DNA from: Planobacterium oryzisoli
Lineage (GTDB): Bacteria > Bacteroidota > Bacteroidia > Flavobacteriales > Weeksellaceae
NCBI RefSeq assembly: GCF_015354315.1
Contig: NZ_JADKYY010000002.1
Coordinates: 1 to 64,000 of the forward strand
Length of the DNA stretch: 64,000 nt
Reading direction: 5' to 3'
Shown here: positions 1 to 64,000 of the stretch, piece by piece
Numbering within the stretch: the first letter of the stretch is position 1
How the letters are laid out: each line of letters starts with the position of its first letter
Translations under genes and position numbers: made by a program
The notes under the pieces: model-generated
The model's input: the letters and a program-made list of their open reading frames with translations, nothing else
What the model was told of the DNA's origin: nothing
The model's database searches: none

Positions 1-10
1 TATAATATTT

Positions 11-115
<105 letters not shown>

Positions 116-125
116 TTTTTTTTTC

Positions 126-163
126 AAATCCTCAATCACATACGTGGTTGGGGATTTTTTTTT
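126..163 (+). terminator. Terminator after the 5S rRNA
   Basis: An imperfect hairpin (AATCC..CAA..CAC pairing with GTG..TTG..GGATT around the loop ATAC) is followed by a run of nine or more T. It sits just downstream of the 5S gene and probably ends the rRNA operon transcript. Confidence 0.75.
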
Positions 164-283
164 AACCCTACCTACACCCGATAAACCTCCCACTCCCATA
201 CACACCCAATACTCTCTAGTAACAAAATATGCCGCCCCTATAGGACGGCCCAATGTGAAAGTGTTTTTATGTGCACTTACATT

Positions 284-1912
284 TTATACCTGCAGCACTC
301 CAAGATTGAATTTTTCTGTAATGGGCGCGTGGTTTGCCGCCTCGATACCCATGGAGATCCATTTTCTGGTATCTTCGGGACTAATAATAGCATCAGTCCA
401 TAACCGCGCCGCAGCATAGGTTGCTTCGGTTTGTTTCTTGTACTTAGAGGATATATCGTTCATGATCTTCTCATGGGCCTCGGGCGTAATTTCCTCGCCT
501 CTTTTTCGTAGAGTTGATTCTTGAATTTGTGTAAGTACTTGAGCCGCTTGTGAACCACCCATAACAGCAAGTTCTGCCCACGGCCATGCTACAATTAATC
601 GTGGATCATATGCTTTGCCACACATGGCATAGTTACCTGCACCAAATGAGTTTCCGGTTACTACTGTAAATTTAGGTACCACAGAATTTGCCACTGCATT
701 AACCATCTTAGCACCGTCCTTGATAATTCCTCCATGTTCACTTTTGGAACCTACCATAAATCCGGTAACGTCCTGTAAGAATAGTAAAGGAATCTTTCGC
801 TGATTGCAGTTTGCTATAAACCTAGTTGCTTTGTCTGCGGAGTCTGAATAAATCACTCCCCCGAATTGCACCTCGCCTTTTCCGTTTTTCACAATTTGAC
901 GTTGGTTCGCTACAATTCCAACAGCCCAACCATCAATCCTAGCTGTAGCACAGACAATGGATTTACCATAGTCTGCTTTATATTCTTCATAGGTTGACTT
1001 ATCTACCAAACATTCAATAATGTCAAACGTATTATAGGTTTCGTTTCTTTGCGTGGGAATAATGCCAAAAATCTCTGAGGGACTCCTTCTTGGGTTATCA
1101 GGCTCAATTCGGTCAAATCCAGCATCTTGACTTTTACCTAAGGTACTCATGATGTTTTTTATTCGATTAAGAGCGTCTTGGTCGTCTTTTGCTTTATAAT
1201 CTGTGACTCCAGAGATTTCACAATGCGTGCGTGCGCCACCCAGTGTTTCGTTATCTATTGATTCTCCTATGGCTGCCTTCACTAGATAGCTTCCCGCAAG
1301 AAAGATTGATCCTGTATTTTCTACGATCATTGCCTCATCGCTCATAATTGGAAGGTATGCTCCTCCAGCAACACAACTGCCCATCACAGCCGAAATTTGT
1401 ACAATTCCCATTGCACTCATTTTTGCATTATTACGGAAAATTCGTCCAAAGTGCTCTTTGTCGGGAAATATCTCATCTTGCATTGGTAGGTATACACCTG
1501 CCGAATCTACTAGATAAATTATTGGCAGATGGTTTTCCATAGCTATTTCCTGGGCTCTGAGATTTTTTTTGCCGGTTATTGGAAACCATGCGCCTGCTTT
1601 TACAGATGCATCATTTGCTACAATAATGCATTGTCGTTTTGCTACATACCCAATCACTACTACGACGCCTCCACTTGGACAACCACCATGCTCTTCATAC
1701 ATCTCATGGCCGGCAAAAGCTCCGATTTCGATCCACTGTGAATTTTTATCTATTAAATATTCAATACGCTCACGGGCAGTCATTTTTCCCTCAGAACGTA
1801 ATTTTGCTAGACGTTTCTCGCCACCGCCTTTTTTTATTTCATTGTAGAGTCGATTGACTTCTGACAGTTTGAGTTTATTTAAATCTTCTCTCTTATTAAA
1901 TTCTAGATCCAT
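284..1912 (-). CDS. mccB: Acyl-CoA carboxylase carboxyltransferase, probably methylcrotonyl-CoA carboxylase beta subunit
   Basis: This 542-residue protein is the carboxyltransferase half of a biotin-dependent acyl-CoA carboxylase. It has two crotonase-like halves. The first holds the acyl-CoA binding and oxyanion region MGSCVAGGAY at about 177-186. The second has the related SFGAGNYAMCG at about 420. The run VANDASVKAGAWFPIT near 98-113 and the motif QDEIFPDKEHFGRIF near 145-159 resemble methylcrotonyl-CoA carboxylase (leucine breakdown) more than propionyl-CoA carboxylase. No biotin carboxylase subunit lies next to it, so the partner must be elsewhere. It is a single gene on the minus strand with an ATG start, converging on the 5S region. 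The family is certain and the substrate assignment probable. Confidence 0.85.
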   Translation of the reverse strand: MDLEFNKREDLNKLKLSEVNRLYNEIKKGGGEKRLAKLRSEGKMTARERIEYLIDKNSQWIEIGAFAGHEMYEEHGGCPSGGVVVVIGYVAKRQCIIVANDASVKAGAWFPITGKKNLRAQEIAMENHLPIIYLVDSAGVYLPMQDEIFPDKEHFGRIFRNNAKMSAMGIVQISAVMGSCVAGGAYLPIMSDEAMIVENTGSIFLAGSYLVKAAIGESIDNETLGGARTHCEISGVTDYKAKDDQDALNRIKNIMSTLGKSQDAGFDRIEPDNPRRSPSEIFGIIPTQRNETYNTFDIIECLVDKSTYEEYKADYGKSIVCATARIDGWAVGIVANQRQIVKNGKGEVQFGGVIYSDSADKATRFIANCNQRKIPLLFLQDVTGFMVGSKSEHGGIIKDGAKMVNAVANSVVPKFTVVTGNSFGAGNYAMCGKAYDPRLIVAWPWAELAVMGGSQAAQVLTQIQESTLRKRGEEITPEAHEKIMNDISSKYKKQTEATYAAARLWTDAIISPEDTRKWISMGIEAANHAPITEKFNLGVLQV

Positions 1913-2045
1913 GTGTATATTTATCGTCTAAATATAGCACTTTTTGCCTTATTTTGTAAGTCCTTATCTCTGGCAAGCTATGCCGCTTTCGCTCGTAATT
2001 AAGAAGGAAAGATGTGAATAAGGTAAACAGCAATACGACTCAATA

Positions 2046-2927
2046 ATGAAAAATTCTGCACTCTTCCGTTTACATACTATTGTTTTTTTATGGGGATTCA
2101 CAGCTATTCTTGGTAAATTAATTTCGGTAAATGCACAGATTCTGGTGTTTTACCGTATGTTTTTTGCCGCGGTACTTCTTTTTTTATTTCTTCGGGTAGT
2201 TAAGAAGCGAAGTATTGGTATTTCCAAGAAGTTGTTGTTACAGTTAACAGTCATAGGTACGTTTATGGCGTTCCACTGGCTTTTCTTTTTTCATTCTATC
2301 AAAGTTTCTAATGTCTCCATTGCTCTGAGCTGCCTCTCCTTGTCTACACTTTTTGCAGCTATTTTGGAACCACTTATTTTTAAAAGGAAAGTGGACGTCT
2401 CGGAAGTTGTAATGGGGATAGTTATTGTCTTATGTATGTATTTGATATTTAAGACCGAATTTCGCTTTAAAGAAGGCATATTCTACGGTATATTAACTGC
2501 ATTTTTTGGAACTGTATTTTCTGTATTTAATGGTAAATTGTATGGGAAAACCTCGTCTGGAAATATTATTTTCTATGAAATTTTTGCAGGCTGGGCAGTG
2601 CTGACAGCGTACTATTTAGTAAGTGGACAACTTTTGCAGATAGGAGATATCGGACTTAAGGATATACTGCTTGTAGTTGTTTTGGCCAGTGTTTTTACAG
2701 CGTACCCTATGTTTGAATCCATCAATCTGATGAAGTATATAACACCCTTTACGCTCGTCCTGACGGTCAATCTTGAGCCAGTGTACGGAATAATTTTGGC
2801 CTATCTAATTTTTGGTGAATCCGAGCATATGAGCCCTTTATTTTATGCCGCATCTCTTATAATGATTCTGGCCATTGTTGTTAACGGGATACTTAAAAGC
2901 AGAAAAAGACTAAAGGAAGCGGTTTAG
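2046..2927 (+). CDS. EamA/DMT-family transporter
   Basis: This 293-residue integral membrane protein has about ten hydrophobic helices arranged as two EamA repeats, as expected for the drug/metabolite transporter superfamily. The second-repeat signature, a proline-containing helix followed by a short helix with a conserved glutamate (TVNLEPVYGIILAYLIFGE), lies near 240-258. Substrates in this family include amino acids, sugars and purines, and the sequence does not tell which applies. It is a single gene transcribed away from the carboxylase. Confidence 0.85.
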   Translation: MKNSALFRLHTIVFLWGFTAILGKLISVNAQILVFYRMFFAAVLLFLFLRVVKKRSIGISKKLLLQLTVIGTFMAFHWLFFFHSIKVSNVSIALSCLSLSTLFAAILEPLIFKRKVDVSEVVMGIVIVLCMYLIFKTEFRFKEGIFYGILTAFFGTVFSVFNGKLYGKTSSGNIIFYEIFAGWAVLTAYYLVSGQLLQIGDIGLKDILLVVVLASVFTAYPMFESINLMKYITPFTLVLTVNLEPVYGIILAYLIFGESEHMSPLFYAASLIMILAIVVNGILKSRKRLKEAV

Positions 2928-2988
2928 TTTTAAGAGTTCGTAGCTGAGATAAATAATAATTTTTAACTTAGCTACTAAACATAATCTT

Positions 2989-3825
2989 ATGAAACTTCTA
3001 AATTTTATTCTCTTTTTTTGCGCATCCTTATTCTACGCACAGTCCGTGAGTGATTTTAAATATGTAGTGGTTCCAAAGAAATTTGCTGATTTTAAAACTA
3101 ATAACGCATACAATCTGAACCGAATATTAGAGAGTAAGTTAACGGATCGAAACTACATTGTAGTGAGTGATGAAAAGGAAAGTTGGCCTGAGGAATTACT
3201 CAACGACCCTTGTCAGGCACTTAATGCAGACCTTAAGGACACCAGTACTTTGTTTAAGAATAAAATAAAGTTAGTGCTTACGGATTGTTCAGGAGCCTCC
3301 ATACTAGTATCTGATGCGGTAGGAGATTATAAAGAATTTGATAAGGGTTTTCAAGACGCTTTGTTAAAAGGTGTGGTGCAGGTGCAGCCTTCACAGGGAA
3401 TTCTGCGTAAGGCAGTTGTACAAAAGACTATACCACAACAGGTAGATAAAGAGGTTGCTACAGTAAGTTCTAAAATCAATCCAAATAGAATTTCTAATAC
3501 CGACACAGATCCTGGGAAGTCAGTGATGCCGTTAGAGAATTCCCCTCAGGTTAATAAAATGCCGAGTACCTTACACTACACATATCAGGGAAGGACTTTC
3601 AACCGAGTGAACTTAGCAGGCGATTATTTTATCTTAACAACTCCGGACAGTTCCCAGCCTTATGCGACCTTTAAGGAATCATCTAAAGAAGGAGTTTTCC
3701 ATGTGCAACTTGTAGGAAATAGTGTAGCTTTAGGTGTACAACAAGAGAATGGAATCTTAGTGGAGTCGTGGGATGCAGCCGCAAGTAAGATTACCACGAT
3801 GTTTTTCCTTAAAAGTAACAACTAG
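2989..3825 (+). CDS. Secreted protein of unknown function
   Basis: I do not recognise a domain in this 278-residue protein. The N-terminus is a clear Sec signal peptide (MKLLNFILFFCASLFYAQS) with likely cleavage after YA. The mature part starts with a strand-rich stretch (FKYVVVPKKFADF) of a kind often seen in flavobacterial periplasmic proteins. Residues about 155-190 are polar and probably a flexible linker. The last 85 residues are beta-rich. It has its own short upstream region and converges on uvrC with only one base between the stop codons. Envelope location is a good inference; function is unknown. Confidence 0.65.
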   Translation: MKLLNFILFFCASLFYAQSVSDFKYVVVPKKFADFKTNNAYNLNRILESKLTDRNYIVVSDEKESWPEELLNDPCQALNADLKDTSTLFKNKIKLVLTDCSGASILVSDAVGDYKEFDKGFQDALLKGVVQVQPSQGILRKAVVQKTIPQQVDKEVATVSSKINPNRISNTDTDPGKSVMPLENSPQVNKMPSTLHYTYQGRTFNRVNLAGDYFILTTPDSSQPYATFKESSKEGVFHVQLVGNSVALGVQQENGILVESWDAAASKITTMFFLKSNN

Positions 3826-3826
3826 T

Positions 3827-5626
3827 TTAAGTACTTTCGGGATGAAAGAATTGGTAGATTAATTTTGCCTTGTGACTACCTACCACGGCGCCCAGACTGT
3901 CTTGTGAAGACTCTGTAATACGCTTGACCGATTTAAAATGTTCTAGTAATTGTTGCTTGGTTTTCTCTCCAATTCCTGTAATGTTATCCAATTCGCTTGC
4001 TATCGTACTATTGGTGCGACGCGTCCGATGATGCTTTACCCCAAAGCGGTGGGCCTCATCCCGTACACGTTGAAGAATTCTTAAAGTTTCAGATTTTTTA
4101 TCTAGATAAAGCGGAATAGGATCTTCAGGAAAATAGATTTCTTCCAGTCTTTTGGCAATCCCTATAACAGTTATTTTGCCATACAGACCCAAAGTTTTCA
4201 GACTTTTTACTGCAGCCGATAACTGTCCCTTACCGCCATCTATTACTATGAGTTGCGGTAGGGGTTCATTTTCCTGTTGGAGCCTTCGGTATCGACGGTA
4301 GATAACTTCCTCCATAGTTGCATAATCATTAGCTCCTATAACTGTTTTTGGGTGAAAAATCCGATAGTCACTCTTGGAAGGTTTTGCCTCCTTAAAAACA
4401 ACACAGGCAGAAACCGGATTGGTTCCTTGTATATTGGAGTTATCAAAACCCTCTATATGTCGGGGTTCCTCAGGCATACGTAGTGCGGTTTTCATTTCCG
4501 ACATAATGCGTTTGACATGACGCTCCGGATCTATGATTTGAATTTGCTTGAGTTTTTCAATGCGGTACTCCCTAGCATTTTTTTCAGAGAGTTCTACGAT
4601 ACGCTTTTTATCGCCCACCTTAGGTACCAGGATTTTAACGCCAGGAATCTCAAAGTCCATTGAAAAGGGAACTAAAATTTCTTTGGAGAAAGAAACAAAG
4701 CGGTTCCGTATCTCAATCATCGCCTCTTCCATGATTTCTTGGTCCGACTCCTCTAACATCTTTTTTATTTCCGTAGTATAGCTTTGTATGATGTTACCAT
4801 TCTGGATCTTAAAATAATTTACATATGCAGCAGATTCATCACTCACTATTGCAAATACATCTACATCATCGATATTGGGACTTACCACAGTATGTTTAGA
4901 CTGATAGTCTTCCAGAAGCATTAAACGCTCTTTCACCGCCTGCGCCTTTTCAAACTCGAGATTCTGAGCGTAATCCGCCATTTCCAACTCTAGGTGTGTT
5001 TTTGCTCTTTTAAAATCACCCTTTACTATTGCACGGATAGCATCGATTTTCTGATTGTACTGCTGTTGACTTTCCAGCATCTCACAAGGACCATAACAAT
5101 TTTTAATATGGTACTCCAAACAGACCCTGTAACGGGATGATTCTATTTTTTCCGGAGCTAGATTAAGATTACAGGTTCTTAGCTTGTAAATACTGCGAAT
5201 AGTGTCCAAAAGTATTTTTGCCGGCTTAACCTTCGCATAAGGTCCGTAGTACTCAGAACCATCTTTTATTCTTTGTCGGGTTAAAAAAACACGAGGGAAA
5301 CTTTCATTTTTAATACAAATCCAGGGAAAGGTTTTATCATCCTTCATCATGATATTGTAGAAAGGCTGATGTTCCTTAATAAGGTTGTTTTCTAAAAGCA
5401 GTGCATCGTATTCCGAAGGGACAATGGTAGTTTCAATTCGATGAATTTTTCCCACCATAATCCGCGTCCTGTATCCGGATTGGTTTTTGTTAAAGTAGGA
5501 TAAAACCCGCTTCTTGAGATTTTTAGCCTTACCAACATAAAGAAGTTTTCCGTTCTCATCGTAGTAACGGTATACTCCGGGGTTGGTGGGTAAAGTACGT
5601 AATTGTAATTCAAGATCTGGCTTCAC
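3827..5626 (-). CDS. uvrC: UvrABC excinuclease subunit C
   Basis: UvrC makes both incisions in nucleotide excision repair. At 599 residues it has full family length. The order is: a GIY-YIG nuclease domain at about 14-45 (NPGVYRYYDENGKLLYVGKA), a Cys-rich region near 165-180, a UVR helical domain near 205-240, the RNase H-like endonuclease domain with EGFDNSNIQG near 390 and VIDGGKGQLSAA near 460, the downstream histidine in RDEAHRFGVKHH, and helix-hairpin-helix repeats at the C-terminus. The only usable start in this frame is GTG at 5626, because a stop lies five codons upstream. It stands alone, as is common for uvrC. Confidence 0.97.
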   Translation of the reverse strand: MKPDLELQLRTLPTNPGVYRYYDENGKLLYVGKAKNLKKRVLSYFNKNQSGYRTRIMVGKIHRIETTIVPSEYDALLLENNLIKEHQPFYNIMMKDDKTFPWICIKNESFPRVFLTRQRIKDGSEYYGPYAKVKPAKILLDTIRSIYKLRTCNLNLAPEKIESSRYRVCLEYHIKNCYGPCEMLESQQQYNQKIDAIRAIVKGDFKRAKTHLELEMADYAQNLEFEKAQAVKERLMLLEDYQSKHTVVSPNIDDVDVFAIVSDESAAYVNYFKIQNGNIIQSYTTEIKKMLEESDQEIMEEAMIEIRNRFVSFSKEILVPFSMDFEIPGVKILVPKVGDKKRIVELSEKNAREYRIEKLKQIQIIDPERHVKRIMSEMKTALRMPEEPRHIEGFDNSNIQGTNPVSACVVFKEAKPSKSDYRIFHPKTVIGANDYATMEEVIYRRYRRLQQENEPLPQLIVIDGGKGQLSAAVKSLKTLGLYGKITVIGIAKRLEEIYFPEDPIPLYLDKKSETLRILQRVRDEAHRFGVKHHRTRRTNSTIASELDNITGIGEKTKQQLLEHFKSVKRITESSQDSLGAVVGSHKAKLIYQFFHPEST

Positions 5627-5690
5627 AAAACAAAAATACTAATTTGCGTGCTAATTGCAGTTTCTGGTGCAGAATTTGTCGGCTGGTAAA

Positions 5691-5704
5691 GTGATTTTTA
5701 TCAT
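5691..5704. promoter_or_regulatory. FNR-like palindrome upstream of the secreted YceI gene
   Basis: GTGAT-TTTT-ATCAT contains a perfect TGAT-N4-ATCA core, the architecture of Crp/Fnr operators. It is almost identical to the site at 43991-44004 in the nos region. It lies 55 bases before the ATG at 5759. A weak -7-like TATCTTCT follows at 5730. Binding is inferred. Confidence 0.5.
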
Positions 5705-5758
5705 ACTGAGTTCGTTTAACATGGAGTTGTATCTTCTATCCAATAATAAATTGTTCTT

Positions 5759-6292
5759 ATGAAAAATTATATGTTTAAACTAGCACTTGTCTTTGTAGTA
5801 ATGTGCACAGGACTAACCAATCTTTCTGCTCAAAGCGTAACAGGAAAATCCGTTAAAATTACAGTCGAGGGAACATCTCCGATGCACAACTGGACGATGA
5901 GCTCCTCGAGTGGCACCTTTGGAGCAGAAGTGAATGGAAATGTGATCAATAAAGTGAAATTCACCACTCCTGCCCAAAGCTTGAAAAGTACCAAAGGTAA
6001 AATGATGGATGGAAAAGCCCACGAGGCACTCAAAGCAAAAACAGCTCCAACGATTTCCTTTACAGCAGCCTCTATGAAATTGGGTAAAAGTATTATTACC
6101 GGCACCATGCAAATTGCGGGTAAAAGTAAAAATATTGTAGTTCCAGTCACTGTTTCAAATGCTAATGGAATATATACTATTGTAGGATCTGCTAACCTAA
6201 AGATGAGTGACTTTGGAATGCAGACCCCCGGATTCATGGGAGTGCGGACAGGAGATGCAGTCACGGTGAAAGTCCACATAACAGCAAATTAA
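5759..6292 (+). CDS. Secreted YceI-family protein
   Basis: This 177-residue protein starts with a Sec signal peptide (cleavage near LSAQS, about 25) followed by a YceI lipocalin-like beta barrel. YceI proteins bind isoprenoids or other hydrophobic ligands in the periplasm. Family features seen are the early GTSPMHNWTM segment, the middle KAKTAPTISFTA strand and the end MSDFGMQTPGFMGVRTGDAVTVKV. A second, signal-less YceI protein is encoded at 8798-9307. The upstream FNR-like palindrome suggests oxygen- or nitrogen-oxide-linked control. It is a single gene closed by a strong terminator. The exact ligand is unknown. Confidence 0.88.
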   Translation: MKNYMFKLALVFVVMCTGLTNLSAQSVTGKSVKITVEGTSPMHNWTMSSSSGTFGAEVNGNVINKVKFTTPAQSLKSTKGKMMDGKAHEALKAKTAPTISFTAASMKLGKSIITGTMQIAGKSKNIVVPVTVSNANGIYTIVGSANLKMSDFGMQTPGFMGVRTGDAVTVKVHITAN

Positions 6293-6309
6293 TGTTCGAT
6301 TCAAATAGT

Positions 6310-6342
6310 AATCACCTAAGCCCTGCCTAGGTGATTTTTTTA
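6310..6342 (+). terminator. Terminator after the secreted YceI gene
   Basis: A nine-base-pair stem AATCACCTA/TAGGTGATT (6310-6318 with 6328-6336) is followed by a T run. It is placed 18 bases after the yceI stop codon. Confidence 0.9.
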
Positions 6343-6407
6343 TTCCGCAATTCAAGATAGTGGTTTTCTGAGATAATGAATTAGTTGTAAATTGGCAAAA
6401 AAAATAA

Positions 6408-7898
6408 ATGATTTACGGTGCGCACCAGTTTACTTTACCGGATATTTTAAAAGTTTTAAAAGATCCATCCCAAGCCAGTCTTGATTCCGATGCAAAAAGA
6501 CGCATTCAAGCCTCAGCCCAAAATGTTCGCTCCATTGTGGACTCCGATCGGACAGTCTATGGTATCAATACTGGATTTGGACCTTTGTGTGATGTAAAGA
6601 TATCGGAGCAGCAGACTGCACAACTTCAACATAATCTAATCATATCGCATGCAGTAGGAGTTGGGGACCCCATAGACAAGTGCACTTCAAAACTAATGAT
6701 GATTGCCAAGATTCATGCTCTTTCTAAGGGGTTCTCCGGGGTCAGCTTAGAAGTAGTGGAGCGCATGCAGTTAATGTTGAATTTGGATATTATACCGGTT
6801 ATTCCAAGCCAAGGTTCTGTAGGAGCATCGGGCGATCTGGCTCCTTTAGCACATATGGTATTGCCATTAATTGGCTTGGGAAAGGTTTGGCAGAACGGGA
6901 ACGTGGTTGCTTCTCAACAGGTTCTCAGTGCACATAACCTTGAACCTCTTAAACTGGGACCAAAAGAAGGTTTAGGTCTTATAAACGGCACGCAGTTCAT
7001 CCTTTCCAATGCATTGATTGGACTTGAAAAAATGGGCTATTTGCTAGATGTCGCTGACCTTGCTGCAGCAATGTCCTTGGAGGCTTATCAGGGATCTGCG
7101 AGCCCGTATAGAGAGGAACTACATCAAATTCGTCCCTTTGCAGGGAGTATTGAAGTAGCGGCAAGAATGCGCCGGTTGTTGCAGGGTTCACAGAACCTCA
7201 CATCGCACCAAGATTGCTCGCGCGTACAAGATCCGTATTCGATGCGTTGCGTTCCTCAGGTGCATGGGGCAAGCAGGAATGCATTTTATCACTTAAGAGA
7301 TCTTGTAGAGACTGAACTTAATTCCGTTACCGATAATCCTATCGTTCTAAGTGACCAAGAAGCCATATCTGGAGGGAACTTTCATGGTCAACTGCTGGCT
7401 ATCGCGATCGATTACGCCAAGATTGCGGCGGCAGAGCTAGGTAATATATCGGACCGAAGAAGCTATTTACTTCTCGAAGGAAAATTTGGGTTGCCTCGGC
7501 TGCTCACAGAGAGTTCGGGCTTAGATTCGGGTTTTATGATTCCGCAATATACTTCTGCAGCCCTAGTAACAGAAAATAAGGCACTTTGCTATCCTGCTAG
7601 TGCGGACAGTATTCCTACAAGTCTGGGTCAGGAAGACCATGTATCTATGGGGAGTATTTCTTCGCGAACTTTTAACACAGTTCTGGACAATCTGGTGTCT
7701 ATCCTAGCAGTGGAACTTATGTTTGCAGCGCAAGGTATTGAGTTTCGCAGACCGATGAAATGCTCCGATCTAGTAGAAAGAAATTTTGAAATTATAAGAA
7801 GAAAGGTGCCAAAGCTTGAACAAGACCGGTTGATAGGAGAAGATATGCAGGCCATTGCCAAACTCATTACCTCTCGCTCTTTAGAAGTCGCATTCTAG
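6408..7898 (+). CDS. hutH: Histidine ammonia-lyase
   Basis: HutH removes ammonia from L-histidine to give urocanate, the first step of histidine breakdown. The 496-residue length is usual. The Ala-Ser-Gly triad that cyclises into the MIO prosthetic group is at 140-142 (GSVGASGDLAPLAHM). The catalytic-tyrosine segment YGINTGFG is at 51-58. The Ser-His pair at 80-81 (ISHAVG) is the selectivity position that marks histidine rather than phenylalanine or tyrosine lyases. The distal motif ALCYPASADSIPTSLGQEDHVSMG is also present. No hutU, hutI or hutG is adjacent, so the gene stands alone here; it ends 3 bases before the convergent dioxygenase gene. Confidence 0.95.
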   Translation: MIYGAHQFTLPDILKVLKDPSQASLDSDAKRRIQASAQNVRSIVDSDRTVYGINTGFGPLCDVKISEQQTAQLQHNLIISHAVGVGDPIDKCTSKLMMIAKIHALSKGFSGVSLEVVERMQLMLNLDIIPVIPSQGSVGASGDLAPLAHMVLPLIGLGKVWQNGNVVASQQVLSAHNLEPLKLGPKEGLGLINGTQFILSNALIGLEKMGYLLDVADLAAAMSLEAYQGSASPYREELHQIRPFAGSIEVAARMRRLLQGSQNLTSHQDCSRVQDPYSMRCVPQVHGASRNAFYHLRDLVETELNSVTDNPIVLSDQEAISGGNFHGQLLAIAIDYAKIAAAELGNISDRRSYLLLEGKFGLPRLLTESSGLDSGFMIPQYTSAALVTENKALCYPASADSIPTSLGQEDHVSMGSISSRTFNTVLDNLVSILAVELMFAAQGIEFRRPMKCSDLVERNFEIIRRKVPKLEQDRLIGEDMQAIAKLITSRSLEVAF

Positions 7899-7901
7899 CG
7901 A

Positions 7902-8726
7902 TTACGATAAAAGCACTGAGGTCATGCTTAAAGAGCCTCCCACTAAGGCGTCATTAAATAAATGAGCATGGTCCGTGGTGCTTCTTAAACCAAGTGTATA
8001 GATTAAGGGAAGAAAATGTTCGGGAGTTGGAACAGCACTGCGAATAGCTTCCCCTTGCTGTTGGTACTCTAAAAGTGGATTCACATTGCCTTCCACTATC
8101 CACTTGTTGGTGAGTGCTTGCGCTTCTTGTGCCCATTCCCATCCTGCCCCCACAGTATTGATGTTGTTCCAATCCAATTTGCGAAGGTTGTGTACAATGT
8201 TGCCACTGCCCACAAATAGTACTCCTTTTTTTCTCAAAGAACTTAGTTGGCGAGCCAGCTCGAAGTGTTGTTCCGTTGCTTTAGTATAATCTATACTTAG
8301 CTGTATTACAGGAACGTTTGCCAGGGGGTAAAGATGTGTAAGCATGCTCCATGCGCCATGATCCAGTCCCCATTGTTCGTCAAGATGAGCCTCTCCACTG
8401 AGCATATGGACAATATGGTTAGCCAAATGAGGTTCACCTGGAGCCGGATATTGAACTTTAAATAGCTCCTCTGGGAATCCATAGAAATCGTGATTTGTTG
8501 TTGGAGAACTGGCAGCGGTAACTTGAGTGCCCTGAGTATACCAATGTGCAGATATGCACACAATTGCTCGCGGTACTGGGAGAGAATTTGAAAGTGCCTG
8601 AATAGATCTAACAAAAACATTGTCGTCGATTGCATTCATTGGTGATCCATGCCCCAAGAACAGTACCGGCATCGCAGCAGTGTTTGGTAGTGCGTCCGTA
8701 AAATTTTTTAATTCGTGCAGAGTCAT
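7902..8726 (-). CDS. ygiD: DODA-type extradiol aromatic-ring-opening dioxygenase
   Basis: This 274-residue protein belongs to the LigB/DODA class III extradiol dioxygenases (E. coli YgiD, plant DOPA 4,5-dioxygenase). The non-heme metal histidines lie in LFLGHGSPMNAI (about 23-33), CISAHWYTQG (about 57-66) and the family hallmark WGLDHGAWSMLTHLYP; a further His is near the C-terminus. YgiD cleaves DOPA in vitro, but the physiological substrate in bacteria is unclear. It is a single minus-strand gene, convergent with hutH and separated from the upstream yceI gene by a terminator. Confidence 0.88.
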   Translation of the reverse strand: MTLHELKNFTDALPNTAAMPVLFLGHGSPMNAIDDNVFVRSIQALSNSLPVPRAIVCISAHWYTQGTQVTAASSPTTNHDFYGFPEELFKVQYPAPGEPHLANHIVHMLSGEAHLDEQWGLDHGAWSMLTHLYPLANVPVIQLSIDYTKATEQHFELARQLSSLRKKGVLFVGSGNIVHNLRKLDWNNINTVGAGWEWAQEAQALTNKWIVEGNVNPLLEYQQQGEAIRSAVPTPEHFLPLIYTLGLRSTTDHAHLFNDALVGGSLSMTSVLLS

Positions 8727-8741
8727 TAGCAGTATTTTAAA

Positions 8742-8772
8742 TAAAAAGGTCCACCCCTTACAAGGTGAACCA
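8742..8772 (-). terminator. Terminator after the cytoplasmic YceI gene
   Basis: Read on the minus strand, GGTtCACC pairs with GGTGgACC around a short loop and is followed by TTTTTATTT. It lies between the stop of the 8798-9307 gene and the start of the dioxygenase gene. Confidence 0.75.
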
Positions 8773-8797
8773 CAAAAAAACTATAACTATGAAAATA

Positions 8798-9307
8798 TTA
8801 TGCTTTAATAAACTGAAGCTCCCCTGCGATTTTCACATCGTCACTTAACATTACACCACCAGCTTCCAATGCAGCATTCCAGTTTAAGCCGAAATCACTT
8901 CTCTTCAGTTTGCCTTCAAAGGAAAACCCTGCTTTTGTGTTTCCCCATGGGTCTACATTGACTCCTCCAAATTCTACATCAAGTGTGATAGGACGTGTAA
9001 CTCCATTTATCGTGATGTCTCCGGTTACTTCCTCGTTAAGAGAGTTTGCAACGAACACAATCTCTGGATTTTTCTCAGTGTTAAAGAAATCAGAGTTTTT
9101 AAGGTGGTTGTCGCGGTCCGCGTTCTTTGTATTGATGGAATCACTCTTAATTACTGCTTTTGCCTGAACGTTCTGGAAATTCTCATCTTCACTGATTAGG
9201 TCTACATGAAAATCAGTAAATTCACCTTTTACGTTCGAAATCATCATGTGACGTACTTTGAAGGTGATTTCACTGTGTGCATTGTCTAAAGTCCATTTTG
9301 TTGCCAT
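8798..9307 (-). CDS. YceI-family protein without signal peptide
   Basis: This 169-residue YceI barrel begins MATKWTLDNAHSEITFKVRHM, the classic start of the family, and has no signal peptide, so it is probably cytoplasmic. Other family marks are TDFHVDLISEDENFQNVQ, the HLKNSDFFNTEKNPEIVF segment and the C-terminal LKRSDFGLNWNAALEAGGVMLSDDVKI. YceI proteins bind isoprenoid or amphiphilic ligands. The neighbouring HMG-CoA reductase makes isoprenoid precursor, but it is divergently transcribed and the link is speculative. The promoter has a -7 box and an FNR-like palindrome at a spacing also seen in the nos region. Confidence 0.9.
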   Translation of the reverse strand: MATKWTLDNAHSEITFKVRHMMISNVKGEFTDFHVDLISEDENFQNVQAKAVIKSDSINTKNADRDNHLKNSDFFNTEKNPEIVFVANSLNEEVTGDITINGVTRPITLDVEFGGVNVDPWGNTKAGFSFEGKLKRSDFGLNWNAALEAGGVMLSDDVKIAGELQFIKA

Positions 9308-9334
9308 AATTGAATATTTTGTTATTTATATCTG

Positions 9335-9378
9335 CAAAGATAGATTCTTGATATCCCAACGGCATTGACCTATGTTAA
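9335..9378 (-). promoter_or_regulatory. Promoter and FNR-like site of the cytoplasmic yceI gene
   Basis: On the minus strand, TATCTTTG (9335-9342) matches the flavobacterial -7 box TAnnTTTG. Upstream, TTGAC-CTAT-GTTAA at 9365-9378 is a Crp/Fnr-type palindrome with one mismatch between its arms. Its centre is 29.5 bases from the -7 box, the same distance as at the 42009-42052 promoter. No good -33 TTG is present, which fits activator dependence. Function is inferred. Confidence 0.5.
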
Positions 9379-9484
9379 GAAAGAGGGTTCCTGTGACTTG
9401 CTTCACCAATCAGTGGAAATCTTCAAACAGGTCTAAATCAGGCTGTACAATATTTGGTATATTTGGTTTTTAAAATAGCAATAA

Positions 9485-10819
9485 ATGGAGCGAAACCCAA
9501 TTGAAGGATTTTCTAAACTTACAAAAGAAGAAAAGATTCATAAGATAATTAGCGATTATTTGGATGGTGATGAAACCTACCGTACTATACTGCAGCAATA
9601 TTGGAATCAGCAACCCGAACTGCAGAAGCTTCACGATGAGTTTTCAGAGAATACTATATCGAATTTTTACATGCCGTACGGAATCGCCCCTAATTTCCTT
9701 ATCGATGGGAAACTTTTGGCTTTGCCCATGGCGGTAGAGGAGAGCTCTGTGGTGGCCGCAGCGTCTAAATCTGCTAAGTTTTGGCTGACCCGTGGAGGAT
9801 TTACTACTACCATAATTAATACCAAGAAACTAGGTCATACACATTTCATTATGAACGTGGAGACCCATAAGCTCCTACACTTCTTTAATTTCCAGCTTAA
9901 GGAACGCCTTATGGAATCTACCAATTCCATTACCGAAAATATGCGTGCCCGAGGCGGTGGAATACTGAACATCCGTCTAATTGATAAAACGCAGGAACTT
10001 CCCAACTACTATCAACTGAAAGCCAGTTTCAACACAGTTGATTCGATGGGGGCAAATTTCATAAACTCTTGTCTGGAGCAGTTTGGTCAAACGCTAAGGG
10101 AAGAAGTCGCAAAAAGTGATCATTTTAGTGATCAAGAAAAGGAGTCGTTGCAAATAGTAATGAATATACTGTCCAATTTCACTCCCGATTGTATTGTTCG
10201 TGCCGAAGTCCGCTGTCCTATAGAAGATTTAAATGATGAGAGTGGAATCTCCAATTCGGAATTCGCATGGAAATTTAAACAAGCTGTCACAATTGCAGAA
10301 ATTGAACCCTTCAGAGCTACCACGCATAATAAAGGAATAATGAACGGAGTGGATGCAGTTGTAATAGCTACCGGTAATGATTTTAGGGCCACCGAGGCGT
10401 GCGCTCATGCCTACGCTGCAAAAGATGGAAAGTACAGTTCACTATCTCATTGCAGTATTGAGGGAGGCGTCTTCCGGTTCTGGATTGATTTGCCTATATC
10501 GGTTGGAGTAGTTGGAGGGCTTACCAACCTGCATCCTTTAGTTAAGTTCTCCTTGGCGCTATTAGGAAAACCTACTGCTCAGGAGTTAATGAGTATACTC
10601 GCCGTATCCGGTCTCGCACAGAATTTTGCAGCCCTTCGCTCTTTAATAACTACTGGAATTCAGAAAGGGCATATGAAAATGCATTTATTGAATATCCTCA
10701 ACCAGCTGGGAGCGACCGAAGCCCAGAAACAGTATTTTGTGAATTATTTTAAAGATAAAACAGTAACCCATCACGAGGTAATTACACAGTTTAATCAACT
10801 AAAAGAACAGCAAATATGA
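9485..10819 (+). CDS. mvaA: Hydroxymethylglutaryl-CoA reductase, class II
   Basis: HMG-CoA reductase interconverts HMG-CoA and mevalonate. At 444 residues, without a membrane domain, it is the bacterial class II form. The active-site glutamate lies in AVEESSVVAAASKSAKFW (about 83-100). The substrate-binding motif DSMGANFINS is near 180. The conserved lysine/asparagine region PFRATTHNKGIMNGVDAVVIATGND spans about 277-301. The catalytic histidine of the C-terminal flap is in TTGIQKGHMKMH near 400. Class II enzymes were first described as degradative, but flavobacteria use them in the mevalonate route to isoprenoids, which is the likely role here. The stop overlaps the next ATG (ATGA), so it heads a three-gene operon. 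Confidence 0.93.
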   Translation: MERNPIEGFSKLTKEEKIHKIISDYLDGDETYRTILQQYWNQQPELQKLHDEFSENTISNFYMPYGIAPNFLIDGKLLALPMAVEESSVVAAASKSAKFWLTRGGFTTTIINTKKLGHTHFIMNVETHKLLHFFNFQLKERLMESTNSITENMRARGGGILNIRLIDKTQELPNYYQLKASFNTVDSMGANFINSCLEQFGQTLREEVAKSDHFSDQEKESLQIVMNILSNFTPDCIVRAEVRCPIEDLNDESGISNSEFAWKFKQAVTIAEIEPFRATTHNKGIMNGVDAVVIATGNDFRATEACAHAYAAKDGKYSSLSHCSIEGGVFRFWIDLPISVGVVGGLTNLHPLVKFSLALLGKPTAQELMSILAVSGLAQNFAALRSLITTGIQKGHMKMHLLNILNQLGATEAQKQYFVNYFKDKTVTHHEVITQFNQLKEQQI

Positions 10820-10989
10820 TCTTGGTATTACAGTATATTCTGCCTTTAGTTTTTATTGGGGTTGGGGTTTGGATCCGGCGCAGCAAAGACGAGGCTTTAA
10901 TTAAATCTAAGTCGCTAGGAACCGTACTTATTGTGCTAGGTGTCCTTACTTTAATTAGCCGCGTACTTCTAGATAACTTTATAAATTAA
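10816..10989 (+). CDS. Small membrane protein (57 aa) between mvaA and the DUF423 gene
   Basis: An open frame of 57 codons starts at the ATG that overlaps the mvaA stop (ATGA) and ends 8 bases before the DUF423 gene. The product has two hydrophobic helices, about 3-19 (VLQYILPLVFIGVGVWI) and about 36-54, joined by a charged loop (RRSKDEALIKSKS), so both ends would face the same side. Translational coupling to mvaA and the lack of any other use for this stretch support a real gene. No function is recognised. Confidence 0.7.
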   Translation: MILVLQYILPLVFIGVGVWIRRSKDEALIKSKSLGTVLIVLGVLTLISRVLLDNFIN

Positions 10990-10997
10990 TTCTTACG

Positions 10998-11378
10998 ATG
11001 AAATTATTTACTTTATTATCAGGCGCAACTTTTGGCTTGATCTCCATCATTTTAGGGGCATTTGGTGCCCATGCATTTAAAAAAATACTACCTGCGGAAG
11101 GATTGAGTAGTTTTGAGACTGGAGTGCGCTACCAAATGTACGGTGCCCTTTTTCTGCTTTTGGTGGGGTATATGTTTAAATTTGATTCTGCCTCTGAAAA
11201 ATGGATGTCGGCAATGATGGTCACAGGAATTGTACTCTTTTCATTCTCCATATACTTTCTTGCATTTCAGCAGCAATTAGGAGTAAATCTGCGTTTTCTA
11301 GGACCTATAACGCCATTGGGCGGCCTTCTTATGATTCTCTCATGGTGCACCCTTATTTATTTGATAATAAAGCGCTAG
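10998..11378 (+). CDS. DUF423 family membrane protein
   Basis: This 126-residue protein has four transmembrane helices and the DUF423 N-terminal pattern: a glycine-rich helix with GAFGAHAFKK (about 22-31) followed by the polar FETGVRYQMYGALFLL (about 39-54). The family (E. coli YgdD) is widespread and of unknown function. It sits last in the mvaA operon, 8 bases after the small membrane protein gene. Confidence 0.88.
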   Translation: MKLFTLLSGATFGLISIILGAFGAHAFKKILPAEGLSSFETGVRYQMYGALFLLLVGYMFKFDSASEKWMSAMMVTGIVLFSFSIYFLAFQQQLGVNLRFLGPITPLGGLLMILSWCTLIYLIIKR

Positions 11379-11440
11379 AAACTAAAGGGTCAAATGAATA
11401 AAAAACTGGTATTTGGGCACTAATGCTCTCCATTTTTTTG

Positions 11441-11448
11441 TAAATTTG
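11441..11448 (+). promoter_or_regulatory. -7 box of the sucC promoter
   Basis: TAAATTTG matches the TAnnTTTG -7 consensus, 34 bases before the sucC ATG. No -33 TTG is found at the usual 19-base spacing. Confidence 0.5.
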
Positions 11449-11482
11449 TGCATCTTAAAAGAAATAATCTAACAAAATAATT

Positions 11483-12676
11483 ATGAATCTTCACGAGTAT
11501 CAGTCCAAAGAGATTTTAGCCAAGTACGGAGTAGCTATCCAACGCGGTTTCGTTGCCAATAATGTGGACGAAGCTGTTGCCGCAGCCGATAAATTAAAAG
11601 AAATGACCGGAAATGAAGGTTGGGTGGTGAAAGCCCAAGTACATGCAGGTGGTCGTGGTAAAGGAGGTGGTGTGAAGTTTTCTCCAAGCGTGGAAAAACT
11701 TAAGGAAAATGCCCAGAATATTATCGGTATGCAACTGGTAACTCCACAAACATCTGCAGAAGGAAAGAAGGTACATTCAGTTCTTGTTGCTGAAGATGTG
11801 TACTATCCTGGAGAAACAGAAACCAAAGAGTTTTATGTATCGATACTTCTTGACAGAGCCCAAGGAAAGAATACAGTGGTCTATTCTACTGAGGGAGGGA
11901 TGGACATCGAGCATGTGGCAGAAGTAACTCCTCATCTGATTCATAAAGAGATTATCGATCCTGCCTTAGGCTTACAGGGCTTCCAAGCACGCAAAATCGC
12001 TTTTAACCTTGGATTGGAAGGGAATGCTTTCAAAGAATTCGTGAAATTTATTTCTAACCTGTATAATGCCTACGTAGGTATAGATGCATCCTTGTTCGAG
12101 ATCAACCCGGTTCTAAAGACCTCCGACAATAAAATCATTGCAGTGGATGCGAAAGTAACTCTAGATGATAATTCCCTCTTTAGACATAAAGATTTGGCGG
12201 AATTAAGAGACAAGAGAGAAGAGGATCCAATGGATGTAGAAGCCGGTGAAGCTGGATTAAACTTTGTTAAGCTAGACGGCGATGTCGCTTGTATGGTTAA
12301 CGGGGCAGGTCTTGCTATGGCTACCATGGATATCATTAAGCTTTCCGGCGGTAATCCCGCGAACTTCCTGGACGTTGGAGGGACTGCAGACGCGGCGCGT
12401 GTGAAAACGGCTTTTGATATTATTCTTAAAGATCCAAATGTAAAAGCGATCCTAATTAATATCTTTGGAGGTATTGTGCGATGTGACCGTGTAGCGCAAG
12501 GTGTAGTGGATGCCTATAAATCCGTAGGGGAATTCCCTGTGCCGCTTATCGTTCGTCTGCAGGGGACCAATGCGGAGGAAGCAAAGAAATTAATTGATGA
12601 AGCTGGTCTTCCTATTCACTCTGCAATTACGTTGGAAGAGGCTGCAAATAAAGTGAAGGAAGTCTTAGGAAATTAA
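11483..12676 (+). CDS. sucC: Succinyl-CoA synthetase beta subunit
   Basis: SucC is the nucleotide- and succinate-binding subunit of succinyl-CoA synthetase in the TCA cycle. It is 397 residues long, the standard length, and begins MNLHEYQSKEILAKYGV. An ATP-grasp domain follows, with VHAGGRGKGGGVK at about 53-65 and EINPVLKT near 207. The C-terminal CoA-ligase domain carries FLDVGGTADAARVKTAF near 300 and ILINIFGGIVRCDRVAQGV near 326. The alpha subunit sucD is not adjacent, which is common in Bacteroidetes. A terminator follows. Confidence 0.97.
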   Translation: MNLHEYQSKEILAKYGVAIQRGFVANNVDEAVAAADKLKEMTGNEGWVVKAQVHAGGRGKGGGVKFSPSVEKLKENAQNIIGMQLVTPQTSAEGKKVHSVLVAEDVYYPGETETKEFYVSILLDRAQGKNTVVYSTEGGMDIEHVAEVTPHLIHKEIIDPALGLQGFQARKIAFNLGLEGNAFKEFVKFISNLYNAYVGIDASLFEINPVLKTSDNKIIAVDAKVTLDDNSLFRHKDLAELRDKREEDPMDVEAGEAGLNFVKLDGDVACMVNGAGLAMATMDIIKLSGGNPANFLDVGGTADAARVKTAFDIILKDPNVKAILINIFGGIVRCDRVAQGVVDAYKSVGEFPVPLIVRLQGTNAEEAKKLIDEAGLPIHSAITLEEAANKVKEVLGN

Positions 12677-12696
12677 CTATCTATAAGATTTATAAA

Positions 12697-12742
12697 AACG
12701 AAAAAGGCCCCTGAGTTACTAAGCACAGGGGCTTCTTTCGTT
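12697..12742. terminator. Bidirectional terminator between sucC and the mscS-like gene
   Basis: The stem AACGAAA..GCCCCTG pairs with CAGGGGC..TTTCGTT around a short loop, with A-rich and T-rich flanks. It lies between convergent genes and can serve both. Confidence 0.85.
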
Positions 12743-13578
12743 TAGATAGTAGTATGGGGAATAAAGGTTTTGATTCCTTCTTTCTCCAATCTTTGTTTTA
12801 ATCGAAGCAATGTTTCACTTTTTGCTTTAACGATATTTTCTCCTGCTTTGGGGGTGTAGCGCACTTGCAGGTTATACACACCGTATTTTTGCGTAAGAAA
12901 TAATACTTCACTGCCGGCGGAGTCATCTACGTAGGAAATTTTCTCAATTTCGTTCTTCAGGACTGCTTTTGCAAGCTCTAAGTCTTCTGTATTGGGTATG
13001 TCTAAATCAATAAATATTTTCCTGTGCGAAGAGGCAGTGAAATTGGTAAACGGTGCGCTAAAAATAAGCTGGTTAGGAATGTACACTTTCTTGCCATCAT
13101 CGGTTATTACTTTGGTAGTTAGAAATCCAATTTCATCGACGGTTCCCGAGATGCCATTGATTGTGACATAGTCACCTTCTTTAAACGCTTTGTCCACGCT
13201 GACCAGCATACCCGAAAACATAGAAGATACAATATCCTTTAATGCTACCCCGGCGATTATACCTGCTACTCCTAAACTACCTAGAAATTTTAGAAAAAAT
13301 CCATTCAGTCCCATAATCTCCAGAGCAATAAAGGTAGCGATGAGCATTATCAGGAATCGGAAGAACCCTATTAAATTTACTAATGTTTCGTAATTACGGT
13401 TTTTAGGGAAAAATCTCTGAAAAACTCGTACGGAGATTCGACTTAAATAGGAGCTTGCTAAAAAGAAAAGTACAAAAACAGCCAATCCTACAATTAGGTT
13501 AGGTGTAAATTGCGCAAATTTTACGTACCAATTATTTAGTACATTGATAACAAGGTCGAAATAATTTTTTTCTTGCAT
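12742..13578 (-). CDS. Small-conductance mechanosensitive channel (MscS family)
   Basis: This 278-residue protein has three N-terminal transmembrane helices, the third being the glycine/alanine-rich pore helix (FLGSLGVAGIIAGVALKDIVSSMFSG near 87-112). The MscS beta domain follows, with VSVDKAFKEGDYVTINGISGTVDEIG near 115-140 and YIPNQLIF near 155-163. An alpha/beta C-terminal domain closes the protein. MscS channels open under membrane tension to release solutes after osmotic downshift. It lies 10 bases from the upstream APC permease gene on the same strand, so co-transcription is likely. Confidence 0.92.
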   Translation of the reverse strand: MQEKNYFDLVINVLNNWYVKFAQFTPNLIVGLAVFVLFFLASSYLSRISVRVFQRFFPKNRNYETLVNLIGFFRFLIMLIATFIALEIMGLNGFFLKFLGSLGVAGIIAGVALKDIVSSMFSGMLVSVDKAFKEGDYVTINGISGTVDEIGFLTTKVITDDGKKVYIPNQLIFSAPFTNFTASSHRKIFIDLDIPNTEDLELAKAVLKNEIEKISYVDDSAGSEVLFLTQKYGVYNLQVRYTPKAGENIVKAKSETLLRLKQRLEKEGIKTFIPHTTI

Positions 13579-13588
13579 AAAAAGGAAT

Positions 13589-14962
13589 TTAGTTCCGTTT
13601 GATCATTGCCAGACCTACCACAACATATACTAATGAACAAAGGATGTAAAAGATCCCATTGGCACTAAATAACGTGCCGGTAAGCACTATGGCCACGCCA
13701 AAAATTGCAACAAAAACAGTGCCTTTTGTTTTAAATCTATTGCCAGTAATAATTCTCCTTTTTATCAGAGAAAGTAGTCCGATAAACAATCCGCCATTGA
13801 CCATATATATAAAAGCTATAGGAATTGCGGAGATATCAAAATTTCTTTCGGTAAAAAAAGGAACCGTACTTGTGATATAGTAGAGAGCAAAATAGATAAG
13901 AATGATTACAAATGCAAACACCGCACTTCTTACTGGCATTTGGATAAGTTGATTTATACTACCAAGGGAGGCGAATTTCCGCGCGTGAGGTAAATTATAA
14001 AACTGGTACGGCACTCTTATAGAGGCAAGCAATAAACCATTAGAGGTCCCAAGTACGGAGATAATTATAAAAAGTTGAATGAGCACTTTACCCCCTGTTC
14101 CTGCTATCAGGGAGGCGTACTCTCCAATATAATTGTCTTTGAGTGTAATTATTTGTGATGCACTTAATTTACTTGTGATTCCTACATAATATAGCACGTA
14201 CACAATAAGTACAGTTGTGGTACCTAGGATTAGTGCTTTTGGTAAATTCCTACTGGAATTTTTGACCTCGCCGGAAATTTGAGTAGCGATATACCATCCG
14301 TCGAACGCAAATGCGATAGGTATAAAGCTTGCAGCAATAGCAGTCCACAAGGGGCTGGTGTTGGCCGCTTTGACCGTGCCTTCAGTGAATGTTTGCCCTA
14401 CCGCGGTGCCTTGAATGAGAGTTATAACTCCAATAGCTGCCACCAATATAAGAGGAAGTAATTTAAGAACTGTAGTTATCTGTTGGAAGATACCGCTGTG
14501 CCGCGGGCGAAAGATATTCAGTAGTAAGAAAAGGAATGCATTGCACACTCCGATTAATACATAATGCGCAAATGTGGGCGTGAAATCGATGATTTCCGCT
14601 AGTAAATGCGAAATGTAAATACCCGAAACGGTAAATAAAACTGCAGTTAGTAGTGGATAGAATAGAGAGAGGTAAATCCACCCTACCAAAGCAGCTGCGG
14701 ACTCACCGAACCGGTAACGTACGTATGCTAAAATTCCTCCTTCGGTTGGCATAAGCTGAGCGTAAGAGGACATGGCCATTGAAGCAAAAACAACACTGAT
14801 TCCCACAATCAAAAACCCAAAAAGTCCTGCAAGGACATTTCCACTTGTGGAGAGAAGTATATCATCCACTTTAAAAAAAATTCCTGATCCTATGACCTGG
14901 CCAATCACCATGGAAATAGCTGTGAAGAGTCCGTATTTGGGCTCTAGTACCTGTTTGTTCAT
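13589..14962 (-). CDS. APC-superfamily amino acid permease
   Basis: This 457-residue protein has about twelve transmembrane helices. The broken first helix has the APC substrate/sodium motif MVIGQVIGSGIFFKVDDIL near 18-36, and SFIPIAFAFDGWYIATQISGE in helix 6 near 210-230 is typical of the LAT-like or APC amino acid transporters. The substrate cannot be told. The ABC-F gene lies 5 bases upstream on the same strand and the MscS gene 10 bases downstream, giving a likely three-gene unit. Confidence 0.88.
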   Translation of the reverse strand: MNKQVLEPKYGLFTAISMVIGQVIGSGIFFKVDDILLSTSGNVLAGLFGFLIVGISVVFASMAMSSYAQLMPTEGGILAYVRYRFGESAAALVGWIYLSLFYPLLTAVLFTVSGIYISHLLAEIIDFTPTFAHYVLIGVCNAFLFLLLNIFRPRHSGIFQQITTVLKLLPLILVAAIGVITLIQGTAVGQTFTEGTVKAANTSPLWTAIAASFIPIAFAFDGWYIATQISGEVKNSSRNLPKALILGTTTVLIVYVLYYVGITSKLSASQIITLKDNYIGEYASLIAGTGGKVLIQLFIIISVLGTSNGLLLASIRVPYQFYNLPHARKFASLGSINQLIQMPVRSAVFAFVIILIYFALYYITSTVPFFTERNFDISAIPIAFIYMVNGGLFIGLLSLIKRRIITGNRFKTKGTVFVAIFGVAIVLTGTLFSANGIFYILCSLVYVVVGLAMIKRN

Positions 14963-14967
14963 GAGTG

Positions 14968-16854
14968 TTAATTTTGTAAATCCTGAAGGTCAAGCCAGCG
15001 CAGCTCTAATTCTTCAAGTCTATTGGTGGTACTTTTTAGGGATTCTGAAAGCGTACTTATTATTTTGTAGTCGGTCTCGGAATTTAGCTTCTGCATAATC
15101 GCTTCCCTCTCAGCTTCAAGAATCGGAATCATCTCTTCAATTTCTTTCAGTTCGCGTGCTTCCTTGAATGTGAGTTTTCTCTTGACAGAAGGCTCCATAG
15201 GGGGAGTGATCGCAACTTCTATAGGCATATCATCCTCAGTATTTTTTTTCTGCTCACTATCTTTGCTTTTTTTCCACTCTCTGTATTGGGAAAAATTACC
15301 TGGATAATCTTTAATACTTCCGTTACCCTCAAATGCGAGCACGTGGCTTACGATACGGTCCATGAAATAGCGGTCGTGAGAGACCACTATTAAGCAACCC
15401 TGAAATTGAAACAAAAAATTTTCCAGTACCGTTAGGGTCGGCAGGTCCAGATCGTTAGTCGGTTCATCAAATATCAAGAAATTGGGATTCGAATACAAAA
15501 CTTGCATTAGATGAAGTCGGCGCTTTTCGCCACCCGAAAGTTTTCCAATAGGCGAATACTGCGTTTGATCCTCAAAAAGGAACAGTTTTAGAAATTGACT
15601 TGCCGAAATTGTTCGGCCCCCTGCCAGAGGGAAATTCTCAGATATTTCGCGGATGTGGTCAATAACTCGCATCTGAGGATCAAACTCAAGGCCTTTTTGT
15701 GAGAAATAGCCAAATGTAATGGTCTCGCCCACTTCAATATGTCCACGATCCATCGTTTCAAGACCTTGAATAATATTTAACAAAGTGGACTTTCCAGCTC
15801 CATTAGGGCCCACAATTCCAATTTTCTCTCCCCGTTGGAACGTGTAGCTAAAGTCCTTTAAGATTATGAGGTTACCGTAGGTTTTAGTAATGTTTTTTAG
15901 TTCCAATATTTTCTTTCCGAGCCTTTTCATCTCGAAATTTAGGTCCAGATTTTGAGTGGAAGTGTCGGTAGTGGCAATCTGCTCTGTTTTGTAGAAGGCC
16001 TCAATTCTTGACTTGGATTTGGTAGTTCGCGCCTTAGGCTGACGCCTCATCCATTCCAGTTCTTTTCTGTAAAGATTTTGAGCTTTATCTATTGTTGCCG
16101 ACATGTTTTCCTCCCGAATCATCTTGTTTTCTAGGTAACGTGCATAACTACCCTCATGCACAAACAAAGAGCCATTATCAATTTCCCATATGGTGTCACA
16201 CACCGAGTCCAGGAAGTAGCGGTCGTGGGTGACAAGAAGTAAAGTTATTTTTTGTTTTGCCAGGTAGGCTTCAAGCCATTCAACCATTTCAACATCTAAG
16301 TGATTAGTAGGTTCATCCATAATCAGCAGTACATGACGGTGTTCTGCACGTGTCTCGGTAAGAAGTTTTGCAAGGGCAACACGTTTTATCTGACCGCCAG
16401 AGAGTGAACCCATTTGCGCGTGGAGGTTGGTTATAGATAATTGGGACAAGATAATTTTCATCTCATTTTCCAGATCCCAAGCCTGATGGCGCTCCATTTC
16501 AAGTAACGCTTCTTGCATCTTTGATGAATCACCAGAGTCTATAACGTCGTGGTAATTGCGCAGTGCTTTGATAGGACCGCTCTCCAAAGACATCATGTAT
16601 TCATGCACTGATAAATCAGAATGAAATTGAATTTCTTGATCGAAAAGTACCACCTGCACTTCCTTGTTAACTACTATGCTTCCTTGATCTAGAGTTTCAG
16701 TGCCTAATATCATCTTTAACAGAGTGGATTTACCGGCCCCATTTTTTGCAACGACTGCAATTTTATCTCCTTCATTGATGCTGAAGCTAATAGCGCTAAA
16801 CAAAGTTCTGATACCGTAAGATTTTGCTATGTTCTCTGCTAGTATGTAATTCAT
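14968..16854 (-). CDS. ABC-F family ATPase (Uup/YdiF-like)
   Basis: This soluble protein has two ABC ATPase domains in tandem and no membrane domain, which defines ABC-F proteins acting on the ribosome. The first Walker A is at about 36-45 (KNGAGKST) with signature SLSGGQ near 163. The second has GPNGAGKSTLL near 345 and signature KLSGGEKRR near 440. The linker is rich in basic residues (MRRQPKARTTKSKSRIEAF), and the last 70 residues form a probable coiled coil as in Uup. I place the start at the ATG at 16854 (MNYILAEN, 628 aa); the frame stays open to a TTG at 16884. It diverges from ndh. Confidence 0.93.
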   Translation of the reverse strand: MNYILAENIAKSYGIRTLFSAISFSINEGDKIAVVAKNGAGKSTLLKMILGTETLDQGSIVVNKEVQVVLFDQEIQFHSDLSVHEYMMSLESGPIKALRNYHDVIDSGDSSKMQEALLEMERHQAWDLENEMKIILSQLSITNLHAQMGSLSGGQIKRVALAKLLTETRAEHRHVLLIMDEPTNHLDVEMVEWLEAYLAKQKITLLLVTHDRYFLDSVCDTIWEIDNGSLFVHEGSYARYLENKMIREENMSATIDKAQNLYRKELEWMRRQPKARTTKSKSRIEAFYKTEQIATTDTSTQNLDLNFEMKRLGKKILELKNITKTYGNLIILKDFSYTFQRGEKIGIVGPNGAGKSTLLNIIQGLETMDRGHIEVGETITFGYFSQKGLEFDPQMRVIDHIREISENFPLAGGRTISASQFLKLFLFEDQTQYSPIGKLSGGEKRRLHLMQVLYSNPNFLIFDEPTNDLDLPTLTVLENFLFQFQGCLIVVSHDRYFMDRIVSHVLAFEGNGSIKDYPGNFSQYREWKKSKDSEQKKNTEDDMPIEVAITPPMEPSVKRKLTFKEARELKEIEEMIPILEAEREAIMQKLNSETDYKIISTLSESLKSTTNRLEELELRWLDLQDLQN

Positions 16855-16962
16855 AGTACGTTTGATAAAGTGGCAAAAGTACAAAAAACCATTTCCTGAT
16901 TGGTGGTTGTTCTCTTAGAACGCGGTCTGGAATGGAAATTGAACCTTCCGATATAATTTCTG

Positions 16963-16970
16963 TAATTTTG
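16963..16970 (+). promoter_or_regulatory. -7 box immediately before the ndh start
   Basis: TAATTTTG matches TAnnTTTG and ends only 4 bases before the ATG at 16975. A TTG lies upstream at 16939-16941 with a 21-base spacer. If used, transcription would start at or next to the start codon, giving a leaderless or nearly leaderless mRNA. Confidence 0.45.
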
Positions 16971-16974
16971 TACC

Positions 16975-18237
16975 ATGGAAACCAGGGAGAAAATAATTAT
17001 TGTCGGCGGAGGATTTGCAGGTTTGCAAATTGCTAAAACACTCAATAATAAAAAGAAGAAAATAATCATAATCGACAAGGTGAACCACCATATGTTCCAG
17101 CCATTATTTTACCAAGTGGCTTGCGGTCGGATTGAACCCTCTAATATCTCTTTCCCATTTCGAAAAATTTTCCAACGTTCTCGCAATACTCAGTTTCGAA
17201 TGACGGAAGTTTTGCAGGTCTATCCTGAGCAAAACCGAATTCTAACTGAGGACGGAGAGTTCCATTACGATAAACTCATAATTGCCACCGGGTGCAGGAC
17301 CAACTTTTTCGGTAATGAAAAGATGGAATCTTTGACCTTCGGCATGAAAAACACGCAGGAGGCTATTGCCATACGTAACCATGTGCTTTTGACTTTCGAG
17401 AAATTAATAATTGAGAAAAGGCGGAGCGATGATGGTAATTGGAATATTGTAATTGTGGGGAGCGGTGCCACAGGGGTGGAACTCGCGGGAGCCTTTGCAG
17501 AGATGAAAAAGGAAGTTCTTCCGCGCGATTATCCCCATATGAACTTCGACAATCTAAAAGTAATCCTGATAAGCGCAACAAGCACGCCTCTTAGTGTCAT
17601 GAGTGAAGAGTCACAACGCAAGAGCCACCAATATTTAAAAGAGCTCGGAGTAGTGTTTCTAAGCGATGAAAAAGTCGTTGATTACGATGGCGACAGGGTC
17701 TATATGGAGAGTGGGAAAACTATTGCTAGCAATAATGTGATTTGGGCCGCAGGAGTTACCGGAAATATTATACCGGGCCTAAATGCTGAAGTATTGTTTC
17801 GTAACAGATACCGTACCGATAAGTACAATAGGATTATGGGCTACGAGAACATATTTGCTATCGGTGATGTGGCATATATGAGTACGGCAAACTATCCTGA
17901 AGGACATCCCCAAGTTGCAAACGTGGCCATTAACCAAGGTAAAAATCTTGGTCGCAACATTCTCAAAGCGAAGATGCAGGAATGGGAGCCGTTCGAGTAT
18001 GTAGATAGAGGTAGTATGGCTACAATCGGGAAACACCGTGCAGTAGTGGATTTGCCAAAATTTAAGTTTCAGGGTGCCTTTGCGTGGTATTTCTGGATGT
18101 TTCTGCACTTAATGCTCATTCTCTCTGTACGCAACAAGCTCGCTGTATTTTTCAATTGGATGTGGAGCTATTTTAATAAAGACAGCTCATTGCGACTCAT
18201 TATTCTTCCCACCAAAAAAAATAACACCCTTCAATGA
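16975..18237 (+). CDS. ndh: Type II NADH dehydrogenase (NAD(P)/FAD-dependent oxidoreductase)
   Basis: This 420-residue flavoprotein fits NDH-2, which passes electrons from NADH to quinone without pumping protons. The FAD Rossmann motif [16 protein letters not shown] is at about 7-22, followed by [12 protein letters not shown]. The NADH Rossmann motif [19 protein letters not shown] is near 159-177, and the second FAD motif [10 protein letters not shown] near 295. The C-terminus has a hydrophobic segment ([15 protein letters not shown]) suited to membrane attachment. The stop overlaps the trmD start (ATGA), so the two are translationally coupled although functionally unrelated. Confidence 0.92.
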
Positions 18238-18911
18238 GAATAGATATAATAAGTGTTCTTCCAGAGTTAATGACAGGATTTTTCTCGGCCAGTATTATCA
18301 AGCGTGCAGTGGATAAGAATGCGGTAGAAGTCCATTTGCATAATTTGCGAGACTGGAGTTTCAATAAGCATAGACAAGTAGACGATGAGCCTTACGGAGG
18401 AGGTGCCGGTATGGTAATGATGGTGGAACCTTTGGACCGCTGTATCACGGATTTGAAAGCTAAAGTACAGTATGACGAGGTTATCTACCTAACTCCAGAA
18501 GGAGTGCCACTCAAGCAAAAAATAGTTAACACGTTATCATTACGGCAAAATTTATTGTTAATTTGTGGGCATTACAAGGGTATAGATCAACGCATTAGAG
18601 ATATGCACGTGACTATGGAAATTTCCGTGGGAGATTACGTTCTTACCGGCGGAGAACTGGCAGCCTGCGTCCTTGCGGACGCAGTCATTAGACTGCTACC
18701 CGGAGTACTTAATGACGAACAAAGTGCACTTACCGACAGTTTTCAAGACGATTTACTGGCTCCACCCATATACACTCGGCCTTCCGATTATAAAGGATTT
18801 AAAGTGCCTGAAATCTTGCTCAGTGGTAATGATTCCAAGATTGATGAATGGAGGTATGAGAAAGCATTGGAGATAACTAAAAACAAAAGGCCTGATTTGC
18901 TGCAGGAATAG
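18234..18911 (+). CDS. trmD: tRNA (guanine-37-N1)-methyltransferase
   Basis: TrmD methylates G37 of tRNAs to prevent frameshifting, using S-adenosylmethionine. It is 225 residues long, as usual, and starts [13 protein letters not shown]. The trefoil-knot SAM site is visible in [27 protein letters not shown] (about 107-120) and [29 protein letters not shown] (about 133-161). The C-terminal helical domain is complete. Its usual neighbours rplS, rimM and rpsP are absent; it overlaps ndh by four bases instead. Confidence 0.97.
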
Positions 18912-18989
18912 ATTTGAGTGTTTTACGAAGCGTACAGCAGATATTCTTATTATCTTCTAATGAGAAATTAATTTATTAATTTTACACTC

Positions 18990-19964
18990 ATGCTTTCAAA
19001 TTCGTACTCTAGAAGTGCAGCATTTCAGACGGTGGTTTTTTATAATGTCGAAAACCTTTTTTTGCCCGATTCATCGGAAAAAAGAACTAAGTCTCATTCA
19101 CACTCCGGTTTGAATAGGTGGAATAGAGCTCGCTACGAGAACAAATTATATAAACTGGCCAATGTTTTCCATCTGATAGAACAAAAGCATGAAGCTTTAC
19201 CAGTCCTTATTGGTTTTAGTGAAGTCCAAGGAAAATTGCCAGTACAAGACCTGCTTGCACATTCTGTTTTTAAAGGAGAATACGATGTGGTTCATTTTGA
19301 GAGCTTGGACGAAAGAGGAATGGATGTGGCTTTAGCTTTTCATACAAAAACTATTGAAGTAATAGAGTCTCAACCGTTAGTCTATTTTTTTGGCGATAAC
19401 TTCGAGGGGAACGGGCGTGCAGATACTACACGGGATGTTTTATGGGTTAAGATTAAGTGGCATTTTGAAACGGTGCATGTATTTGTAGTACATTTACCTT
19501 CTAAAAGGGAGAATGATATCAATAAGGCTAAGCGTGCACATATTCTTAATGAGCTCAAAGAAAGAATCCACCAGTTAAGTGGAAGTGACGAACGGGTTTT
19601 AGTTATGGGTGATTTTAATGAAAATCCACTCGATGACCTTATGACAGACTTTTTGCAAATGGGAGATGAGTCGATTTTGTTTAATCCATTTGGAGACGTT
19701 TTTAGAGCACAGAACTACTCTGTTTTTCATTACCGTCAAGGTCTGCTCTTTGATCAGATTCTTCTTTCACAGCATTTTCTCCAGCAGGATAAGGGTTCAT
19801 TACATCTTTTGCAGGCAGAAGTTTTCCGGCACCAGGAAATTGAAAATTGGGACAAGAGATTTAAAGGTCGGCCGTTTAGAACCTATGCCGGCACCAGATA
19901 TTTAGGAGGGTACAGCGACCATTACCCAGTATTAGTTAAATTAGGAATTAAAGATATACCATAA
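18990..19964 (+). CDS. Endonuclease/exonuclease/phosphatase family protein
   Basis: This 324-residue protein belongs to the Mg-dependent EEP fold. It has the first motif FYNVENLF (about 16-23), the glutamate in IGFSEVQGK (about 74-82), KRENDINKAKRAHIL near 171, the catalytic VMGDFNENPLDD (about 206-217) and the final YSDHYPVLVKL (about 308-318). Family members hydrolyse DNA, phosphoinositides or other phosphodiesters; the substrate here is unknown. No signal peptide is obvious. It abuts the Lrp-type regulator with no intervening base, so the two are co-transcribed. Confidence 0.87.
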   Translation: MLSNSYSRSAAFQTVVFYNVENLFLPDSSEKRTKSHSHSGLNRWNRARYENKLYKLANVFHLIEQKHEALPVLIGFSEVQGKLPVQDLLAHSVFKGEYDVVHFESLDERGMDVALAFHTKTIEVIESQPLVYFFGDNFEGNGRADTTRDVLWVKIKWHFETVHVFVVHLPSKRENDINKAKRAHILNELKERIHQLSGSDERVLVMGDFNENPLDDLMTDFLQMGDESILFNPFGDVFRAQNYSVFHYRQGLLFDQILLSQHFLQQDKGSLHLLQAEVFRHQEIENWDKRFKGRPFRTYAGTRYLGGYSDHYPVLVKLGIKDIP

Positions 19965-20435
19965 ATGAAAACCAGTTCTTCCCCCGACTATCAGCTTGAT
20001 GCAATAGACAGACAGATAATCCATCTGCTTATGGATAATGCCAAGACTTCCCTGGCACATATCTCTAAACAAATTGGAATTTCTACCACTGCTGTACACC
20101 AGCGTATCAAAAAGCTAGAACAAGCGGATGTAATAGAAAACTCTATATCCTTTCTTAATCCAAGGAGAATTGGCTATAAAGTAGTTTCATACATAGGAGT
20201 ATACTTGGAGAAACCAAGCCATTATCAAGAAGCTGTAAAATCGCTGAATGAAATCAATGAGGTGGTAGAGGCTCATTACACGACCGGTAATTATACTATA
20301 TTCTTAAAGGTCCTATGCCGGGATAACGACCACCTTATGGAGATTCTCGGTAAGATACAGAAGCTGGTCGGAGTGACGCGCACCGAAACATTTATCTCAT
20401 TGGAGCAAAGCATAAACAGACAATTAAAAGTTTAA
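19965..20435 (+). CDS. Lrp/AsnC family transcriptional regulator
   Basis: This 156-residue protein has an N-terminal winged helix-turn-helix (LDAIDRQIIHLLMDNAKTSLAHISKQIGISTTAVHQRIKKLE, about 11-52, written here only as the span) and a C-terminal RAM ligand-binding domain (VVSYIGVYLEKPSHY, VVEAHYTTGNYTIFLKV). Lrp-type proteins sense amino acids or related metabolites and often control adjacent genes. It abuts the upstream hydrolase gene, and its stop overlaps the deoC start (TAATG), placing it inside an operon rather than opposite one. Confidence 0.93.
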   Translation: MKTSSSPDYQLDAIDRQIIHLLMDNAKTSLAHISKQIGISTTAVHQRIKKLEQADVIENSISFLNPRRIGYKVVSYIGVYLEKPSHYQEAVKSLNEINEVVEAHYTTGNYTIFLKVLCRDNDHLMEILGKIQKLVGVTRTETFISLEQSINRQLKV

Positions 20436-21181
20436 TGATGAATTTAGCAGTCTATTTAGATTCAACCTATTTAAAAACCCCAGAGCAATCGGGTTTATCA
20501 CAACAGCAAACTATAGATAAGGTAGTTGCACTGTGCCATGAAGCGCAAGCCAATGGCATTTTTGCAGTAATGATTCGCCCTGAGTTCGTTTCTCTAGCAA
20601 AAGACGAATTACGTAGAGACTCATCTAACGTTAAAGTAGGAACGGTAATTGGTTTCCACGAGGGAACCTATACAACGGACCTTAAAATGGAGGAGGCTAC
20701 AAAGGCGCTTGATGCAGGTGCGGACGAGCTTGATTTTGTGCTTAATTACACTGCCTTTATTGAAGGGAATACCGAATTGGTTAAGAAGGAATTTCTGGAA
20801 GGAACAGGGTTGACTTTTGAAAAGGGTAAAGTTGTAAAATGGATTATAGAGACGGCAGCACTAACTAATGAACAGATTTCGGAGATTTCCACACTTCTTT
20901 ACCAATGGGCCAAAGAGAATTTTCCATTAGAATACCACAAAAGTATTTTTGTAAAAACCTCGACGGGGTTTTACCCTGCAGGCGAGGGAAAGCCTAATGG
21001 CGCTACAATTGAACATGTGGATATCATTAAGAAGCATTGTGGAACGCTTTCGGTAAAAGCAGCCGGTGGCGTTCGTAACGCTCAGGAGGCAAAAGAAATG
21101 ATTGCACATGGAGTAGGTAGGATTGGAACCTCCTCTGCAGTAGCCATTCTACAGGACGGTAAAGGAAGTGAAGCCTATTAG
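20435..21181 (+). CDS. deoC: Deoxyribose-phosphate aldolase
   Basis: DeoC splits 2-deoxyribose 5-phosphate into glyceraldehyde 3-phosphate and acetaldehyde in deoxynucleoside breakdown. The 248-residue TIM barrel starts LAVYLDSTYLK. It has the aspartate of the proton relay in ELDFVLNY near 98-105, the Schiff-base lysine in SIFVKTSTGFYPAGEGKPNG near 165-184, and the second lysine in LSVKAAGGVRNAQEA near 203-217. Two adjacent ATGs (20435 and 20438) are possible starts; the first overlaps the Lrp stop. It is followed 23 bases later by hemB. Confidence 0.95.
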   Translation: MMNLAVYLDSTYLKTPEQSGLSQQQTIDKVVALCHEAQANGIFAVMIRPEFVSLAKDELRRDSSNVKVGTVIGFHEGTYTTDLKMEEATKALDAGADELDFVLNYTAFIEGNTELVKKEFLEGTGLTFEKGKVVKWIIETAALTNEQISEISTLLYQWAKENFPLEYHKSIFVKTSTGFYPAGEGKPNGATIEHVDIIKKHCGTLSVKAAGGVRNAQEAKEMIAHGVGRIGTSSAVAILQDGKGSEAY

Positions 21182-21201
21182 AAAGCGTCGAAAATTAATA
21201 G

Positions 21202-22197
<996 letters not shown>

Positions 22198-22219
22198 GGT
22201 ATGATTATACAAAAATAAA

Positions 22220-23281
22220 ATGGTATTACGAGGAGAGAATTTAGTTAAAGAGTATGGCCCAAAGAAAGTAGTTAAAGGGGTTTCGGTAGAAGTTTCCCAA
22301 GGGGAAATTGTGGGTTTGCTCGGGCCCAATGGAGCAGGAAAAACTACTACATTCTATATGACGGTTGGACTTGTAAAACCTACCGAAGGCAAGATTTTTC
22401 TGGACAATAAGGATATTACCTCCGATGCCATGTACCGACGCGCACAGAAAGGTATAGGATACCTTGCCCAAGAAGCGTCCGTGTTTAGAAAACTATCTGT
22501 CGAACAGAATATAATGGGTGTTTTAGAACTTACCAAACTCGGCAAGAAACAGCAGCGTATCAAGTGTGATGAGCTAATTGAGGAATTTTCCCTTGAACAT
22601 GTACGTCATAATCGTGGCGACCTGCTCTCTGGTGGGGAGCGGCGCCGTACAGAAATTGCCCGCTGTCTGGCCACTAGCCCTAGTTTCATTCTATTAGATG
22701 AACCTTTTGCAGGGGTGGATCCAATTGCAGTGGAAGATATTCAGAAAATTGTACGAAGCCTGACGCAAAAAAACATTGGGATTCTAATCACCGACCACAA
22801 TGTCCAGCAAACTTTGGCCATTACCCACAAGACATATATTATGTTTGAGGGCCGAATTTTAAAGGAAGGTCTGCCTGCAGATCTTGCAAATGACCCACAG
22901 GTTCGCGAAGCATATTTGGGAGAGAATTTTGTTTATCAAAGTATAGATGACAAACCAAAGAAAAAAATTATGGGGTACCATATATGGGGAGGTAACTTTG
23001 ACTCCAGGGAGAAACTCCAGGCCTATGTAGATGAATATTTCCAAGGGGAAGATAACCTACGCATATTTCATGGTTTCGAGGACATGAGTTTTGCTTCCTT
23101 GGCCAACTCTGAGATTGATTACATTTTTAAGAGTGTGGTAGATAAATCCCAATTCAATTCTTTCGTATTTCAGAAGCTACACGGTTCACATGGAATAGAT
23201 CTTCAGGACTTTACTGCTAGGAGCATCGAATTACCCGATGAAGAACTAAGTTATATTACAATGCACACCTACGAAGGCTAA
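22220..23281 (+). CDS. lptB: LPS export ATPase LptB with a C-terminal extension
   Basis: LptB powers extraction of lipopolysaccharide from the inner membrane with LptF and LptG. Residues 1-238 are a normal LptB: Walker A GPNGAGKTTT at 35-44, signature LLSGGERRRTEIARCLA at 135-151, Walker B FILLDEPFAGVDP at 156-168, switch histidine in LITDHNVQ, and the typical end YLGENF near 232. Family members usually stop there at about 240 residues. This one continues to 353. Residues 253-353 form an extra globular-looking domain starting YHIWGGNFDSREKLQAYVDE, which loosely recalls Imm22-type immunity domains. LptB identity is firm; the extension's role is unknown. Confidence 0.92.
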   Translation: MVLRGENLVKEYGPKKVVKGVSVEVSQGEIVGLLGPNGAGKTTTFYMTVGLVKPTEGKIFLDNKDITSDAMYRRAQKGIGYLAQEASVFRKLSVEQNIMGVLELTKLGKKQQRIKCDELIEEFSLEHVRHNRGDLLSGGERRRTEIARCLATSPSFILLDEPFAGVDPIAVEDIQKIVRSLTQKNIGILITDHNVQQTLAITHKTYIMFEGRILKEGLPADLANDPQVREAYLGENFVYQSIDDKPKKKIMGYHIWGGNFDSREKLQAYVDEYFQGEDNLRIFHGFEDMSFASLANSEIDYIFKSVVDKSQFNSFVFQKLHGSHGIDLQDFTARSIELPDEELSYITMHTYEG

Positions 23282-23311
23282 ATAGCATTGTTTTTGCTTA
23301 GTGGTAATGCT

Positions 23312-25117
23312 ATGACCAAACGTTTCAAAAGAACCCTCACAATTTTAGGGATCTATCGGCAGATACTTCCCTTTATAAAGCCTTATAGGCTAATGATATG
23401 GGGAACTTTAGTTCTGACTTTTTTGGGTGCATTGGCCGCGCAGGTAAATCCATTAGTATTAAAATACACCGTAGACGAAGTAGAGAAGCTTATCCGACTT
23501 CCTGATCCAATGAATCAGGGAATACATGTGTTGGTGGTAATCTCGGTAATACTTCTGGTTAAGGAACTCGCAAATATCTTTATAAACTTCGGTCAGAAAT
23601 TTTACGGTGAGAAAATTCGTATCAATACAAGTTCCGTCCTTGCACAAAAAGCAATTGATCAGATTCTAACTTATCAAGTTTCCTATTTCACGGATGAAAA
23701 CCATCAGAGTGGAAAGCTCCAGACCCGCATTGACCGAGGGATTGAAAGCCTCACTAGGTTGGTTCAAAATTTCTTCATAGATATTCTCCCGCTGTTTGCC
23801 AATGCTGCCATTGCACTGGTAGTCATGTATATGCAAAATGTATATGTAGGAATTGTTTCCACTGTAGTGGTTCCCGTGTATTTCTATGTAAGTTCCTTAC
23901 AGGCGAAAAAATTAAGTGGAGTTAGAAGAAATTTGCGTAATCAGCGGGAAAAGAAAACATCCGGCCTCTTGAATCTGATTAATTCTATCATGGTCATTAA
24001 GAGTTTTGTACGCGAAAAGTTTGAAGGTACCAAGCAATATAATCTGCAAATGGACCTTATGGAAAGTCAGCTCTATACCAGAAGGACGAATTTTATCTAT
24101 GATGGGTTAAAAACATTCATCGAGCAGTTTGGTGTAGTACTGGTGATCATTCTTACAGTATACTTGGTTTTAGACCAGCAAATGACTATAGGCGCTATTA
24201 TGCTGCATATCATGCTTTTTGCAAATGTATCGGCGCCTATAAGGCAATTACATCGTATTTACGACGATATGAACGACGCAATTATTTACGCTGAAGGCTA
24301 TTTTGACATTCTTAATGCGAAGGAGCAAGTGGAACCTAGTGGAGCCATAACTAAAGAAATTGAAGGGACATTTCAACTTTCTGATGTGAGCTTTTCTTAT
24401 CCGGGAGGATCTCCGGCACTTGATAATGTGAATATGCGCATTGAGCAGGGAAAAACCACCGCCTTGGTGGGCCTAAGCGGGGCGGGGAAAAGTACCATAG
24501 TAAATTTACTATCAAAATTTTATGTTCCTACAGAGGGAAGTATTACCCTGGACGGAATAAACCTCCAGGACTATGAAAACCAAGCGCTACGAAAAGATAT
24601 CGGTTTAGTACTGCAAAAGAACCATATATTTCAAGGTAGTATAGAGGATAATATTCGGTATGGCGACATGAATGCCACGTTTGAATCCGTGGTTGATGCT
24701 GCTAAAAAAGCGTATCTTCATGATCAGATTGAGGCACTCCCACTGCAGTATAAACACGATGCAACACAACTCTCTGGAGGTCAGCAACAGCGGATAGCTA
24801 TTGCCAGGCTTTTCTTAAAAGATCCACCTGTTATATTTTTAGATGAGCCTACAGCAAGTCTAGATGCAATAGCTACAGAACAAATTAAGAATTCGTTAGA
24901 CGCAATAAAGCGCGGCAGAACAGTTGTCATAATATCGCATTCCCTCTCGCAGATACTAGATGCGGACATTATTTTTGTAATGGAAAAAGGTAAAATGGTC
25001 GAAAAAGGAACCCACGATGAGCTTATTGCACGAGATGGAACTTATAAAAAAATCTTTGATGCCTCGGCCAGAAGTCTTAATTTAGAAAAATTAGTTAGTA
25101 CCTATAAAGAAATTTAA
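23312..25117 (+). CDS. ABC transporter, fused membrane and ATPase domains
   Basis: This is a type IV half-transporter of 601 residues. It has six transmembrane helices over about 1-310, then an ATPase domain with Walker A GLSGAGKST near 390, signature QLSGGQQQRIAIARLF near 492, Walker B VIFLDEPTASLD near 513 and the H-loop HSLSQ. It resembles lipid and multidrug exporters such as MsbA or BmrA. The frame is open to TTG at 23288, but I use the ATG at 23312 (MTKRFKRTL), whose start gives a normal amphipathic N-terminus. It follows lptB by 30 bases, and its stop overlaps the next gene, so a role in envelope lipid traffic is plausible but not shown. Confidence 0.9.
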   Translation: MTKRFKRTLTILGIYRQILPFIKPYRLMIWGTLVLTFLGALAAQVNPLVLKYTVDEVEKLIRLPDPMNQGIHVLVVISVILLVKELANIFINFGQKFYGEKIRINTSSVLAQKAIDQILTYQVSYFTDENHQSGKLQTRIDRGIESLTRLVQNFFIDILPLFANAAIALVVMYMQNVYVGIVSTVVVPVYFYVSSLQAKKLSGVRRNLRNQREKKTSGLLNLINSIMVIKSFVREKFEGTKQYNLQMDLMESQLYTRRTNFIYDGLKTFIEQFGVVLVIILTVYLVLDQQMTIGAIMLHIMLFANVSAPIRQLHRIYDDMNDAIIYAEGYFDILNAKEQVEPSGAITKEIEGTFQLSDVSFSYPGGSPALDNVNMRIEQGKTTALVGLSGAGKSTIVNLLSKFYVPTEGSITLDGINLQDYENQALRKDIGLVLQKNHIFQGSIEDNIRYGDMNATFESVVDAAKKAYLHDQIEALPLQYKHDATQLSGGQQQRIAIARLFLKDPPVIFLDEPTASLDAIATEQIKNSLDAIKRGRTVVIISHSLSQILDADIIFVMEKGKMVEKGTHDELIARDGTYKKIFDASARSLNLEKLVSTYKEI

Positions 25118-25707
25118 TGAAACAAATACTCAAGCATTTACTACCCATTACTCTAGCAGGTAGCATATTAGTTTCCTGTAATCAGGTCGAACAAAGCGTC
25201 CAGGAAGTTGTAGAAAGCACAAAAAGTACTGTACAGCAAAAAGTTAATGATCAAATTGGTAAAACTATTGAAGGCCAGATATCTAATATCTTATCGGCTA
25301 AGGATGCCTCGCTATCCGAACTATATCCTCAATTAACTACGCCCGAGTATCAAGACGTAATGGGGAAGCATATCGCACTGCCGACAGGAAAATCATATTA
25401 TTATTTCAATTATCCTTCCTCTGACCACATGGAATTATTAAATGTGTTAAGCGAGGGAAGAGAGCAAAATAAGGCTGTAGTGAAAAAACTTGAGGGCAGC
25501 TCCGTTCTTTCACAACTTGAAGTTTTAGGTAAGTGGATTCCGGGGAATTACATTGACGTTGATAGCTTGAAACAAAGGGTTCAGCAAGGAAGGTTGGATT
25601 TCTATCAAGTAAAAACAACGGGAAGCAATAGTACACTCATTTTTGATAAGCAGAGCAAATCTGTACTACATATCGTAAATGCAGCATCAACTTCTAGAGT
25701 CCAATAA
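25117..25707 (+). CDS. Putative lipoprotein of unknown function
   Basis: This 196-residue protein has a lipoprotein signal peptide ending in the lipobox LVSC (Cys at 21). A long polar helix follows (about 24-62, EQSVQEVVESTKSTVQQKVNDQ), which could be a coiled coil. The C-terminal part, about 75-190, is mixed alpha/beta. No family is recognised. The start overlaps the stop of the ABC exporter gene (TAATG), so it may be an envelope partner of that exporter; this is inference from position only. Confidence 0.7.
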   Translation: MKQILKHLLPITLAGSILVSCNQVEQSVQEVVESTKSTVQQKVNDQIGKTIEGQISNILSAKDASLSELYPQLTTPEYQDVMGKHIALPTGKSYYYFNYPSSDHMELLNVLSEGREQNKAVVKKLEGSSVLSQLEVLGKWIPGNYIDVDSLKQRVQQGRLDFYQVKTTGSNSTLIFDKQSKSVLHIVNAASTSRVQ

Positions 25708-25713
25708 CCTTAT

Positions 25714-26283
25714 ATGAAAATTTATACAAAAACCGGTGATCAAGGCCAAACTGGGCTGTACGGCGGAGAGAGAGTCTCTAAAGCGGATTTACGTGTGGAG
25801 GTGTATGGCACCGTCGATGAGTTAAACGCGCAGGTTGCAGTAGCATTATGTGAAGAGCTGGAGCAAGAAAAAATAATGCAGTTAAGCACCATACAGTTCA
25901 ATCTATTTACGTTGGGCTCTGAAGTAGCAACACCTACAGACAAACTTTATCTAGCAAGCGGTAAACCTCGACTTTCTCTGGTTATCCAGCAGCAGGATAT
26001 TGAGCAGTTGGAACAGTGGATGGATCAAATGGAAGAATTCCTGGATCCCCTTAAATATTTTATTCTTCCGGGAGGTGGTCGAGCTTCTTCCTTATTGCAT
26101 GTATGTCGAACGGTGACGCGCAGAGCAGAGCGTCATCTGGTAGCATTGGCCCAGAACGAACAGGTGCGCGCAGAGCTTTTGGTTTATTTAAACCGCTTGT
26201 CCGATTATTTCTTTGTGCTATCCCGTTATGTAGCTAAAACACAGGGGAAACAAGAGGCCGTTTGGAACCCTAATAGCAGATAG
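25714..26283 (+). CDS. Cob(I)yrinic acid a,c-diamide adenosyltransferase, PduO type
   Basis: PduO-type adenosyltransferases attach the adenosyl group from ATP to cob(I)alamin. The 189-residue protein begins MKIYTKTGDQGQTGLYGGERV, with the ATP-binding TKTGDxGxTxLxGG motif, followed by YGTVDELNAQ (about 30-39). The second motif, LPGGGRASSLLHVCRTVTRRAER near 115-137, carries the conserved arginines. The last motif LNRLSDYFFVLSRYV is near 164-178. It is followed directly by the thiamine pyrophosphokinase gene with no gap, suggesting co-transcription. Confidence 0.93.
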   Translation: MKIYTKTGDQGQTGLYGGERVSKADLRVEVYGTVDELNAQVAVALCEELEQEKIMQLSTIQFNLFTLGSEVATPTDKLYLASGKPRLSLVIQQQDIEQLEQWMDQMEEFLDPLKYFILPGGGRASSLLHVCRTVTRRAERHLVALAQNEQVRAELLVYLNRLSDYFFVLSRYVAKTQGKQEAVWNPNSR

Positions 26284-26934
26284 ATGAACAGCGAAGTCAA
26301 CGCTCTGCTTTTTATAAATGGTACTGCACCAGGTGAGCTCCCCAAACTAGAGGGCTATAATATTGTGGCTTGTACAGACGGCGCATTCCATTATGTGAAG
26401 GATTTAGGTTTGGATCCCAACAGACTAACGTTTATATCTGGGGATTTTGATTCCCACACTCCAGACGACTCCATACTTTATAGCGAAAAATACATACCTA
26501 CTCCCGATCAGAACTTCACCGATTTTTATAAAGCTCTTGAAATCCTTCATCTTCAAGGTGCTACCCATGTGGATGTATATGGGGGGAGTGGAGGGGAGAT
26601 GGACCATTTTCTTGGAAACATCCATGTTGCACATCAGTTTAAGCACCGCCTAGAACTAGTTTTCTACGATAAGTTTGCAAAATATTTCTTTCTGCCCAAT
26701 TCTTCTGTTATCATAACTACGCCCGGACAGCTGGTATCGTTGTATCCCTACCCCATCGCAAGGCAGGTCATTACTAAGGGTCTTAAATGGAGTTTAAAAG
26801 GAGACACACTTGATATAACACGTCGGATAGGTACCAGAAATGTAGCGGTAGCTGATGAGATTGAAATTAGCTACTCGGAAGGGGATCTACTACTCTTTAT
26901 AGGTCGATTGGATCAGAGTAATGATAGTCTTTAA
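26284..26934 (+). CDS. thiN: Thiamine pyrophosphokinase
   Basis: This enzyme makes thiamine diphosphate from thiamine and ATP. The 216-residue protein carries the aspartate-rich catalytic motifs CTDGAFHYVKDLGL (about 31-44), FISGDFDSH (about 54-62) and the downstream DQNFTDFYKALE (about 78-89) followed by YGGSGGEMDHFLGNIH. The C-terminal beta-sandwich half binds thiamine at the dimer interface. It is the last gene of the series running from 18990, and its start abuts the adenosyltransferase stop. Confidence 0.9.
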   Translation: MNSEVNALLFINGTAPGELPKLEGYNIVACTDGAFHYVKDLGLDPNRLTFISGDFDSHTPDDSILYSEKYIPTPDQNFTDFYKALEILHLQGATHVDVYGGSGGEMDHFLGNIHVAHQFKHRLELVFYDKFAKYFFLPNSSVIITTPGQLVSLYPYPIARQVITKGLKWSLKGDTLDITRRIGTRNVAVADEIEISYSEGDLLLFIGRLDQSNDSL

Positions 26935-27004
26935 TGATTTGTACTGCAATAGTCATTCTTTTTTTGCAATTTTGCAGTCACCAATTTAAGACCCCACTTT
27001 GTAA

Positions 27005-28396
27005 ATGAAAATAAAGTACTCAGAACTTATTGACCAGACACTCTATTTTCCTACTGAGGAATTTAATGTATCTGAAAATAGCCTTTTATTTCACGACATT
27101 CCTTTAATGGAGGTCATTGAAAAATTTGGAACACCCTTAAAAATAAGTTACCTGCCAAAGATTTCCCACAATATTCAGAGGGCAAAAGGTTGGTTTAGAG
27201 AAGCATTCGAAAAGCACGAGTACAACGGGTCATACCGTTACTGTTACTGTACGAAGTCCAGTCATTTTAACTTTGTATTGGAAGAGGCACTGAAAAACGA
27301 TATTTCAATTGAAACTTCATCTGCCTATGATATGGACATTGTCAAGGCGTTGTATGATAAAGGAAAAACCGATAAGACTATCGAGGTAATTTGTAACGGA
27401 TTTAAAACCGATGACTATTTACAAAAGATCTCAGAGATGATTAATAAGGGGTTTTCAAATATTACCCCTATTTTAGATAATTATCGGGAGCTGGATAAGC
27501 TGACTGAAAGTATAGATTCCACATTTAATATAGGTATTCGGATCGCTTCTGAGGAAGAACCAAAATTTGAGTTTTATACCTCAAGGTTGGGAATTGGTTA
27601 TAAAGACATTATTCCATACTATTCGCAAAAGATTGCAGAACATCCGAATGCACGGTTAAAAATGCTTCATTTCTTTATCAATACGGGTATAAAGGATACG
27701 GCATACTATTGGAATGAGCTCTATAAATGTTTACGTGTATATGCGCGGTTGAAGAAGATCGCACCGGAGGTTGATTCATTAAATATTGGAGGAGGTTTTC
27801 CAATTAAAACTTCTCTTAATTTTGACTACGACTACCAATACATGGTGGAGGAAATTGTTTCTCAGATCAAGAAATTTTGTGAAGAGGAAGGGGTTGACGA
27901 GCCAAATATTTACACCGAGTTCGGTAGTTTTACCGTAGGGGAGAGTGGAGCCAACGTATATAAAGTGATTTCTCAAAAACGGCAGAATGATAGGGAAAAA
28001 TGGAATATGATCGATTCTTCCTTTATGACGACTTTGCCTGATACATGGGCTATTTCTCGACACTTTATAATGCTTCCCATAAACCGTTGGGATGATACCT
28101 ACGAACGTGTATTTCTAGGAGGACTAACTTGCGATTCTGATGATTATTACAATTCCGAACAGCACACCAATGCTATTTATTTACCGGTTTTCAGTGATAC
28201 AAAGCCACTTTATATTGGTTTCTTCCATACCGGCGCCTATCAAGAGACTATAAGCGGATACGGTGGTGTACACCACTGTCTTATGCCTCAGCCGAGACAT
28301 ATTTTGATAGACAAAGACGAAAATGGCGAATTTCATTATGAAATCTTTAGAGAGCAGCAAGAGCCCGAGGACATACTGAAACTACTTGGTTATTAG
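27005..28396 (+). CDS. speA: Arginine decarboxylase (fold III, short flavobacterial type)
   Basis: This PLP enzyme of the alanine-racemase/ornithine-decarboxylase fold converts arginine to agmatine. It has 463 residues, much shorter than E. coli SpeA (about 650). The lysine expected to hold PLP is in YRYCYCTKSSHFNFVLEEAL near 78-97. The glycine-rich phosphate loop is NIGGGFPI near 260. The C-terminal dimer-interface substrate motif is FFHTGAYQETISGYGG near 402-417. Arginine rather than another substrate is inferred from the family and from the agmatinase gene 740 bases downstream, which would complete a route to putrescine. It converges on a HAD phosphatase gene. Confidence 0.87.
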   Translation: MKIKYSELIDQTLYFPTEEFNVSENSLLFHDIPLMEVIEKFGTPLKISYLPKISHNIQRAKGWFREAFEKHEYNGSYRYCYCTKSSHFNFVLEEALKNDISIETSSAYDMDIVKALYDKGKTDKTIEVICNGFKTDDYLQKISEMINKGFSNITPILDNYRELDKLTESIDSTFNIGIRIASEEEPKFEFYTSRLGIGYKDIIPYYSQKIAEHPNARLKMLHFFINTGIKDTAYYWNELYKCLRVYARLKKIAPEVDSLNIGGGFPIKTSLNFDYDYQYMVEEIVSQIKKFCEEEGVDEPNIYTEFGSFTVGESGANVYKVISQKRQNDREKWNMIDSSFMTTLPDTWAISRHFIMLPINRWDDTYERVFLGGLTCDSDDYYNSEQHTNAIYLPVFSDTKPLYIGFFHTGAYQETISGYGGVHHCLMPQPRHILIDKDENGEFHYEIFREQQEPEDILKLLGY

Positions 28397-28406
28397 AACT
28401 GTTTTT

Positions 28407-29069
28407 TCATTTCATTAAGCGATTAATTCTATCGGGGGTTAGCTCCAACAACTGATCTACTAATACATCGGCTTGAGAATAATCTTGTCCCACCGAATTA
28501 GGGCTCTTAAATGCAGCACAGAAAATCCCTGCGCGTTTTGCAGCAATGATGCCATTGGTTGAGTCTTCAATTACCATGCAGTTCTGTGTGCTTTGCTCAA
28601 GTGATTCAGCTGCTAAAAGAAAGATTTCAGGATGGGGCTTGGATTCCTTTAGATCAGCCCCACTTATAGTAGACTTGAAATAATCTTGCAGGTTAAATTT
28701 ATCCAGAACCCATTGTATAGTGTTCCTGTGCGCAGAGGAAGCCACCGCCATTCTGATTCCCTGCGAACGGTAAAGTTCAACTAACGAGTCAACTCCCTCT
28801 AAAAGTCCAAAATCACTGTCCGTATCAAAATAATGCTTGAAATATTTACGTTTTATAGACGCTAGATCTTTCCAATGAAGGTCAAGTCCAAACAGATCAA
28901 TAATACGCTGACAAACCTTTTGGGTAGAATTACCTGTAAAGGTTTCGTACAGGGAATCATTTACCTCTATGCCTAAATCTTTAAAGAGATGGAAGTAGGC
29001 TTTGCGGTGCAAGGGTTCTGTATCTACGATTACACCATCCATGTCGAATAGTACGGCTTTTAAAGGCAT
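28407..29069 (-). CDS. HAD-family phosphatase/phosphoglucomutase-like hydrolase
   Basis: This 220-residue protein is a subclass I HAD hydrolase. Motif I is LFDMDGVIVDTEPLH (about 7-21), with the nucleophile and acid aspartates and the ExxH-type cap start. Motif II is MAVASSAHRNTI near 112. The motif III lysine is in KESKPHPEIFLLAAESL near 145, and motif IV is CMVIEDSTNGIIAAKRAG near 167. It resembles beta-phosphoglucomutase and phosphatases such as YniC. The substrate is not known. It sits opposite to and between speA and speB, so no operon link is implied. Confidence 0.88.
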   Translation of the reverse strand: MPLKAVLFDMDGVIVDTEPLHRKAYFHLFKDLGIEVNDSLYETFTGNSTQKVCQRIIDLFGLDLHWKDLASIKRKYFKHYFDTDSDFGLLEGVDSLVELYRSQGIRMAVASSAHRNTIQWVLDKFNLQDYFKSTISGADLKESKPHPEIFLLAAESLEQSTQNCMVIEDSTNGIIAAKRAGIFCAAFKSPNSVGQDYSQADVLVDQLLELTPDRINRLMK

Positions 29070-29102
29070 AGGTTTTTGTCAAAAATAAGGATTTTAAATT
29101 CT

Positions 29103-29110
29103 TATCTTTG
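29103..29110 (+). promoter_or_regulatory. -7 box of the agmatinase promoter
   Basis: TATCTTTG matches TAnnTTTG and lies 27 bases before the ATG at 29137. No -33 TTG is found at the usual spacing. Confidence 0.5.
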
Positions 29111-29136
29111 CTAATAGAAAAATTAAAACGCTCTAT

Positions 29137-29991
29137 ATGATTACATACGCAGGGATTCCTGAAGAAAATGCATTATTAGAAAATTCCAAAGTTATGCTGT
29201 TGACTGTACCGTACGATGGTACTAGTACTTGGGGGAAAGGCGCAGATAAAGGTCCTGCTTTATTCTTAGATGCATCGGAAAATATGGAGTTGTACGATAT
29301 TGAAACAGGCACTGAGCCGTATTTGCATGGTGTGTGGATGGCAGGAGAGGTTTTGGAAAAAAGCAGTCCAGAAGCTATGACGCAGGCAGTGTATGAGAAG
29401 ACCTCAGAGTTGCTTAAAAATGAAGGCAAACTCTTTACCTTGTTTGGAGGAGAACATTCCGTATCCATTGGGTCGATCCGTGCGGTTGGCGAAAAATTTG
29501 AAAATCTTACTGTCCTGCAGTTGGACGCTCATACAGACCTGCGGCCTGAATTCCATGGCTCCACTTCCAACCATGCGTGCGCAGTCTATGAAGCAAGCCA
29601 GAAACATAATTTGGTGCAGGTGGGTATCCGTTCAATGGATGCGGAAGAAATGCAGTTTGTACCCAAGGACCAATGTTTTTGGGCACATGAAATACACAAC
29701 AATCCTAACTGGATAGACGATGTTTTGGATAAGGTTTCTGGAAATGTGTACATCACTATAGATCTAGATGCGTTCGATCCCTCCATTGCTCCGTCGACAG
29801 GTACGCCTGAGCCTGGTGGATTGGCTTGGTACCCAACACTTCAACTTTTAGAAAAAGTATTCAGGAAATGCAATGTGGTAGCATTTGATATTGTAGAATT
29901 AATGGACAGCCCCTATTCCAAACCGACTGCATTTTTGGCCGCTAAACTCTACTATAAAATGCTGGCTTACTACCACCAACAGGAAAGATAG
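29137..29991 (+). CDS. speB: Agmatinase
   Basis: Agmatinase hydrolyses agmatine to putrescine and urea. The 284-residue protein is a ureohydrolase with the two-manganese ligands in GGEHSVSIGSIRA (about 106-118), LQLDAHTDLRPEF (about 128-140) and ITIDLDAFDPSIAPSTGTPEPGG (about 207-229). The last motif matches agmatinase better than arginase. With speA it forms a two-step arginine-to-putrescine path. It is a single gene, preceded by its own -7 box and closed by a terminator. Confidence 0.92.
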   Translation: MITYAGIPEENALLENSKVMLLTVPYDGTSTWGKGADKGPALFLDASENMELYDIETGTEPYLHGVWMAGEVLEKSSPEAMTQAVYEKTSELLKNEGKLFTLFGGEHSVSIGSIRAVGEKFENLTVLQLDAHTDLRPEFHGSTSNHACAVYEASQKHNLVQVGIRSMDAEEMQFVPKDQCFWAHEIHNNPNWIDDVLDKVSGNVYITIDLDAFDPSIAPSTGTPEPGGLAWYPTLQLLEKVFRKCNVVAFDIVELMDSPYSKPTAFLAAKLYYKMLAYYHQQER

Positions 29992-30012
29992 CAAGACTTT
30001 TATAAAAAAGAG

Positions 30013-30041
30013 GAAAGCTCTACCAAAAAGGCAGAGCTTTC
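30013..30041. terminator. Terminator between speB and the CocE-type hydrolase gene
   Basis: Perfect arms GAAAGCTCT and AGAGCTTTC (30013-30021 and 30033-30041) flank a loop, with an A-rich stretch on the left side that becomes a T run on the minus strand. Being between convergent genes, it could serve both, and the minus direction is stronger. Confidence 0.75.
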
Positions 30042-30068
30042 GTGTATTAGGTAGGCCGCGTGGCGTAC

Positions 30069-31922
30069 CTACTGTGAGACATTAAATTCCAGGTAAGAAT
30101 CACCATGGATCTTGATAAAAGCTTTCGTGTAATCCGATTTTTCTGCCTTGTTTACATTGGCCACATACTTTTGTGGATTCACTGTAAAAAGTGGAAACCA
30201 GGTACTGGATATTTGTACTTGTATTCTGTGCCCTTTCTTAAAGGTGTGAAGCACGTCTTGCAATTTTACAGGTACCGTTGTTTTTGTATGTGGGGTCATG
30301 GGTATAGGACTCGCACGGTTTTCCCGAAAACGTGCAGGCATGATTTCACTACGAACCATTTGATGGTAGTTACCATATAAGACCGATTCTTTTTTCTCCT
30401 TAGGTTCATAGTCTAAAGGGTACACGTCAATTAGCTTCACGATAAAGTCTGCATCACTGGCAGAGGTTTCCGCATTCAACATAGCGTTTAGCTCCCCCGT
30501 GATGGTGAGGTCGTTTTCTAGAATGTCACTCGTAAATGTAAGAACATCAGGTCTGCCTACCGCAAATCTTTGATCTTCTGTCATGTAGCTTCTCGGAGTA
30601 AAGCCATTAAAGGATTGTAGATTAGCGGAACTTAGTACAGGATTGTTGGGGTCGCTAAAATATTCACTAAACCCTTGGCTTGCGGTGCTCTTAAGTTGCC
30701 CCTCATGGAAATATATTCTTGTTTTTTCAACATTGGAGGGTGGATAAGTCGAGAAATGTTCCCATTGATTTTTGCCCGTGTCAAAAAGGACTGCTTCTGC
30801 AAGATTTAACTCTTTCAAGGTGCCGGGTTTCAAGTGGTAGGTGAAAAAAGGAGTTTCAATTTGCTTTTGGTAATAAGTTGCTATACTGTCTCCAAAGTAA
30901 ATATCATTATGGAAAGTTTTTCCTGATTCTCTTCCCCATCCGCCATGGGCAAAAGGACCCATGACCAGACTGTTCTTGGCCTTCGGACTTGTCCTTTCTA
31001 TCGTTTTATATATATTTAATGGTCCGGCGAGATCTTCCGCATCAAACCAACCTCCCACAGTAAGAACCGCATGTTTTATACCCTTAAGATGAGGCAGAAG
31101 GTTTCTTTCTTGCCAGTACTGGTCGTAATTGGGATGGTCCATTATTTCTCGCATGAAAAAATTATCTTGATAGTACTTTTCGAATCCCTCTTTGAGGGTA
31201 CCCATTTCCCGGTAAAAAGCTAAACCATCTTTAGAAGTGATAGGAACCATCTTATCTGTATACCACGCCTTGGATTCGGGTTTGGTCTTATGAACGCCAA
31301 ATACCGGAAAGGTTCTGAAGTACCCCAGCATAAAGCGACCGTTGTGGAGGAAATCATCGTTCCAAAAGTCAGAGATTGGCGCCTGTGGAGAAGACGCTAC
31401 CAATGCAGGATGCCCGGACAACGTACCAACGGCGGCGTAAAAACCAGGGTACGAGGTTCCGTACTGTCCTACCTTTCCGCTATTGTATTGAATGTTTTTT
31501 AGTAACCATTCGATTGTGTCAAAAGTATCGGTGCTTTCATCAACGGTCCTTTTATTGGTAGTAGAAATCTGGGGAGTCATGTTAGTGAAGGTACCCTCGC
31601 TCATGTATCTGCCTCTAACGTCTTGGTATACAAAAATGTATTTATCGTCCATTAAGTACTTATTGGGACCCAGAGATCGGCGGTAGTTGTTTTCTCCATA
31701 AGGGGCGACACTGTAGCAGGTCCGTTGCATTAGAAAAGGATATTTATTGTTTTTTGAGGCATCCTTTGGTATATAGATTGATGTAAAGAGTTTAGTGCCG
31801 TCCCGCATGGGGATATAAACTTCTTCTTTAAGGTAATTTTCTTTCACGAAATCTGTTTCAGTAGGTTGTTGACTGAAAAGAGTTTGTGAAAATAGCACAA
31901 GGATTAGCAAAACATGTTTCAT
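30069..31922 (-). CDS. Secreted CocE/NonD family hydrolase (X-Pro peptidase / acylase type)
   Basis: This serine hydrolase has the alpha/beta fold of cocaine esterase, X-Pro dipeptidyl-peptidase and glutaryl-7-ACA acylase. The early motif YIPMRDGTKLFTSIY begins the hydrolase domain. YQDVRGRYMSEGTF and the nucleophile elbow GQYGTSYPGFYAA follow, and PFAHGGWGRESG holds the likely histidine region. The C-terminal third is the beta-sandwich lectin-like domain of the family. I use the ATG at 31922, since MKHVLLILVLFSQTLFSQQ is a good signal peptide; ATGs at 31928 and 31958 are also in frame. The natural substrate is unknown. Confidence 0.88.
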   Translation of the reverse strand: MKHVLLILVLFSQTLFSQQPTETDFVKENYLKEEVYIPMRDGTKLFTSIYIPKDASKNNKYPFLMQRTCYSVAPYGENNYRRSLGPNKYLMDDKYIFVYQDVRGRYMSEGTFTNMTPQISTTNKRTVDESTDTFDTIEWLLKNIQYNSGKVGQYGTSYPGFYAAVGTLSGHPALVASSPQAPISDFWNDDFLHNGRFMLGYFRTFPVFGVHKTKPESKAWYTDKMVPITSKDGLAFYREMGTLKEGFEKYYQDNFFMREIMDHPNYDQYWQERNLLPHLKGIKHAVLTVGGWFDAEDLAGPLNIYKTIERTSPKAKNSLVMGPFAHGGWGRESGKTFHNDIYFGDSIATYYQKQIETPFFTYHLKPGTLKELNLAEAVLFDTGKNQWEHFSTYPPSNVEKTRIYFHEGQLKSTASQGFSEYFSDPNNPVLSSANLQSFNGFTPRSYMTEDQRFAVGRPDVLTFTSDILENDLTITGELNAMLNAETSASDADFIVKLIDVYPLDYEPKEKKESVLYGNYHQMVRSEIMPARFRENRASPIPMTPHTKTTVPVKLQDVLHTFKKGHRIQVQISSTWFPLFTVNPQKYVANVNKAEKSDYTKAFIKIHGDSYLEFNVSQ

Positions 31923-31985
31923 GGTCATTAAGATTTTTGTAGGATAAAAGTACTCCATAATTGTACCTTAACCAAATTGTTGAAT

Positions 31986-32573
31986 ATGGAAAAAGCGCAG
32001 AAGTTGGTTGATTTTGATGGTGAAGTGCATTACTACGAGCAGTTTATTGCAGAATCCAGAGCTGAGATGCTCTTTAATTACTTAGAAAATAATGTGCTTT
32101 GGACTAACGAAAAAGTGCGCATGTTTGGCAAGCTCTTAGAACTAAGGAGGAAAACTGCGTGGTTTTCTTTAAATGGAGACAATTACAAATATTCTGGAGT
32201 TGAACATATAGCGCAGAAGTTAGATTATAAGTTAGAGAACCTTCGTAGCGAGGTTGAGCGTGTTACCGCCAGTACATTCAATAGTTATTTATTGAATTAC
32301 TACCATGATGAAAAGGACTATATGGGACTACACAAGGACAATGAGACTAGTATGCAGAAAGGAAGTGCGATCGCTTCAGTTTCTTTGGGAGCAGCAAGGA
32401 CTTTTATAATGGTTCATCAAACCTCGCAGATACAACTACAACAGGTTTTAAGTCCTGGAAGTCTTTTGGTTATGAAAGGTGCTTTTCAAAGATTTTGGAA
32501 GCACGGAATTTTAAAAGAATTAAATCCTAAGGGACCGAGAATTAATATCACGTTCCGTCTTAGGAAAGAATAG
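31986..32573 (+). CDS. alkB: AlkB-type 2-oxoglutarate/Fe(II) dioxygenase
   Basis: AlkB-like enzymes remove methyl groups from alkylated DNA or RNA bases by oxidation. The 195-residue protein has the nucleotide-recognition lid NSYLLNYYHDEKDYMGLHKDNE, containing the iron ligands H-x-D. The distal iron histidine lies in FWKHGILKE, and the 2-oxoglutarate-binding arginines in PRINITFRLR at the C-terminus. The annotated ATG at 31986 is preferred to an in-frame TTG three codons earlier. It is a single gene, divergent from the secreted hydrolase. Confidence 0.92.
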   Translation: MEKAQKLVDFDGEVHYYEQFIAESRAEMLFNYLENNVLWTNEKVRMFGKLLELRRKTAWFSLNGDNYKYSGVEHIAQKLDYKLENLRSEVERVTASTFNSYLLNYYHDEKDYMGLHKDNETSMQKGSAIASVSLGAARTFIMVHQTSQIQLQQVLSPGSLLVMKGAFQRFWKHGILKELNPKGPRINITFRLRKE

Positions 32574-32595
32574 CAATTTGAACGCTTATTTATTG

Positions 32596-32603
32596 TAAAT
32601 TTG
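32596..32603 (+). promoter_or_regulatory. -7 box of the BON lipoprotein promoter
   Basis: TAAATTTG matches TAnnTTTG, 30 bases before the ATG at 32633. A TTTG lies at 32577-32580 but with a 15-base spacer, shorter than the usual 19. Confidence 0.45.
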
Positions 32604-32632
32604 AGAAAACCATTAAATCTAAATATTATATT

Positions 32633-33100
32633 ATGAAAAAATCTGTAATGATTGCCGCATTGGCTATGGTAGTTTCTTTTGGATCTATCTCGTGTAAGAA
32701 AAAAGTGACAGACGCAGACTTGCAGACGCAAGCTACCACTGTAGTCACGTCAAATCCCAACGCCACTGTGGAAGTTAAAGACGGTGTAGCCCATTTGTCA
32801 GGCACCTTTGAAGACCAAGCATCTAAGGATGCGATGATTGCATCATTAAAAGCTATACCAGGGATCAAAGAAGTCATGGACATGTCTACAGTGGCCGCTC
32901 CAGTAGAAATTAATAGTGTTGATACTGTTGCACTTCAAAAGGTACAGGATGCAGTGAAGGACTTTCCTTCTGTAAAAGCTGAGGTAATTAATGGAGAGGT
33001 AGTGCTTACCGGTACTGTATCTTCTCTACAGGCAAGAAAAATAAAGGAATCGGTTGATGCCTTAACAATACCATATACCAATAACATAGTAGTAAAATAA
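32633..33100 (+). CDS. BON-domain lipoprotein
   Basis: This 155-residue protein has a lipoprotein signal peptide with lipobox SISC (Cys at 22) and two BON-like alpha/beta units: about 28-85 (VVTSNPNATVEVKDGVAHLSG) and about 98-155 (DAVKDFPSVKAEVINGEVVLTG). BON domains are thought to bind phospholipids or peptidoglycan-associated ligands in the envelope, often under stress (OsmY, Kbp). It is followed 8 bases later by a gene encoding a related BON-like unit joined to an SH3 domain, so the two probably work together. Confidence 0.85.
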   Translation: MKKSVMIAALAMVVSFGSISCKKKVTDADLQTQATTVVTSNPNATVEVKDGVAHLSGTFEDQASKDAMIASLKAIPGIKEVMDMSTVAAPVEINSVDTVALQKVQDAVKDFPSVKAEVINGEVVLTGTVSSLQARKIKESVDALTIPYTNNIVVK

Positions 33101-33107
33101 TCAGGTT

Positions 33108-33527
33108 ATGAGTGAATTACAAAACAAATATGCGAGCGTGATAGCAGCGGCTCAATCTTCGGCGATTGACCAGCTTCAAGTAAATGAGCAAAATGGAGTA
33201 CTGTATATTACAGGTAATGCAGTTTCTAGTGATGCTAAAGATGCTGTATGGAATGCATTGGGAATGATTGATGCCACCTATACGGCAAATGACATTAATA
33301 TTGATGTTCAGATTACAGGCATTACTCCGGGAACCAACCTGGTAGTAAATACTGAATCTTCTAATCTTAACGTAAGGGAAGAACCGTCTACTGACGCGCC
33401 AGTTATAGGAAAAGCCGCAAAAGGAGAACTAGTGACCCTTGTGGAACAAAGTTCACAAGACTGGTGGAGGATTAAGACTTCAGAAGGAGTGGAAGGATTT
33501 GCATATGCACGCTACCTAAAAGTGTAA
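33108..33527 (+). CDS. BON-like plus bacterial SH3 domain protein
   Basis: The 139-residue product has a BON-like N-terminal half (about 15-75, with LQVNEQNGVLYITGNAVSSDAK) and a C-terminal SH3b domain (about 83-139, with SSNLNVREEPSTDAPVIGKA and WWRIKTSEGVEGFAYARYL). SH3b domains usually bind peptidoglycan outside the cytoplasm, yet no signal peptide is visible. The layout recalls E. coli YgaU/Kbp, which joins a BON to a LysM domain and also lacks a classic signal peptide. It is co-transcribed with the BON lipoprotein gene and followed by a terminator. Confidence 0.8.
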   Translation: MSELQNKYASVIAAAQSSAIDQLQVNEQNGVLYITGNAVSSDAKDAVWNALGMIDATYTANDINIDVQITGITPGTNLVVNTESSNLNVREEPSTDAPVIGKAAKGELVTLVEQSSQDWWRIKTSEGVEGFAYARYLKV

Positions 33528-33554
33528 GAATTCAAATTGCTAATTAATCTTGTA

Positions 33555-33584
33555 AAACTCTGTCGATCCCGGCAGAGTTTTTTT
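33555..33584 (+). terminator. Terminator after the BON/SH3 operon
   Basis: Stem AAACTCTG/CAGAGTTT (33555-33562 with 33573-33580) and a T run follow the stop codon by 28 bases. Confidence 0.9.
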
Positions 33585-33641
33585 ATTGTGTGAATTAATT
33601 CGCAGTCATTTTGCACTTAACATATTTTTAACAAAAAAGTC

Positions 33642-33649
33642 TATATTTG
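33642..33649 (+). promoter_or_regulatory. -7 box of the dicarboxylate/amino acid symporter promoter
   Basis: TATATTTG matches TAnnTTTG, 18 bases before the ATG at 33667. The -33 element is not clear. Confidence 0.5.
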
Positions 33650-33666
33650 TATACTTTGAAGAAATT

Positions 33667-34917
33667 ATGAAAGGACAGAATAAACTATTCTTTGCTATAA
33701 TTATAGCTTTGGTACTGGGAATTGGCGCTGGCGCATTAGTACACTTTAAATATCCTGAGAACGCAGAGGATTTTTCTAAAAACATCAAACTGCTTGGAAC
33801 CATTTTCATTCGTTTAGTGCAGATGATTATTGCACCACTAGTGTTTACGACATTGGTTGTTGGTATTGCAAAAATGAGTGATATGAAGATGATTGGGCGG
33901 GTGGGTACTAAGGCAATGCTATGGTTTCTTACTGCTTCTTTGGTATCGCTAATGATTGGGCTGGTATTTGTGAACTGGTTGCAGCCAGGTCACGTTATTG
34001 AATTGGACTTGACCGATACAGCCTCTGCAAATGAACTGATAAACACCACCAAAAGTTTTAGTTTAGAAGACTTTGTCTCTCATATTTTTCCTCGTAGTTT
34101 ATTTGAGGCCTTCGCCACAAATGAAGTGCTGCAAATCGTTGTCTTTTCCGTGATGTTTGGAGTAGCTTTAGCCAATATGGGAGACTCATATACTAAGCCA
34201 GTAGTAAACGGTCTTAACATAATAGCTCATGCCATTTTAAAAATGGTTGGATATATTATGTGGGTTGCCCCGTTAGGTGTGTTTGGAGCTATTGCTGCCA
34301 TTGTAGCTACGAAAGGATTTGACATTTTCACCGTATATGCCGTCTATTTAAGAGACTTTTTTCTTGCTTTGGCTGTGCTTTGGCTGGTTCTATTAATTGT
34401 GGGTTACATGATTTTAGGGAACCGGCTGTTTGAACTCCTTAGAAGGATAAAGGAGCCCCTACTTATAGCATTTAGTACCACTTCTTCGGAGGCAGTCTTT
34501 CCTAAATTGGTTGAAGAGCTCGAGCGCTTTGGGTGCAACAATAAAATCGTGTCTTTCACTTTGCCGCTTGGCTACTCCTTTAACTTGGATGGAAGTATGA
34601 TGTATATGACGTTTGCATCCATTTTTATCGCACAGATTTACGGCATTGATATGTCTCTGGGAGAACAGATTGTAATGCTTCTCGTACTTATGTTAACTTC
34701 TAAAGGTATTGCAGGAGTACCCCGCGCGAGCTTAGTTATTATTGTCGCTACCTGCTCCATGTTCGGTATTCCACCGGAAGGTATCGCTCTTATTCTCCCT
34801 ATAGATCACTTTTGTGATATGGGTAGAAGTATGACTAATGTATTAGGCAATGCACTTTCCACCTCCGCCGTTTCAAAATGGGAAGGAGAGCTGGATAACC
34901 ATGGCGGGGAATTATAA
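33667..34917 (+). CDS. Dicarboxylate/amino acid:cation symporter (DAACS family)
   Basis: This 416-residue membrane protein has the GltPh/DctA fold: eight helices plus two re-entrant hairpins. Marks are the serine-rich hairpin 1 (AFSTTSSEAVFPKL near 273-286), the helix 7 ion motif YSFNLDGSMMYM near 308 (variant of NMDGT), and the hairpin 2 region SKGIAGVPRASLVII near 348. Family substrates are glutamate, aspartate or C4-dicarboxylates coupled to H+ or Na+; which applies is not clear. The open frame extends to 33586, but the ATG at 33667 fits the family start and follows a -7 box. Confidence 0.93.
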   Translation: MKGQNKLFFAIIIALVLGIGAGALVHFKYPENAEDFSKNIKLLGTIFIRLVQMIIAPLVFTTLVVGIAKMSDMKMIGRVGTKAMLWFLTASLVSLMIGLVFVNWLQPGHVIELDLTDTASANELINTTKSFSLEDFVSHIFPRSLFEAFATNEVLQIVVFSVMFGVALANMGDSYTKPVVNGLNIIAHAILKMVGYIMWVAPLGVFGAIAAIVATKGFDIFTVYAVYLRDFFLALAVLWLVLLIVGYMILGNRLFELLRRIKEPLLIAFSTTSSEAVFPKLVEELERFGCNNKIVSFTLPLGYSFNLDGSMMYMTFASIFIAQIYGIDMSLGEQIVMLLVLMLTSKGIAGVPRASLVIIVATCSMFGIPPEGIALILPIDHFCDMGRSMTNVLGNALSTSAVSKWEGELDNHGGEL

Positions 34918-34935
34918 CGCTTGATTTAAATCTCT

Positions 34936-34972
34936 AAGGGCTGTAGACACTTTGGTGTTGCAGCCCTTTTTC
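34936..34972 (+). terminator. Terminator after the DAACS symporter gene
   Basis: Stem AAGGGCTG/CAGCCCTT (34936-34943 with 34961-34968) is followed by a T run. Confidence 0.88.
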
Positions 34973-34997
34973 TATAAATTATTCTATTGAAAAAATA

Positions 34998-36314
34998 ATG
35001 AAAAACGACTTTAGCAAGAACACGAAGACTTCTTTTACCTTGGGATTTGCCTTGTTTGCCATGTTCTTTGGCGCGGGTAATTTAATACTTCCACCACTAA
35101 TTGGGGTGAAGGCAGGGGAGAATTGGCTTTATGCCGTTGCAGGTTTTTTCACAACGGGTATTGTAGCGCCCTTTTTAGGAGTAATTACAATTGTACTGAA
35201 TGGTGTTAAGTTTACAGATCTGGGTACAAAAGTAAATCCTGTCGTAGTTAGTATTCTTGCTTTATTAATCATGCTTTGCATTGGGCCTCTTGTGGCTATC
35301 CCGCGTACTGGTGCCACTACTTACGAAGTCGGCATACAACCACTCTTGCCCGGTATGAACAGTGTATTATTTTCTATAATTTTCTTTTCACTGGTGTTTT
35401 TGCTGACTGTTAGCAAATCCAAGATTGTAGATTTAATAGGAAACATTCTCACTCCGTTCTTGCTGGTTAGTTTAGGTCTGCTCGTACTTGTGGGGGTGTT
35501 TAATGCGGAAAATGCTTCATTAAAAAGCGATCTAACGCCCGTAACTTCATTTGTATACGCATTTCATGAAGGGTATCAGACTCTAGATGTTTTAGCCTCA
35601 GTGGTGTTTGCTGGAATTATTATAGGGGCGGCTATTGAAAAAGGGTACACTCAGGCCAATGAGCGTTTCAAGATTACGCTGAAAGCAGGTTTAATATCCA
35701 TGAGCGCACTACTCTTTATTTACGGAGGATTAATTTATTTGGGAGCTCATGCAGGATACAATTTTGATGCGGATATTTCCCGTACGGATTTACTGTTAAA
35801 TATTTCCAGAAACATACTTGGCGTAAGTGGAACCCTGGTGGTATCCACTGCAGTGGCGATGGCATGTTTAACTACCGCAATTGCACTATGTGCTGCGATG
35901 GGTTCTTTTGTTGAGGAATTTACTAGCGGCAAAATAAAGTATGGATGGGCGGTGGCTCTAACGTGCATCTTTTCAGGGTACTTTTCTATCCATAGTGTAG
36001 ATGAAATTATATCCTATGCTGTAGTTATCCTAGGATTTGTGTATCCAATTACCTTTACGCTCATCCTTACTGTACTCATTTTTGGAAAAAAAATATTTTT
36101 AAAAGGTCCTTATATTGCTGCTTTACTGGTAACGACACTACTATCTTTGGTGCCTGTTCTTGAATTCTTTGGAGCTGCTCCAGAAAATTTATTGTCCGCA
36201 GTAAACATGCTTCCCCTTGCCGAGCATGACTTGGGGTGGATTATACCTTCTCTTTTAACTTTTGGTACTGTTTATTTTTTTACCAGAAAAGATAATAGCA
36301 GAGAAGCTATGTGA
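34998..36314 (+). CDS. brnQ: Branched-chain amino acid:cation symporter
   Basis: BrnQ (LIVCS family) imports leucine, isoleucine and valine with Na+ or H+. The protein has 438 residues and about twelve transmembrane helices. The start LGFALFAMFFGAGNLILPPLIG (about 15-36) and the helix with GPLVAIPRTGATTYEVGI (about 96-113) are diagnostic. It lies 80 bases after the DAACS symporter but behind a terminator, so it is probably transcribed separately. An FNR-like palindrome overlaps its stop codon. Confidence 0.93.
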   Translation: MKNDFSKNTKTSFTLGFALFAMFFGAGNLILPPLIGVKAGENWLYAVAGFFTTGIVAPFLGVITIVLNGVKFTDLGTKVNPVVVSILALLIMLCIGPLVAIPRTGATTYEVGIQPLLPGMNSVLFSIIFFSLVFLLTVSKSKIVDLIGNILTPFLLVSLGLLVLVGVFNAENASLKSDLTPVTSFVYAFHEGYQTLDVLASVVFAGIIIGAAIEKGYTQANERFKITLKAGLISMSALLFIYGGLIYLGAHAGYNFDADISRTDLLLNISRNILGVSGTLVVSTAVAMACLTTAIALCAAMGSFVEEFTSGKIKYGWAVALTCIFSGYFSIHSVDEIISYAVVILGFVYPITFTLILTVLIFGKKIFLKGPYIAALLVTTLLSLVPVLEFFGAAPENLLSAVNMLPLAEHDLGWIIPSLLTFGTVYFFTRKDNSREAM

Positions 36315-36324
36315 TAGATATCAC
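36311..36324. promoter_or_regulatory. FNR-like palindrome upstream of mrp
   Basis: GTGAT-AGAT-ATCAC is a perfect 14-base inverted repeat with the TGAT-N4-ATCA core. It overlaps the brnQ stop and lies 50.5 bases (centre to edge) before the mrp -7 box at 36368. That is about two helical turns further than at the 42009 and 9365 sites. Regulation is inferred. Confidence 0.4.
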
Positions 36325-36367
36325 CAATCGTTGATTTTACTCATTCTAAATTAAGGAATAAATTGCG

Positions 36368-36375
36368 TAAATTTG
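36368..36375 (+). promoter_or_regulatory. -7 box of the mrp promoter
   Basis: TAAATTTG matches TAnnTTTG, 19 bases before the ATG at 36395. Confidence 0.5.
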
Positions 36376-36394
36376 TAGTTGAATATTTGAACAT

Positions 36395-37498
36395 ATGCCA
36401 ACAAAAATAGAAGTCCAAGAATTTCTTAAGGAAATAGAAGTAGCAGATTTGGTCAACAATCTGCAGGTAATGGGGGATGATGTGTATATTGATATGACCG
36501 CTCACTCACCAGCAATGCATGAAAGAAAAAAGCTGGAAGTAGCTATGAAACAAGCGTTCGCATCCCAGTTTGGAGAAAAGGTTATGTTGAAATTGAAGAT
36601 TGTAGCTCCCGAACCTTCACAAATTCAACAGTCACAGATAAAAGGTAAACAGATTCCCGGAATACAAAATATAATTGCGGTAGCATCCGGAAAAGGTGGA
36701 GTTGGTAAATCCACAGTTGCGGCTAATCTAGCGGTTACTTTAGCCCAGATGGGGTTTAAGGTGGGATTGCTTGATGCAGATATATACGGACCTTCAGTGC
36801 CCACCATGTTAGATACTGAGGGGCAAAAACCCATATCGGTAGAAGTGGACGGCAAAAACTTAATGAAACCCATTGAGAATTATGGCGTTAAGATGCTCTC
36901 TATCGGTTATTTTTCAGGAGCTAACCAAGCCGTGGTTTGGAGGGGGCCTATGGCTTCAAAAGCTTTAAATCAAATGATAAGGGATGCCCACTGGGGTGAG
37001 CTCGATTTCCTATTAGTGGATCTTCCTCCAGGAACAGGTGACATACATCTTTCAATAATTCAGGAAGTGCCTGTTACGGGTGCCGTTATTGTTAGTACTC
37101 CACAACATGTGGCCTTGGCGGACGTACGCAAGGGAATAGCCATGTTTACCATGGAAAGTATCAATATTCCGGTCCTTGGTCTTGTCGAAAATATGTCCTA
37201 CTTTACCCCGGCAGAATTGCCTGAGAACAAATACTATATCTTTGGACAGCAGGGAGCACAGTATTTGGCTCAAGATCTAGGTATTCCTGTACTAGGCGAG
37301 ATACCGCTCGTACAAAGTATCAGGGAAGCAGGGGACGTGGGACGTCCTGCTGCTTTACAAGAGGGATCAGCTATACAAGCGGTCTACCGCTCTACAGCTC
37401 AGAATATGATTGAAAGTTTAGTGGAACGGAATAAAAACCTGCCTCCCACAGAAGCAGTAAAGATTACTACTATGGCAGGATGTTCTCCAAAAAAATAA
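36395..37498 (+). CDS. Mrp/NBP35-family Fe-S carrier ATPase
   Basis: Mrp/ApbC proteins carry and deliver iron-sulfur clusters. The 367-residue protein has an N-terminal MIP18/DUF59 domain (about 5-75) and a deviant Walker A P-loop ASGKGGVGKSTVAANLA (about 98-114). Further P-loop motifs are LLDADIYGPSVPTML and LVDLPPGTGDIHLS. The CxxC pair that binds the bridging cluster in E. coli ApbC (after ENMSY) is absent: here the run is ENMSYFTPAELPENKYYIFG. The only cysteine I see is near the C-terminus (AGCSPKK). It is followed 4 bases later by a NifU-type scaffold gene, which supports an Fe-S role. Confidence 0.92.
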   Translation: MPTKIEVQEFLKEIEVADLVNNLQVMGDDVYIDMTAHSPAMHERKKLEVAMKQAFASQFGEKVMLKLKIVAPEPSQIQQSQIKGKQIPGIQNIIAVASGKGGVGKSTVAANLAVTLAQMGFKVGLLDADIYGPSVPTMLDTEGQKPISVEVDGKNLMKPIENYGVKMLSIGYFSGANQAVVWRGPMASKALNQMIRDAHWGELDFLLVDLPPGTGDIHLSIIQEVPVTGAVIVSTPQHVALADVRKGIAMFTMESINIPVLGLVENMSYFTPAELPENKYYIFGQQGAQYLAQDLGIPVLGEIPLVQSIREAGDVGRPAALQEGSAIQAVYRSTAQNMIESLVERNKNLPPTEAVKITTMAGCSPKK

Positions 37499-37502
37499 TA
37501 AA

Positions 37503-37817
37503 ATGTTTACACCTAATTTGCAACATGAAAATACAGTAACCAAAGTACTTGATGCTTTGGAGACTATCCGTCCGTTTTTGAACAGGGACGGAGGGGATAT
37601 AGAACTTGTCGACGTGGAGCAAAGCAAGGTCTTTGTGAAACTTCAGGGAAATTGCAATGGTTGTCCAATGAGTTTTTCTACGATGAAGCTTGGTGTGGAA
37701 AATACTATTAAACAATTTGCCCCGGAAATAACCGAAGTCATCAATGTAGGAGATTCAACTCCTTCAGCACCTCCAGCAGAAACTATACAGGAGGTAGATG
37801 AAGGTACACTACTTTAA
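37503..37817 (+). CDS. NifU C-terminal domain (Nfu-type) Fe-S protein
   Basis: This 104-residue protein is a stand-alone Nfu domain: LDALETIRPFLNRDGGDIELVDVE (the start of the fold, about 14-37) and the cluster-binding CNGCPMSFSTMKLGVE (CxxC at about 54-57). Nfu proteins hold and transfer [4Fe-4S] clusters. Its position four bases after mrp makes a likely two-gene Fe-S delivery operon, in which this protein supplies the CxxC that Mrp lacks. Confidence 0.93.
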   Translation: MFTPNLQHENTVTKVLDALETIRPFLNRDGGDIELVDVEQSKVFVKLQGNCNGCPMSFSTMKLGVENTIKQFAPEITEVINVGDSTPSAPPAETIQEVDEGTLL

Positions 37818-37832
37818 TAAAAATCTAAAATT

Positions 37833-37863
37833 AAAGCATTTCTATTCGGAAATGCTTTTTTTT
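37833..37863. terminator. Terminator after the mrp-nfu operon
   Basis: Perfect arms AAAGCATTTC/GAAATGCTTT (37833-37842 and 37849-37858) with a 6-base loop and eight T. The stop codon of the opposite-strand gene lies in the loop. Confidence 0.9.
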
Positions 37864-38243
37864 GGAGCTCTTCCAGCTTCAAGTATAGGTAGGTTTCCTT
37901 CTGTGGGAATGTAGATGACCGTTTTGTCGTTCAAGTTATTTTGCTGTCGTACCCAAAGGTATTGGATGTATTTCTCAGAAAGCGCGCCATTTTCAATTTT
38001 AATGGCAGCTGCAGCTCCTTTGGCTCTTTCAATCTCTGCTTGGGCATTGAGTTTCTCCGCTTCCAGGTTCGCCTTTGCTTCCTCTATCTTAATTCTTCGA
38101 TTTTGTTCGGCTTTTGCAAATTCGGCTTTCCCTTCCATTTCCTGTGACCATACCCTATATTGGGGATAGCCCCAAAGAAATACAATCAGGAATAAAAAGC
38201 CGATTGCTATGATGGGTATTAGAGCTAGTTTGGTAGTCTTCAT
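37842..38243 (-). CDS. Membrane-anchored SPFH-tail-like coiled-coil protein
   Basis: The 133-residue protein has one N-terminal transmembrane helix (about 8-28, IPIIAIGFLFLIVFLWG), then an alanine- and glutamate-rich helix (about 38-95, EGKAEFAKAEQNRRIKIEEA). A C-terminal segment ends IYIPTEGNLPILEAGR. That layout matches the C-terminal part of SPFH/stomatin-type 'membrane protease subunit' proteins without the SPFH domain itself. I use the ATG at 38243 rather than an in-frame TTG at 38261. It is a single gene, 35 bases downstream of ppx on the same strand. Function is unknown. Confidence 0.72.
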   Translation of the reverse strand: MKTTKLALIPIIAIGFLFLIVFLWGYPQYRVWSQEMEGKAEFAKAEQNRRIKIEEAKANLEAEKLNAQAEIERAKGAAAAIKIENGALSEKYIQYLWVRQQNNLNDKTVIYIPTEGNLPILEAGRAPKKSISE

Positions 38244-38277
38244 GAGTTTTGTTTTTTTCAAAGTTACTAAATTCGAG

Positions 38278-39177
38278 TTAGTTATTCCTTGCGTTATCAG
38301 AACTTAGTTGCTTGTACATTTGGTGGATCAGACCATCTGCTACGGAGATTTTAGGTACATAAATTTTTGATATCTCACTTAGTTCCATCACAGTAGTGAA
38401 AATCTTAAGGGCTGGTACTAGTACGTCCGCGCGATCCTCGCGTAAGTGGTAGCGAAGCATACGCTGCTCCACACTTAAAGGTTCCAATTCTTTCAAATAA
38501 TTTCGTAACGTTACTAGTGATAGGGGTTTCCCTTCCTTTGTTTTACTGATAGAAAATAATTTATTGATATTTCCTCCAGAACCAATCGCTACCAAGGGTG
38601 CATGCGGAGCAATATGCTGGGAGATCTGTTGTTTTAACTCTTGCCACTGCAAGGGTGTATCGAGGTTATTTAGTAGTCGAATGGTACCAATGTTAAAAGA
38701 TTGTTTGTACATCAGTTCCTGATTTTTAAAATACATCAATTCAGTGGATCCTCCACCAACGTCAATATATAGATATCCGTATTGTGAATCCATTTTTTCT
38801 GCAATATGATTCTCATAGATCAAAGAGGCTTCTTCATCACCTGATATTATTTCTATCTGGATTCCACTCTCTTGCTCTACTTTTTCAATGAGTTCTTGAC
38901 CATTGGAAGCATCACGCATAGCGCTGGTTGCACATGCCCGGTAGTGCTCGATCTTATAAATCTTCATTAAGTCTGAAAACACCTTCATTGAACTTAACAG
39001 CATTTCCTCCCTATCTGCACGAATCTTACCGTGCAAAAACACATCCATCCCAAGTCTAAGTGGTATACGCAGCAGGTTTAGTTTAGTGAACTCCGCTTCT
39101 CCATTCTCTAGCGGGGTAATTTCATTAATTAATAAACGGGCGGCATTACTTCCTATATCAATTGCGGCTATTCTCAT
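38278..39177 (-). CDS. ppx: Ppx/GppA-type exopolyphosphatase
   Basis: Ppx/GppA phosphatases degrade polyphosphate from its ends or hydrolyse pppGpp. The 299-residue protein contains the two domains of the ASKHA fold: phosphate-1 motif IDIGSNAARLLI (about 6-17) and phosphate-2 motif YIDVGGGSTELMYF (about 135-148). It lacks the long C-terminal HD domain of E. coli Ppx, as is usual in this phylum. It lies 31 bases downstream of ppk, so synthesis and breakdown of polyphosphate are probably encoded in one operon. Confidence 0.92.
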   Translation of the reverse strand: MRIAAIDIGSNAARLLINEITPLENGEAEFTKLNLLRIPLRLGMDVFLHGKIRADREEMLLSSMKVFSDLMKIYKIEHYRACATSAMRDASNGQELIEKVEQESGIQIEIISGDEEASLIYENHIAEKMDSQYGYLYIDVGGGSTELMYFKNQELMYKQSFNIGTIRLLNNLDTPLQWQELKQQISQHIAPHAPLVAIGSGGNINKLFSISKTKEGKPLSLVTLRNYLKELEPLSVEQRMLRYHLREDRADVLVPALKIFTTVMELSEISKIYVPKISVADGLIHQMYKQLSSDNARNN

Positions 39178-39208
39178 GTGAAATTGAATTTTTTATAAAA
39201 AAATGGAT

Positions 39209-41269
39209 TTACGTTTTATTGTGTAAATATCTGAAAATCTCTATTTGCGATCGAAACTCAGAAAGGTCGTTTATAACATACCGGTTTTTTAATTTGTTAT
39301 CAAGAATTCGGGCCTTTGTATTGTCCTTGAGTTGGATTTGTAAAATATCCCAAAGTTCCTCCTTAATCTGTGGGTTAGTAATTTTTGCTGCTGCCTCAAT
39401 GCGGTAGTCTAAATTTCGGGTCATCCAATCTGCTGATGAGATATAAGTGTCCTTTGCTCCTTTGTTCCAAAAAACCATCACACGTGCGTGTTCCAGGTAT
39501 TCGTCCACGATACTTATTGAAAAAAGTTTCTCTTTAAATTCTTTCTGATTCACAGCACAAAATATTCCTCGAACTATCAATTGAATCTTAACACCGGCAG
39601 TAGCAGCTTCATACAGTTTATCAATAAGTCCTTTATCGCTTAAGGAGTTTACTTTTACCAAAATGAGGTTTTTTCTCCCCGCTTTGGCTTCAGTAATTTC
39701 TCTGTTTATTTGCCATTCTATTTTAGCTCGCATATGTTCGGGACAAACCAGTAAAGAAGAACATGCATTAAGTTCTTCCACTATGTCCTCCGTAGGCTTT
39801 TTAAGTACTTGGAATATTTTATTAATATCAGCCATGATCTTCCTATCCGAAGTCAGAAGCAGGTGGTCCCCGTAAATTCGGGCTGTCTTTTCATTGAAAT
39901 TGCCGGTACTGACAAAACCGTATTGAAGTGTCTTGTTGTTTACCCTTTTTTTGATAATACAGAGCTTAGCGTGTACTTTTTTGTTAGGAATACCCAGTAA
40001 AACCTGAATGCCTTCAATTTCTAGTCGCTCTTTCCATTTTAAATTGTTTTCTTCGTCAAATCGCGCCCTTAACTCCAGCATTACAGTTACCTTTTTGCCG
40101 TTACGAGCAGCATTAATAAGTGCATTGACAATTTTTGAATTGGACGCTAAACGGTATGCAGTGATGTGGATAGTTTTCACATCCGGATCCATAGCAGCCT
40201 CACGAAGCAGGTCAATTACAGGTGTAAATGTGTGGTACGGAAAACTAAGAAGCACATCTTTTTCGATAACTACATCTGTGACGCGCGCCGCACTACGGAA
40301 CGCGGGGTGAAGAAAAGAACTCCTTTCCTTGGGTCGCGGTACGGGAGTAAAGATATCAGGGAAATCCATAAAATGCTTGAAATTGTGGATTTTGTGTCCC
40401 GGGATTATGCTGTCTTTAGCCGTAAGGTTAAGTTTTCTAATAAGAAATTCCAATAAAGCAGGGTCCATCTTTTGGTCGAATACAAAGCGCGTTGGTTTTC
40501 CTTTCCTTCTGTTTTTAACCGCTTTTTCAATTTTCTGCGCAAGGGTTGTTCGGATATCATTGTCAATGTCGAACTCCGCATCTTTGGTGATTTTAAAGCA
40601 GTGTGCTTTAAACTCATCGTAACCAAAATAAGAAAATATGTGGGCAAGATTGGTTATGATAACATCTTCGAGCAACATGACATTCTTCTCGTTCTTCTCA
40701 CTTGGAAGTAATACGAAACGCCCCAATAATCTGGAAGGGACTTCAATGAGCGCATAATTACTTCTGTATTGAAACATTTTGTTGCGCATAGCAATGCCGA
40801 TGTAAAGACTTTTATCTCTTAAATAGGGCATTGGTGTGTTTTCATTTAGAAGGATTGGTATTACATTGCTTTCCACTTCATTGTCGAAATATTGCACCAC
40901 AAATTCCCGCTGTCTTTTAGTAAGATTCTCTGGAGTTTTAATAAAAACATTCTGAATCTCCATCTCCTTTTGTATTTCTTCCCACGTACGATTGAAAGCC
41001 TCTTGCTGGGTAATGACAATCTCATTTATTTTCTTCAATATTTTTGGCGGGGGTTGAAAGAAAGAATCGGAGATGAATTTTTCTTTAAAATCCATTGCAC
41101 GTTTAAGACCCGCGACGCGAACTCGGAAAAACTCATCAAGATTATTGGAGAATATTCCTAAAAATCGAATTCTCTGCGCCAAAGGCACATCCTTATCCAT
41201 TGCTTCCTGCAGTACTCGCTCGTTAAATGCAAGCCACGTAATATCGCGCGGATTGTATTGTTCAGCCAT
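39209..41269 (-). CDS. ppk1: Polyphosphate kinase 1
   Basis: PPK1 makes inorganic polyphosphate from ATP. The 686-residue protein has the expected four parts: an N-terminal helical domain beginning with YNPRDITWLAFNERVLQEA, a head domain, and two phospholipase-D-like catalytic domains. The autophosphorylated histidine is in NKKVHAKLCII near 428-438. The second catalytic segment, YGFVSTGNFNEKTARIYGDHLLLT, is near 450-473. It is upstream of ppx on the same strand and divergent from the Crp/Fnr regulator gene. Confidence 0.96.
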   Translation of the reverse strand: MAEQYNPRDITWLAFNERVLQEAMDKDVPLAQRIRFLGIFSNNLDEFFRVRVAGLKRAMDFKEKFISDSFFQPPPKILKKINEIVITQQEAFNRTWEEIQKEMEIQNVFIKTPENLTKRQREFVVQYFDNEVESNVIPILLNENTPMPYLRDKSLYIGIAMRNKMFQYRSNYALIEVPSRLLGRFVLLPSEKNEKNVMLLEDVIITNLAHIFSYFGYDEFKAHCFKITKDAEFDIDNDIRTTLAQKIEKAVKNRRKGKPTRFVFDQKMDPALLEFLIRKLNLTAKDSIIPGHKIHNFKHFMDFPDIFTPVPRPKERSSFLHPAFRSAARVTDVVIEKDVLLSFPYHTFTPVIDLLREAAMDPDVKTIHITAYRLASNSKIVNALINAARNGKKVTVMLELRARFDEENNLKWKERLEIEGIQVLLGIPNKKVHAKLCIIKKRVNNKTLQYGFVSTGNFNEKTARIYGDHLLLTSDRKIMADINKIFQVLKKPTEDIVEELNACSSLLVCPEHMRAKIEWQINREITEAKAGRKNLILVKVNSLSDKGLIDKLYEAATAGVKIQLIVRGIFCAVNQKEFKEKLFSISIVDEYLEHARVMVFWNKGAKDTYISSADWMTRNLDYRIEAAAKITNPQIKEELWDILQIQLKDNTKARILDNKLKNRYVINDLSEFRSQIEIFRYLHNKT

Positions 41270-41370
41270 TATTTAGATTTTGCTTAAAAATAAGGATTAT
41301 AGCCGGAAAAATAATGTTTTTTGCAGAGTTCAAAGCACATTATGCGTCCGTAAATCTCTTATATATTTAG

Positions 41371-41378
41371 TATATTTG
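41371..41378 (+). promoter_or_regulatory. -7 box of the Crp/Fnr regulator promoter
   Basis: TATATTTG matches TAnnTTTG, 23 bases before the ATG at 41402. No FNR-like palindrome is seen in this promoter region. Confidence 0.5.
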
Positions 41379-41401
41379 GAATTAACCTAAATTCGTCTAG
41401 G

Positions 41402-42007
41402 ATGCCATTTATTATAGATGACGAAATGCTCATTAACACAAGTGCGGAAGTTAAAATGTTCTTTAAAGGGGATACAGTTGCACGTGAAGGCGAGTGCTCC
41501 TCATTTTTTCTGTATTTAAAGTCAGGTGAATTAAGTGTTTTTAATTTCACCCAGGACGGAAAGGAATTTTTACAACACAAAGTGATTGCAGGTAATTTTT
41601 TCGGTGAGCCAGCGGTGCTGCTGGAGAAGCCATTTCCTGGCCATGTGGAAGTAGCTTCTGAGAAAGCGACTTTAGTAAAGTTTACGCGAGATCGGCTTAT
41701 AGCTTTTTTACTCGAAAATCCTGAGCGAATGCTTGACTTTACAATCTCAGTAGCGGAGAAGTCCATTCGTAAGAGCCATTCGCTTAAGAACATCGTCTTT
41801 CTTAACCCTGAGGAGCGTATACTACATCAATTAAGGGACTACAAAAAAGAACACAATTGCTGTCCAACAGAAAAGATGTTGATAAGTCTTACCCGCAAAG
41901 AGATTTCTCATATGACGGGTCTTCGTATAGAGACCATTATCCGGACGGTAAAAAAAATGGAGAAAGAGGGGAAACTCGAGATAAAGAGTGGCAAAATATA
42001 CCTTTAG
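41402..42007 (+). CDS. Crp/Fnr family transcriptional regulator
   Basis: The 201-residue protein has an N-terminal cyclic-nucleotide-binding-type beta barrel (about 15-110), a dimerisation helix (about 112-130) and a C-terminal winged helix. The recognition helix contains GLRIETIIRTVKKME, with Glu177 and Arg181. These correspond to the Glu and Arg that contact the TGA core in CRP and FNR, while the FNR serine between them is Ile180. It lacks the N-terminal cysteine cluster of oxygen-sensing FNR (Cys only at 32, 153 and 154), so it is more like DNR/NnrR-type sensors; the ligand is unknown. Its place at the edge of the nos island makes it the best candidate to bind the nearby palindromes. Confidence 0.92.
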   Translation: MPFIIDDEMLINTSAEVKMFFKGDTVAREGECSSFFLYLKSGELSVFNFTQDGKEFLQHKVIAGNFFGEPAVLLEKPFPGHVEVASEKATLVKFTRDRLIAFLLENPERMLDFTISVAEKSIRKSHSLKNIVFLNPEERILHQLRDYKKEHNCCPTEKMLISLTRKEISHMTGLRIETIIRTVKKMEKEGKLEIKSGKIYL

Positions 42008-42008
42008 A

Positions 42009-42022
42009 ATGATTGAAATCAT
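42009..42022. promoter_or_regulatory. FNR-like palindrome upstream of the 42058 membrane protein gene
   Basis: ATGAT-TGAA-ATCAT is a perfect palindrome of 5-base arms with the FNR spacing of four. It starts 2 bases after the regulator's stop and its centre lies 29.5 bases before the -7 box at 42045, about -42 from the expected transcription start. That position is typical of class II activation. Confidence 0.65.
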
Positions 42023-42044
42023 ATACTTAGTACGATAATCGCTT

Positions 42045-42052
42045 TAATTTTG
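42045..42052 (+). promoter_or_regulatory. -7 box of the 42058 gene promoter
   Basis: TAATTTTG matches TAnnTTTG and ends 5 bases before the ATG at 42058, so the mRNA may be leaderless. No -33 box is evident, in line with activator dependence. Confidence 0.5.
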
Positions 42053-42057
42053 ATCGA

Positions 42058-43305
42058 ATGAATAAGTTAGATTTTTGGATGCGTTTTTCAGTGATAAACT
42101 TTGCTGTCGTAGCATTGCTTGGGGTTTTAATGCGTTATAAGATAGCATTTTCACTTCCGATGCTTGACCAGAAGCATTTGCAGGAAGCTCATTCTCATTT
42201 TGCGTTTTATGGCTGGGTAACACAAGTTATTTATGTACTTGTATTAAGATATTTAGTTAAGAACAATGCGACTGCAGATTTGCAGAAATATAAGGTGTTA
42301 CTATGGATTAATCTTGCAGCTTCGTATCTTATGGTGGTCAGCTTTGTGTACGGTGGGTACTTCTGGTTGTCCATAGCGGCGTCAACCGCCGCGTTATTGG
42401 TAAGTTTTGTGATGTTGTATTATCTTTCCCGTGACTTTAAAGCGGTCACGGAATTTTCGAAGCATTGGTTTATAGCTGGACTTTGGTTTGCGGCACTTTC
42501 CTCTATAGGAGTTTTCACCTTAAGCTTTATGACAGCAACAGACCAACTTAGTCAAACACTGTACCTTGCCAGTACTTATTACTTTTTGCATTTTCAGTAT
42601 AATGGATTTTTCATTTTTAGTTGTATAGGACTATTAGTAAGCCGTTTAAATCACTATGGAGCTGGTCTGCCTATTGAGAAGCATAGAATGATATTCATTT
42701 TGATGGTTCTGGGTTGTATTATAGGCTTTGGGCTATCGGTATTATGGATGAATTTGCCGTTATGGCTACTTTTAATAATTACTCTTGGCACTATTGCGCA
42801 AACAGTGGCTAGTTTTATTCTTTTTCAATCGATAATTGCCCAGTGGAACTTGATCACAAAGAGAATATCCAAGACGCAGCAACTTGTATGGATCTATGTA
42901 GGATTTGCATTTGCAGTAAAAATCTTGCTGCAACTAGGATCTAATATTCCCCAAGTAAGTGAGTTTGCTTTTGGATTTAGAAATGTGGTTATTGCGTACT
43001 TACATCTGGTGCTCTTAATGTGCATTTCTATTTATTTGCTAAACGAAATTTTAGCAACCAACCGATTTGGATTCAGCAAGTCCATGTGTATTGGCTTGTA
43101 TATAGTGCTGGTTGGAATAGTACTTAACGAAGCGGTACTTGGATTGATGGGTGTTCTCTCTATTAAATACATCGCATTGCCAAATTCACAGTATATGCTT
43201 TTTGCGATTTCTGTGCTTATTCTTCTAGGGCTTCTGCTAATGGTGTACGCAATGTATAGGACAGAAAAGAAGCCGCATACAACAGCGGCTTCACAAAACA
43301 CATAA
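42058..43305 (+). CDS. Polytopic membrane protein, distant heme-copper-oxidase subunit I-like (possible b-heme protein)
   Basis: The 415-residue protein has about twelve transmembrane helices. Histidines sit where heme-copper oxidase/nitric oxide reductase subunit I places heme or copper ligands: His45 and His47 in helix 2 (EAHSHFAFYGWV), His178 in helix 6 (YYFLHFQYNGFF) and His316 in helix 10 (VIAYLHLVLLM). The tandem histidines of helix 7 and the second His of helix 10 are missing, so an oxygen- or NO-reducing centre looks unlikely, while a low-spin b heme (His45/His316) is conceivable. It could also be compared with NnrS. The gene sits between the Crp/Fnr regulator and the nos operon and has an FNR-like site. 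The fold assignment is inference. Confidence 0.6.
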   Translation: MNKLDFWMRFSVINFAVVALLGVLMRYKIAFSLPMLDQKHLQEAHSHFAFYGWVTQVIYVLVLRYLVKNNATADLQKYKVLLWINLAASYLMVVSFVYGGYFWLSIAASTAALLVSFVMLYYLSRDFKAVTEFSKHWFIAGLWFAALSSIGVFTLSFMTATDQLSQTLYLASTYYFLHFQYNGFFIFSCIGLLVSRLNHYGAGLPIEKHRMIFILMVLGCIIGFGLSVLWMNLPLWLLLIITLGTIAQTVASFILFQSIIAQWNLITKRISKTQQLVWIYVGFAFAVKILLQLGSNIPQVSEFAFGFRNVVIAYLHLVLLMCISIYLLNEILATNRFGFSKSMCIGLYIVLVGIVLNEAVLGLMGVLSIKYIALPNSQYMLFAISVLILLGLLLMVYAMYRTEKKPHTTAASQNT

Positions 43306-43326
43306 AAATTAAACCATAAAAAAGTA

Positions 43327-43878
43327 CTATTCTGGCAAAATTACTCCGTCTACTACATGGACAATACCGTTTGATGCTGGTACAGAAGCTAGGATATTAA
43401 TCTTTCCATTTACAGTGGGTTTTCCATCTACCATGGTGATGGTTAAGGATTTCCCGTCCACCATTCCTAGTTTTTGACCGTCCGAGAACTGATCGGTTTT
43501 GATAACACCAACGTAGGTATGGTGGCTTAATATATCGCCCAGTTTACTGTTATTTTCTTCCTTCAACAAATCTTCTACAGTTCCTGCGGGAAGTTTATCA
43601 AATGCCTGATTGGTAGGTGCAAACACGGTGAATGGCCCTGCATTACTTAATGAAGTTGCTAAACCCGCAGCCTGAACTGCTTTAACCAGGGTGGATAAAT
43701 CCGGGTTACTACTGGCAAGTTTTACCACATCCGGTGCACTTTCTTCATCTACAACCGCCTCCTGTCCTTTTGGAGTGGTTGTCTCCGTACTTTGTGTGGT
43801 ATCGGATACCTGAGTACTTTTTTCACAGCTTACTGTAAATAGAACCAGCGATACCAATGCGATTGAGATTTTTTTCAT
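43327..43878 (-). CDS. Fasciclin-domain lipoprotein
   Basis: The 183-residue protein has a lipoprotein signal (Cys at 18, FTVSC), a Thr/Glu-rich linker to about 50, and one FAS1 domain. The FAS1 marks are SNAGPFTVFAPTNQAFDKLPAG near 102-123, ILSHHTYVGVIK near 141-152 and the final NGIVHVVDGVILPE. FAS1 domains mediate adhesion or protein contacts. It is downstream of nosY on the same strand with a 122-base gap holding an FNR-like palindrome. That suggests a separate but co-regulated transcript; its role in N2O reduction is not known. Confidence 0.9.
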   Translation of the reverse strand: MKKISIALVSLVLFTVSCEKSTQVSDTTQSTETTTPKGQEAVVDEESAPDVVKLASSNPDLSTLVKAVQAAGLATSLSNAGPFTVFAPTNQAFDKLPAGTVEDLLKEENNSKLGDILSHHTYVGVIKTDQFSDGQKLGMVDGKSLTITMVDGKPTVNGKINILASVPASNGIVHVVDGVILPE

Positions 43879-43990
43879 AGAATTAAATTTTTTGGTTGTT
43901 ACTCTAAATCAGATCGTTGAACTGAAGTAAAGTTAGAATTTATTCTATCTTGAAAATTATGCTTTAGGTCATATTTTGAAGTAGTAAGCG

Positions 43991-44004
43991 ATGATTTTTA
44001 TCAT
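43991..44004. promoter_or_regulatory. FNR-like palindrome upstream of the fasciclin gene
   Basis: ATGAT-TTTT-ATCAT is a perfect palindrome of 5-base arms with spacing four. It overlaps the last codons of nosY and lies 113 bases before the fasciclin start on the minus strand. The matching -7 box is weak (TAATTTTC at 43952-43959). Confidence 0.6.
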
Positions 44005-44768
44005 AAGTCCTTTTTATTGAATTTTAGGAGGGACCATAGAAAAGGAAGAAGCACCCATAACGTGAGAATAACAACGGATATGCCCATACCTTTTCCGCTT
44101 CCAAAGACATTCTTAAATACTGCTCCTGCTTGACCAAGCATTGCGGCAACATCTAATTGAAGCAGAACAAAGATTCGGGAAAGTCCTATGGGATTTATGG
44201 CAGCTAGGGTGGCCATAATGCTTTCTATGGGATAATCCTGAAACTGAAACATCATAACTAGTAAAATTCCATCGTAAATTATAGCAAAGAAAAGCCACAC
44301 GAATATTGCCAAACCAATGCCTACTGCCTTATCTCGAGAAAAAATAGCACATAACATTGCAAGCGCCGCAAAAATTAAGGAAAGGAAAATCCCTATAATG
44401 ATTACAGAAAAGCCCGTTTCCAGGGATGAGTACAGGAATATGGGTACCACGCATCCCACTAAAAATGCGAGTATAAGTGCCAGCGCCAAGCCCAGGAAGA
44501 TGTTGAGCCAAACACGGCTTCGTGGTATGGGTTGACTTAATAGTAATTCAATGAATTGGGAACTGTTGTAAACGTATATGGTTGAAAATATTACACTTAC
44601 CAATGGTACGACTAGAAGAATTACGTTCAGAAGGCTAAGTGTAGCTTTTGTGAAATTACTTTCCAAACCTAAAGTACTCCACGACAGAATAAAGAGGAGA
44701 ATGGTATAGACAATTATTATTTTGCTTTTAAGTATATCAAAAAAGATAAATCTAGAGATCCGGTTCAT
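44001..44768 (-). CDS. nosY: NosY-type ABC transporter permease
   Basis: NosY is the membrane part of the ABC system needed to build the copper centre of nitrous oxide reductase. The 255-residue protein has six transmembrane helices and the ABC-2 permease order. It carries the coupling segment SQFIELLLSQPIPRSRVWLNIFLG (about 71-94), a common NosY feature, and IFSRDKAVGIGLAIFVWLFFA near 142-162. Its start overlaps the nosF stop by one base. It is the last gene of the compact nos operon. Confidence 0.92.
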   Translation of the reverse strand: MNRISRFIFFDILKSKIIIVYTILLFILSWSTLGLESNFTKATLSLLNVILLVVPLVSVIFSTIYVYNSSQFIELLLSQPIPRSRVWLNIFLGLALALILAFLVGCVVPIFLYSSLETGFSVIIIGIFLSLIFAALAMLCAIFSRDKAVGIGLAIFVWLFFAIIYDGILLVMMFQFQDYPIESIMATLAAINPIGLSRIFVLLQLDVAAMLGQAGAVFKNVFGSGKGMGISVVILTLWVLLPFLWSLLKFNKKDL

Positions 44769-45478
44769 TACTGAATTGTTTTTAAGATTGAAATTATTCC
44801 TTCAGAAATTTTGTCCTTGCCGGTTTGTGTCTTTAAATCCTGTGCACTTTGATGAACTAGCACCTTTCCTTCATTCATAAAAACCACTTCGGTGAGAATT
44901 TCATCTAGCTCACTAAGTAGATGCGAAGTAATAAGTATTAATTTACCTTTATTTTTTTCCTTAATTATTTTTTGCTTTAGTATTTCAGCTGCCAAAGGAT
45001 CTAATCCGGCTGTAGGCTCGTCCAGTATGATAATGTCTGGATTAAAAAGAAATGCCAAGACTGCAGACACTTTTTGTGTGGTACCGCCTGAAAGAGTGCG
45101 CATCTTTTTTTGATAAAGCTTTTCAAGTTCAAAGGATTCAAGTAATTCGTAATCGTAATTGTGTTCTTTGGTATTTCGTGCATCCTTAACCATATTTATG
45201 GTTTGTTCGATGCTGAGATTTTCAGGATACCGGCCTATCTGCGGCATATAGCCAATGGATTTTCGGTATTGGTACGAATCATTTATGTTTTCACCTTTTA
45301 CAAATATTTGTCCTTCTTCCACAACATTGAGGCCCAGAATACATTTTATTAGTGTCGTTTTACCACAGCCATTTGGGCCTATCAAGGCAATAGCATTTCC
45401 AGTATTAAATTGCAGCTGCACATTTTGAAGTGCAGTAAAACGGTTAAATTTCTTAGTCAGATTTTTAATTTCTATCAT
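44768..45478 (-). CDS. nosF: NosF-type ABC transporter ATP-binding protein
   Basis: NosF hydrolyses ATP for the NosFY complex, which acts with NosD in copper-sulfur centre assembly. The 236-residue ATPase has Walker A ALIGPNGCGKTTLIKCILGL near 31-50, the signature TLSGGTTQKVSAVLAFL near 130-146, Walker B DIIILDEPTAGLDP near 151-164 and the switch histidine in ITSHLLSE near 184. It lies between nosD and nosY, with a 29-base gap to nosD and a 1-base overlap with nosY. Confidence 0.94.
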   Translation of the reverse strand: MIEIKNLTKKFNRFTALQNVQLQFNTGNAIALIGPNGCGKTTLIKCILGLNVVEEGQIFVKGENINDSYQYRKSIGYMPQIGRYPENLSIEQTINMVKDARNTKEHNYDYELLESFELEKLYQKKMRTLSGGTTQKVSAVLAFLFNPDIIILDEPTAGLDPLAAEILKQKIIKEKNKGKLILITSHLLSELDEILTEVVFMNEGKVLVHQSAQDLKTQTGKDKISEGIISILKTIQ

Positions 45479-45507
45479 TGCTTACATTCTTGGAACCCAA
45501 AAGGGTC

Positions 45508-46737
45508 CTATTGCATTGGATTGGGTTTAAATTTGGGTTCACGGTCCACAAAACTTTCAGGGGTGAGGCTTGGAATTATTTTCTCAGTCTTATCCAGTAA
45601 ATCCACTAGAAAGGTTTTGAATAGTAACATAACCGACGGATTTTGCTCTACCAGAACAGCATAGAGGCTTAAGGGATGAAAGGGGACGTCACCTATTTGA
45701 TCCTTGTTCAGGTCGTATCCTTCGTATTTATCCCAATAATTGGAGTTGAAATCATTCATTACTATGGTTCCATTAGTACTGACATCAAATGTGTTAGCCG
45801 TAAAATTATTTCGATGGATTTTGTTTTCCATACAGTTGGCATTGATCTTAAGCCCCCATCCGTTAGAGTCAAACAAATTAGAAGTAAAATCAATTTTTGT
45901 GGCACCATCAGCGAATATGCCGGTTGTGTTATTAACAAAGTAATTGCCTTCTATGGTGCTGTAGGATATTTCTTTTAATAGTAGACCATAGACACTGTCT
46001 CCCCAATTATTTATAAAGTGGTTGTTGTACATGCCCACATTCATTGCGTACATTACCGCTACACCAGCTCCATTGTTATCAAAGACATTTCCGGTATATG
46101 TACAATCGTTGGAGAACATGAAGTGCAATCCATAGCGGAGGTTTTTACGTGATAAATTTGAAAATATATAACAGTCTTTAGTCTTTTCAAGATAGATTCC
46201 GTCCTTATGCCCACTCACGAAATTCCTTTTGACCCATATTTCTGAACTGCCGAGAAGGTGGATTCCATCTCCCACATTTTCTTGAGAAGTACCTCGGTTG
46301 GTAGTTATTTTATTGTCTTGTATGGTGCATTGATAGCCTCTCTGAACATATATTCCAAAATAATTGTTCTCAAATATATTCTGTTCTATGATGGTATTGG
46401 AGGAAGAGTAGATATGTATGGCGGCAATACTTCGAATCTCATCTCTTCCAGAGTTAATTAACTTAAATCCAGTCACCTTGCAGTGGTCCGCATTTATATT
46501 AATGATTTCTTTCTTTAGCTCACCATCAATGATAGGGCGGCCTATTCCAATGAGGGTAAGCTGTTTGTTGAGATTAATGCCATTTTCACGGTAATGGCCT
46601 TTTTCAACCAAAATACTATCGCCGCTACGGGAGGCGGCGACAGCTTCATTGATGGTCTGATACTTTTCATTTTTTCCGACCTTTATCACCTCTGCAAGAA
46701 GAAGGCAAGGAAGGAAAACTAAAAATAATCTGAGCAT
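45508..46737 (-). CDS. nosD: NosD copper-cluster assembly protein
   Basis: NosD is the periplasmic protein that works with NosFY to mature NosZ. The 409-residue protein has a Sec signal peptide (MLRLFLVFLPCLLLAEV) and a right-handed parallel beta-helix with CASH-type repeats rich in asparagine (HIYSSSNTIIEQNIFENNYF, NNHFINNWGDSVYGLLLK). The NosD-typical end DLNKDQIGDVPFHPLSLYAVL is near 345-365. Gap to nosL is 12 bases. It is the fifth gene in the nos operon. Confidence 0.94.
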   Translation of the reverse strand: MLRLFLVFLPCLLLAEVIKVGKNEKYQTINEAVAASRSGDSILVEKGHYRENGINLNKQLTLIGIGRPIIDGELKKEIININADHCKVTGFKLINSGRDEIRSIAAIHIYSSSNTIIEQNIFENNYFGIYVQRGYQCTIQDNKITTNRGTSQENVGDGIHLLGSSEIWVKRNFVSGHKDGIYLEKTKDCYIFSNLSRKNLRYGLHFMFSNDCTYTGNVFDNNGAGVAVMYAMNVGMYNNHFINNWGDSVYGLLLKEISYSTIEGNYFVNNTTGIFADGATKIDFTSNLFDSNGWGLKINANCMENKIHRNNFTANTFDVSTNGTIVMNDFNSNYWDKYEGYDLNKDQIGDVPFHPLSLYAVLVEQNPSVMLLFKTFLVDLLDKTEKIIPSLTPESFVDREPKFKPNPMQ

Positions 46738-46749
46738 TTACATAAGATT

Positions 46750-47157
46750 TTATTGTATTATTTCTGCACCGGACTGTTCGGCAGCTTCGTTTGCTGCGCT
46801 TTTATCGCTGTAGGCTTGCGTATTGCCTCCCATAGGACTTTTTATGGAACCTCCTTTTATAAGGGACGCATTCTGTGTCTTGATAAAATCTCCCGTTGGA
46901 AAATCTACAACGTATGTAGTGCTTCCACTGGATTGTTCTGGATTTGAGGAAGCGTAGTCGTCCATACACCTTATATCGTCAAATTTATAGGTTTTTCCTT
47001 TTTCCGTTATAAGTTGCGTGGCGTATTTAGCCTCAGTAATGGTCATCTTGCAGTTGTCGCATTGGTCTTTTCCTATTGCTATTTCTTTTGGACCCTTTTC
47101 CGTACAAGAAAAAAGCAACATAGCAGATAGTAGCCAAAAGATTTTAAGATTCTTCAT
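46750..47157 (-). CDS. nosL: NosL copper chaperone lipoprotein
   Basis: NosL delivers Cu(I) to the nitrous oxide reductase system. Starting from the ATG at 47157 the protein has 135 residues and a lipoprotein signal (Cys at 18, LLFSC). The copper-binding region is CDNCKMTITEAKYATQLI (about 33-50), with the downstream KFDDIRCMDDY (about 58-68). The frame stays open to an ATG at 47199 inside the preceding gene, but that start would bury the signal peptide. The order nosL-nosD-nosF-nosY is conserved in Bacteroidetes nos clusters. Confidence 0.92.
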   Translation of the reverse strand: MKNLKIFWLLSAMLLFSCTEKGPKEIAIGKDQCDNCKMTITEAKYATQLITEKGKTYKFDDIRCMDDYASSNPEQSSGSTTYVVDFPTGDFIKTQNASLIKGGSIKSPMGGNTQAYSDKSAANEAAEQSGAEIIQ

Positions 47158-47180
47158 TTTATTAGTTTTTAATCCTGTGT

Positions 47181-47759
47181 TCAAGCCTTCTTTTTCCATT
47201 CAATAAATGCTAATATAAGCAATATTGCCCCAATACCAATCATGATGCCTCCCCCTATGTTCGGATAGGACCAGACTTCAAAGTTTAGTAGTTGTTTGTA
47301 ACCGATAAGTGGTGGTTGATACGACATTCCTGGAACCACGATGGCGGCAGAAGGATCTAGATTGTGTCCGTAGTCGTACAGCCATCTCCAGAAATCATAG
47401 ACGAAGCCTAACGCAAAGAGCATATAGATGCCAGTAAGAGTGTACAGTAAAACTTTACGATTTAACAGCACAGCACTGAGGCTTAATAATGCAAAAAAGG
47501 CCAGGGCGTACGGCAGGATGGTAAATTCCCAAAATTCATCAGCATGTATCTCTTTCATTCCAATATAATGATTCAGACCGTTGATGATTTCGTATTCACC
47601 GGTAATTTTATTTGCATGTATAAACATAGCTAATCCTTCAGGATACTGAGGGGCACTTAGATAGATGGACCAAATAGGTACAAAGATGGTAATTGCAAAT
47701 CCGATAGCACTTATTATTAAAAGTACTTTGCTTATTTTGGATAGGGAACTAGCTTTCAT
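47181..47759 (-). CDS. Nos-cluster membrane protein, probable NosB equivalent
   Basis: The 192-residue protein has about four transmembrane helices (near 11-33, 85-100, 106-122 and 166-186) and a periplasmic segment with APQYPEGLAMFIHANK (about 36-51) and IINGLNHYIGM (about 58-68). It is encoded right after nosZ, where Epsilonproteobacteria with Sec-type NosZ have nosB, an integral membrane protein of unknown mechanism. Position and topology, not sequence comparison, support that link. The conserved His and Tyr in the periplasmic loop could bind metal or heme, but this is speculation. Confidence 0.7.
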   Translation of the reverse strand: MKASSLSKISKVLLIISAIGFAITIFVPIWSIYLSAPQYPEGLAMFIHANKITGEYEIINGLNHYIGMKEIHADEFWEFTILPYALAFFALLSLSAVLLNRKVLLYTLTGIYMLFALGFVYDFWRWLYDYGHNLDPSAAIVVPGMSYQPPLIGYKQLLNFEVWSYPNIGGGIMIGIGAILLILAFIEWKKKA

Positions 47760-47831
47760 TTTTTTATTTTTTACTCTGAGAGTATAACAGGATAGCTGAA
47801 TGCTATTGCCGTACGGTCAGTTGGTTACTTA

Positions 47832-47861
47832 AAGAGAAAAGGGGCGGTAAAACCGCCCCTT
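47832..47861 (-). terminator. Hairpin/terminator after nosZ
   Basis: Perfect arms AAGGGGCGGT/ACCGCCCCTT (47839-47848 and 47852-47861) with a 3-base loop, followed on the minus strand by TTTTCTCTTT. It lies 5 bases after the nosZ stop, before the accessory genes, so it may reduce read-through or protect the nosZ message. Confidence 0.8.
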
Positions 47862-47866
47862 AATAA

Positions 47867-49861
47867 TTATTTAGTTTCACCTTGTTTGACAGGGCTTTGT
47901 GCATTGTCCTTTTTATTATTCAGTGAATATATCAAAGGTGTATTGCTACCTGCAGGGGAGACTCTTACGTATCCCTGCATTTCTTGATGCAGTGCGGAAC
48001 AGAAGTCGGTACAGTACATTGGGTACATACCCGGCTTCTCAGGTACCCACTTTAGAGTGGAAGTTTCTCCTGGCATGATCAGTAGTTCTGCTGTTTTTGC
48101 TCCCTTAATCGCAAATCCATGTGGAACATCCCAATCTTGCTCTAAGTTAGTTACGTGGAAGTATACCTCGTCACCCACTTTTATTCCTTCAATGTTGTCA
48201 GGGGAGAAGTGTGAGCGTATAGATGTCATATAAACATGGACTTTATTACCTTCTCTCACCACCTTGCTCTCTGCTTCCCCTTTAGTTGCGTATGGGTGCT
48301 TGTTTTCTCCGATGTTATAAAACTTCACTTGGTCTTTGGTAAATAATTCGGCTGGTCCTGCCTGTGCATAATGCGGTTCACCAATTGTAGGGAAGTCTAG
48401 AAGTAGTTTCATTTTATCTCCACTGATGTCAAATAATTGCGCAGAGTGGGCAAGTTCTGGTCCTGTTGGAAGGAATCTGTCTTTGGTAATTTTGTTGTAC
48501 GCAACAAGGTATTTACCGTAAGGTTTGCTTGAGTCACCACCAACTACCATTAAGTGTCCTACAGAATAGAAAGTTGGTTGTCTGTCAAGAACTTCCAATG
48601 TTTCAATGTTCCACTTAACTACTTCGGAAGATACAAAGTGAGAGGTGTAGGCATTTCCTTTGCCGTCAAATTCTGTGTGCAGAGGTCCTAGACCAGGCTT
48701 CTGTACTTCTCCATGCAATGCTGCTTCGTATTTGATAATTGGAATACCGTCAAATTCACCAGCAAAATTTTTCTCAGCAATTGCTTTTTGAATTTTGTCA
48801 AAGCTAAAAACTGGAATTAGTGCAGCTAGCTTTCCAGAGCCCACGATGTACTCACCTGTTGGATCTACATCGCATCCGTGAGGGGATTTAGGGCAAGGAA
48901 TTAGATAACAAATGTCTTTTAATTCACTAGCTGTTAGAACGGTCACTTCTTTTTTGATAGTGGAAGTTGCTGTATGCGTTTCTTCGTCAAACTTGTTGTG
49001 TGCATATTCAACCGCTACTTTCTTGCCTTTACCAGCTTTTAGGTATTCTTCTGCTTTTTTCCAATTCACAGCCATGATAAAGTCTTTATCATTTTGTGAA
49101 GCATTTACTTCTAATAAGGAATTGGCTTGTTCTGAATTGTAGCATGAAAAGAAGAACCACCCATGGGATTTATTCTTGCCTGCGTGCGAAAGATCAAAGT
49201 TAAAACCAGGAGCTTCAATCTGGAAGCTGATATCCATTTCTCCAGACTCTTTGTCTACACCGATGAATGACAAGTAACCTTTGAAGTTTTGTTTGAATGA
49301 TTCAATTGGCACATCATCTTGACCGTCTGCTGGAACCGCAAAGCGGGTTCCTGCAACAATATACTCCGTATTTTGTGTTAGGAAAGGTGACGAGTGGTTA
49401 CCTGCAGAATTCGGGATTTCTAGAATTTCTGTGGTCTTAAAGGATTTCAAATCGATTCGTGCCACCCGTGGGGTATTGTTCGCATTGGCAAAAAGCCATC
49501 TTCCGTCGATTTCCCCATTAGTCTGGGATAGGGATAAATGGTGCTGGTCGTCCCATGGAATGAAACCATGAGATGTTTCAAGCATCGGTTTGGTTTCTTC
49601 GCTGTATCCGTATCCATTTTCCGGATGAACGGAGAATACAGGAATGATTTTCAGCGTACGTCCACTTGGCAGTCCTACGACACTAACTTGGCCGTTAAAT
49701 CCTCCGCTGACAAAGTTGTACACTTCATCATGTTCACCGGGAGCTACATACACTTTCTGTGCAGCGTCTCCGGCTACCGCATTTTCGGTTCCTTTTGGCT
49801 TGCACGCCAAAAGCGATACTGCTGCTAACGCAGTAATACCAAAACTCTTGTAAGCTTTCAT
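47867..49861 (-). CDS. nosZ: Nitrous oxide reductase, Sec-type (clade II)
   Basis: NosZ reduces N2O to N2, the last step of denitrification. The 664-residue protein has a seven-bladed propeller carrying the Cu4S (CuZ) site, with histidines in DDQHHLSLSQ (about 104-113) and others in SPHGCDVDPTGEYIVGSGK, GPLHTEFDG, VGHLMVVGG and GEPHYAQAGP. The C-terminal cupredoxin domain has the CuA ligands Cys617, Cys621, His625 and Met628 (CTDFCSALHQEM). There is no twin-arginine signal: the N-terminus MKAYKSFGITALAAVSLLAC is Sec-type and ends in a lipobox-like LLAC, so it may be lipid-anchored. This marks the clade II (atypical) enzyme. Confidence 0.96.
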   Translation of the reverse strand: MKAYKSFGITALAAVSLLACKPKGTENAVAGDAAQKVYVAPGEHDEVYNFVSGGFNGQVSVVGLPSGRTLKIIPVFSVHPENGYGYSEETKPMLETSHGFIPWDDQHHLSLSQTNGEIDGRWLFANANNTPRVARIDLKSFKTTEILEIPNSAGNHSSPFLTQNTEYIVAGTRFAVPADGQDDVPIESFKQNFKGYLSFIGVDKESGEMDISFQIEAPGFNFDLSHAGKNKSHGWFFFSCYNSEQANSLLEVNASQNDKDFIMAVNWKKAEEYLKAGKGKKVAVEYAHNKFDEETHTATSTIKKEVTVLTASELKDICYLIPCPKSPHGCDVDPTGEYIVGSGKLAALIPVFSFDKIQKAIAEKNFAGEFDGIPIIKYEAALHGEVQKPGLGPLHTEFDGKGNAYTSHFVSSEVVKWNIETLEVLDRQPTFYSVGHLMVVGGDSSKPYGKYLVAYNKITKDRFLPTGPELAHSAQLFDISGDKMKLLLDFPTIGEPHYAQAGPAELFTKDQVKFYNIGENKHPYATKGEAESKVVREGNKVHVYMTSIRSHFSPDNIEGIKVGDEVYFHVTNLEQDWDVPHGFAIKGAKTAELLIMPGETSTLKWVPEKPGMYPMYCTDFCSALHQEMQGYVRVSPAGSNTPLIYSLNNKKDNAQSPVKQGETK

Positions 49862-49887
49862 ATAGTATTTGATTTTCTGTAAGAAGG

Positions 49888-49917
49888 AAAAAAGGTGGCA
49901 GGATTGTACCCTGCCAC
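49888..49917 (-). terminator. Hairpin with T run between the cytochrome c gene and nosZ
   Basis: On the minus strand GTGGCAGG pairs with CCTGCCAC (49895-49902 with 49910-49917) around a 7-base loop, followed by CTTTTTTCC. It has the form of an intrinsic terminator but sits between two genes that should be co-expressed, so partial termination or RNA processing is likely. Confidence 0.65.
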
Positions 49918-49925
49918 GATAGAGA

Positions 49926-50426
49926 TTACTTTGCTCCGTCGATTTCTCTCATGTATTCAAGTACATTCCGAGCTTCAGTATCTGTAAGACCCTGGTTAGG
50001 CATTCTTACTAAACAAAGTTCGAGTTGCTTTTGAAGTTCAGGATCAACGTCAATCATAGGGTCAGGATTGGATATAAAATTCATAATCCAATGCGGAGTA
50101 TTTCTTTCTGTTACTCCTTTCCATCCCGGACCTACCAATCTCTCGTCGGTTGTTTTATGGCAGGAAATACACTTAACGTCCGCCACAGCTTTACCTTGGG
50201 CCGCCATAGCTGGATCAAACGAGGATACATCTACGTTGGTTTCATCGTATTTACCTAGACCTCTTTTCGGGTCGTACTCACTGGCGGAAGAGCTGGCAGT
50301 AGTAGTGGTTTCAGTCGTGGTAGCAGAAGAGTCTGCCGTTGGAATGGAACTTTCCTTTTTGTCGCCTCCACAGGATACTAATGCAAGTACAAGTGAGGAG
50401 AGTGCTAGAATTTTCAATCTTTTCAT
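49926..50426 (-). CDS. Monoheme cytochrome c lipoprotein of the nos operon
   Basis: The 166-residue protein has a lipoprotein signal (Cys at 19, ALVSC), a long Thr/Ser-rich linker (about 25-52) and a class I cytochrome c domain with heme motif CISCH (86-90). The likely axial methionine is in RMPNQGLTD (Met142). It heads the nos operon, just upstream of nosZ, and is the natural candidate to hand electrons to the NosZ CuA site. Promoter elements lie in the 166-base region shared with the divergent cytochrome gene. Confidence 0.9.
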   Translation of the reverse strand: MKRLKILALSSLVLALVSCGGDKKESSIPTADSSATTTETTTTASSSASEYDPKRGLGKYDETNVDVSSFDPAMAAQGKAVADVKCISCHKTTDERLVGPGWKGVTERNTPHWIMNFISNPDPMIDVDPELQKQLELCLVRMPNQGLTDTEARNVLEYMREIDGAK

Positions 50427-50448
50427 AATGGTTTTTTTTAGTATGAAA

Positions 50449-50456
50449 CAAAAGTA
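50449..50456 (-). promoter_or_regulatory. -7 box of the nos operon promoter
   Basis: On the minus strand TACTTTTG matches TAnnTTTG, 23 bases before the cytochrome c ATG at 50426. The FNR-like palindrome centre at 50486.5 is 30.5 bases upstream, at about -43 from the expected start of transcription. Confidence 0.55.
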
Positions 50457-50478
50457 GTTTAGATTCGTATTTTGACTT

Positions 50479-50494
50479 TATGACCCTAGTCATA
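50479..50494. promoter_or_regulatory. FNR-like palindrome between the divergent cytochrome genes
   Basis: TATGAC-CCTA-GTCATA has perfect 6-base arms with spacing four, the Crp/Fnr geometry. It can serve the leftward nos operon (about -43) and the rightward cytochrome gene (about -68 from the start expected after the box at 50542). Confidence 0.7.
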
Positions 50495-50541
50495 GAGTTG
50501 ATATGACTTTTATTAGGTGGGTAAAAAAAGAATAAAATTTC

Positions 50542-50549
50542 TATATTTG
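50542..50549 (+). promoter_or_regulatory. -7 box of the divergent cytochrome c gene
   Basis: TATATTTG matches TAnnTTTG, 43 bases before the ATG at 50593. No -33 TTG is present at the usual spacing. Confidence 0.5.
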
Positions 50550-50592
50550 CAGTAGTGTACCACTATACTTATCAAATATACAAAAATAATCT

Positions 50593-50970
50593 ATGAGAAA
50601 TATTACATTTTTATTACTTGCCGGGTCAGTTCTTTTTTCATGTTCCAAGAAAGAGGAAAACGTTGCAGTAGAGTCTAATGTGATGCTTGAAGAACCTGCC
50701 GTTGCAACAGCTACAAGTACGCAGCCTGAAGGTCTGACATTAATTCAAGGCATGGACTGCTTGACTTGCCATAAAGAGGAAGGAGCTTTAGTTGGACCTT
50801 CGTACAAAGAGGTCGCTGCTAAATATACTGAGGCAGATATTGATCAATTAGCAGATAAGATTATAAACGGAAGCGTTGGTGTGTGGGGCCAAATTCCAAT
50901 GACTCCCCATGCCGGACTGAGTAAAGAAAACGCTAAAAAAATGGTAGAGTATATTTTAACACTTAAATAA
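50593..50970 (+). CDS. Monoheme cytochrome c lipoprotein
   Basis: The 125-residue protein has a lipoprotein signal (Cys at 17, VLFSC), a linker of about 30 residues and a small class I cytochrome c domain. The heme motif is CLTCH (56-60), and the axial methionine is probably Met103 in IPMTPHAGLS. It lies opposite to the nos operon and shares the FNR-like palindrome with it, so it may be a second electron carrier for NosZ or link to a terminal oxidase. It is a single gene followed by a terminator. Confidence 0.9.
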   Translation: MRNITFLLLAGSVLFSCSKKEENVAVESNVMLEEPAVATATSTQPEGLTLIQGMDCLTCHKEEGALVGPSYKEVAAKYTEADIDQLADKIINGSVGVWGQIPMTPHAGLSKENAKKMVEYILTLK

Positions 50971-50988
50971 TGTCTGCTTGAAAATACG

Positions 50989-51018
50989 AAAGCACCTTTT
51001 TTAAGAGGTGCTTTTTTT
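50989..51018 (+). terminator. Terminator after the cytochrome c gene
   Basis: Stem AAAGCACCT/AGGTGCTTT (50989-50997 with 51006-51014) followed by a T run. Confidence 0.9.
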
Positions 51019-51033
51019 ATGTGCTAATTTTAC

Positions 51034-51048
51034 GTGACAATTTGTCAC
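51034..51048. promoter_or_regulatory. Perfect palindrome over the dnaK -33 box
   Basis: GTGACAA-T-TTGTCAC is a perfect 15-base inverted repeat with one central base. It covers the -33 TTTG of the dnaK promoter, a position where a bound repressor would block transcription. It is not the CIRCE element. The protein that binds is unknown. Confidence 0.6.
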
Positions 51049-51071
51049 AACCATTTTTCGTGGTATATTTT
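51041..51071 (+). promoter_or_regulatory. dnaK promoter
   Basis: TTTG at 51041-51044, a 19-base spacer and TATATTTT at 51064-51071 reproduce the Bacteroidetes -33/-7 promoter with the expected spacing; only the last base of the -7 box differs from TAnnTTTG. It is the most complete vegetative promoter I found in the window. Confidence 0.7.
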
Positions 51072-51117
51072 TAGAGATGCAGTAAACAAGTAAACTTAGA
51101 AATTAAATATAAATAAT

Positions 51118-53013
51118 ATGAGCAAAATTATTGGTATTGACTTAGGAACAACCAACTCTTGTGTGGCTGTGATGGAGGGAAAAGACCCTGTGGTTATTCC
51201 TAATGCAGAAGGAAAAAGAACAACGCCATCTATTGTGGCCTTTACTGAAGATGGAGAAAGAAAAGTGGGAGATCCTGCTAAAAGGCAAGCGGTTACCAAT
51301 CCTACAAAGACTATTTATTCAATCAAAAGATTTATGGGTACGCATTTCTCTGAACTGACTTCAGAGGATAAAAATGTGCCATACGAAGTAGTGAAAGGTG
51401 CCAATGATTCCGTAAAGGTTAAAGTTGGAGACAGAGAATATACTCCTCAAGAAATTTCTGCTATGACTTTGCAGAAAATGAAAAAAACTGCAGAAGACTA
51501 CCTTGGACAGGAAGTTACTCGCGCAGTTATAACGGTTCCTGCCTATTTTAATGATGCACAGCGTCAGGCTACCAAAGAAGCTGGAGAGATTGCCGGTCTG
51601 AAAGTAGAAAGGATCATTAATGAGCCTACGGCTGCAGCACTTGCTTATGGTTTAGATAAGAGCCATAAAGATCAGAAAATCGCAGTGTACGATTTAGGTG
51701 GAGGAACGTTCGACATCTCGATCCTTGATCTTGGTGACGGAGTATTTGAAGTACTATCTACCAATGGTGATACACACTTGGGAGGGGACGACTTTGATAA
51801 TGTAATTATTTCTTGGCTGGCTTCCGAGTTCCAAGCAGAAGAAGGTGTAGACTTAAAGGCAGACGCAATAGCACTGCAAAGACTAAAAGAAGCAGCGGAA
51901 AAAGCGAAGATTGAACTTTCTTCCTCCACGCAAACCGAAATCAATCTACCGTATATCACTGCAACAGCTACAGGTCCAAAACACCTTGTCAAAACTCTTA
52001 CGCGTGCTAAATTTGAACAGCTTGCTGAAGACTTGGTAAGACGCTCTATGGATCCTTGTAAGAAGGCACTTTCTGATGCTGGACTTTCCCCTAGTGATAT
52101 TGACGAAGTAATCTTAGTAGGAGGATCTACAAGAATACCTAAAATTCAGGAAGAGGTTGAAAAGTTCTTTGGCAAGAAGCCTTCGAAAGGAGTAAACCCT
52201 GACGAGGTTGTAGCCGTAGGAGCAGCAATTCAGGGTGGTGTACTAACTGGTGATGTAAAAGATGTACTTCTTTTAGATGTTACTCCACTTTCACTAGGTA
52301 TTGAAACTATGGGATCAGTATTTACCAAATTAATTGAAGCTAACACTACTATTCCTACAAAAAAATCAGAAGTTTTCTCCACTGCTAGTGATAACCAACC
52401 TGCAGTAAGTATTAGAGTAGGTCAGGGAGAAAGACCTATGTTCAATGATAATAAGGAAATTGGACGTTTTGATTTAACTGATATTCCGCCTGCACCAAGA
52501 GGTGTGCCTCAGATTGAGGTAACATTTGATATTGATGCCAATGGTATATTACATGTTTCGGCTAAAGATAAAGGAACCGGAAAAGAGCAGTCCATTAAGA
52601 TTCAGGCAAGTTCTGGACTTAGTGAGGATGAGATTGCGCGCATGAAGCGTGAGGCAGAAGAAAATGCAGCTGCTGATGTGAAGAAAAAAGAAGAGGTGGA
52701 GGCATTTAACAAAGCCGATGGCCTTATTTTCCAAACTGAAAAGCAACTTAAAGAATTCGGAGAGAAACTCTCTGCAGATAAAAAAAGTGCAATTGAATCT
52801 GCTGCTGCGGAACTTAAAACTGCATTTGATGCTAAAGATCTGGATTCGGTTAAGGCTAAGACAGAGGCATTGGACGCGGCATGGATGGCAGCATCAGAAG
52901 AACTTTACGCTCAGGGACAACCACAGCCGGGACAGGACGGAGCTGGAGCATCGTCCGCGGGCGCAGGGGCTAATGATGATGTACAAGATGCTGATTTCGA
53001 GGAAGTCAAGTAA
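51118..53013 (+). CDS. dnaK: Molecular chaperone DnaK (Hsp70)
   Basis: DnaK binds unfolded polypeptides in an ATP cycle with DnaJ and GrpE. The protein has 631 residues. The ATPase domain starts [18 protein letters not shown] and has [38 protein letters not shown] and [14 protein letters not shown]. The substrate-binding domain (about 385-500) and helical lid follow. The C-terminus ends in a Gly/Ala linker and [12 protein letters not shown], the EEVD-like tail of DnaK. Neither dnaJ nor grpE is adjacent. It is monocistronic, with its own promoter, candidate operator and terminator. Confidence 0.98.
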
Positions 53014-53042
53014 ACATTAAGAACTACATATATAATCATTTT

Positions 53043-53075
53043 AAATCGCTGTGAATTAAATTCACAGCGATTTTT
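53043..53075 (+). terminator. Terminator after dnaK
   Basis: Long perfect arms from 53043-53055 and 53061-53073 (AATCGCTGTGAAT and its complement) with a short loop, followed by TTTTT. Confidence 0.9.
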
Positions 53076-53192
53076 AGTACCTAATCAGGGCGGCACGAAC
53101 GAAGATAAATGCTTCCCGGTAGATACAGTGTACTAATTATTAGAAGATTGAGGAGAAAGTGCTTAATGGTCTTCTAAGTAATTCAAATCCTG

Positions 53193-53200
53193 TATTTTTG
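53193..53200 (+). promoter_or_regulatory. -7 box before the nucleoid-associated protein gene
   Basis: TATTTTTG matches TAnnTTTG, 22 bases before the ATG at 53223. The rest of the 209-base gap after dnaK holds the dnaK terminator and nothing else I can name. Confidence 0.45.
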
Positions 53201-53222
53201 CAGACCTCATTAATTTGCACTT

Positions 53223-54236
53223 ATGATTACCAGTTTAATAACACACTACGTGGGAAATGCGGTCCTACAGCATCCCCTAAAGCTATCTGAAGTATGCTGG
53301 GATCTCCCCCAAGCTTCCAAGGAATTATTGGAAGAAAAGATACTTCTGCAGTTTAAGTCTCTTGAAGAATTTGAATTCAAGCACGAGGTGTCATTGCAGC
53401 ACCATACCTTATATCAAGAAGTGAAAAAAATATTCGTAGGCAAGGAAGCATTTGTCACTTCTTCGCAGGAGATAGCCTCACGTCTTTATCATCTTGCATC
53501 AAATCCCCGAACCCCCGACGGTCATTTGCTTATTGCTAAGATTGAAAAGGATCCCGAAACCGAGGCCGATTACGATAAACTACTTATCCTAAAATTGGAG
53601 AGTATGGGATTTTACTTGAAATCGGAACAGGACGATGAACAAGTGGAACTCCACTTGAGCGAGGGCTTTATTTTAGATAAAATAGACAAAGGTTGCCTTG
53701 TTTATAATACTAATGAGGATAATGGCTACGTAGCACATGTGTTTGACAGAAAAAAAGGTGCAGATGCAGCATACTGGTTTGACAATTTTTTAAATGTCGC
53801 GCCAAGAGCTAATGAATTCTTTCATACCAATGAGACGCTCGCTCTGTACAAATCATACATCTCAAAACAGTTGCCTGCAGAATTTGAAGTTTCCAAAGCG
53901 GATCAGGCTGAATTTTTAAACAGGACAATGGATTTCTTTAGTGAGAAAGACCATTTTGATTTTAATGAATTTACGGAATCGGTATTAGAAGACAAGGAAC
54001 TAATTGAGAGTTTTGTCAACTATAAAACGGATCATGAGCATCAGACGCAAGTCTCGATTTCTGAAGATTTTAATATAGACCCCTTAGCAGTAAAGAAAAA
54101 CCAGCGGTTCTTTAAAAGTGTCATCAAGTTAGATAAAAACTTTCATATTTATGTGCACGGAGACCGCAAACGGATCGAAACGGGTCAAGATGAAAAAGGA
54201 AAATACTACCGGCTTTATTTTGACGAAGAGAAATAG
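53223..54236 (+). CDS. Nucleoid-associated protein (NdpA/YejK family)
   Basis: The 337-residue protein matches the NdpA (37-kDa nucleoid-associated protein) family: the start ITSLITHYVGNAVLQHPLKLSE, the middle HLLIAKIEKDPETEADYDKLLILKLES region, and AYWFDNFLNVAPRANEFFHTNE near 181-202 are in the expected order. The C-terminus has the typical VHGDRKRIETGQDEKGKYYRLYF. E. coli YejK is found in the spermidine nucleoid fraction; the molecular role in flavobacteria is not established. It is a single gene, convergent with cysteine synthase. Confidence 0.85.
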   Translation: MITSLITHYVGNAVLQHPLKLSEVCWDLPQASKELLEEKILLQFKSLEEFEFKHEVSLQHHTLYQEVKKIFVGKEAFVTSSQEIASRLYHLASNPRTPDGHLLIAKIEKDPETEADYDKLLILKLESMGFYLKSEQDDEQVELHLSEGFILDKIDKGCLVYNTNEDNGYVAHVFDRKKGADAAYWFDNFLNVAPRANEFFHTNETLALYKSYISKQLPAEFEVSKADQAEFLNRTMDFFSEKDHFDFNEFTESVLEDKELIESFVNYKTDHEHQTQVSISEDFNIDPLAVKKNQRFFKSVIKLDKNFHIYVHGDRKRIETGQDEKGKYYRLYFDEEK

Positions 54237-54271
54237 TGTCCAAACTCCGGTAGTATAATAGGTAAATTGTT

Positions 54272-55204
54272 TTATTGCGCGAAGATCTTTTCAGCGAATA
54301 GACCTTCAACCGACCAATAGCGTTCGCCGGTATCATAATTGAAGGTCAGAATCTTCTTAGGCTCTTGAATATCTTTAAGTTGTTTTACCACCGCGGCGAT
54401 TGATGCGCCAGTGGATATCCCTGCTAGTATTCCTTCTTCCCTGGCAAGGCGCTGGGTATATTCAAAAGCCTCTTCTTTAGATATTTTTATCACACCGTCT
54501 ACAGCCGCTCGGTCCAGCACCTTAGGAACAAATCCAGCACCGATACCCTGCAAAGGGTGTGGTCCTGGGGAACCCCCTGAAAGAACCGGTGAATCTTCCG
54601 GTTCTACTGCGAATGTTTCCATAGACGGGTTAGTTTCTTTCAGCACTTTCGAAACGCCTGAGATATGTCCCCCAGTTCCTACACCAGTAATTAAATAATC
54701 CACACCTCCTTGTAGTTCTTTCAAAATTTCCTGGGCGGTGGTAACTTCGTGAATCAAAGGGTTGGCCTTATTCTCAAACTGCTGGGGCACCCAGGAATTT
54801 GGAATCTGCTCGGCAAGTTGCATGGCTTTTTTTACCGCTCCACTCGTACCTTCGGCCTTTGGAGTGAGTACAAACTCAGCGCCATACGAGGACATAAGAA
54901 GTCTTCTTTCTCTACTCATGCTTTCGGGCATTACTAAGATAAGTTTGTATCCTTTGACGGCACATACCAAAGCTAGTCCCACTCCGGTATTACCTGATGT
55001 AGGCTCGATAATTACAGTGTCCTTCTTGAGCTTGCCCTCCTGCTCAGCTTTCTCAATCATTGCCAAGGCAATACGGTCTTTTATGCTCCCTCCCGGATTG
55101 AATTTTTCCATCTTTATGAACACATCGTGCTGACGTGGAACAATTTTGTTTAGTTTTATTAGAGGCGTGCCTCCAATAGTCTGTAAGATATTCTGATAAA
55201 TCAT
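54272..55204 (-). CDS. cysK: Cysteine synthase (O-acetylserine sulfhydrylase)
   Basis: This PLP enzyme makes cysteine from O-acetylserine and sulfide. The 310-residue protein has the PLP lysine in [17 protein letters not shown] (Lys near 42), the substrate loop [13 protein letters not shown] near 67-79, the phosphate cup [17 protein letters not shown] near 173-189, and [23 protein letters not shown]. The last motif, which binds the serine acetyltransferase C-terminus in the cysteine synthase complex, suggests CysK more than CysM. Serine acetyltransferase is encoded 16 bases upstream, so both steps from serine to cysteine are in one operon. Confidence 0.95.
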
Positions 55205-55220
55205 ATGCGTTTTGATTTTG

Positions 55221-56045
55221 TTAAATTATAAAATAGACAGGCTCCTCATTAGTAACACTGCTTTTTACCACTTTTTGACTTTTGTGGTAAACCATCGAAT
55301 AAGGTTCTATGCTTTCTGTAAGCCATACATTTCCTCCTACTACGCTACCTTTCCCTATTACCGTCTCACCTCCCAGTATGGTAGCATTGGCATATATTGT
55401 CACCTGGTCCTCTATGGTAGGGTGCCTCTTGAATTGTTCCGGATATTTTTCAACAGATAACGCGCCCAGAGTAACTCCCTGATAGATCTTGACGTGATTT
55501 CCTATCACAGTGGTTTCTCCAATGACCGCTCCCGTCCCATGATCTATGAAGAAATGAGATCCTATTTCTGCGCCTGGATGAATATCAATTCCGGTTTTAC
55601 TGTGGGCAAATTCCGTCCAGATTCGTGGCAGAAGCTCCACTCCTTTCTGATGAAGTGCATGTGCAAAACGGTATATAGCCACAGCGTAGAATCCTGGATA
55701 GGCATAGTACACCTCTTCTATACTCTTGGCAGCGGGGTCGCTCTGTAATGCACTACGGGCATCCAGTTCAAGCTTGCTGTAAATTTGAGGAAATTCCGAA
55801 AATAGCTCTTTTGTAAGCATCTTTGGATTGGTACTTTTATCCGAAACGGATGTAAGCAAGAATTCGAACTCAGTTTTAAACGATTCAATCCGATCCTTGA
55901 TTTCTAGCTCGGAACTGCAACGGTGGTAATCAAGGAAGAAAATAAAACGAAAGAACTGGTCGATGAAGTCTTCAATTCTTTTTTTTTCCAGATCGTATCT
56001 ACGATTGGAATAGCCTTCAAAAATGTGCGTAACCAAATTACTCAT
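55221..56045 (-). CDS. cysE: Serine O-acetyltransferase
   Basis: It acetylates serine with acetyl-CoA, the step before cysteine synthase. The 274-residue protein has an N-terminal helical domain and a left-handed beta-helix of hexapeptide repeats starting [28 protein letters not shown] (about 152-179), with the active-site His-Asp pair. [10 protein letters not shown] and the C-terminal [16 protein letters not shown] follow. The tail ends [11 protein letters not shown], whose final isoleucine is the residue that inserts into CysK in known complexes. It lies directly upstream of the cysteine synthase gene. Confidence 0.93.
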
Positions 56046-56169
56046 AATACAAAGGTAGATGTTTATGGATATAAAGCACAGGGCTTTCCGTTAATAGTTT
56101 CACTTGAAGATTTCGTTTATTTCTATCGGAACCAGAAGTCTTAATATGACAAAAATTGTTCCATTTGCA

Positions 56170-56200
56170 TTGTCTATCCAGCCACATATTTGTAAATTTG
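56170..56200 (+). promoter_or_regulatory. Promoter of mdh
   Basis: TTG at 56170-56172, a 20-base spacer and the -7 box TAAATTTG at 56193-56200 approach the Bacteroidetes consensus. The ATG follows at 56259, leaving a leader of roughly 50 bases. Nothing else stands out in the 213-base gap. Confidence 0.55.
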
Positions 56201-56258
56201 AATACAATTTTCAACTCTATGAAGGTTGATAGACCCGATACAATTTAAATAATATATT

Positions 56259-57185
56259 ATGAAAGTAACCGTAGTAGGTGCAGGAGCTGTAGGAGCTAGC
56301 TGTGCAGAATACATTGCGATGAAGAACTTCTGTTCAGAGGTAGTGCTTGTGGATATTAAAGAAGGATTCGCCGAGGGAAAGGCAATGGATTTGATGCAAA
56401 CTGCATCATTAAATGGATTTGATACCAAAATATCTGGAAGTACAGCGGATTATTCTAAAACAGCTGGGTCTGATGTGGCCGTAATAACTTCGGGCATACC
56501 ACGTAAACCAGGTATGACCAGAGAGGAACTAATCGGTATCAATGCGGGCATTGTCAAGGAAGTTACTGAAAACCTGGTAAAACATTCTCCAGATGTAATT
56601 ATAATAGTAGTTTCAAACCCAATGGATACTATGGCTTATCTGGTACATAAAACCTCAGGACTTCCTAAAAATAAGATAATAGGTATGGGAGGAGCATTAG
56701 ATAGTGCTCGTTTTAAATACCGACTAGCGGAAGCATTGGATGCTCCTATTTCCGATGTAGATGGAATGGTGATTGCTGCCCACAGTGATACAGGCATGTT
56801 GCCATTGTTAAGCAAAGCTACTCGTAATGGGGTGCCAGTAAGTGAATTCCTCTCTGAGGACCAACTAAGTTACGTTCTGGAAGAAACTAAAGTAGGAGGA
56901 GCCACTTTAACAAAGCTTCTAGGTACCTCAGCTTGGTATGCTCCGGGAGCGGCCGTTTCGGTAATGGTACAGGCCATTGCATGCGACCAGAAAAAAATGA
57001 TACCTTGTTCGCTAATGCTTGATGGAGAGTATGGAGAATCTGATATTTGCTTAGGAGTGCCTGCCATAATCGGTAAGAATGGAGTGGAGCAAATAGTAGA
57101 AATTCCTTTGACCTCTGAGGAAAAAGAGAAATTTCAGGCTGCTGCGAAAGCAGTGCGTGAAGTCAACGGGGATTTAAAATTCTAA
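56259..57185 (+). CDS. mdh: Malate dehydrogenase (LDH-like type)
   Basis: It oxidises malate to oxaloacetate with NAD+ in the TCA cycle. The 308-residue protein has the NAD-binding GAGAVGASCAEY (about 7-18), the substrate arginines in SGIPRKPGMTREEL near 79-92, VSNPMDTMAYLVHKTSGLP near 117-135 and the catalytic histidine region IAAHSDTGMLPLLSKAT near 170-186. The GAHSDTGMLPL form here has HSDTG where many have HGDTM, a typical variant of the LDH-like MDH. Single gene with promoter and terminator. Confidence 0.93.
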   Translation: MKVTVVGAGAVGASCAEYIAMKNFCSEVVLVDIKEGFAEGKAMDLMQTASLNGFDTKISGSTADYSKTAGSDVAVITSGIPRKPGMTREELIGINAGIVKEVTENLVKHSPDVIIIVVSNPMDTMAYLVHKTSGLPKNKIIGMGGALDSARFKYRLAEALDAPISDVDGMVIAAHSDTGMLPLLSKATRNGVPVSEFLSEDQLSYVLEETKVGGATLTKLLGTSAWYAPGAAVSVMVQAIACDQKKMIPCSLMLDGEYGESDICLGVPAIIGKNGVEQIVEIPLTSEEKEKFQAAAKAVREVNGDLKF

Positions 57186-57205
57186 GCTTATTTCACCTGA
57201 ATAAA

Positions 57206-57235
57206 AAATGGAGCTCCCGTCGGTGAGCTCCATTT
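57206..57235. terminator. Bidirectional terminator between mdh and phoA
   Basis: Arms AAATGGAGCTC/GAGCTCCATTT (57206-57216 with 57225-57235) and A/T-rich flanks lie between convergent genes. Confidence 0.85.
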
Positions 57236-57239
57236 CTAT

Positions 57240-58649
57240 TTAGAACTTGTTTTCCACATGGGCGGCTACTAGTAGCATCTCGTGTATATCGGTATTTCTT
57301 ATAAAAGGTTTTAAATTTTCACTTCCCGGACCGTACATTGCAATTTCGGTATAATCAGCACTGTGGTCCATACTGATCCACCCTACGGATATATACTGTT
57401 TCTGTATTTCGGCCAGAAGCTTAAAAGGTAAATGACGAGCATTATAGACCCCATTTTCCATACTCGCTTCTTTATAGTAGGATAATAACTGAGCCGCTTC
57501 TTCGTCAGTAATTCTTATTGCTGCATTTGCTTCCGCTACTCGTTCTATTATTTGATTTTTAGTGGTTGAAGGAGTGATGCCTTGAAGAATCCATTCGTTG
57601 GAATGCGTGAAGTGGTGTACACGGTCAAAATTCTTGTCGGCCTCTTTTCCGTATATTATTCCAGGGTTTGCATTTCCATGATCGCTTGTAATGACAACCA
57701 AAGTGTTTCCATCTTTCATTGCAAAATCTAACACTTTTCCCACTGCCTCATCAAAGGCAAGTTGGTCGTACAGTAGGCCGCCGATATCATTACCATGTGC
57801 TGCCCAATCCACTTTACCCGCCTCAATCTGAAGTACAAATCCTTGGGGATGCGATTGCATCTGTTCAATGGCCTTGACGCTCATTTCCGCTAATGTTGGA
57901 ACGTTAGTGGAGAGAAGGGAAGAACTGTTGTGATCGATCGAATAGGGTAGTCCGTCCGTCTCGAATATGCCCAGGAGCGGATAATGAACCGAAGCCTTAA
58001 GCAGCTCCTCCTTTGATTTTACTACGGAATAGCCCTTCGTGCGAAATTTCTGGTACATGTCTGTTTTATCGTCTCTAAAGGAAGCATCAAAATACTTGCT
58101 TCCGCCTCCCAGCAGAACATCAAATCCTAAGGTGCTGTAAAGGGAAGCAATCTGCTCCTGTGAATTTCTGCTCTTGGTAGCAACGCTAAAACCGGCAGGA
58201 GTTGCATGGGTAATGGGCACTGTTGTAACGCAACCCACCTTTTTTCCCGATTTTTTGAATTTTTGAAGTATGGGTAAATATTCCTCTCCACTCGGACTTA
58301 TATTAAGACTTCCATTATTTACTCTTTGTCCACCACCCCACGAGGAACTTGCCGCGGCCGAGTCGGTCACAATGGAGTTAAGTGAAGCCATGTCCATTAA
58401 ACCTCGTTGTACCTGGCTTTGTTCATAAAGGGATATCCAATGGGAAGGTCTGCCAAATTTTCTCCTTGAGTACAGATCTGCCATTGCTAACGTACCACTA
58501 CTCATACCGTCACTAACCATAAAAATAATATTCTTGGCTCTTTTCGAAGATGGGGCAAGGGGGAGAACCTGCCCTTTGGAGATTATTGGAGTTAAAGCTA
58601 GTCCGCCTAGTGCAAGGCTACCGCCTCTAAGAAAATCTCTTCTTTTCAT
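57240..58649 (-). CDS. phoA: PhoA-type alkaline phosphatase with Tat signal
   Basis: This 469-residue protein is a PhoA-family alkaline phosphatase. It has a metal aspartate in FMVSDGMSSG (Asp47), the nucleophilic Ser97 in NSIVTDSAAASSSW, the metal-binding VDWAAHGNDIGG near 278 and VITSDHGNANPG near 321. The signal peptide contains RRDFLRGG, a twin-arginine motif, so export in folded form is likely. PhoA hydrolyses phosphate monoesters in the periplasm. It is divergent from the unrelated PafA-type phosphatase gene, sharing a 111-base intergenic region. Confidence 0.93.
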   Translation of the reverse strand: MKRRDFLRGGSLALGGLALTPIISKGQVLPLAPSSKRAKNIIFMVSDGMSSGTLAMADLYSRRKFGRPSHWISLYEQSQVQRGLMDMASLNSIVTDSAAASSSWGGGQRVNNGSLNISPSGEEYLPILQKFKKSGKKVGCVTTVPITHATPAGFSVATKSRNSQEQIASLYSTLGFDVLLGGGSKYFDASFRDDKTDMYQKFRTKGYSVVKSKEELLKASVHYPLLGIFETDGLPYSIDHNSSSLLSTNVPTLAEMSVKAIEQMQSHPQGFVLQIEAGKVDWAAHGNDIGGLLYDQLAFDEAVGKVLDFAMKDGNTLVVITSDHGNANPGIIYGKEADKNFDRVHHFTHSNEWILQGITPSTTKNQIIERVAEANAAIRITDEEAAQLLSYYKEASMENGVYNARHLPFKLLAEIQKQYISVGWISMDHSADYTEIAMYGPGSENLKPFIRNTDIHEMLLVAAHVENKF

Positions 58650-58735
58650 TGTAATTTATTTTTTCAAAAATATCAAAACGAATGTTAAGCCAATATGAAA
58701 TATCGTAGAAAGAACTTCTACAGAGTAAATTATGC

Positions 58736-58743
58736 TAAATTTG
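58736..58743 (+). promoter_or_regulatory. -7 box of the pafA promoter
   Basis: TAAATTTG matches TAnnTTTG, 17 bases before the ATG at 58761. No clear Pho box or -33 element is seen. Confidence 0.45.
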
Positions 58744-58760
58744 CCATAAAATAAAGAGTC

Positions 58761-60392
58761 ATGAAAATCCGTGGTATTGTAGCAGTTTTGCTTTTTAGTG
58801 GTGTAATTTTCAGTAGTGCGCAACAAATTGAACAACCTCCTAAGCTGGTTGTGGGAATGGTCGTAGACCAGATGCGCTGGGACCAATTATACCGATTCGA
58901 AAAACATTTCGGTGAAGGTGGTTTTAATCGGCTTTTAAAGGAAGGGTATAATTTCAATAATGTCATGATTAACTATATTCCAACCGTTACGGCATTGGGA
59001 CATACGTCGGTGTATACTGGTTCGGTTCCTTCCATTCACGGAATTGCCGGAAACGATTGGACCGATCGTAGAACTGGACAAAATGTATATTGTACCACAG
59101 ACGCGTCCGTCAAAGGCGTGGGATCTTCTAGTGAGAAAATAGGAGCGCATTCACCCCATAATTTATGGAGTACCACTATTACGGACCAATTGCGAATGGC
59201 TAGTAATTTTAGATCCAAAGTAGTTGGGGTTTCACTTAAAGATAGGGCAGCCATCCTTCCTGCGGGGCATAACCCTACTGCAGCATTTTGGTTTGACGAG
59301 GGAACGGGGCACTTTGTGACGAGTTCGTACTATATGAATGAACTTCCGGAATGGGTTCGCAAATTTAACAGCAAAGACATAGGAAGTCAACTCGTACGAA
59401 ATGGCTGGAATACTCTAAAGGACATTCGCGAGTATAAAGAAAGCACGGAAGACAACATGCCATGGGAAAATACCATCGGCAGTGCTAAAGAACCTGTTTT
59501 CCCTTATAGTAACTTAGCCAAAGACTATAACGAGAAGAAAGGGGTAATCCGGTCTACTCCCTTTGGTAACACCCTCACACTTCGAATGGCTGAAGCATCG
59601 CTGGAAGGCTATCAGTTAGGGCGTGGTGAAGAAACGGATTTTCTGGTAGTCAATATTGCCTCCACAGATTACGTTGGTCACACTTTTGGGCCTAATTCTA
59701 TTGAAGTTCAGGATACCTATTTGCGATTAGATAAGGACTTGGAGATTTTCCTAAATGCCTTAGACCAGAAAGTAGGCAAAGGAAATTACCTATTCTTCCT
59801 TACTTCCGACCATGGTGCAGCGCATTCAGTAGCTTATATGAAGCAAAACAAAATGAGTTCAGATTTTTTTGATAAAGACTTACTCAGTGGTTTAGAAAAG
59901 GAACTGGAAACTTTACTAGGTCAGAAAGATCTTATTTATACCATTGACAATTACCAAGTGTATTTTAATGAGTCTTCAATAATGAAAAATGGACTTTCAC
60001 TCGAGCAGGTAAGCAAAGCGACCACCGATTATCTTAATAGAGACCCGCGAGTGCTCTATGCCGTTGATTTAAGCAAAGTGGGTTCCGCACCAATTCCCGA
60101 ACCCATAAAATCAAGAATTATTAATGGCTATAATTGGCAACGCAGCGGACATATCCAGATTATAAGTCACGATGCTATGTTACCTAGCTATTCACTTAAG
60201 GGAACCACGCATAGTGTATGGAATTCCTATGATGCACATATTCCGCTCATTTTTATGGGTAAAGGTATCTCTCAGGGGCAGAGTAGTAAGCCTTACTATA
60301 TGACAGATATTGCGCCTACCCTCGCGCAACTTCTAAAAATTGAAAACCCGAGTGGCAATATCGGAGAGCCGATAGTAGAACTCTTGGATTAG
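58761..60392 (+). CDS. pafA: PafA-type alkaline phosphatase
   Basis: PafA-like enzymes are Zn-dependent, phosphate-insensitive phosphatases of the alkaline phosphatase superfamily, known from flavobacteria. The 543-residue protein has a Sec signal peptide (cleavage near SSAQQ), a zinc aspartate in MVVDQMRWDQ (Asp36), the nucleophilic Thr77 in PTVTALGHTSVYTGS, Asn98 in IAGNDW, and Lys160 and Arg162 in GVSLKDRAAILPAGH. These correspond to Thr79, Asn100, Lys162 and Arg164 of the characterised Elizabethkingia enzyme, from memory. Distal zinc ligands lie in TSDHGAAHSV. All catalytic residues appear intact. Divergent from phoA. Confidence 0.95.
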   Translation: MKIRGIVAVLLFSGVIFSSAQQIEQPPKLVVGMVVDQMRWDQLYRFEKHFGEGGFNRLLKEGYNFNNVMINYIPTVTALGHTSVYTGSVPSIHGIAGNDWTDRRTGQNVYCTTDASVKGVGSSSEKIGAHSPHNLWSTTITDQLRMASNFRSKVVGVSLKDRAAILPAGHNPTAAFWFDEGTGHFVTSSYYMNELPEWVRKFNSKDIGSQLVRNGWNTLKDIREYKESTEDNMPWENTIGSAKEPVFPYSNLAKDYNEKKGVIRSTPFGNTLTLRMAEASLEGYQLGRGEETDFLVVNIASTDYVGHTFGPNSIEVQDTYLRLDKDLEIFLNALDQKVGKGNYLFFLTSDHGAAHSVAYMKQNKMSSDFFDKDLLSGLEKELETLLGQKDLIYTIDNYQVYFNESSIMKNGLSLEQVSKATTDYLNRDPRVLYAVDLSKVGSAPIPEPIKSRIINGYNWQRSGHIQIISHDAMLPSYSLKGTTHSVWNSYDAHIPLIFMGKGISQGQSSKPYYMTDIAPTLAQLLKIENPSGNIGEPIVELLD

Positions 60393-60394
60393 AA

Positions 60395-60428
60395 AAAAAA
60401 GGCTTTTTCGATCGAAAAAGCCTTTTTT
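60395..60428. terminator. Perfect-palindrome bidirectional terminator
   Basis: The 34 bases are a perfect inverted repeat: A6, GGC, TTTTTCG, ATCG centre, then the complement ending in T6. It lies between pafA and the convergent DUF4136 gene and supplies a T run for either direction. Confidence 0.9.
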
Positions 60429-60433
60429 ATTTA

Positions 60434-60961
60434 TTAATTTTTTTCCGGTGGGTATTGAGAGAATATCTCTTCAATAATTTGCGGTATCTGCTTCTGTTTC
60501 GCTTTAGGAGAATCGATTGAGATTCCTTCTCCGATTCCTTGCCATACTAACTTTTGCGTTTTAGCATCAATTATATCAATTACCAGTGCTCCTTGATTGT
60601 AATTGGACGACCAGGTTCGTCCCATTCCAACCCCCCAGCCCCAAGGGCTTCCCCATCCGTACATTCCGAATGGACGGGAGGATTGTACTTCATTAATTTT
60701 CTTATGACGTGCTTTCACGTTGATGATTAAATCCGGATTATTATCCACCTTCAGTCCTTTGGCCTGCAATTGCTTAGAGACCTCATTAAGAACCCTGTCT
60801 TTATCTAAATCGTTAAGCTTTAAATCGTCAATTCTTAATTTGTAGCTGTCGTAGGTGCTAAACTGGGCGGTTTCTGCATAATCACTTTGAACCTGAAATG
60901 GACTACAGGAAAAGAGTAATACAGCTGTAGAGATCATGAGTAGAAAAACTGATTTTTTCAT
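60434..60961 (-). CDS. DUF4136 lipoprotein
   Basis: The 175-residue protein has a lipoprotein signal (Cys at 19, LLFSC) followed by the DUF4136 pattern: VQSDYAETAQFSTYDSYKL near 24-42 and DLIINVKARHKKINEV near 82-97. It ends with the conserved LVIDIIDAKTQKLVWQGIGEG segment near 126-146. The family is common in Bacteroidetes and Proteobacteria; function is unknown. The start overlaps the stop of the DUF5522 gene (ATGA), so the two are coupled. Confidence 0.88.
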   Translation of the reverse strand: MKKSVFLLMISTAVLLFSCSPFQVQSDYAETAQFSTYDSYKLRIDDLKLNDLDKDRVLNEVSKQLQAKGLKVDNNPDLIINVKARHKKINEVQSSRPFGMYGWGSPWGWGVGMGRTWSSNYNQGALVIDIIDAKTQKLVWQGIGEGISIDSPKAKQKQIPQIIEEIFSQYPPEKN

Positions 60962-61143
60962 TTTTTGCTTTTTAGTTGATTGTTTTTAAAAGTGTCGGTC
61001 TTTTTATCGTAACCGTAAGGGCAGTGTTTGCAGCCACTTTTACAGCAGTAGCCACGCTTAAGATGGTAGGCCTCTGTGAAAACGCGGTATCCCTGCTCGT
61101 TGTAATAAAAATCCTCACCTTCTTTGATGTTCAAATTACTCAT
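60958..61143 (-). CDS. DUF5522 small cysteine-rich protein
   Basis: The 61-residue protein has a tight cysteine cluster RGYCCKSGCKHCPYGY near 30-45, after an acidic start (IKEGEDFYYNEQGYRVFTEAYHL). This is the DUF5522 pattern, and the four cysteines suggest a metal or Fe-S site. No function is known. It overlaps the DUF4136 lipoprotein start by four bases. It lacks a signal peptide and is probably cytoplasmic. Confidence 0.82.
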   Translation of the reverse strand: MSNLNIKEGEDFYYNEQGYRVFTEAYHLKRGYCCKSGCKHCPYGYDKKTDTFKNNQLKSKK

Positions 61144-61182
61144 TGGTTAAATGCAAATCTATAATTTACGTAATATTGCTCT

Positions 61183-61509
61183 GTGATTATTCTTGCCTCA
61201 TTAATACTCAAAAATACAAAAATTAACGCCCTGACACTATTTCCTTTTATTTTGGTGCGTGAACGAAAAGATTTTAAGGATACGGTTTTGTTAAACCACG
61301 AGAAGATACATCTTCGGCAGCAGTTAGAACTTCTAGTGGTGCTATTCTATGTGTGGTATGTATTGGAATTCTATTATCATTGGTTTCGTTTGCGTAATAG
61401 GGAACTGGCATACCGGAGTATTTCGTTTGAAAAGGAAGCCTATGCCAACGAGAGGGATTCCCAATATCTATCCAAGCGTACATTTTGGCAGTTTCTAAAA
61501 TATAGGTAA
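61183..61509 (+). CDS. Small conserved-looking protein with an HExxH motif
   Basis: The 108-residue product contains NHEKIHLRQQLELLVVLFY near 38-56, an HExxH zinc-protease-type motif followed by a hydrophobic helix, and FEKEAYANERDSQYL near 82-96, whose glutamate could be a third ligand. The layout recalls the core of M56/BlaR1-like membrane peptidases, much shortened. The frame begins right after a stop and offers only GTG at 61183 as a usable start. Reality as a gene is supported by the motif and by its separation from its neighbours, but the start is uncertain. Confidence 0.65.
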   Translation: MIILASLILKNTKINALTLFPFILVRERKDFKDTVLLNHEKIHLRQQLELLVVLFYVWYVLEFYYHWFRLRNRELAYRSISFEKEAYANERDSQYLSKRTFWQFLKYR

Positions 61510-61594
61510 GACACGTTGTTTTTAAGCACCTCTGAAGGTGCTAGTACAGTAAGGTAAAAATGGTTCTGTACCGGATAATTACCTTGCTTTTTTG

Positions 61595-61602
61595 TACCTT
61601 TG
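61595..61602 (+). promoter_or_regulatory. -7 box of the asnS promoter
   Basis: TACCTTTG matches TAnnTTTG, 19 bases before the ATG at 61622. Confidence 0.5.
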
Positions 61603-61621
61603 CATTATACAGATTACATCT

Positions 61622-63070
61622 ATGGAAAAGAAAACGGTTAGGGATATTTTAGAAGGTTATAAGAAGTTTTTGCATCATGATATAACAGTTTATGGTTGGG
61701 TTCGAGCGTTCCGCTCCAACCGCTTTATTGCTTTAAATGACGGGTCCACAATTAAAAACCTGCAGATTGTAGTTGAGTTTTCCGAATTTGACGAACAGCT
61801 GTTAAAAAACATTAATACCGGCTCTTCTTTAAAAATACTTGGCGAAGTAGTAGAAAGCCAAGGTGCCGGACAGACGGTAGAAATCATTGCAAAGAAAATC
61901 ATCGTTTTAGGAGATAATCATTTTGAAGAATTACAAAAAACTATTCTTCAACCAAAGAGGCATTCCTTGGAGAAGCTTAGGGAAGAGGCACACTTGCGGT
62001 TTCGGACTAATTTATTTGGTGCAATTTTTAGAGTGCGTAGTGCTGTTAGTTTTGCAATTCACGAATTTTTTAACAAAAAGCAGTTTTTCTATATTAACAC
62101 TCCCATCATAACAGGTGCTGATGCAGAAGGTGCGGGGGAAATGTTTAGTGTCACTGCCCTTAATTTAAGTGATCTTCCAAAGGATGCGCAAGGTGCGGTT
62201 GATTTTACGCAGGACTTTTTTGGCAAGAAAACGAACTTGACCGTATCTGGTCAGTTAGAAGCAGAGACCGCGGCTATGGGACTAGGAAGAGTATATACCT
62301 TTGGGCCTACTTTCCGTGCGGAGAATTCTAACACTACGAGGCATCTAGCGGAATTCTGGATGGTTGAGCCTGAAGTAGCTTTCAATAATCTCGAAGATAA
62401 TATTGATTTGGCAGAAGATTTTTTAAAATACGTAATCGGTTATGTACTAGAAAATTGCAAGGACGACTTGGCTTTCTTGGACGAGCGATTCACTCAGGAG
62501 CAAAATCAGAAACCGGAAAAGGACAGAGCTAAGGAAGGACTTATCGAAAAATTGGAGAATGTACTTTCCAAAAGATTTAAAAGAGTGTCCTACACGGAGG
62601 CTATTGAAATCCTAATGAACTCCAAAGAGAATAAAAAAGGTAAGTTTCAGTTTCCTGTAGAAAATTGGGGAACAGACCTGCAGTCTGAACATGAACGCTA
62701 TTTGGTAGAAAAACATTTTGAATGTCCTGTAGTATTGTTCGATTACCCTAAAGAAATTAAAGCCTTTTACATGAGGCTAAACGACGATGGTAAAACAGTG
62801 GCCGCAATGGATGTCCTTTTCCCAGGGATTGGAGAAATTATAGGAGGATCACAAAGAGAGGACCGTCTTTCAGTTTTAAAGGCAAAAATGGAGCAGATGG
62901 ATGTGGATACTGAGGAACTGTGGTGGTATCTAGACACTAGGAAATTTGGATCTGTACCTCACGCCGGATTTGGTCTAGGTTTGGAGCGACTGGTCCTGTT
63001 TGTTACCGGAATGACTAATATTCGAGACGTCATACCTTTCGCTAGAACACCGAAGAATGCGGAATTTTAA
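61622..63070 (+). CDS. asnS: Asparaginyl-tRNA synthetase
   Basis: AsnRS charges tRNA-Asn. From the ATG at 61622 the protein has 482 residues (an in-frame TTG lies 30 bases earlier and is disfavoured by the -7 box between). It has an OB-fold anticodon-binding domain ([20 protein letters not shown], about 23-42) and the class II catalytic domain: motif 2 in [23 protein letters not shown] near 226-248, and motif 3 in [19 protein letters not shown] near 446-464. Monocistronic. Confidence 0.97.
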
Positions 63071-63124
63071 TAAATTGTAAAACAAGCCGAGAAAATCATA
63101 TAAGCAGTTTAAGAGCCAAGCTGA

Positions 63125-63132
63125 TATTTTTG
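63125..63132 (+). promoter_or_regulatory. -7 box of the rpoN promoter
   Basis: TATTTTTG matches TAnnTTTG, 16 bases before the ATG at 63149. Confidence 0.45.
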
Positions 63133-63148
63133 TAAACCAAAGAAGGAT

Positions 63149-64000
63149 ATGTTAAAACAAAACCTGCAACTCAAATTAGGACAGAAGTTGGCTCCCCAGC
63201 AGATTCAGCTAATGAAGCTGATTCAGCTTCATACATTGGAATTTGAAGAGGAACTAGAAAGGGAGCTGGAGGAAAATCCTGCACTCGAACGGGCAGAGGA
63301 AAATAAGGAAGAGGATAACTACGAGGATCTTGGTACCGATTACGAAGAAGAAGGTACGGATACAATTGACACGGATTTCGACGTTGAGGAGTATTTGTTT
63401 GACGATGAGCCCTCCTATAAGACTGCTTCCAGTAATTTTTCTGCAGACGACGAAGAATTTGATAACGAAAGCCTTCTTACAGAAGGTCAAACTCTTTATG
63501 ACTATCTGATAGAGCAAATCCGTCTGATTAATATTGACTCTGAGGATTTGAAAATTGCGGAATATGTTATCGGGAATTTAGATACGGACGGTTATCTGCG
63601 ACGCGATCTCAAAGCTATTGTGGATGATTTGGCTTTCTCTCAGGGAATTTATACAGACCGAGACAAAGTTGCAGATATTTTAGAAAACTATATACAAAAG
63701 CTTGATCCCCCAGGCGTTGGCGCTCGCAATCTTCAGGAATGTCTTTTACTTCAAATAGAAAAAAAAGTCAGTGCAAGCAAATCCGTCTCACTTGCTGCGT
63801 CAATTCTTCGGAATCAATTTGATGCCCTTACCAACAAGCATTACAACAAAATCATGCAGAAGTACGATCTTGAGGAAGAGGATCTGCGTGAGGCATTGGA
63901 CGAAATTGCAAGGCTTTCGCCAAAAGTAGGTGGAAACTTCGACACCCAGACTATTACCATCAATCAAGAAATCATACCCGATTTCGTTATCCAGGTAAAA
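63149..64000 (+). CDS. rpoN: RNA polymerase sigma-54 factor (partial, C-terminus outside window)
   Basis: Sigma-54 directs RNA polymerase to -24/-12 promoters that need an ATP-driven activator. The 284 codons present start MLKQNLQLKLGQKLAPQQIQ. Region I is glutamine-rich with QLMKLIQLHTLEFEEELERE and ENPALE; then comes an acidic region II (about 48-108). The core-binding domain includes the typical YVIGNLDTDGYLRRDL and DPPGVGARNLQECLLLQI. The DNA-binding end with the RpoN box is beyond base 64000. No activator lies within the window. Confidence 0.96.
   Translation, partial: MLKQNLQLKLGQKLAPQQIQLMKLIQLHTLEFEEELERELEENPALERAEENKEEDNYEDLGTDYEEEGTDTIDTDFDVEEYLFDDEPSYKTASSNFSADDEEFDNESLLTEGQTLYDYLIEQIRLINIDSEDLKIAEYVIGNLDTDGYLRRDLKAIVDDLAFSQGIYTDRDKVADILENYIQKLDPPGVGARNLQECLLLQIEKKVSASKSVSLAASILRNQFDALTNKHYNKIMQKYDLEEEDLREALDEIARLSPKVGGNFDTQTITINQEIIPDFVIQVK

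Follow-up and report, generated by a model that had tools for sequence, protein, structure and literature searches.

A clade II nos island in Planobacterium oryzisoli with a proposed regulator and a candidate electron-transfer protein of predicted heme-copper oxidase fold

The DNA analysed here, referred to as the window, is a stretch of 64,000 nucleotides from Planobacterium oryzisoli. Within it, the analysis confirms a clade II nos cluster of the Sec type, cytA-nosZBLDFY, intact and flanked by genes encoding a regulator, a multispanning membrane protein (hco), a fasciclin-domain lipoprotein (fas), and a second cytochrome c. The genes and other elements of this block are as follows:

41402..42007, plus strand: fnr, Crp/Fnr-family regulator of 201 aa, PF00027 and PF13545 above cut-off; proposed dedicated regulator of the island
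42009..42022, no strand: palindrome ATGATTGAAATCAT, 36 bp upstream of hco
42058..43305, plus strand: hco, 415-aa 12-TM protein, predicted to fold like subunit I of heme-copper oxidases; histidines H45, H47, H178, and H316 conserved
43327..43878, minus strand: fas, fasciclin-domain lipoprotein, PF02469 match; in 49/80 loci
43991..44004, no strand: palindrome ATGATTTTTATCAT, 113 bp upstream of fas, overlapping the end of nosY
44001..44768, minus strand: nosY, ABC permease, PF12679 above cut-off
44768..45478, minus strand: nosF, ABC ATPase, PF00005 above cut-off
45508..46737, minus strand: nosD, TIGR04247 at 407.4 bits (cut-off 300)
46750..47199, minus strand: nosL, lipoprotein, PF05573 above cut-off
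47181..47759, minus strand: nosB, membrane protein of 192 aa with LNHYIGM and YGHN motifs, adjoining nosZ
47839..47861, minus strand: GC-rich stem-loop directly 3' of the nosZ stop codon; nosZ-nosB spacers conserve a stable stem-loop
47867..49861, minus strand: nosZ, Sec-dependent clade II N2O reductase, TIGR04246 at 934.9 bits; lipoprotein-type signal by eye
49926..50426, minus strand: cytA, lipoprotein cytochrome c, CISCH and invariant Met142; homologue in 80/80 loci
50480..50493, no strand: palindrome ATGACCCTAGTCAT, between the divergent cytA and cytB
50593..50970, plus strand: cytB, second lipoprotein cytochrome c, lineage-restricted; in 27/80 loci
50989..51018, plus strand: hairpin with a T-run, terminator-like by eye, 3' of cytB at the end of the island before dnaK

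ORF and family checks, the latter covering the island proteins, place all genes named by an earlier sequence-only reading where that reading had put them. The score of NosZ against the Sec-dependent family exceeds the cut-off of 625, whereas against the Tat family (TIGR04244) it reaches 372.2 bits, under that family's cut-off of 625. In an alignment with a solved NosZ, histidine is found at each of the columns that we take to be the CuZ and CuA ligands, and the CuA motif CxxxCxxxHxxM is present. The nosD, nosL, nosF, and nosY genes are all there and nosR is absent from the window, as in a clade II cluster. The motifs of NosB read INGLNHYIGM and YGHNLDP, the LNHYIGM and YGHN stretches being features of this protein according to PMC9697520. 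The best PDB matches of its predicted structure (pLDDT 93.0) are claudin/TARP-like, none of them at E 0.001, and its homologue is fused to nosL in 28 of the 80 nosZ loci compared. As judged by eye, the true start of nosL is probably the later Met, that of MKNLKIF. The spacer between nosZ and nosB has a folding z below -2 in 66/69 cases, each against 30 mononucleotide shuffles; a second stem-loop, between cytA and nosZ, is strong in the window, yet was rejected as a conserved element with z < -2 in just 16/49 spacers.

Among the six-frame ORFs of at least 60 aa in the window, CxxCH occurs in only two, both of them the cytochromes, and CxxCxxCxxxC in none; thus, the window contains no nosR/G/H-like iron-sulphur protein, and the absence of nosR and nosG/H noted earlier is borne out. 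The parallel statement that nitrite and NO reductase genes are missing from the window also agrees with searches of the genome, in which nirK, for the copper nitrite reductase (TIGR02376, 357.8 bits), falls on contig C15 and the one member of the COX1 family on contig C3. No norB was found in this genome, nor a second COX1-family protein that might be NorB. The description of the locus as an island stands as well: the block of ~9.6 kb is a discrete one, and in 8 of the 14 nosZ-less relatives examined ppk and dnaK are directly adjacent where the block sits in the window (ppk was searched in 20 nosZ-less genomes, and six with ppk at no more than 42% identity were left out). The island would have been inserted at, or lost from, this ppk-dnaK junction. 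A ppk and/or dnaK border resembling that of the window accompanies 21/80 nosZ loci.

The suggestion of the sequence-only reading that the flanking genes may belong to the N2O system is partly supported: the conservation with nosZ on which it depends holds for three of the four. A homologue of fnr is found by BLAST in 56/80 loci (eight of these at about 24–30% identity), one of hco in 55/80 by BLAST and 61/80 by HMM, in varying positions, and fas follows with the count listed above; across Bacteroidota, all three are linked to nosZ in shifting positions and with a common palindrome. In turn, cytB is the weakest member of the island, its relatives occurring in nirK/nor clusters or left behind without nos. 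The product of cytA is a candidate for the electron donor of NosZ. The product of fas is the only match to PF02469 found in the genome, and its gene lies within the nos operon in L040, L064, L145, L147, L149, and L153; in several loci it is placed between nosZ and nosB or among the maturation genes. A literature search for fasciclin together with nosZ listed a single paper, PMC10199937, in which each word occurs once.

The fnr product combines a cNMP-binding fold with a Crp-type HTH, which places it in the Crp/Fnr superfamily as first proposed. A conserved cysteine set for [4Fe-4S] was not found, the best Cys column being occupied in 19 of 57 regulator sequences; the regulator is therefore not an oxygen-sensing FNR. 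The 'FNR-like sites' have to be redefined. Exact copies of the canonical FNR operator, TTGAT-N4-ATCAA, are missing from the window; instead, the common palindrome ATGAY-N4-RTCAT occurs three times, always within the island (0.30 expected; 1/100 shuffles reached three). Across nosZ loci, its longer form, TATGAY-N4-RTCATA, recurs upstream of cytA/cytB, fas, hco, and fnr. In an unbiased count, TATGA-N6-TCATA is the commonest 5-mer inverted repeat upstream of cytA (24/50 dereplicated loci), and likewise before fas (14/29) and hco (7/33). The exact palindrome precedes cytA in 53/79 loci vs 0.10 by shuffling; loci with fnr are not significantly more likely to have the cytA site (35/47 vs 9/16, p 0.21). 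Scanned over the whole genome, the pattern gave 14 sites vs 15 for a reversed control, so that the bare pattern is uninformative outside the island. In this genome, nirK is itself preceded by an exact palindrome at a distance of 74 bp; as a conserved regulon member it was rejected, with an exact site in 0/19 nosZ-positive and 0/20 nosZ-negative relatives (4/19 vs 2/20 with one mismatch).

These observations suggest that the island regulator would bind TATGAY-N4-RTCATA before cytA(-nosZBLDFY), cytB, fas, and hco, and that such binding may switch them on as one regulon. Crp/Fnr-superfamily control of clade II nos genes is described in PMC11539149 for NssA/NssB/Dnr of Wolinella and Nitrosophilus, with the consensus TTGA-N6-TCAA and with regulator genes located by nap and nor; here, by contrast, the palindrome reads TATGA-N6-TCATA and the gene for the regulator belongs to the nos island itself.

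The predicted model of hco (pLDDT 91.4) adopts the 12-TM fold of subunit I of heme-copper oxidases and NO reductases, comparing with the cbb3 oxidase chain 8smr_E at Z 35.7 (rmsd 3.4, 406 aligned) and with cNOR at Z 34.6. Unlike these subunits, hco has no match in Pfam or NCBIfam, and at E 0.5 neither PF00115 nor PF05940 (NnrS) matches any of 46 hco members. Among 98 members of the family, the only histidine columns conserved to at least 90% are those of H45, H47, H178, and H316, with H45 and H316 present in all 98, and the six-His ligand set of subunit I, including the His-His pair of TM7, was not found. The protein thus described lacks the CuB/FeB His pair and keeps four conserved histidines; it may represent a subunit I fold that has lost its CuB/FeB ligands while retaining a bis-His heme b site. 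The profile of hco found no match among PDB sequences even at E 10, and hhalign against oxidases (a profile of 12 sequences, only 4/30 oxidase loci having passed the motif filter) gave weak support for a relation, at best E 3e-4 and a probability of 40% in a shifted register, one of several seen; the mapping of ligands onto hco is therefore uncertain. NnrS is a heme/copper protein that spans the membrane several times and belongs to NO-responsive regulons. A relation of hco to it is not supported, Pfam giving no link and the search of 99 genomes of the order yielding no NnrS above the cut-off and one partial match below it.

In Weeksellaceae, strong orthologues of hco, defined as scoring at least 480 bits with a threshold picked after the scores were seen, are present in 54/64 nosZ-positive vs 1/232 nosZ-negative genomes. 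In a sample of the phylum, hco occurs in 37/99 nosZ-positive vs 9/197 other genomes, and in 28 genomes it lies within 15 kb of nosZ. The remaining 62/99 nosZ-positive genomes have no match at E 1e-15, and 19/80 close loci have none by HMM (12 of these with at least 17 kb of DNA), so hco cannot be universally needed. Its linkage extends to Chitinophagaceae, Sphingobacteriaceae, Flavobacteriaceae, and Cyclobacteriaceae, in differing gene orders and mostly with conserved palindromes. In Cyclobacteriaceae, hco and the cytochrome c that accompanies NosZ form one protein: directly upstream of nosZ, 6/80 loci carry a single ORF of ~600 aa that joins hco to a cytA-like domain, the latter 48% identical to cytA of the window (E 6e-40) in L150, itself a stretch of L075. 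On a quick tree the fused genes form one clade, which points to one fusion event; since fnr and the upstream palindrome are both missing from these six loci, the regulon does not include them. A search of plasmids for hco returned one distant match only, called hypothetical. Hemerythrin-, globin-, and Rrf2-like genes were seen by eye next to some nosZ-less relatives of hco, and L088, L090, L096, L097, and L102, also hco relatives, have no N-oxide gene nearby.

We consider it somewhat likely that the block is a regulated clade II N2O-respiration island in which hco serves as a heme-b subunit that delivers electrons to cytA and NosZ. Maturation of the copper sites in NosZ, which is Sec-exported and lipid-anchored, would fall to NosDFYL and NosB, and electrons, probably from menaquinol, would pass through hco to the lipoprotein cytA and on to CuA of NosZ, with fas as a putative periplasm-facing accessory of the same system. 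In this route hco, a candidate for the quinol-to-cytochrome step, would stand in for NosR of clade I or NosGHC of Wolinella. The wider proposal, that in much of Bacteroidota hco is an oxidase subunit I that has lost its catalytic metal site and now acts as a quinol:cytochrome c donor for NosZ, perhaps also for NirK, is put forward tentatively.

The main rival to electron transfer is NO handling, in which hco, a membrane protein of NO tolerance analogous to NnrS, would guard the cells and the copper enzyme rather than feed NosZ. It draws on the neighbourhoods of nosZ-less relatives, found in nirK/qNor/RIC clusters (qNor and RIC family-tested in L085) and beside the genes seen by eye, on the several switches of context, nos or NO, along the quick tree, on the lack of NnrS above the cut-off in the order, and on a genome with nirK and no candidate NorB. 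Here it should be kept in mind that qNor takes its electrons directly from quinol. NO would be met in Cloacibacterium too, CB-01 and CB-03 having a predicted pathway from NO to N2O to N2 (PMC9239227). Against this, the fusion partner of hco is a cytochrome c of the NosZ type, and strong orthologues track nosZ in Weeksellaceae, whereas nirK occurs in nosZ-positive and nosZ-negative genomes alike. Moreover, Cloacibacterium normanense (L019) has the same module as the window, and CB-01 is described in PMC11168931 as without dissimilatory nitrate and nitrite reduction genes and so should make no NO itself. On balance, NO handling appears the less likely role of hco.

That hco and fas act in copper or heme assembly for NosZ instead of carrying electrons is improbable: their linkage to nosDFYL, their common palindrome sites, and the placement of fas amid maturation genes would suit such a role, but hco is fused to a cytochrome and not to NosL, whose own partner is NosB, and homologues of hco also occur in NosZ-less clusters. 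Least credible is that the flanking genes are bystanders of recent common ancestry with no part in N2O respiration, for although the block is largely colinear in Weeksellaceae and its ppk/dnaK border recurs, hco is linked in four further families in other orders, mostly with palindromes, and is fused in one of them.

Returning to hco as an electron-transfer protein, the Wolinella succinogenes nos system reportedly (Hein 2017, cited in PMC9697520 and PMC11168931) comprises NosB plus NosG-C1-C2-H. The window resembles it in clade II NosZ, NosB, and c-type cytochrome donors, and differs in that a search of the window revealed no iron-sulphur NosG or NosH, in whose place hco is proposed. The order nosZ-nosB-nosL-nosD-nosF-nosY, NosB itself, and the NosB-NosL fusion have been published (PMC9697520), and the clusters of Flavobacterium azooxidireducens (PMC9697520) and Dyadobacter fermentans share the gene order of the window. 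The words fasciclin and Fnr are absent from the main text of PMC9697520, and our literature searches found no published description of the regulator-hco-fas module, its palindrome, or the hco-cytochrome fusion.

In one survey of wastewater, 70.6% of the genomes with nosZ clade II belonged to Bacteroidota (PMC11409646), and, as presented in PMC11168931, a Cloacibacterium strain is under test against N2O from farmland, and the electron route of clade II differs from that of clade I, apparently with more proton-motive force. If the proposed role is true, hco would be a new kind of respiratory protein and, for Cloacibacterium and similar organisms, the missing route by which electrons enter clade II NosZ. 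Defined here are a regulator, an operator, a candidate for electron transfer, and an accessory lipoprotein, which make both the electron supply of NosZ and its switch testable by single-gene deletions.

The nos genes of P. oryzisoli form a discrete island between ppk and dnaK. Its borders, together with the members other than the nos genes, are as follows.

39209-41269, minus strand: ppk, left border of the island
41402-42007, plus strand: fnr, Crp/Fnr regulator gene
42058-43305, plus strand: hco, encoding a 415-residue protein with 12 transmembrane segments
43327-43878, minus strand: fas, fasciclin-domain lipoprotein
49926-50426, minus strand: cytA, lipoprotein cytochrome c
50593-50970, plus strand: cytB, lipoprotein cytochrome c
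from 51118, plus strand: dnaK, right border of the island

The interval comprises 11 genes (fnr, hco, fas, nosY, nosF, nosD, nosL, nosB, nosZ, cytA, and cytB). The Sec-type nos island proposed in the sequence-only reading is borne out by the family match of NosZ (TIGR04246, 934.9 bits), as well as by empty ppk–dnaK sites in relatives. The absence of nosR and nosG/H from the window held as well, since two ORFs there carry CxxCH and none carries CxxCxxCxxxC. Aligned with a solved NosZ, the protein retains the histidines and the CuA motif at what we take to be the ligand positions; its nearest relatives among the retrieved loci, from Chryseobacterium and Kaistella genomes or MAGs, are 87–90% identical. 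Among 14 nosZ-less relatives in which the ppk region was compared, ppk and dnaK are adjacent in the same divergent arrangement in eight, one of which has an 82-residue ORF between them. Two of the eight (G139 and G148) belong to a genus, g26, with nosZ in 31 genomes among those listed. A single gene separates ppk from dnaK in three relatives, and in three others dnaK was not seen in the retrieved ppk stretch. The junction is not the sole nos site, since ppk and dnaK are each visible in 21 of 80 retrieved nosZ loci. Between ppk and dnaK of one nosZ-less genome sits a cytB homologue (L205:7583-7948, 46%), possibly a remnant of island loss; cytB is thus able to persist without nos.

NosB, the NosB–NosL fusion (found here in 28/80 nosZ loci), and the core nos order are already described in a published account of Bacteroidota nos clusters (PMC9697520), with which the island has NosB and the core gene order in common. 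No description of the regulator–hco–fas module was found in the open-licence literature searched, so its novelty is unproven. Directly 3′ of nosZ, in the nosZ–nosB spacer (window 47760-47866), lies a conserved stable stem-loop, with z < −2 in 66 of 69 such spacers, which perhaps sets high nosZ against low accessory expression. CytA carries an extra cysteine (residue 138; gene at window 49926-50426), invariant in 81/81 sequences and near the presumed axial Met142, a possible metal or disulphide site.

The suggestion that the flanking genes belong to the nos system is supported by conservation with nosZ for three of them and least well for cytB. In BLAST searches of 80 nosZ loci with the window proteins, fnr homologues were found in 56 (eight of these at about 24–30% identity), hco in 55 (61 by an hco HMM), fas in 49, and cytB in 27. 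Of the 19 loci lacking hco, 12 are at least 17 kb long and seven are shorter. The position of the module varies: hco is downstream of nosZ in 36 loci and upstream in 19, with fnr–hco following nosY in Weeksellaceae and Flavobacterium, preceding cytA in many Chitinophagaceae and Daejeonella, and flipped in L023 and L026. The place of fas, which gave the sole PF02469 match in a search of the P. oryzisoli genome, varies likewise: in other loci it lies between nosZ and nosB (L040, L064, L145), cytA and nosZ (L147, L149), or nosL and nosD (L153). In L145 and L146 one nosZ cluster is flanked by two different hco copies, and in both genomes one of the two copies is close to an Rrf2-like gene.

The same early reading had assigned shared FNR-like sites to these genes. 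A common palindrome, TATGAY-N4-RTCATA, does precede cytA, cytB, fas, and hco, but oxygen sensing through an FNR cluster appears unlikely, because the regulator has no conserved cysteines. The core ATGAY-N4-RTCAT has three matches in the window, each inside the island (0.30 expected). An exact match to this core lies within 250 bp upstream of cytA in 53/79 loci, against 0.10 by mononucleotide shuffling, and correspondingly of cytB in 24/27, fas in 24/49, fnr in 17/56, hco in 14/55, nosZ in 2/80, nosB in 5/80, and nosD in 0/78, counts that overlap since a single site can serve two divergent genes. When every 5-mer inverted repeat with gaps of 0–10 was counted in dereplicated loci, TATGA-N6-TCATA ranked first upstream of cytA (24/50), fas (14/29), and hco (7/33); before fnr the top repeat was a neighbouring register, TTATG-N8-CATAA (7/34). 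One or more exact palindromes are present in 53 of 56 fnr-bearing loci. The presence of fnr was not significantly associated with the cytA palindrome (35/47 vs 9/16, p 0.21), and the bare pattern was not enriched in the P. oryzisoli genome (14 sites vs 15 for a reversed control). The five nosB sites (L006, L007, L010, L023, and L024 among them; 0.10 by shuffling) fall by distance within the nosZ–nosB spacer, where an extra internal promoter is possible.

Across genomes, hco is a common but non-universal partner of nosZ. In the family scan, nosZ scored over the cut-off in 64 of 296 genomes, and hco orthologues, at a threshold of 480 bits or more set after the scores were known, occurred in 54/64 nosZ-positive and 1/232 nosZ-less genomes, uncorrected for shared ancestry. 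The exception, G056, has fnr–hco beside ppk with no adjoining nos genes on a 10.9-kb contig. With weaker matches included, the counts, equally uncorrected, become 62/64 and 27/232. In a phylum sample of 296 genomes, again uncorrected, 99 have nosZ, 46 hco (E 1e-15), and 37 both, with hco within 15 kb of nosZ in 28; the 62 nosZ genomes without hco make the partnership non-universal.

No Pfam or NCBIfam family was assigned to Hco, and none of 46 members matched COX1 or NnrS. Its predicted model (pLDDT 91.4) nevertheless shares the fold of heme-copper oxidases and cNOR, superposing on the cbb3 oxidase chain 8smr_E with Z 35.7 (rmsd 3.4 over 406 aligned positions) and on cNOR 4xyd_A with Z 34.6 (rmsd 3.1 over 393), from which it differs in having no conserved His–His pair. 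Among 98 members, His45 and His316 are invariant, His178 is present in 96 and His47 in 95, and no other histidine column reaches 90%. A collinear alignment places YLH of Hco opposite the HFH motif of oxidase TM10, which would leave the low-spin heme histidine in place and put Tyr314 in the position of the high-spin one. Profile alignments with oxidases are weak: the best one (E 3e-4, probability 40%) is in a shifted register, and the collinear one reaches E 0.0019, a behaviour that a pseudo-symmetric fold can produce. We therefore restrict the claim to a plausible bis-His heme and an incomplete CuB/FeB site.

That Hco handles nitric oxide seems to us less likely than electron transfer, yet we keep this role as the main alternative on account of NO-type neighbours, context swaps, and NirK found without NorB. 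Relatives of hco in nosZ-less loci adjoin qNor and RIC (family-tested in L085) and, by eye, hemerythrin-, globin-, and Rrf2-like genes, and nos and NO contexts swap at least four or five times on a quick tree of Hco; however, no N-oxide gene was seen near the relatives in L088, L090, L096, L097, and L102. In P. oryzisoli itself, the copper nitrite reductase gene (L105:9389-10420, contig C15; TIGR02376 over cut-off) is clustered with an Rrf2 regulator, hemerythrin, and SCO, and the only COX1-family protein found in the genome is by eye of the cbb3 type, so that NirK occurs without a NorB being found. Within about 5 kb on each side of nirK, a qNor-like ORF of 300 residues or more is present in 19 of 20 nosZ-less Weeksellaceae (L125–L144) and in none of 20 nosZ-positive ones (L105–L124). 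An unclassified polytopic protein of 419 residues, which looks oxidase-like by eye and carries the motif HAHAGLAGW, is encoded beside nirK on C15 (L105:10850-12106); it matches no Pfam family and only weakly a cbb3 family of NCBIfam, and may be a further degenerate relative of oxidases.

Among the 80 loci, six, all from Cyclobacteriaceae (L070, L074, L075, L077, L078, L079), carry hco and cytA as a single ORF of about 600 residues immediately 5′ of nosZ; the same fusion is found in L151. In L150, a stretch of L075, the Hco part spans residues 19–414 and the cytochrome part, with CTACH and 48% identical to the window CytA, residues 468–591. The fused proteins form one clade in the tree, which argues for a single fusion event. 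These six loci have neither fnr nor a palindrome within 300 bp upstream, placing their module under other control. We prefer electron transfer as the role of Hco because of this fusion to CytA and because no other quinol-side protein is encoded in the island.
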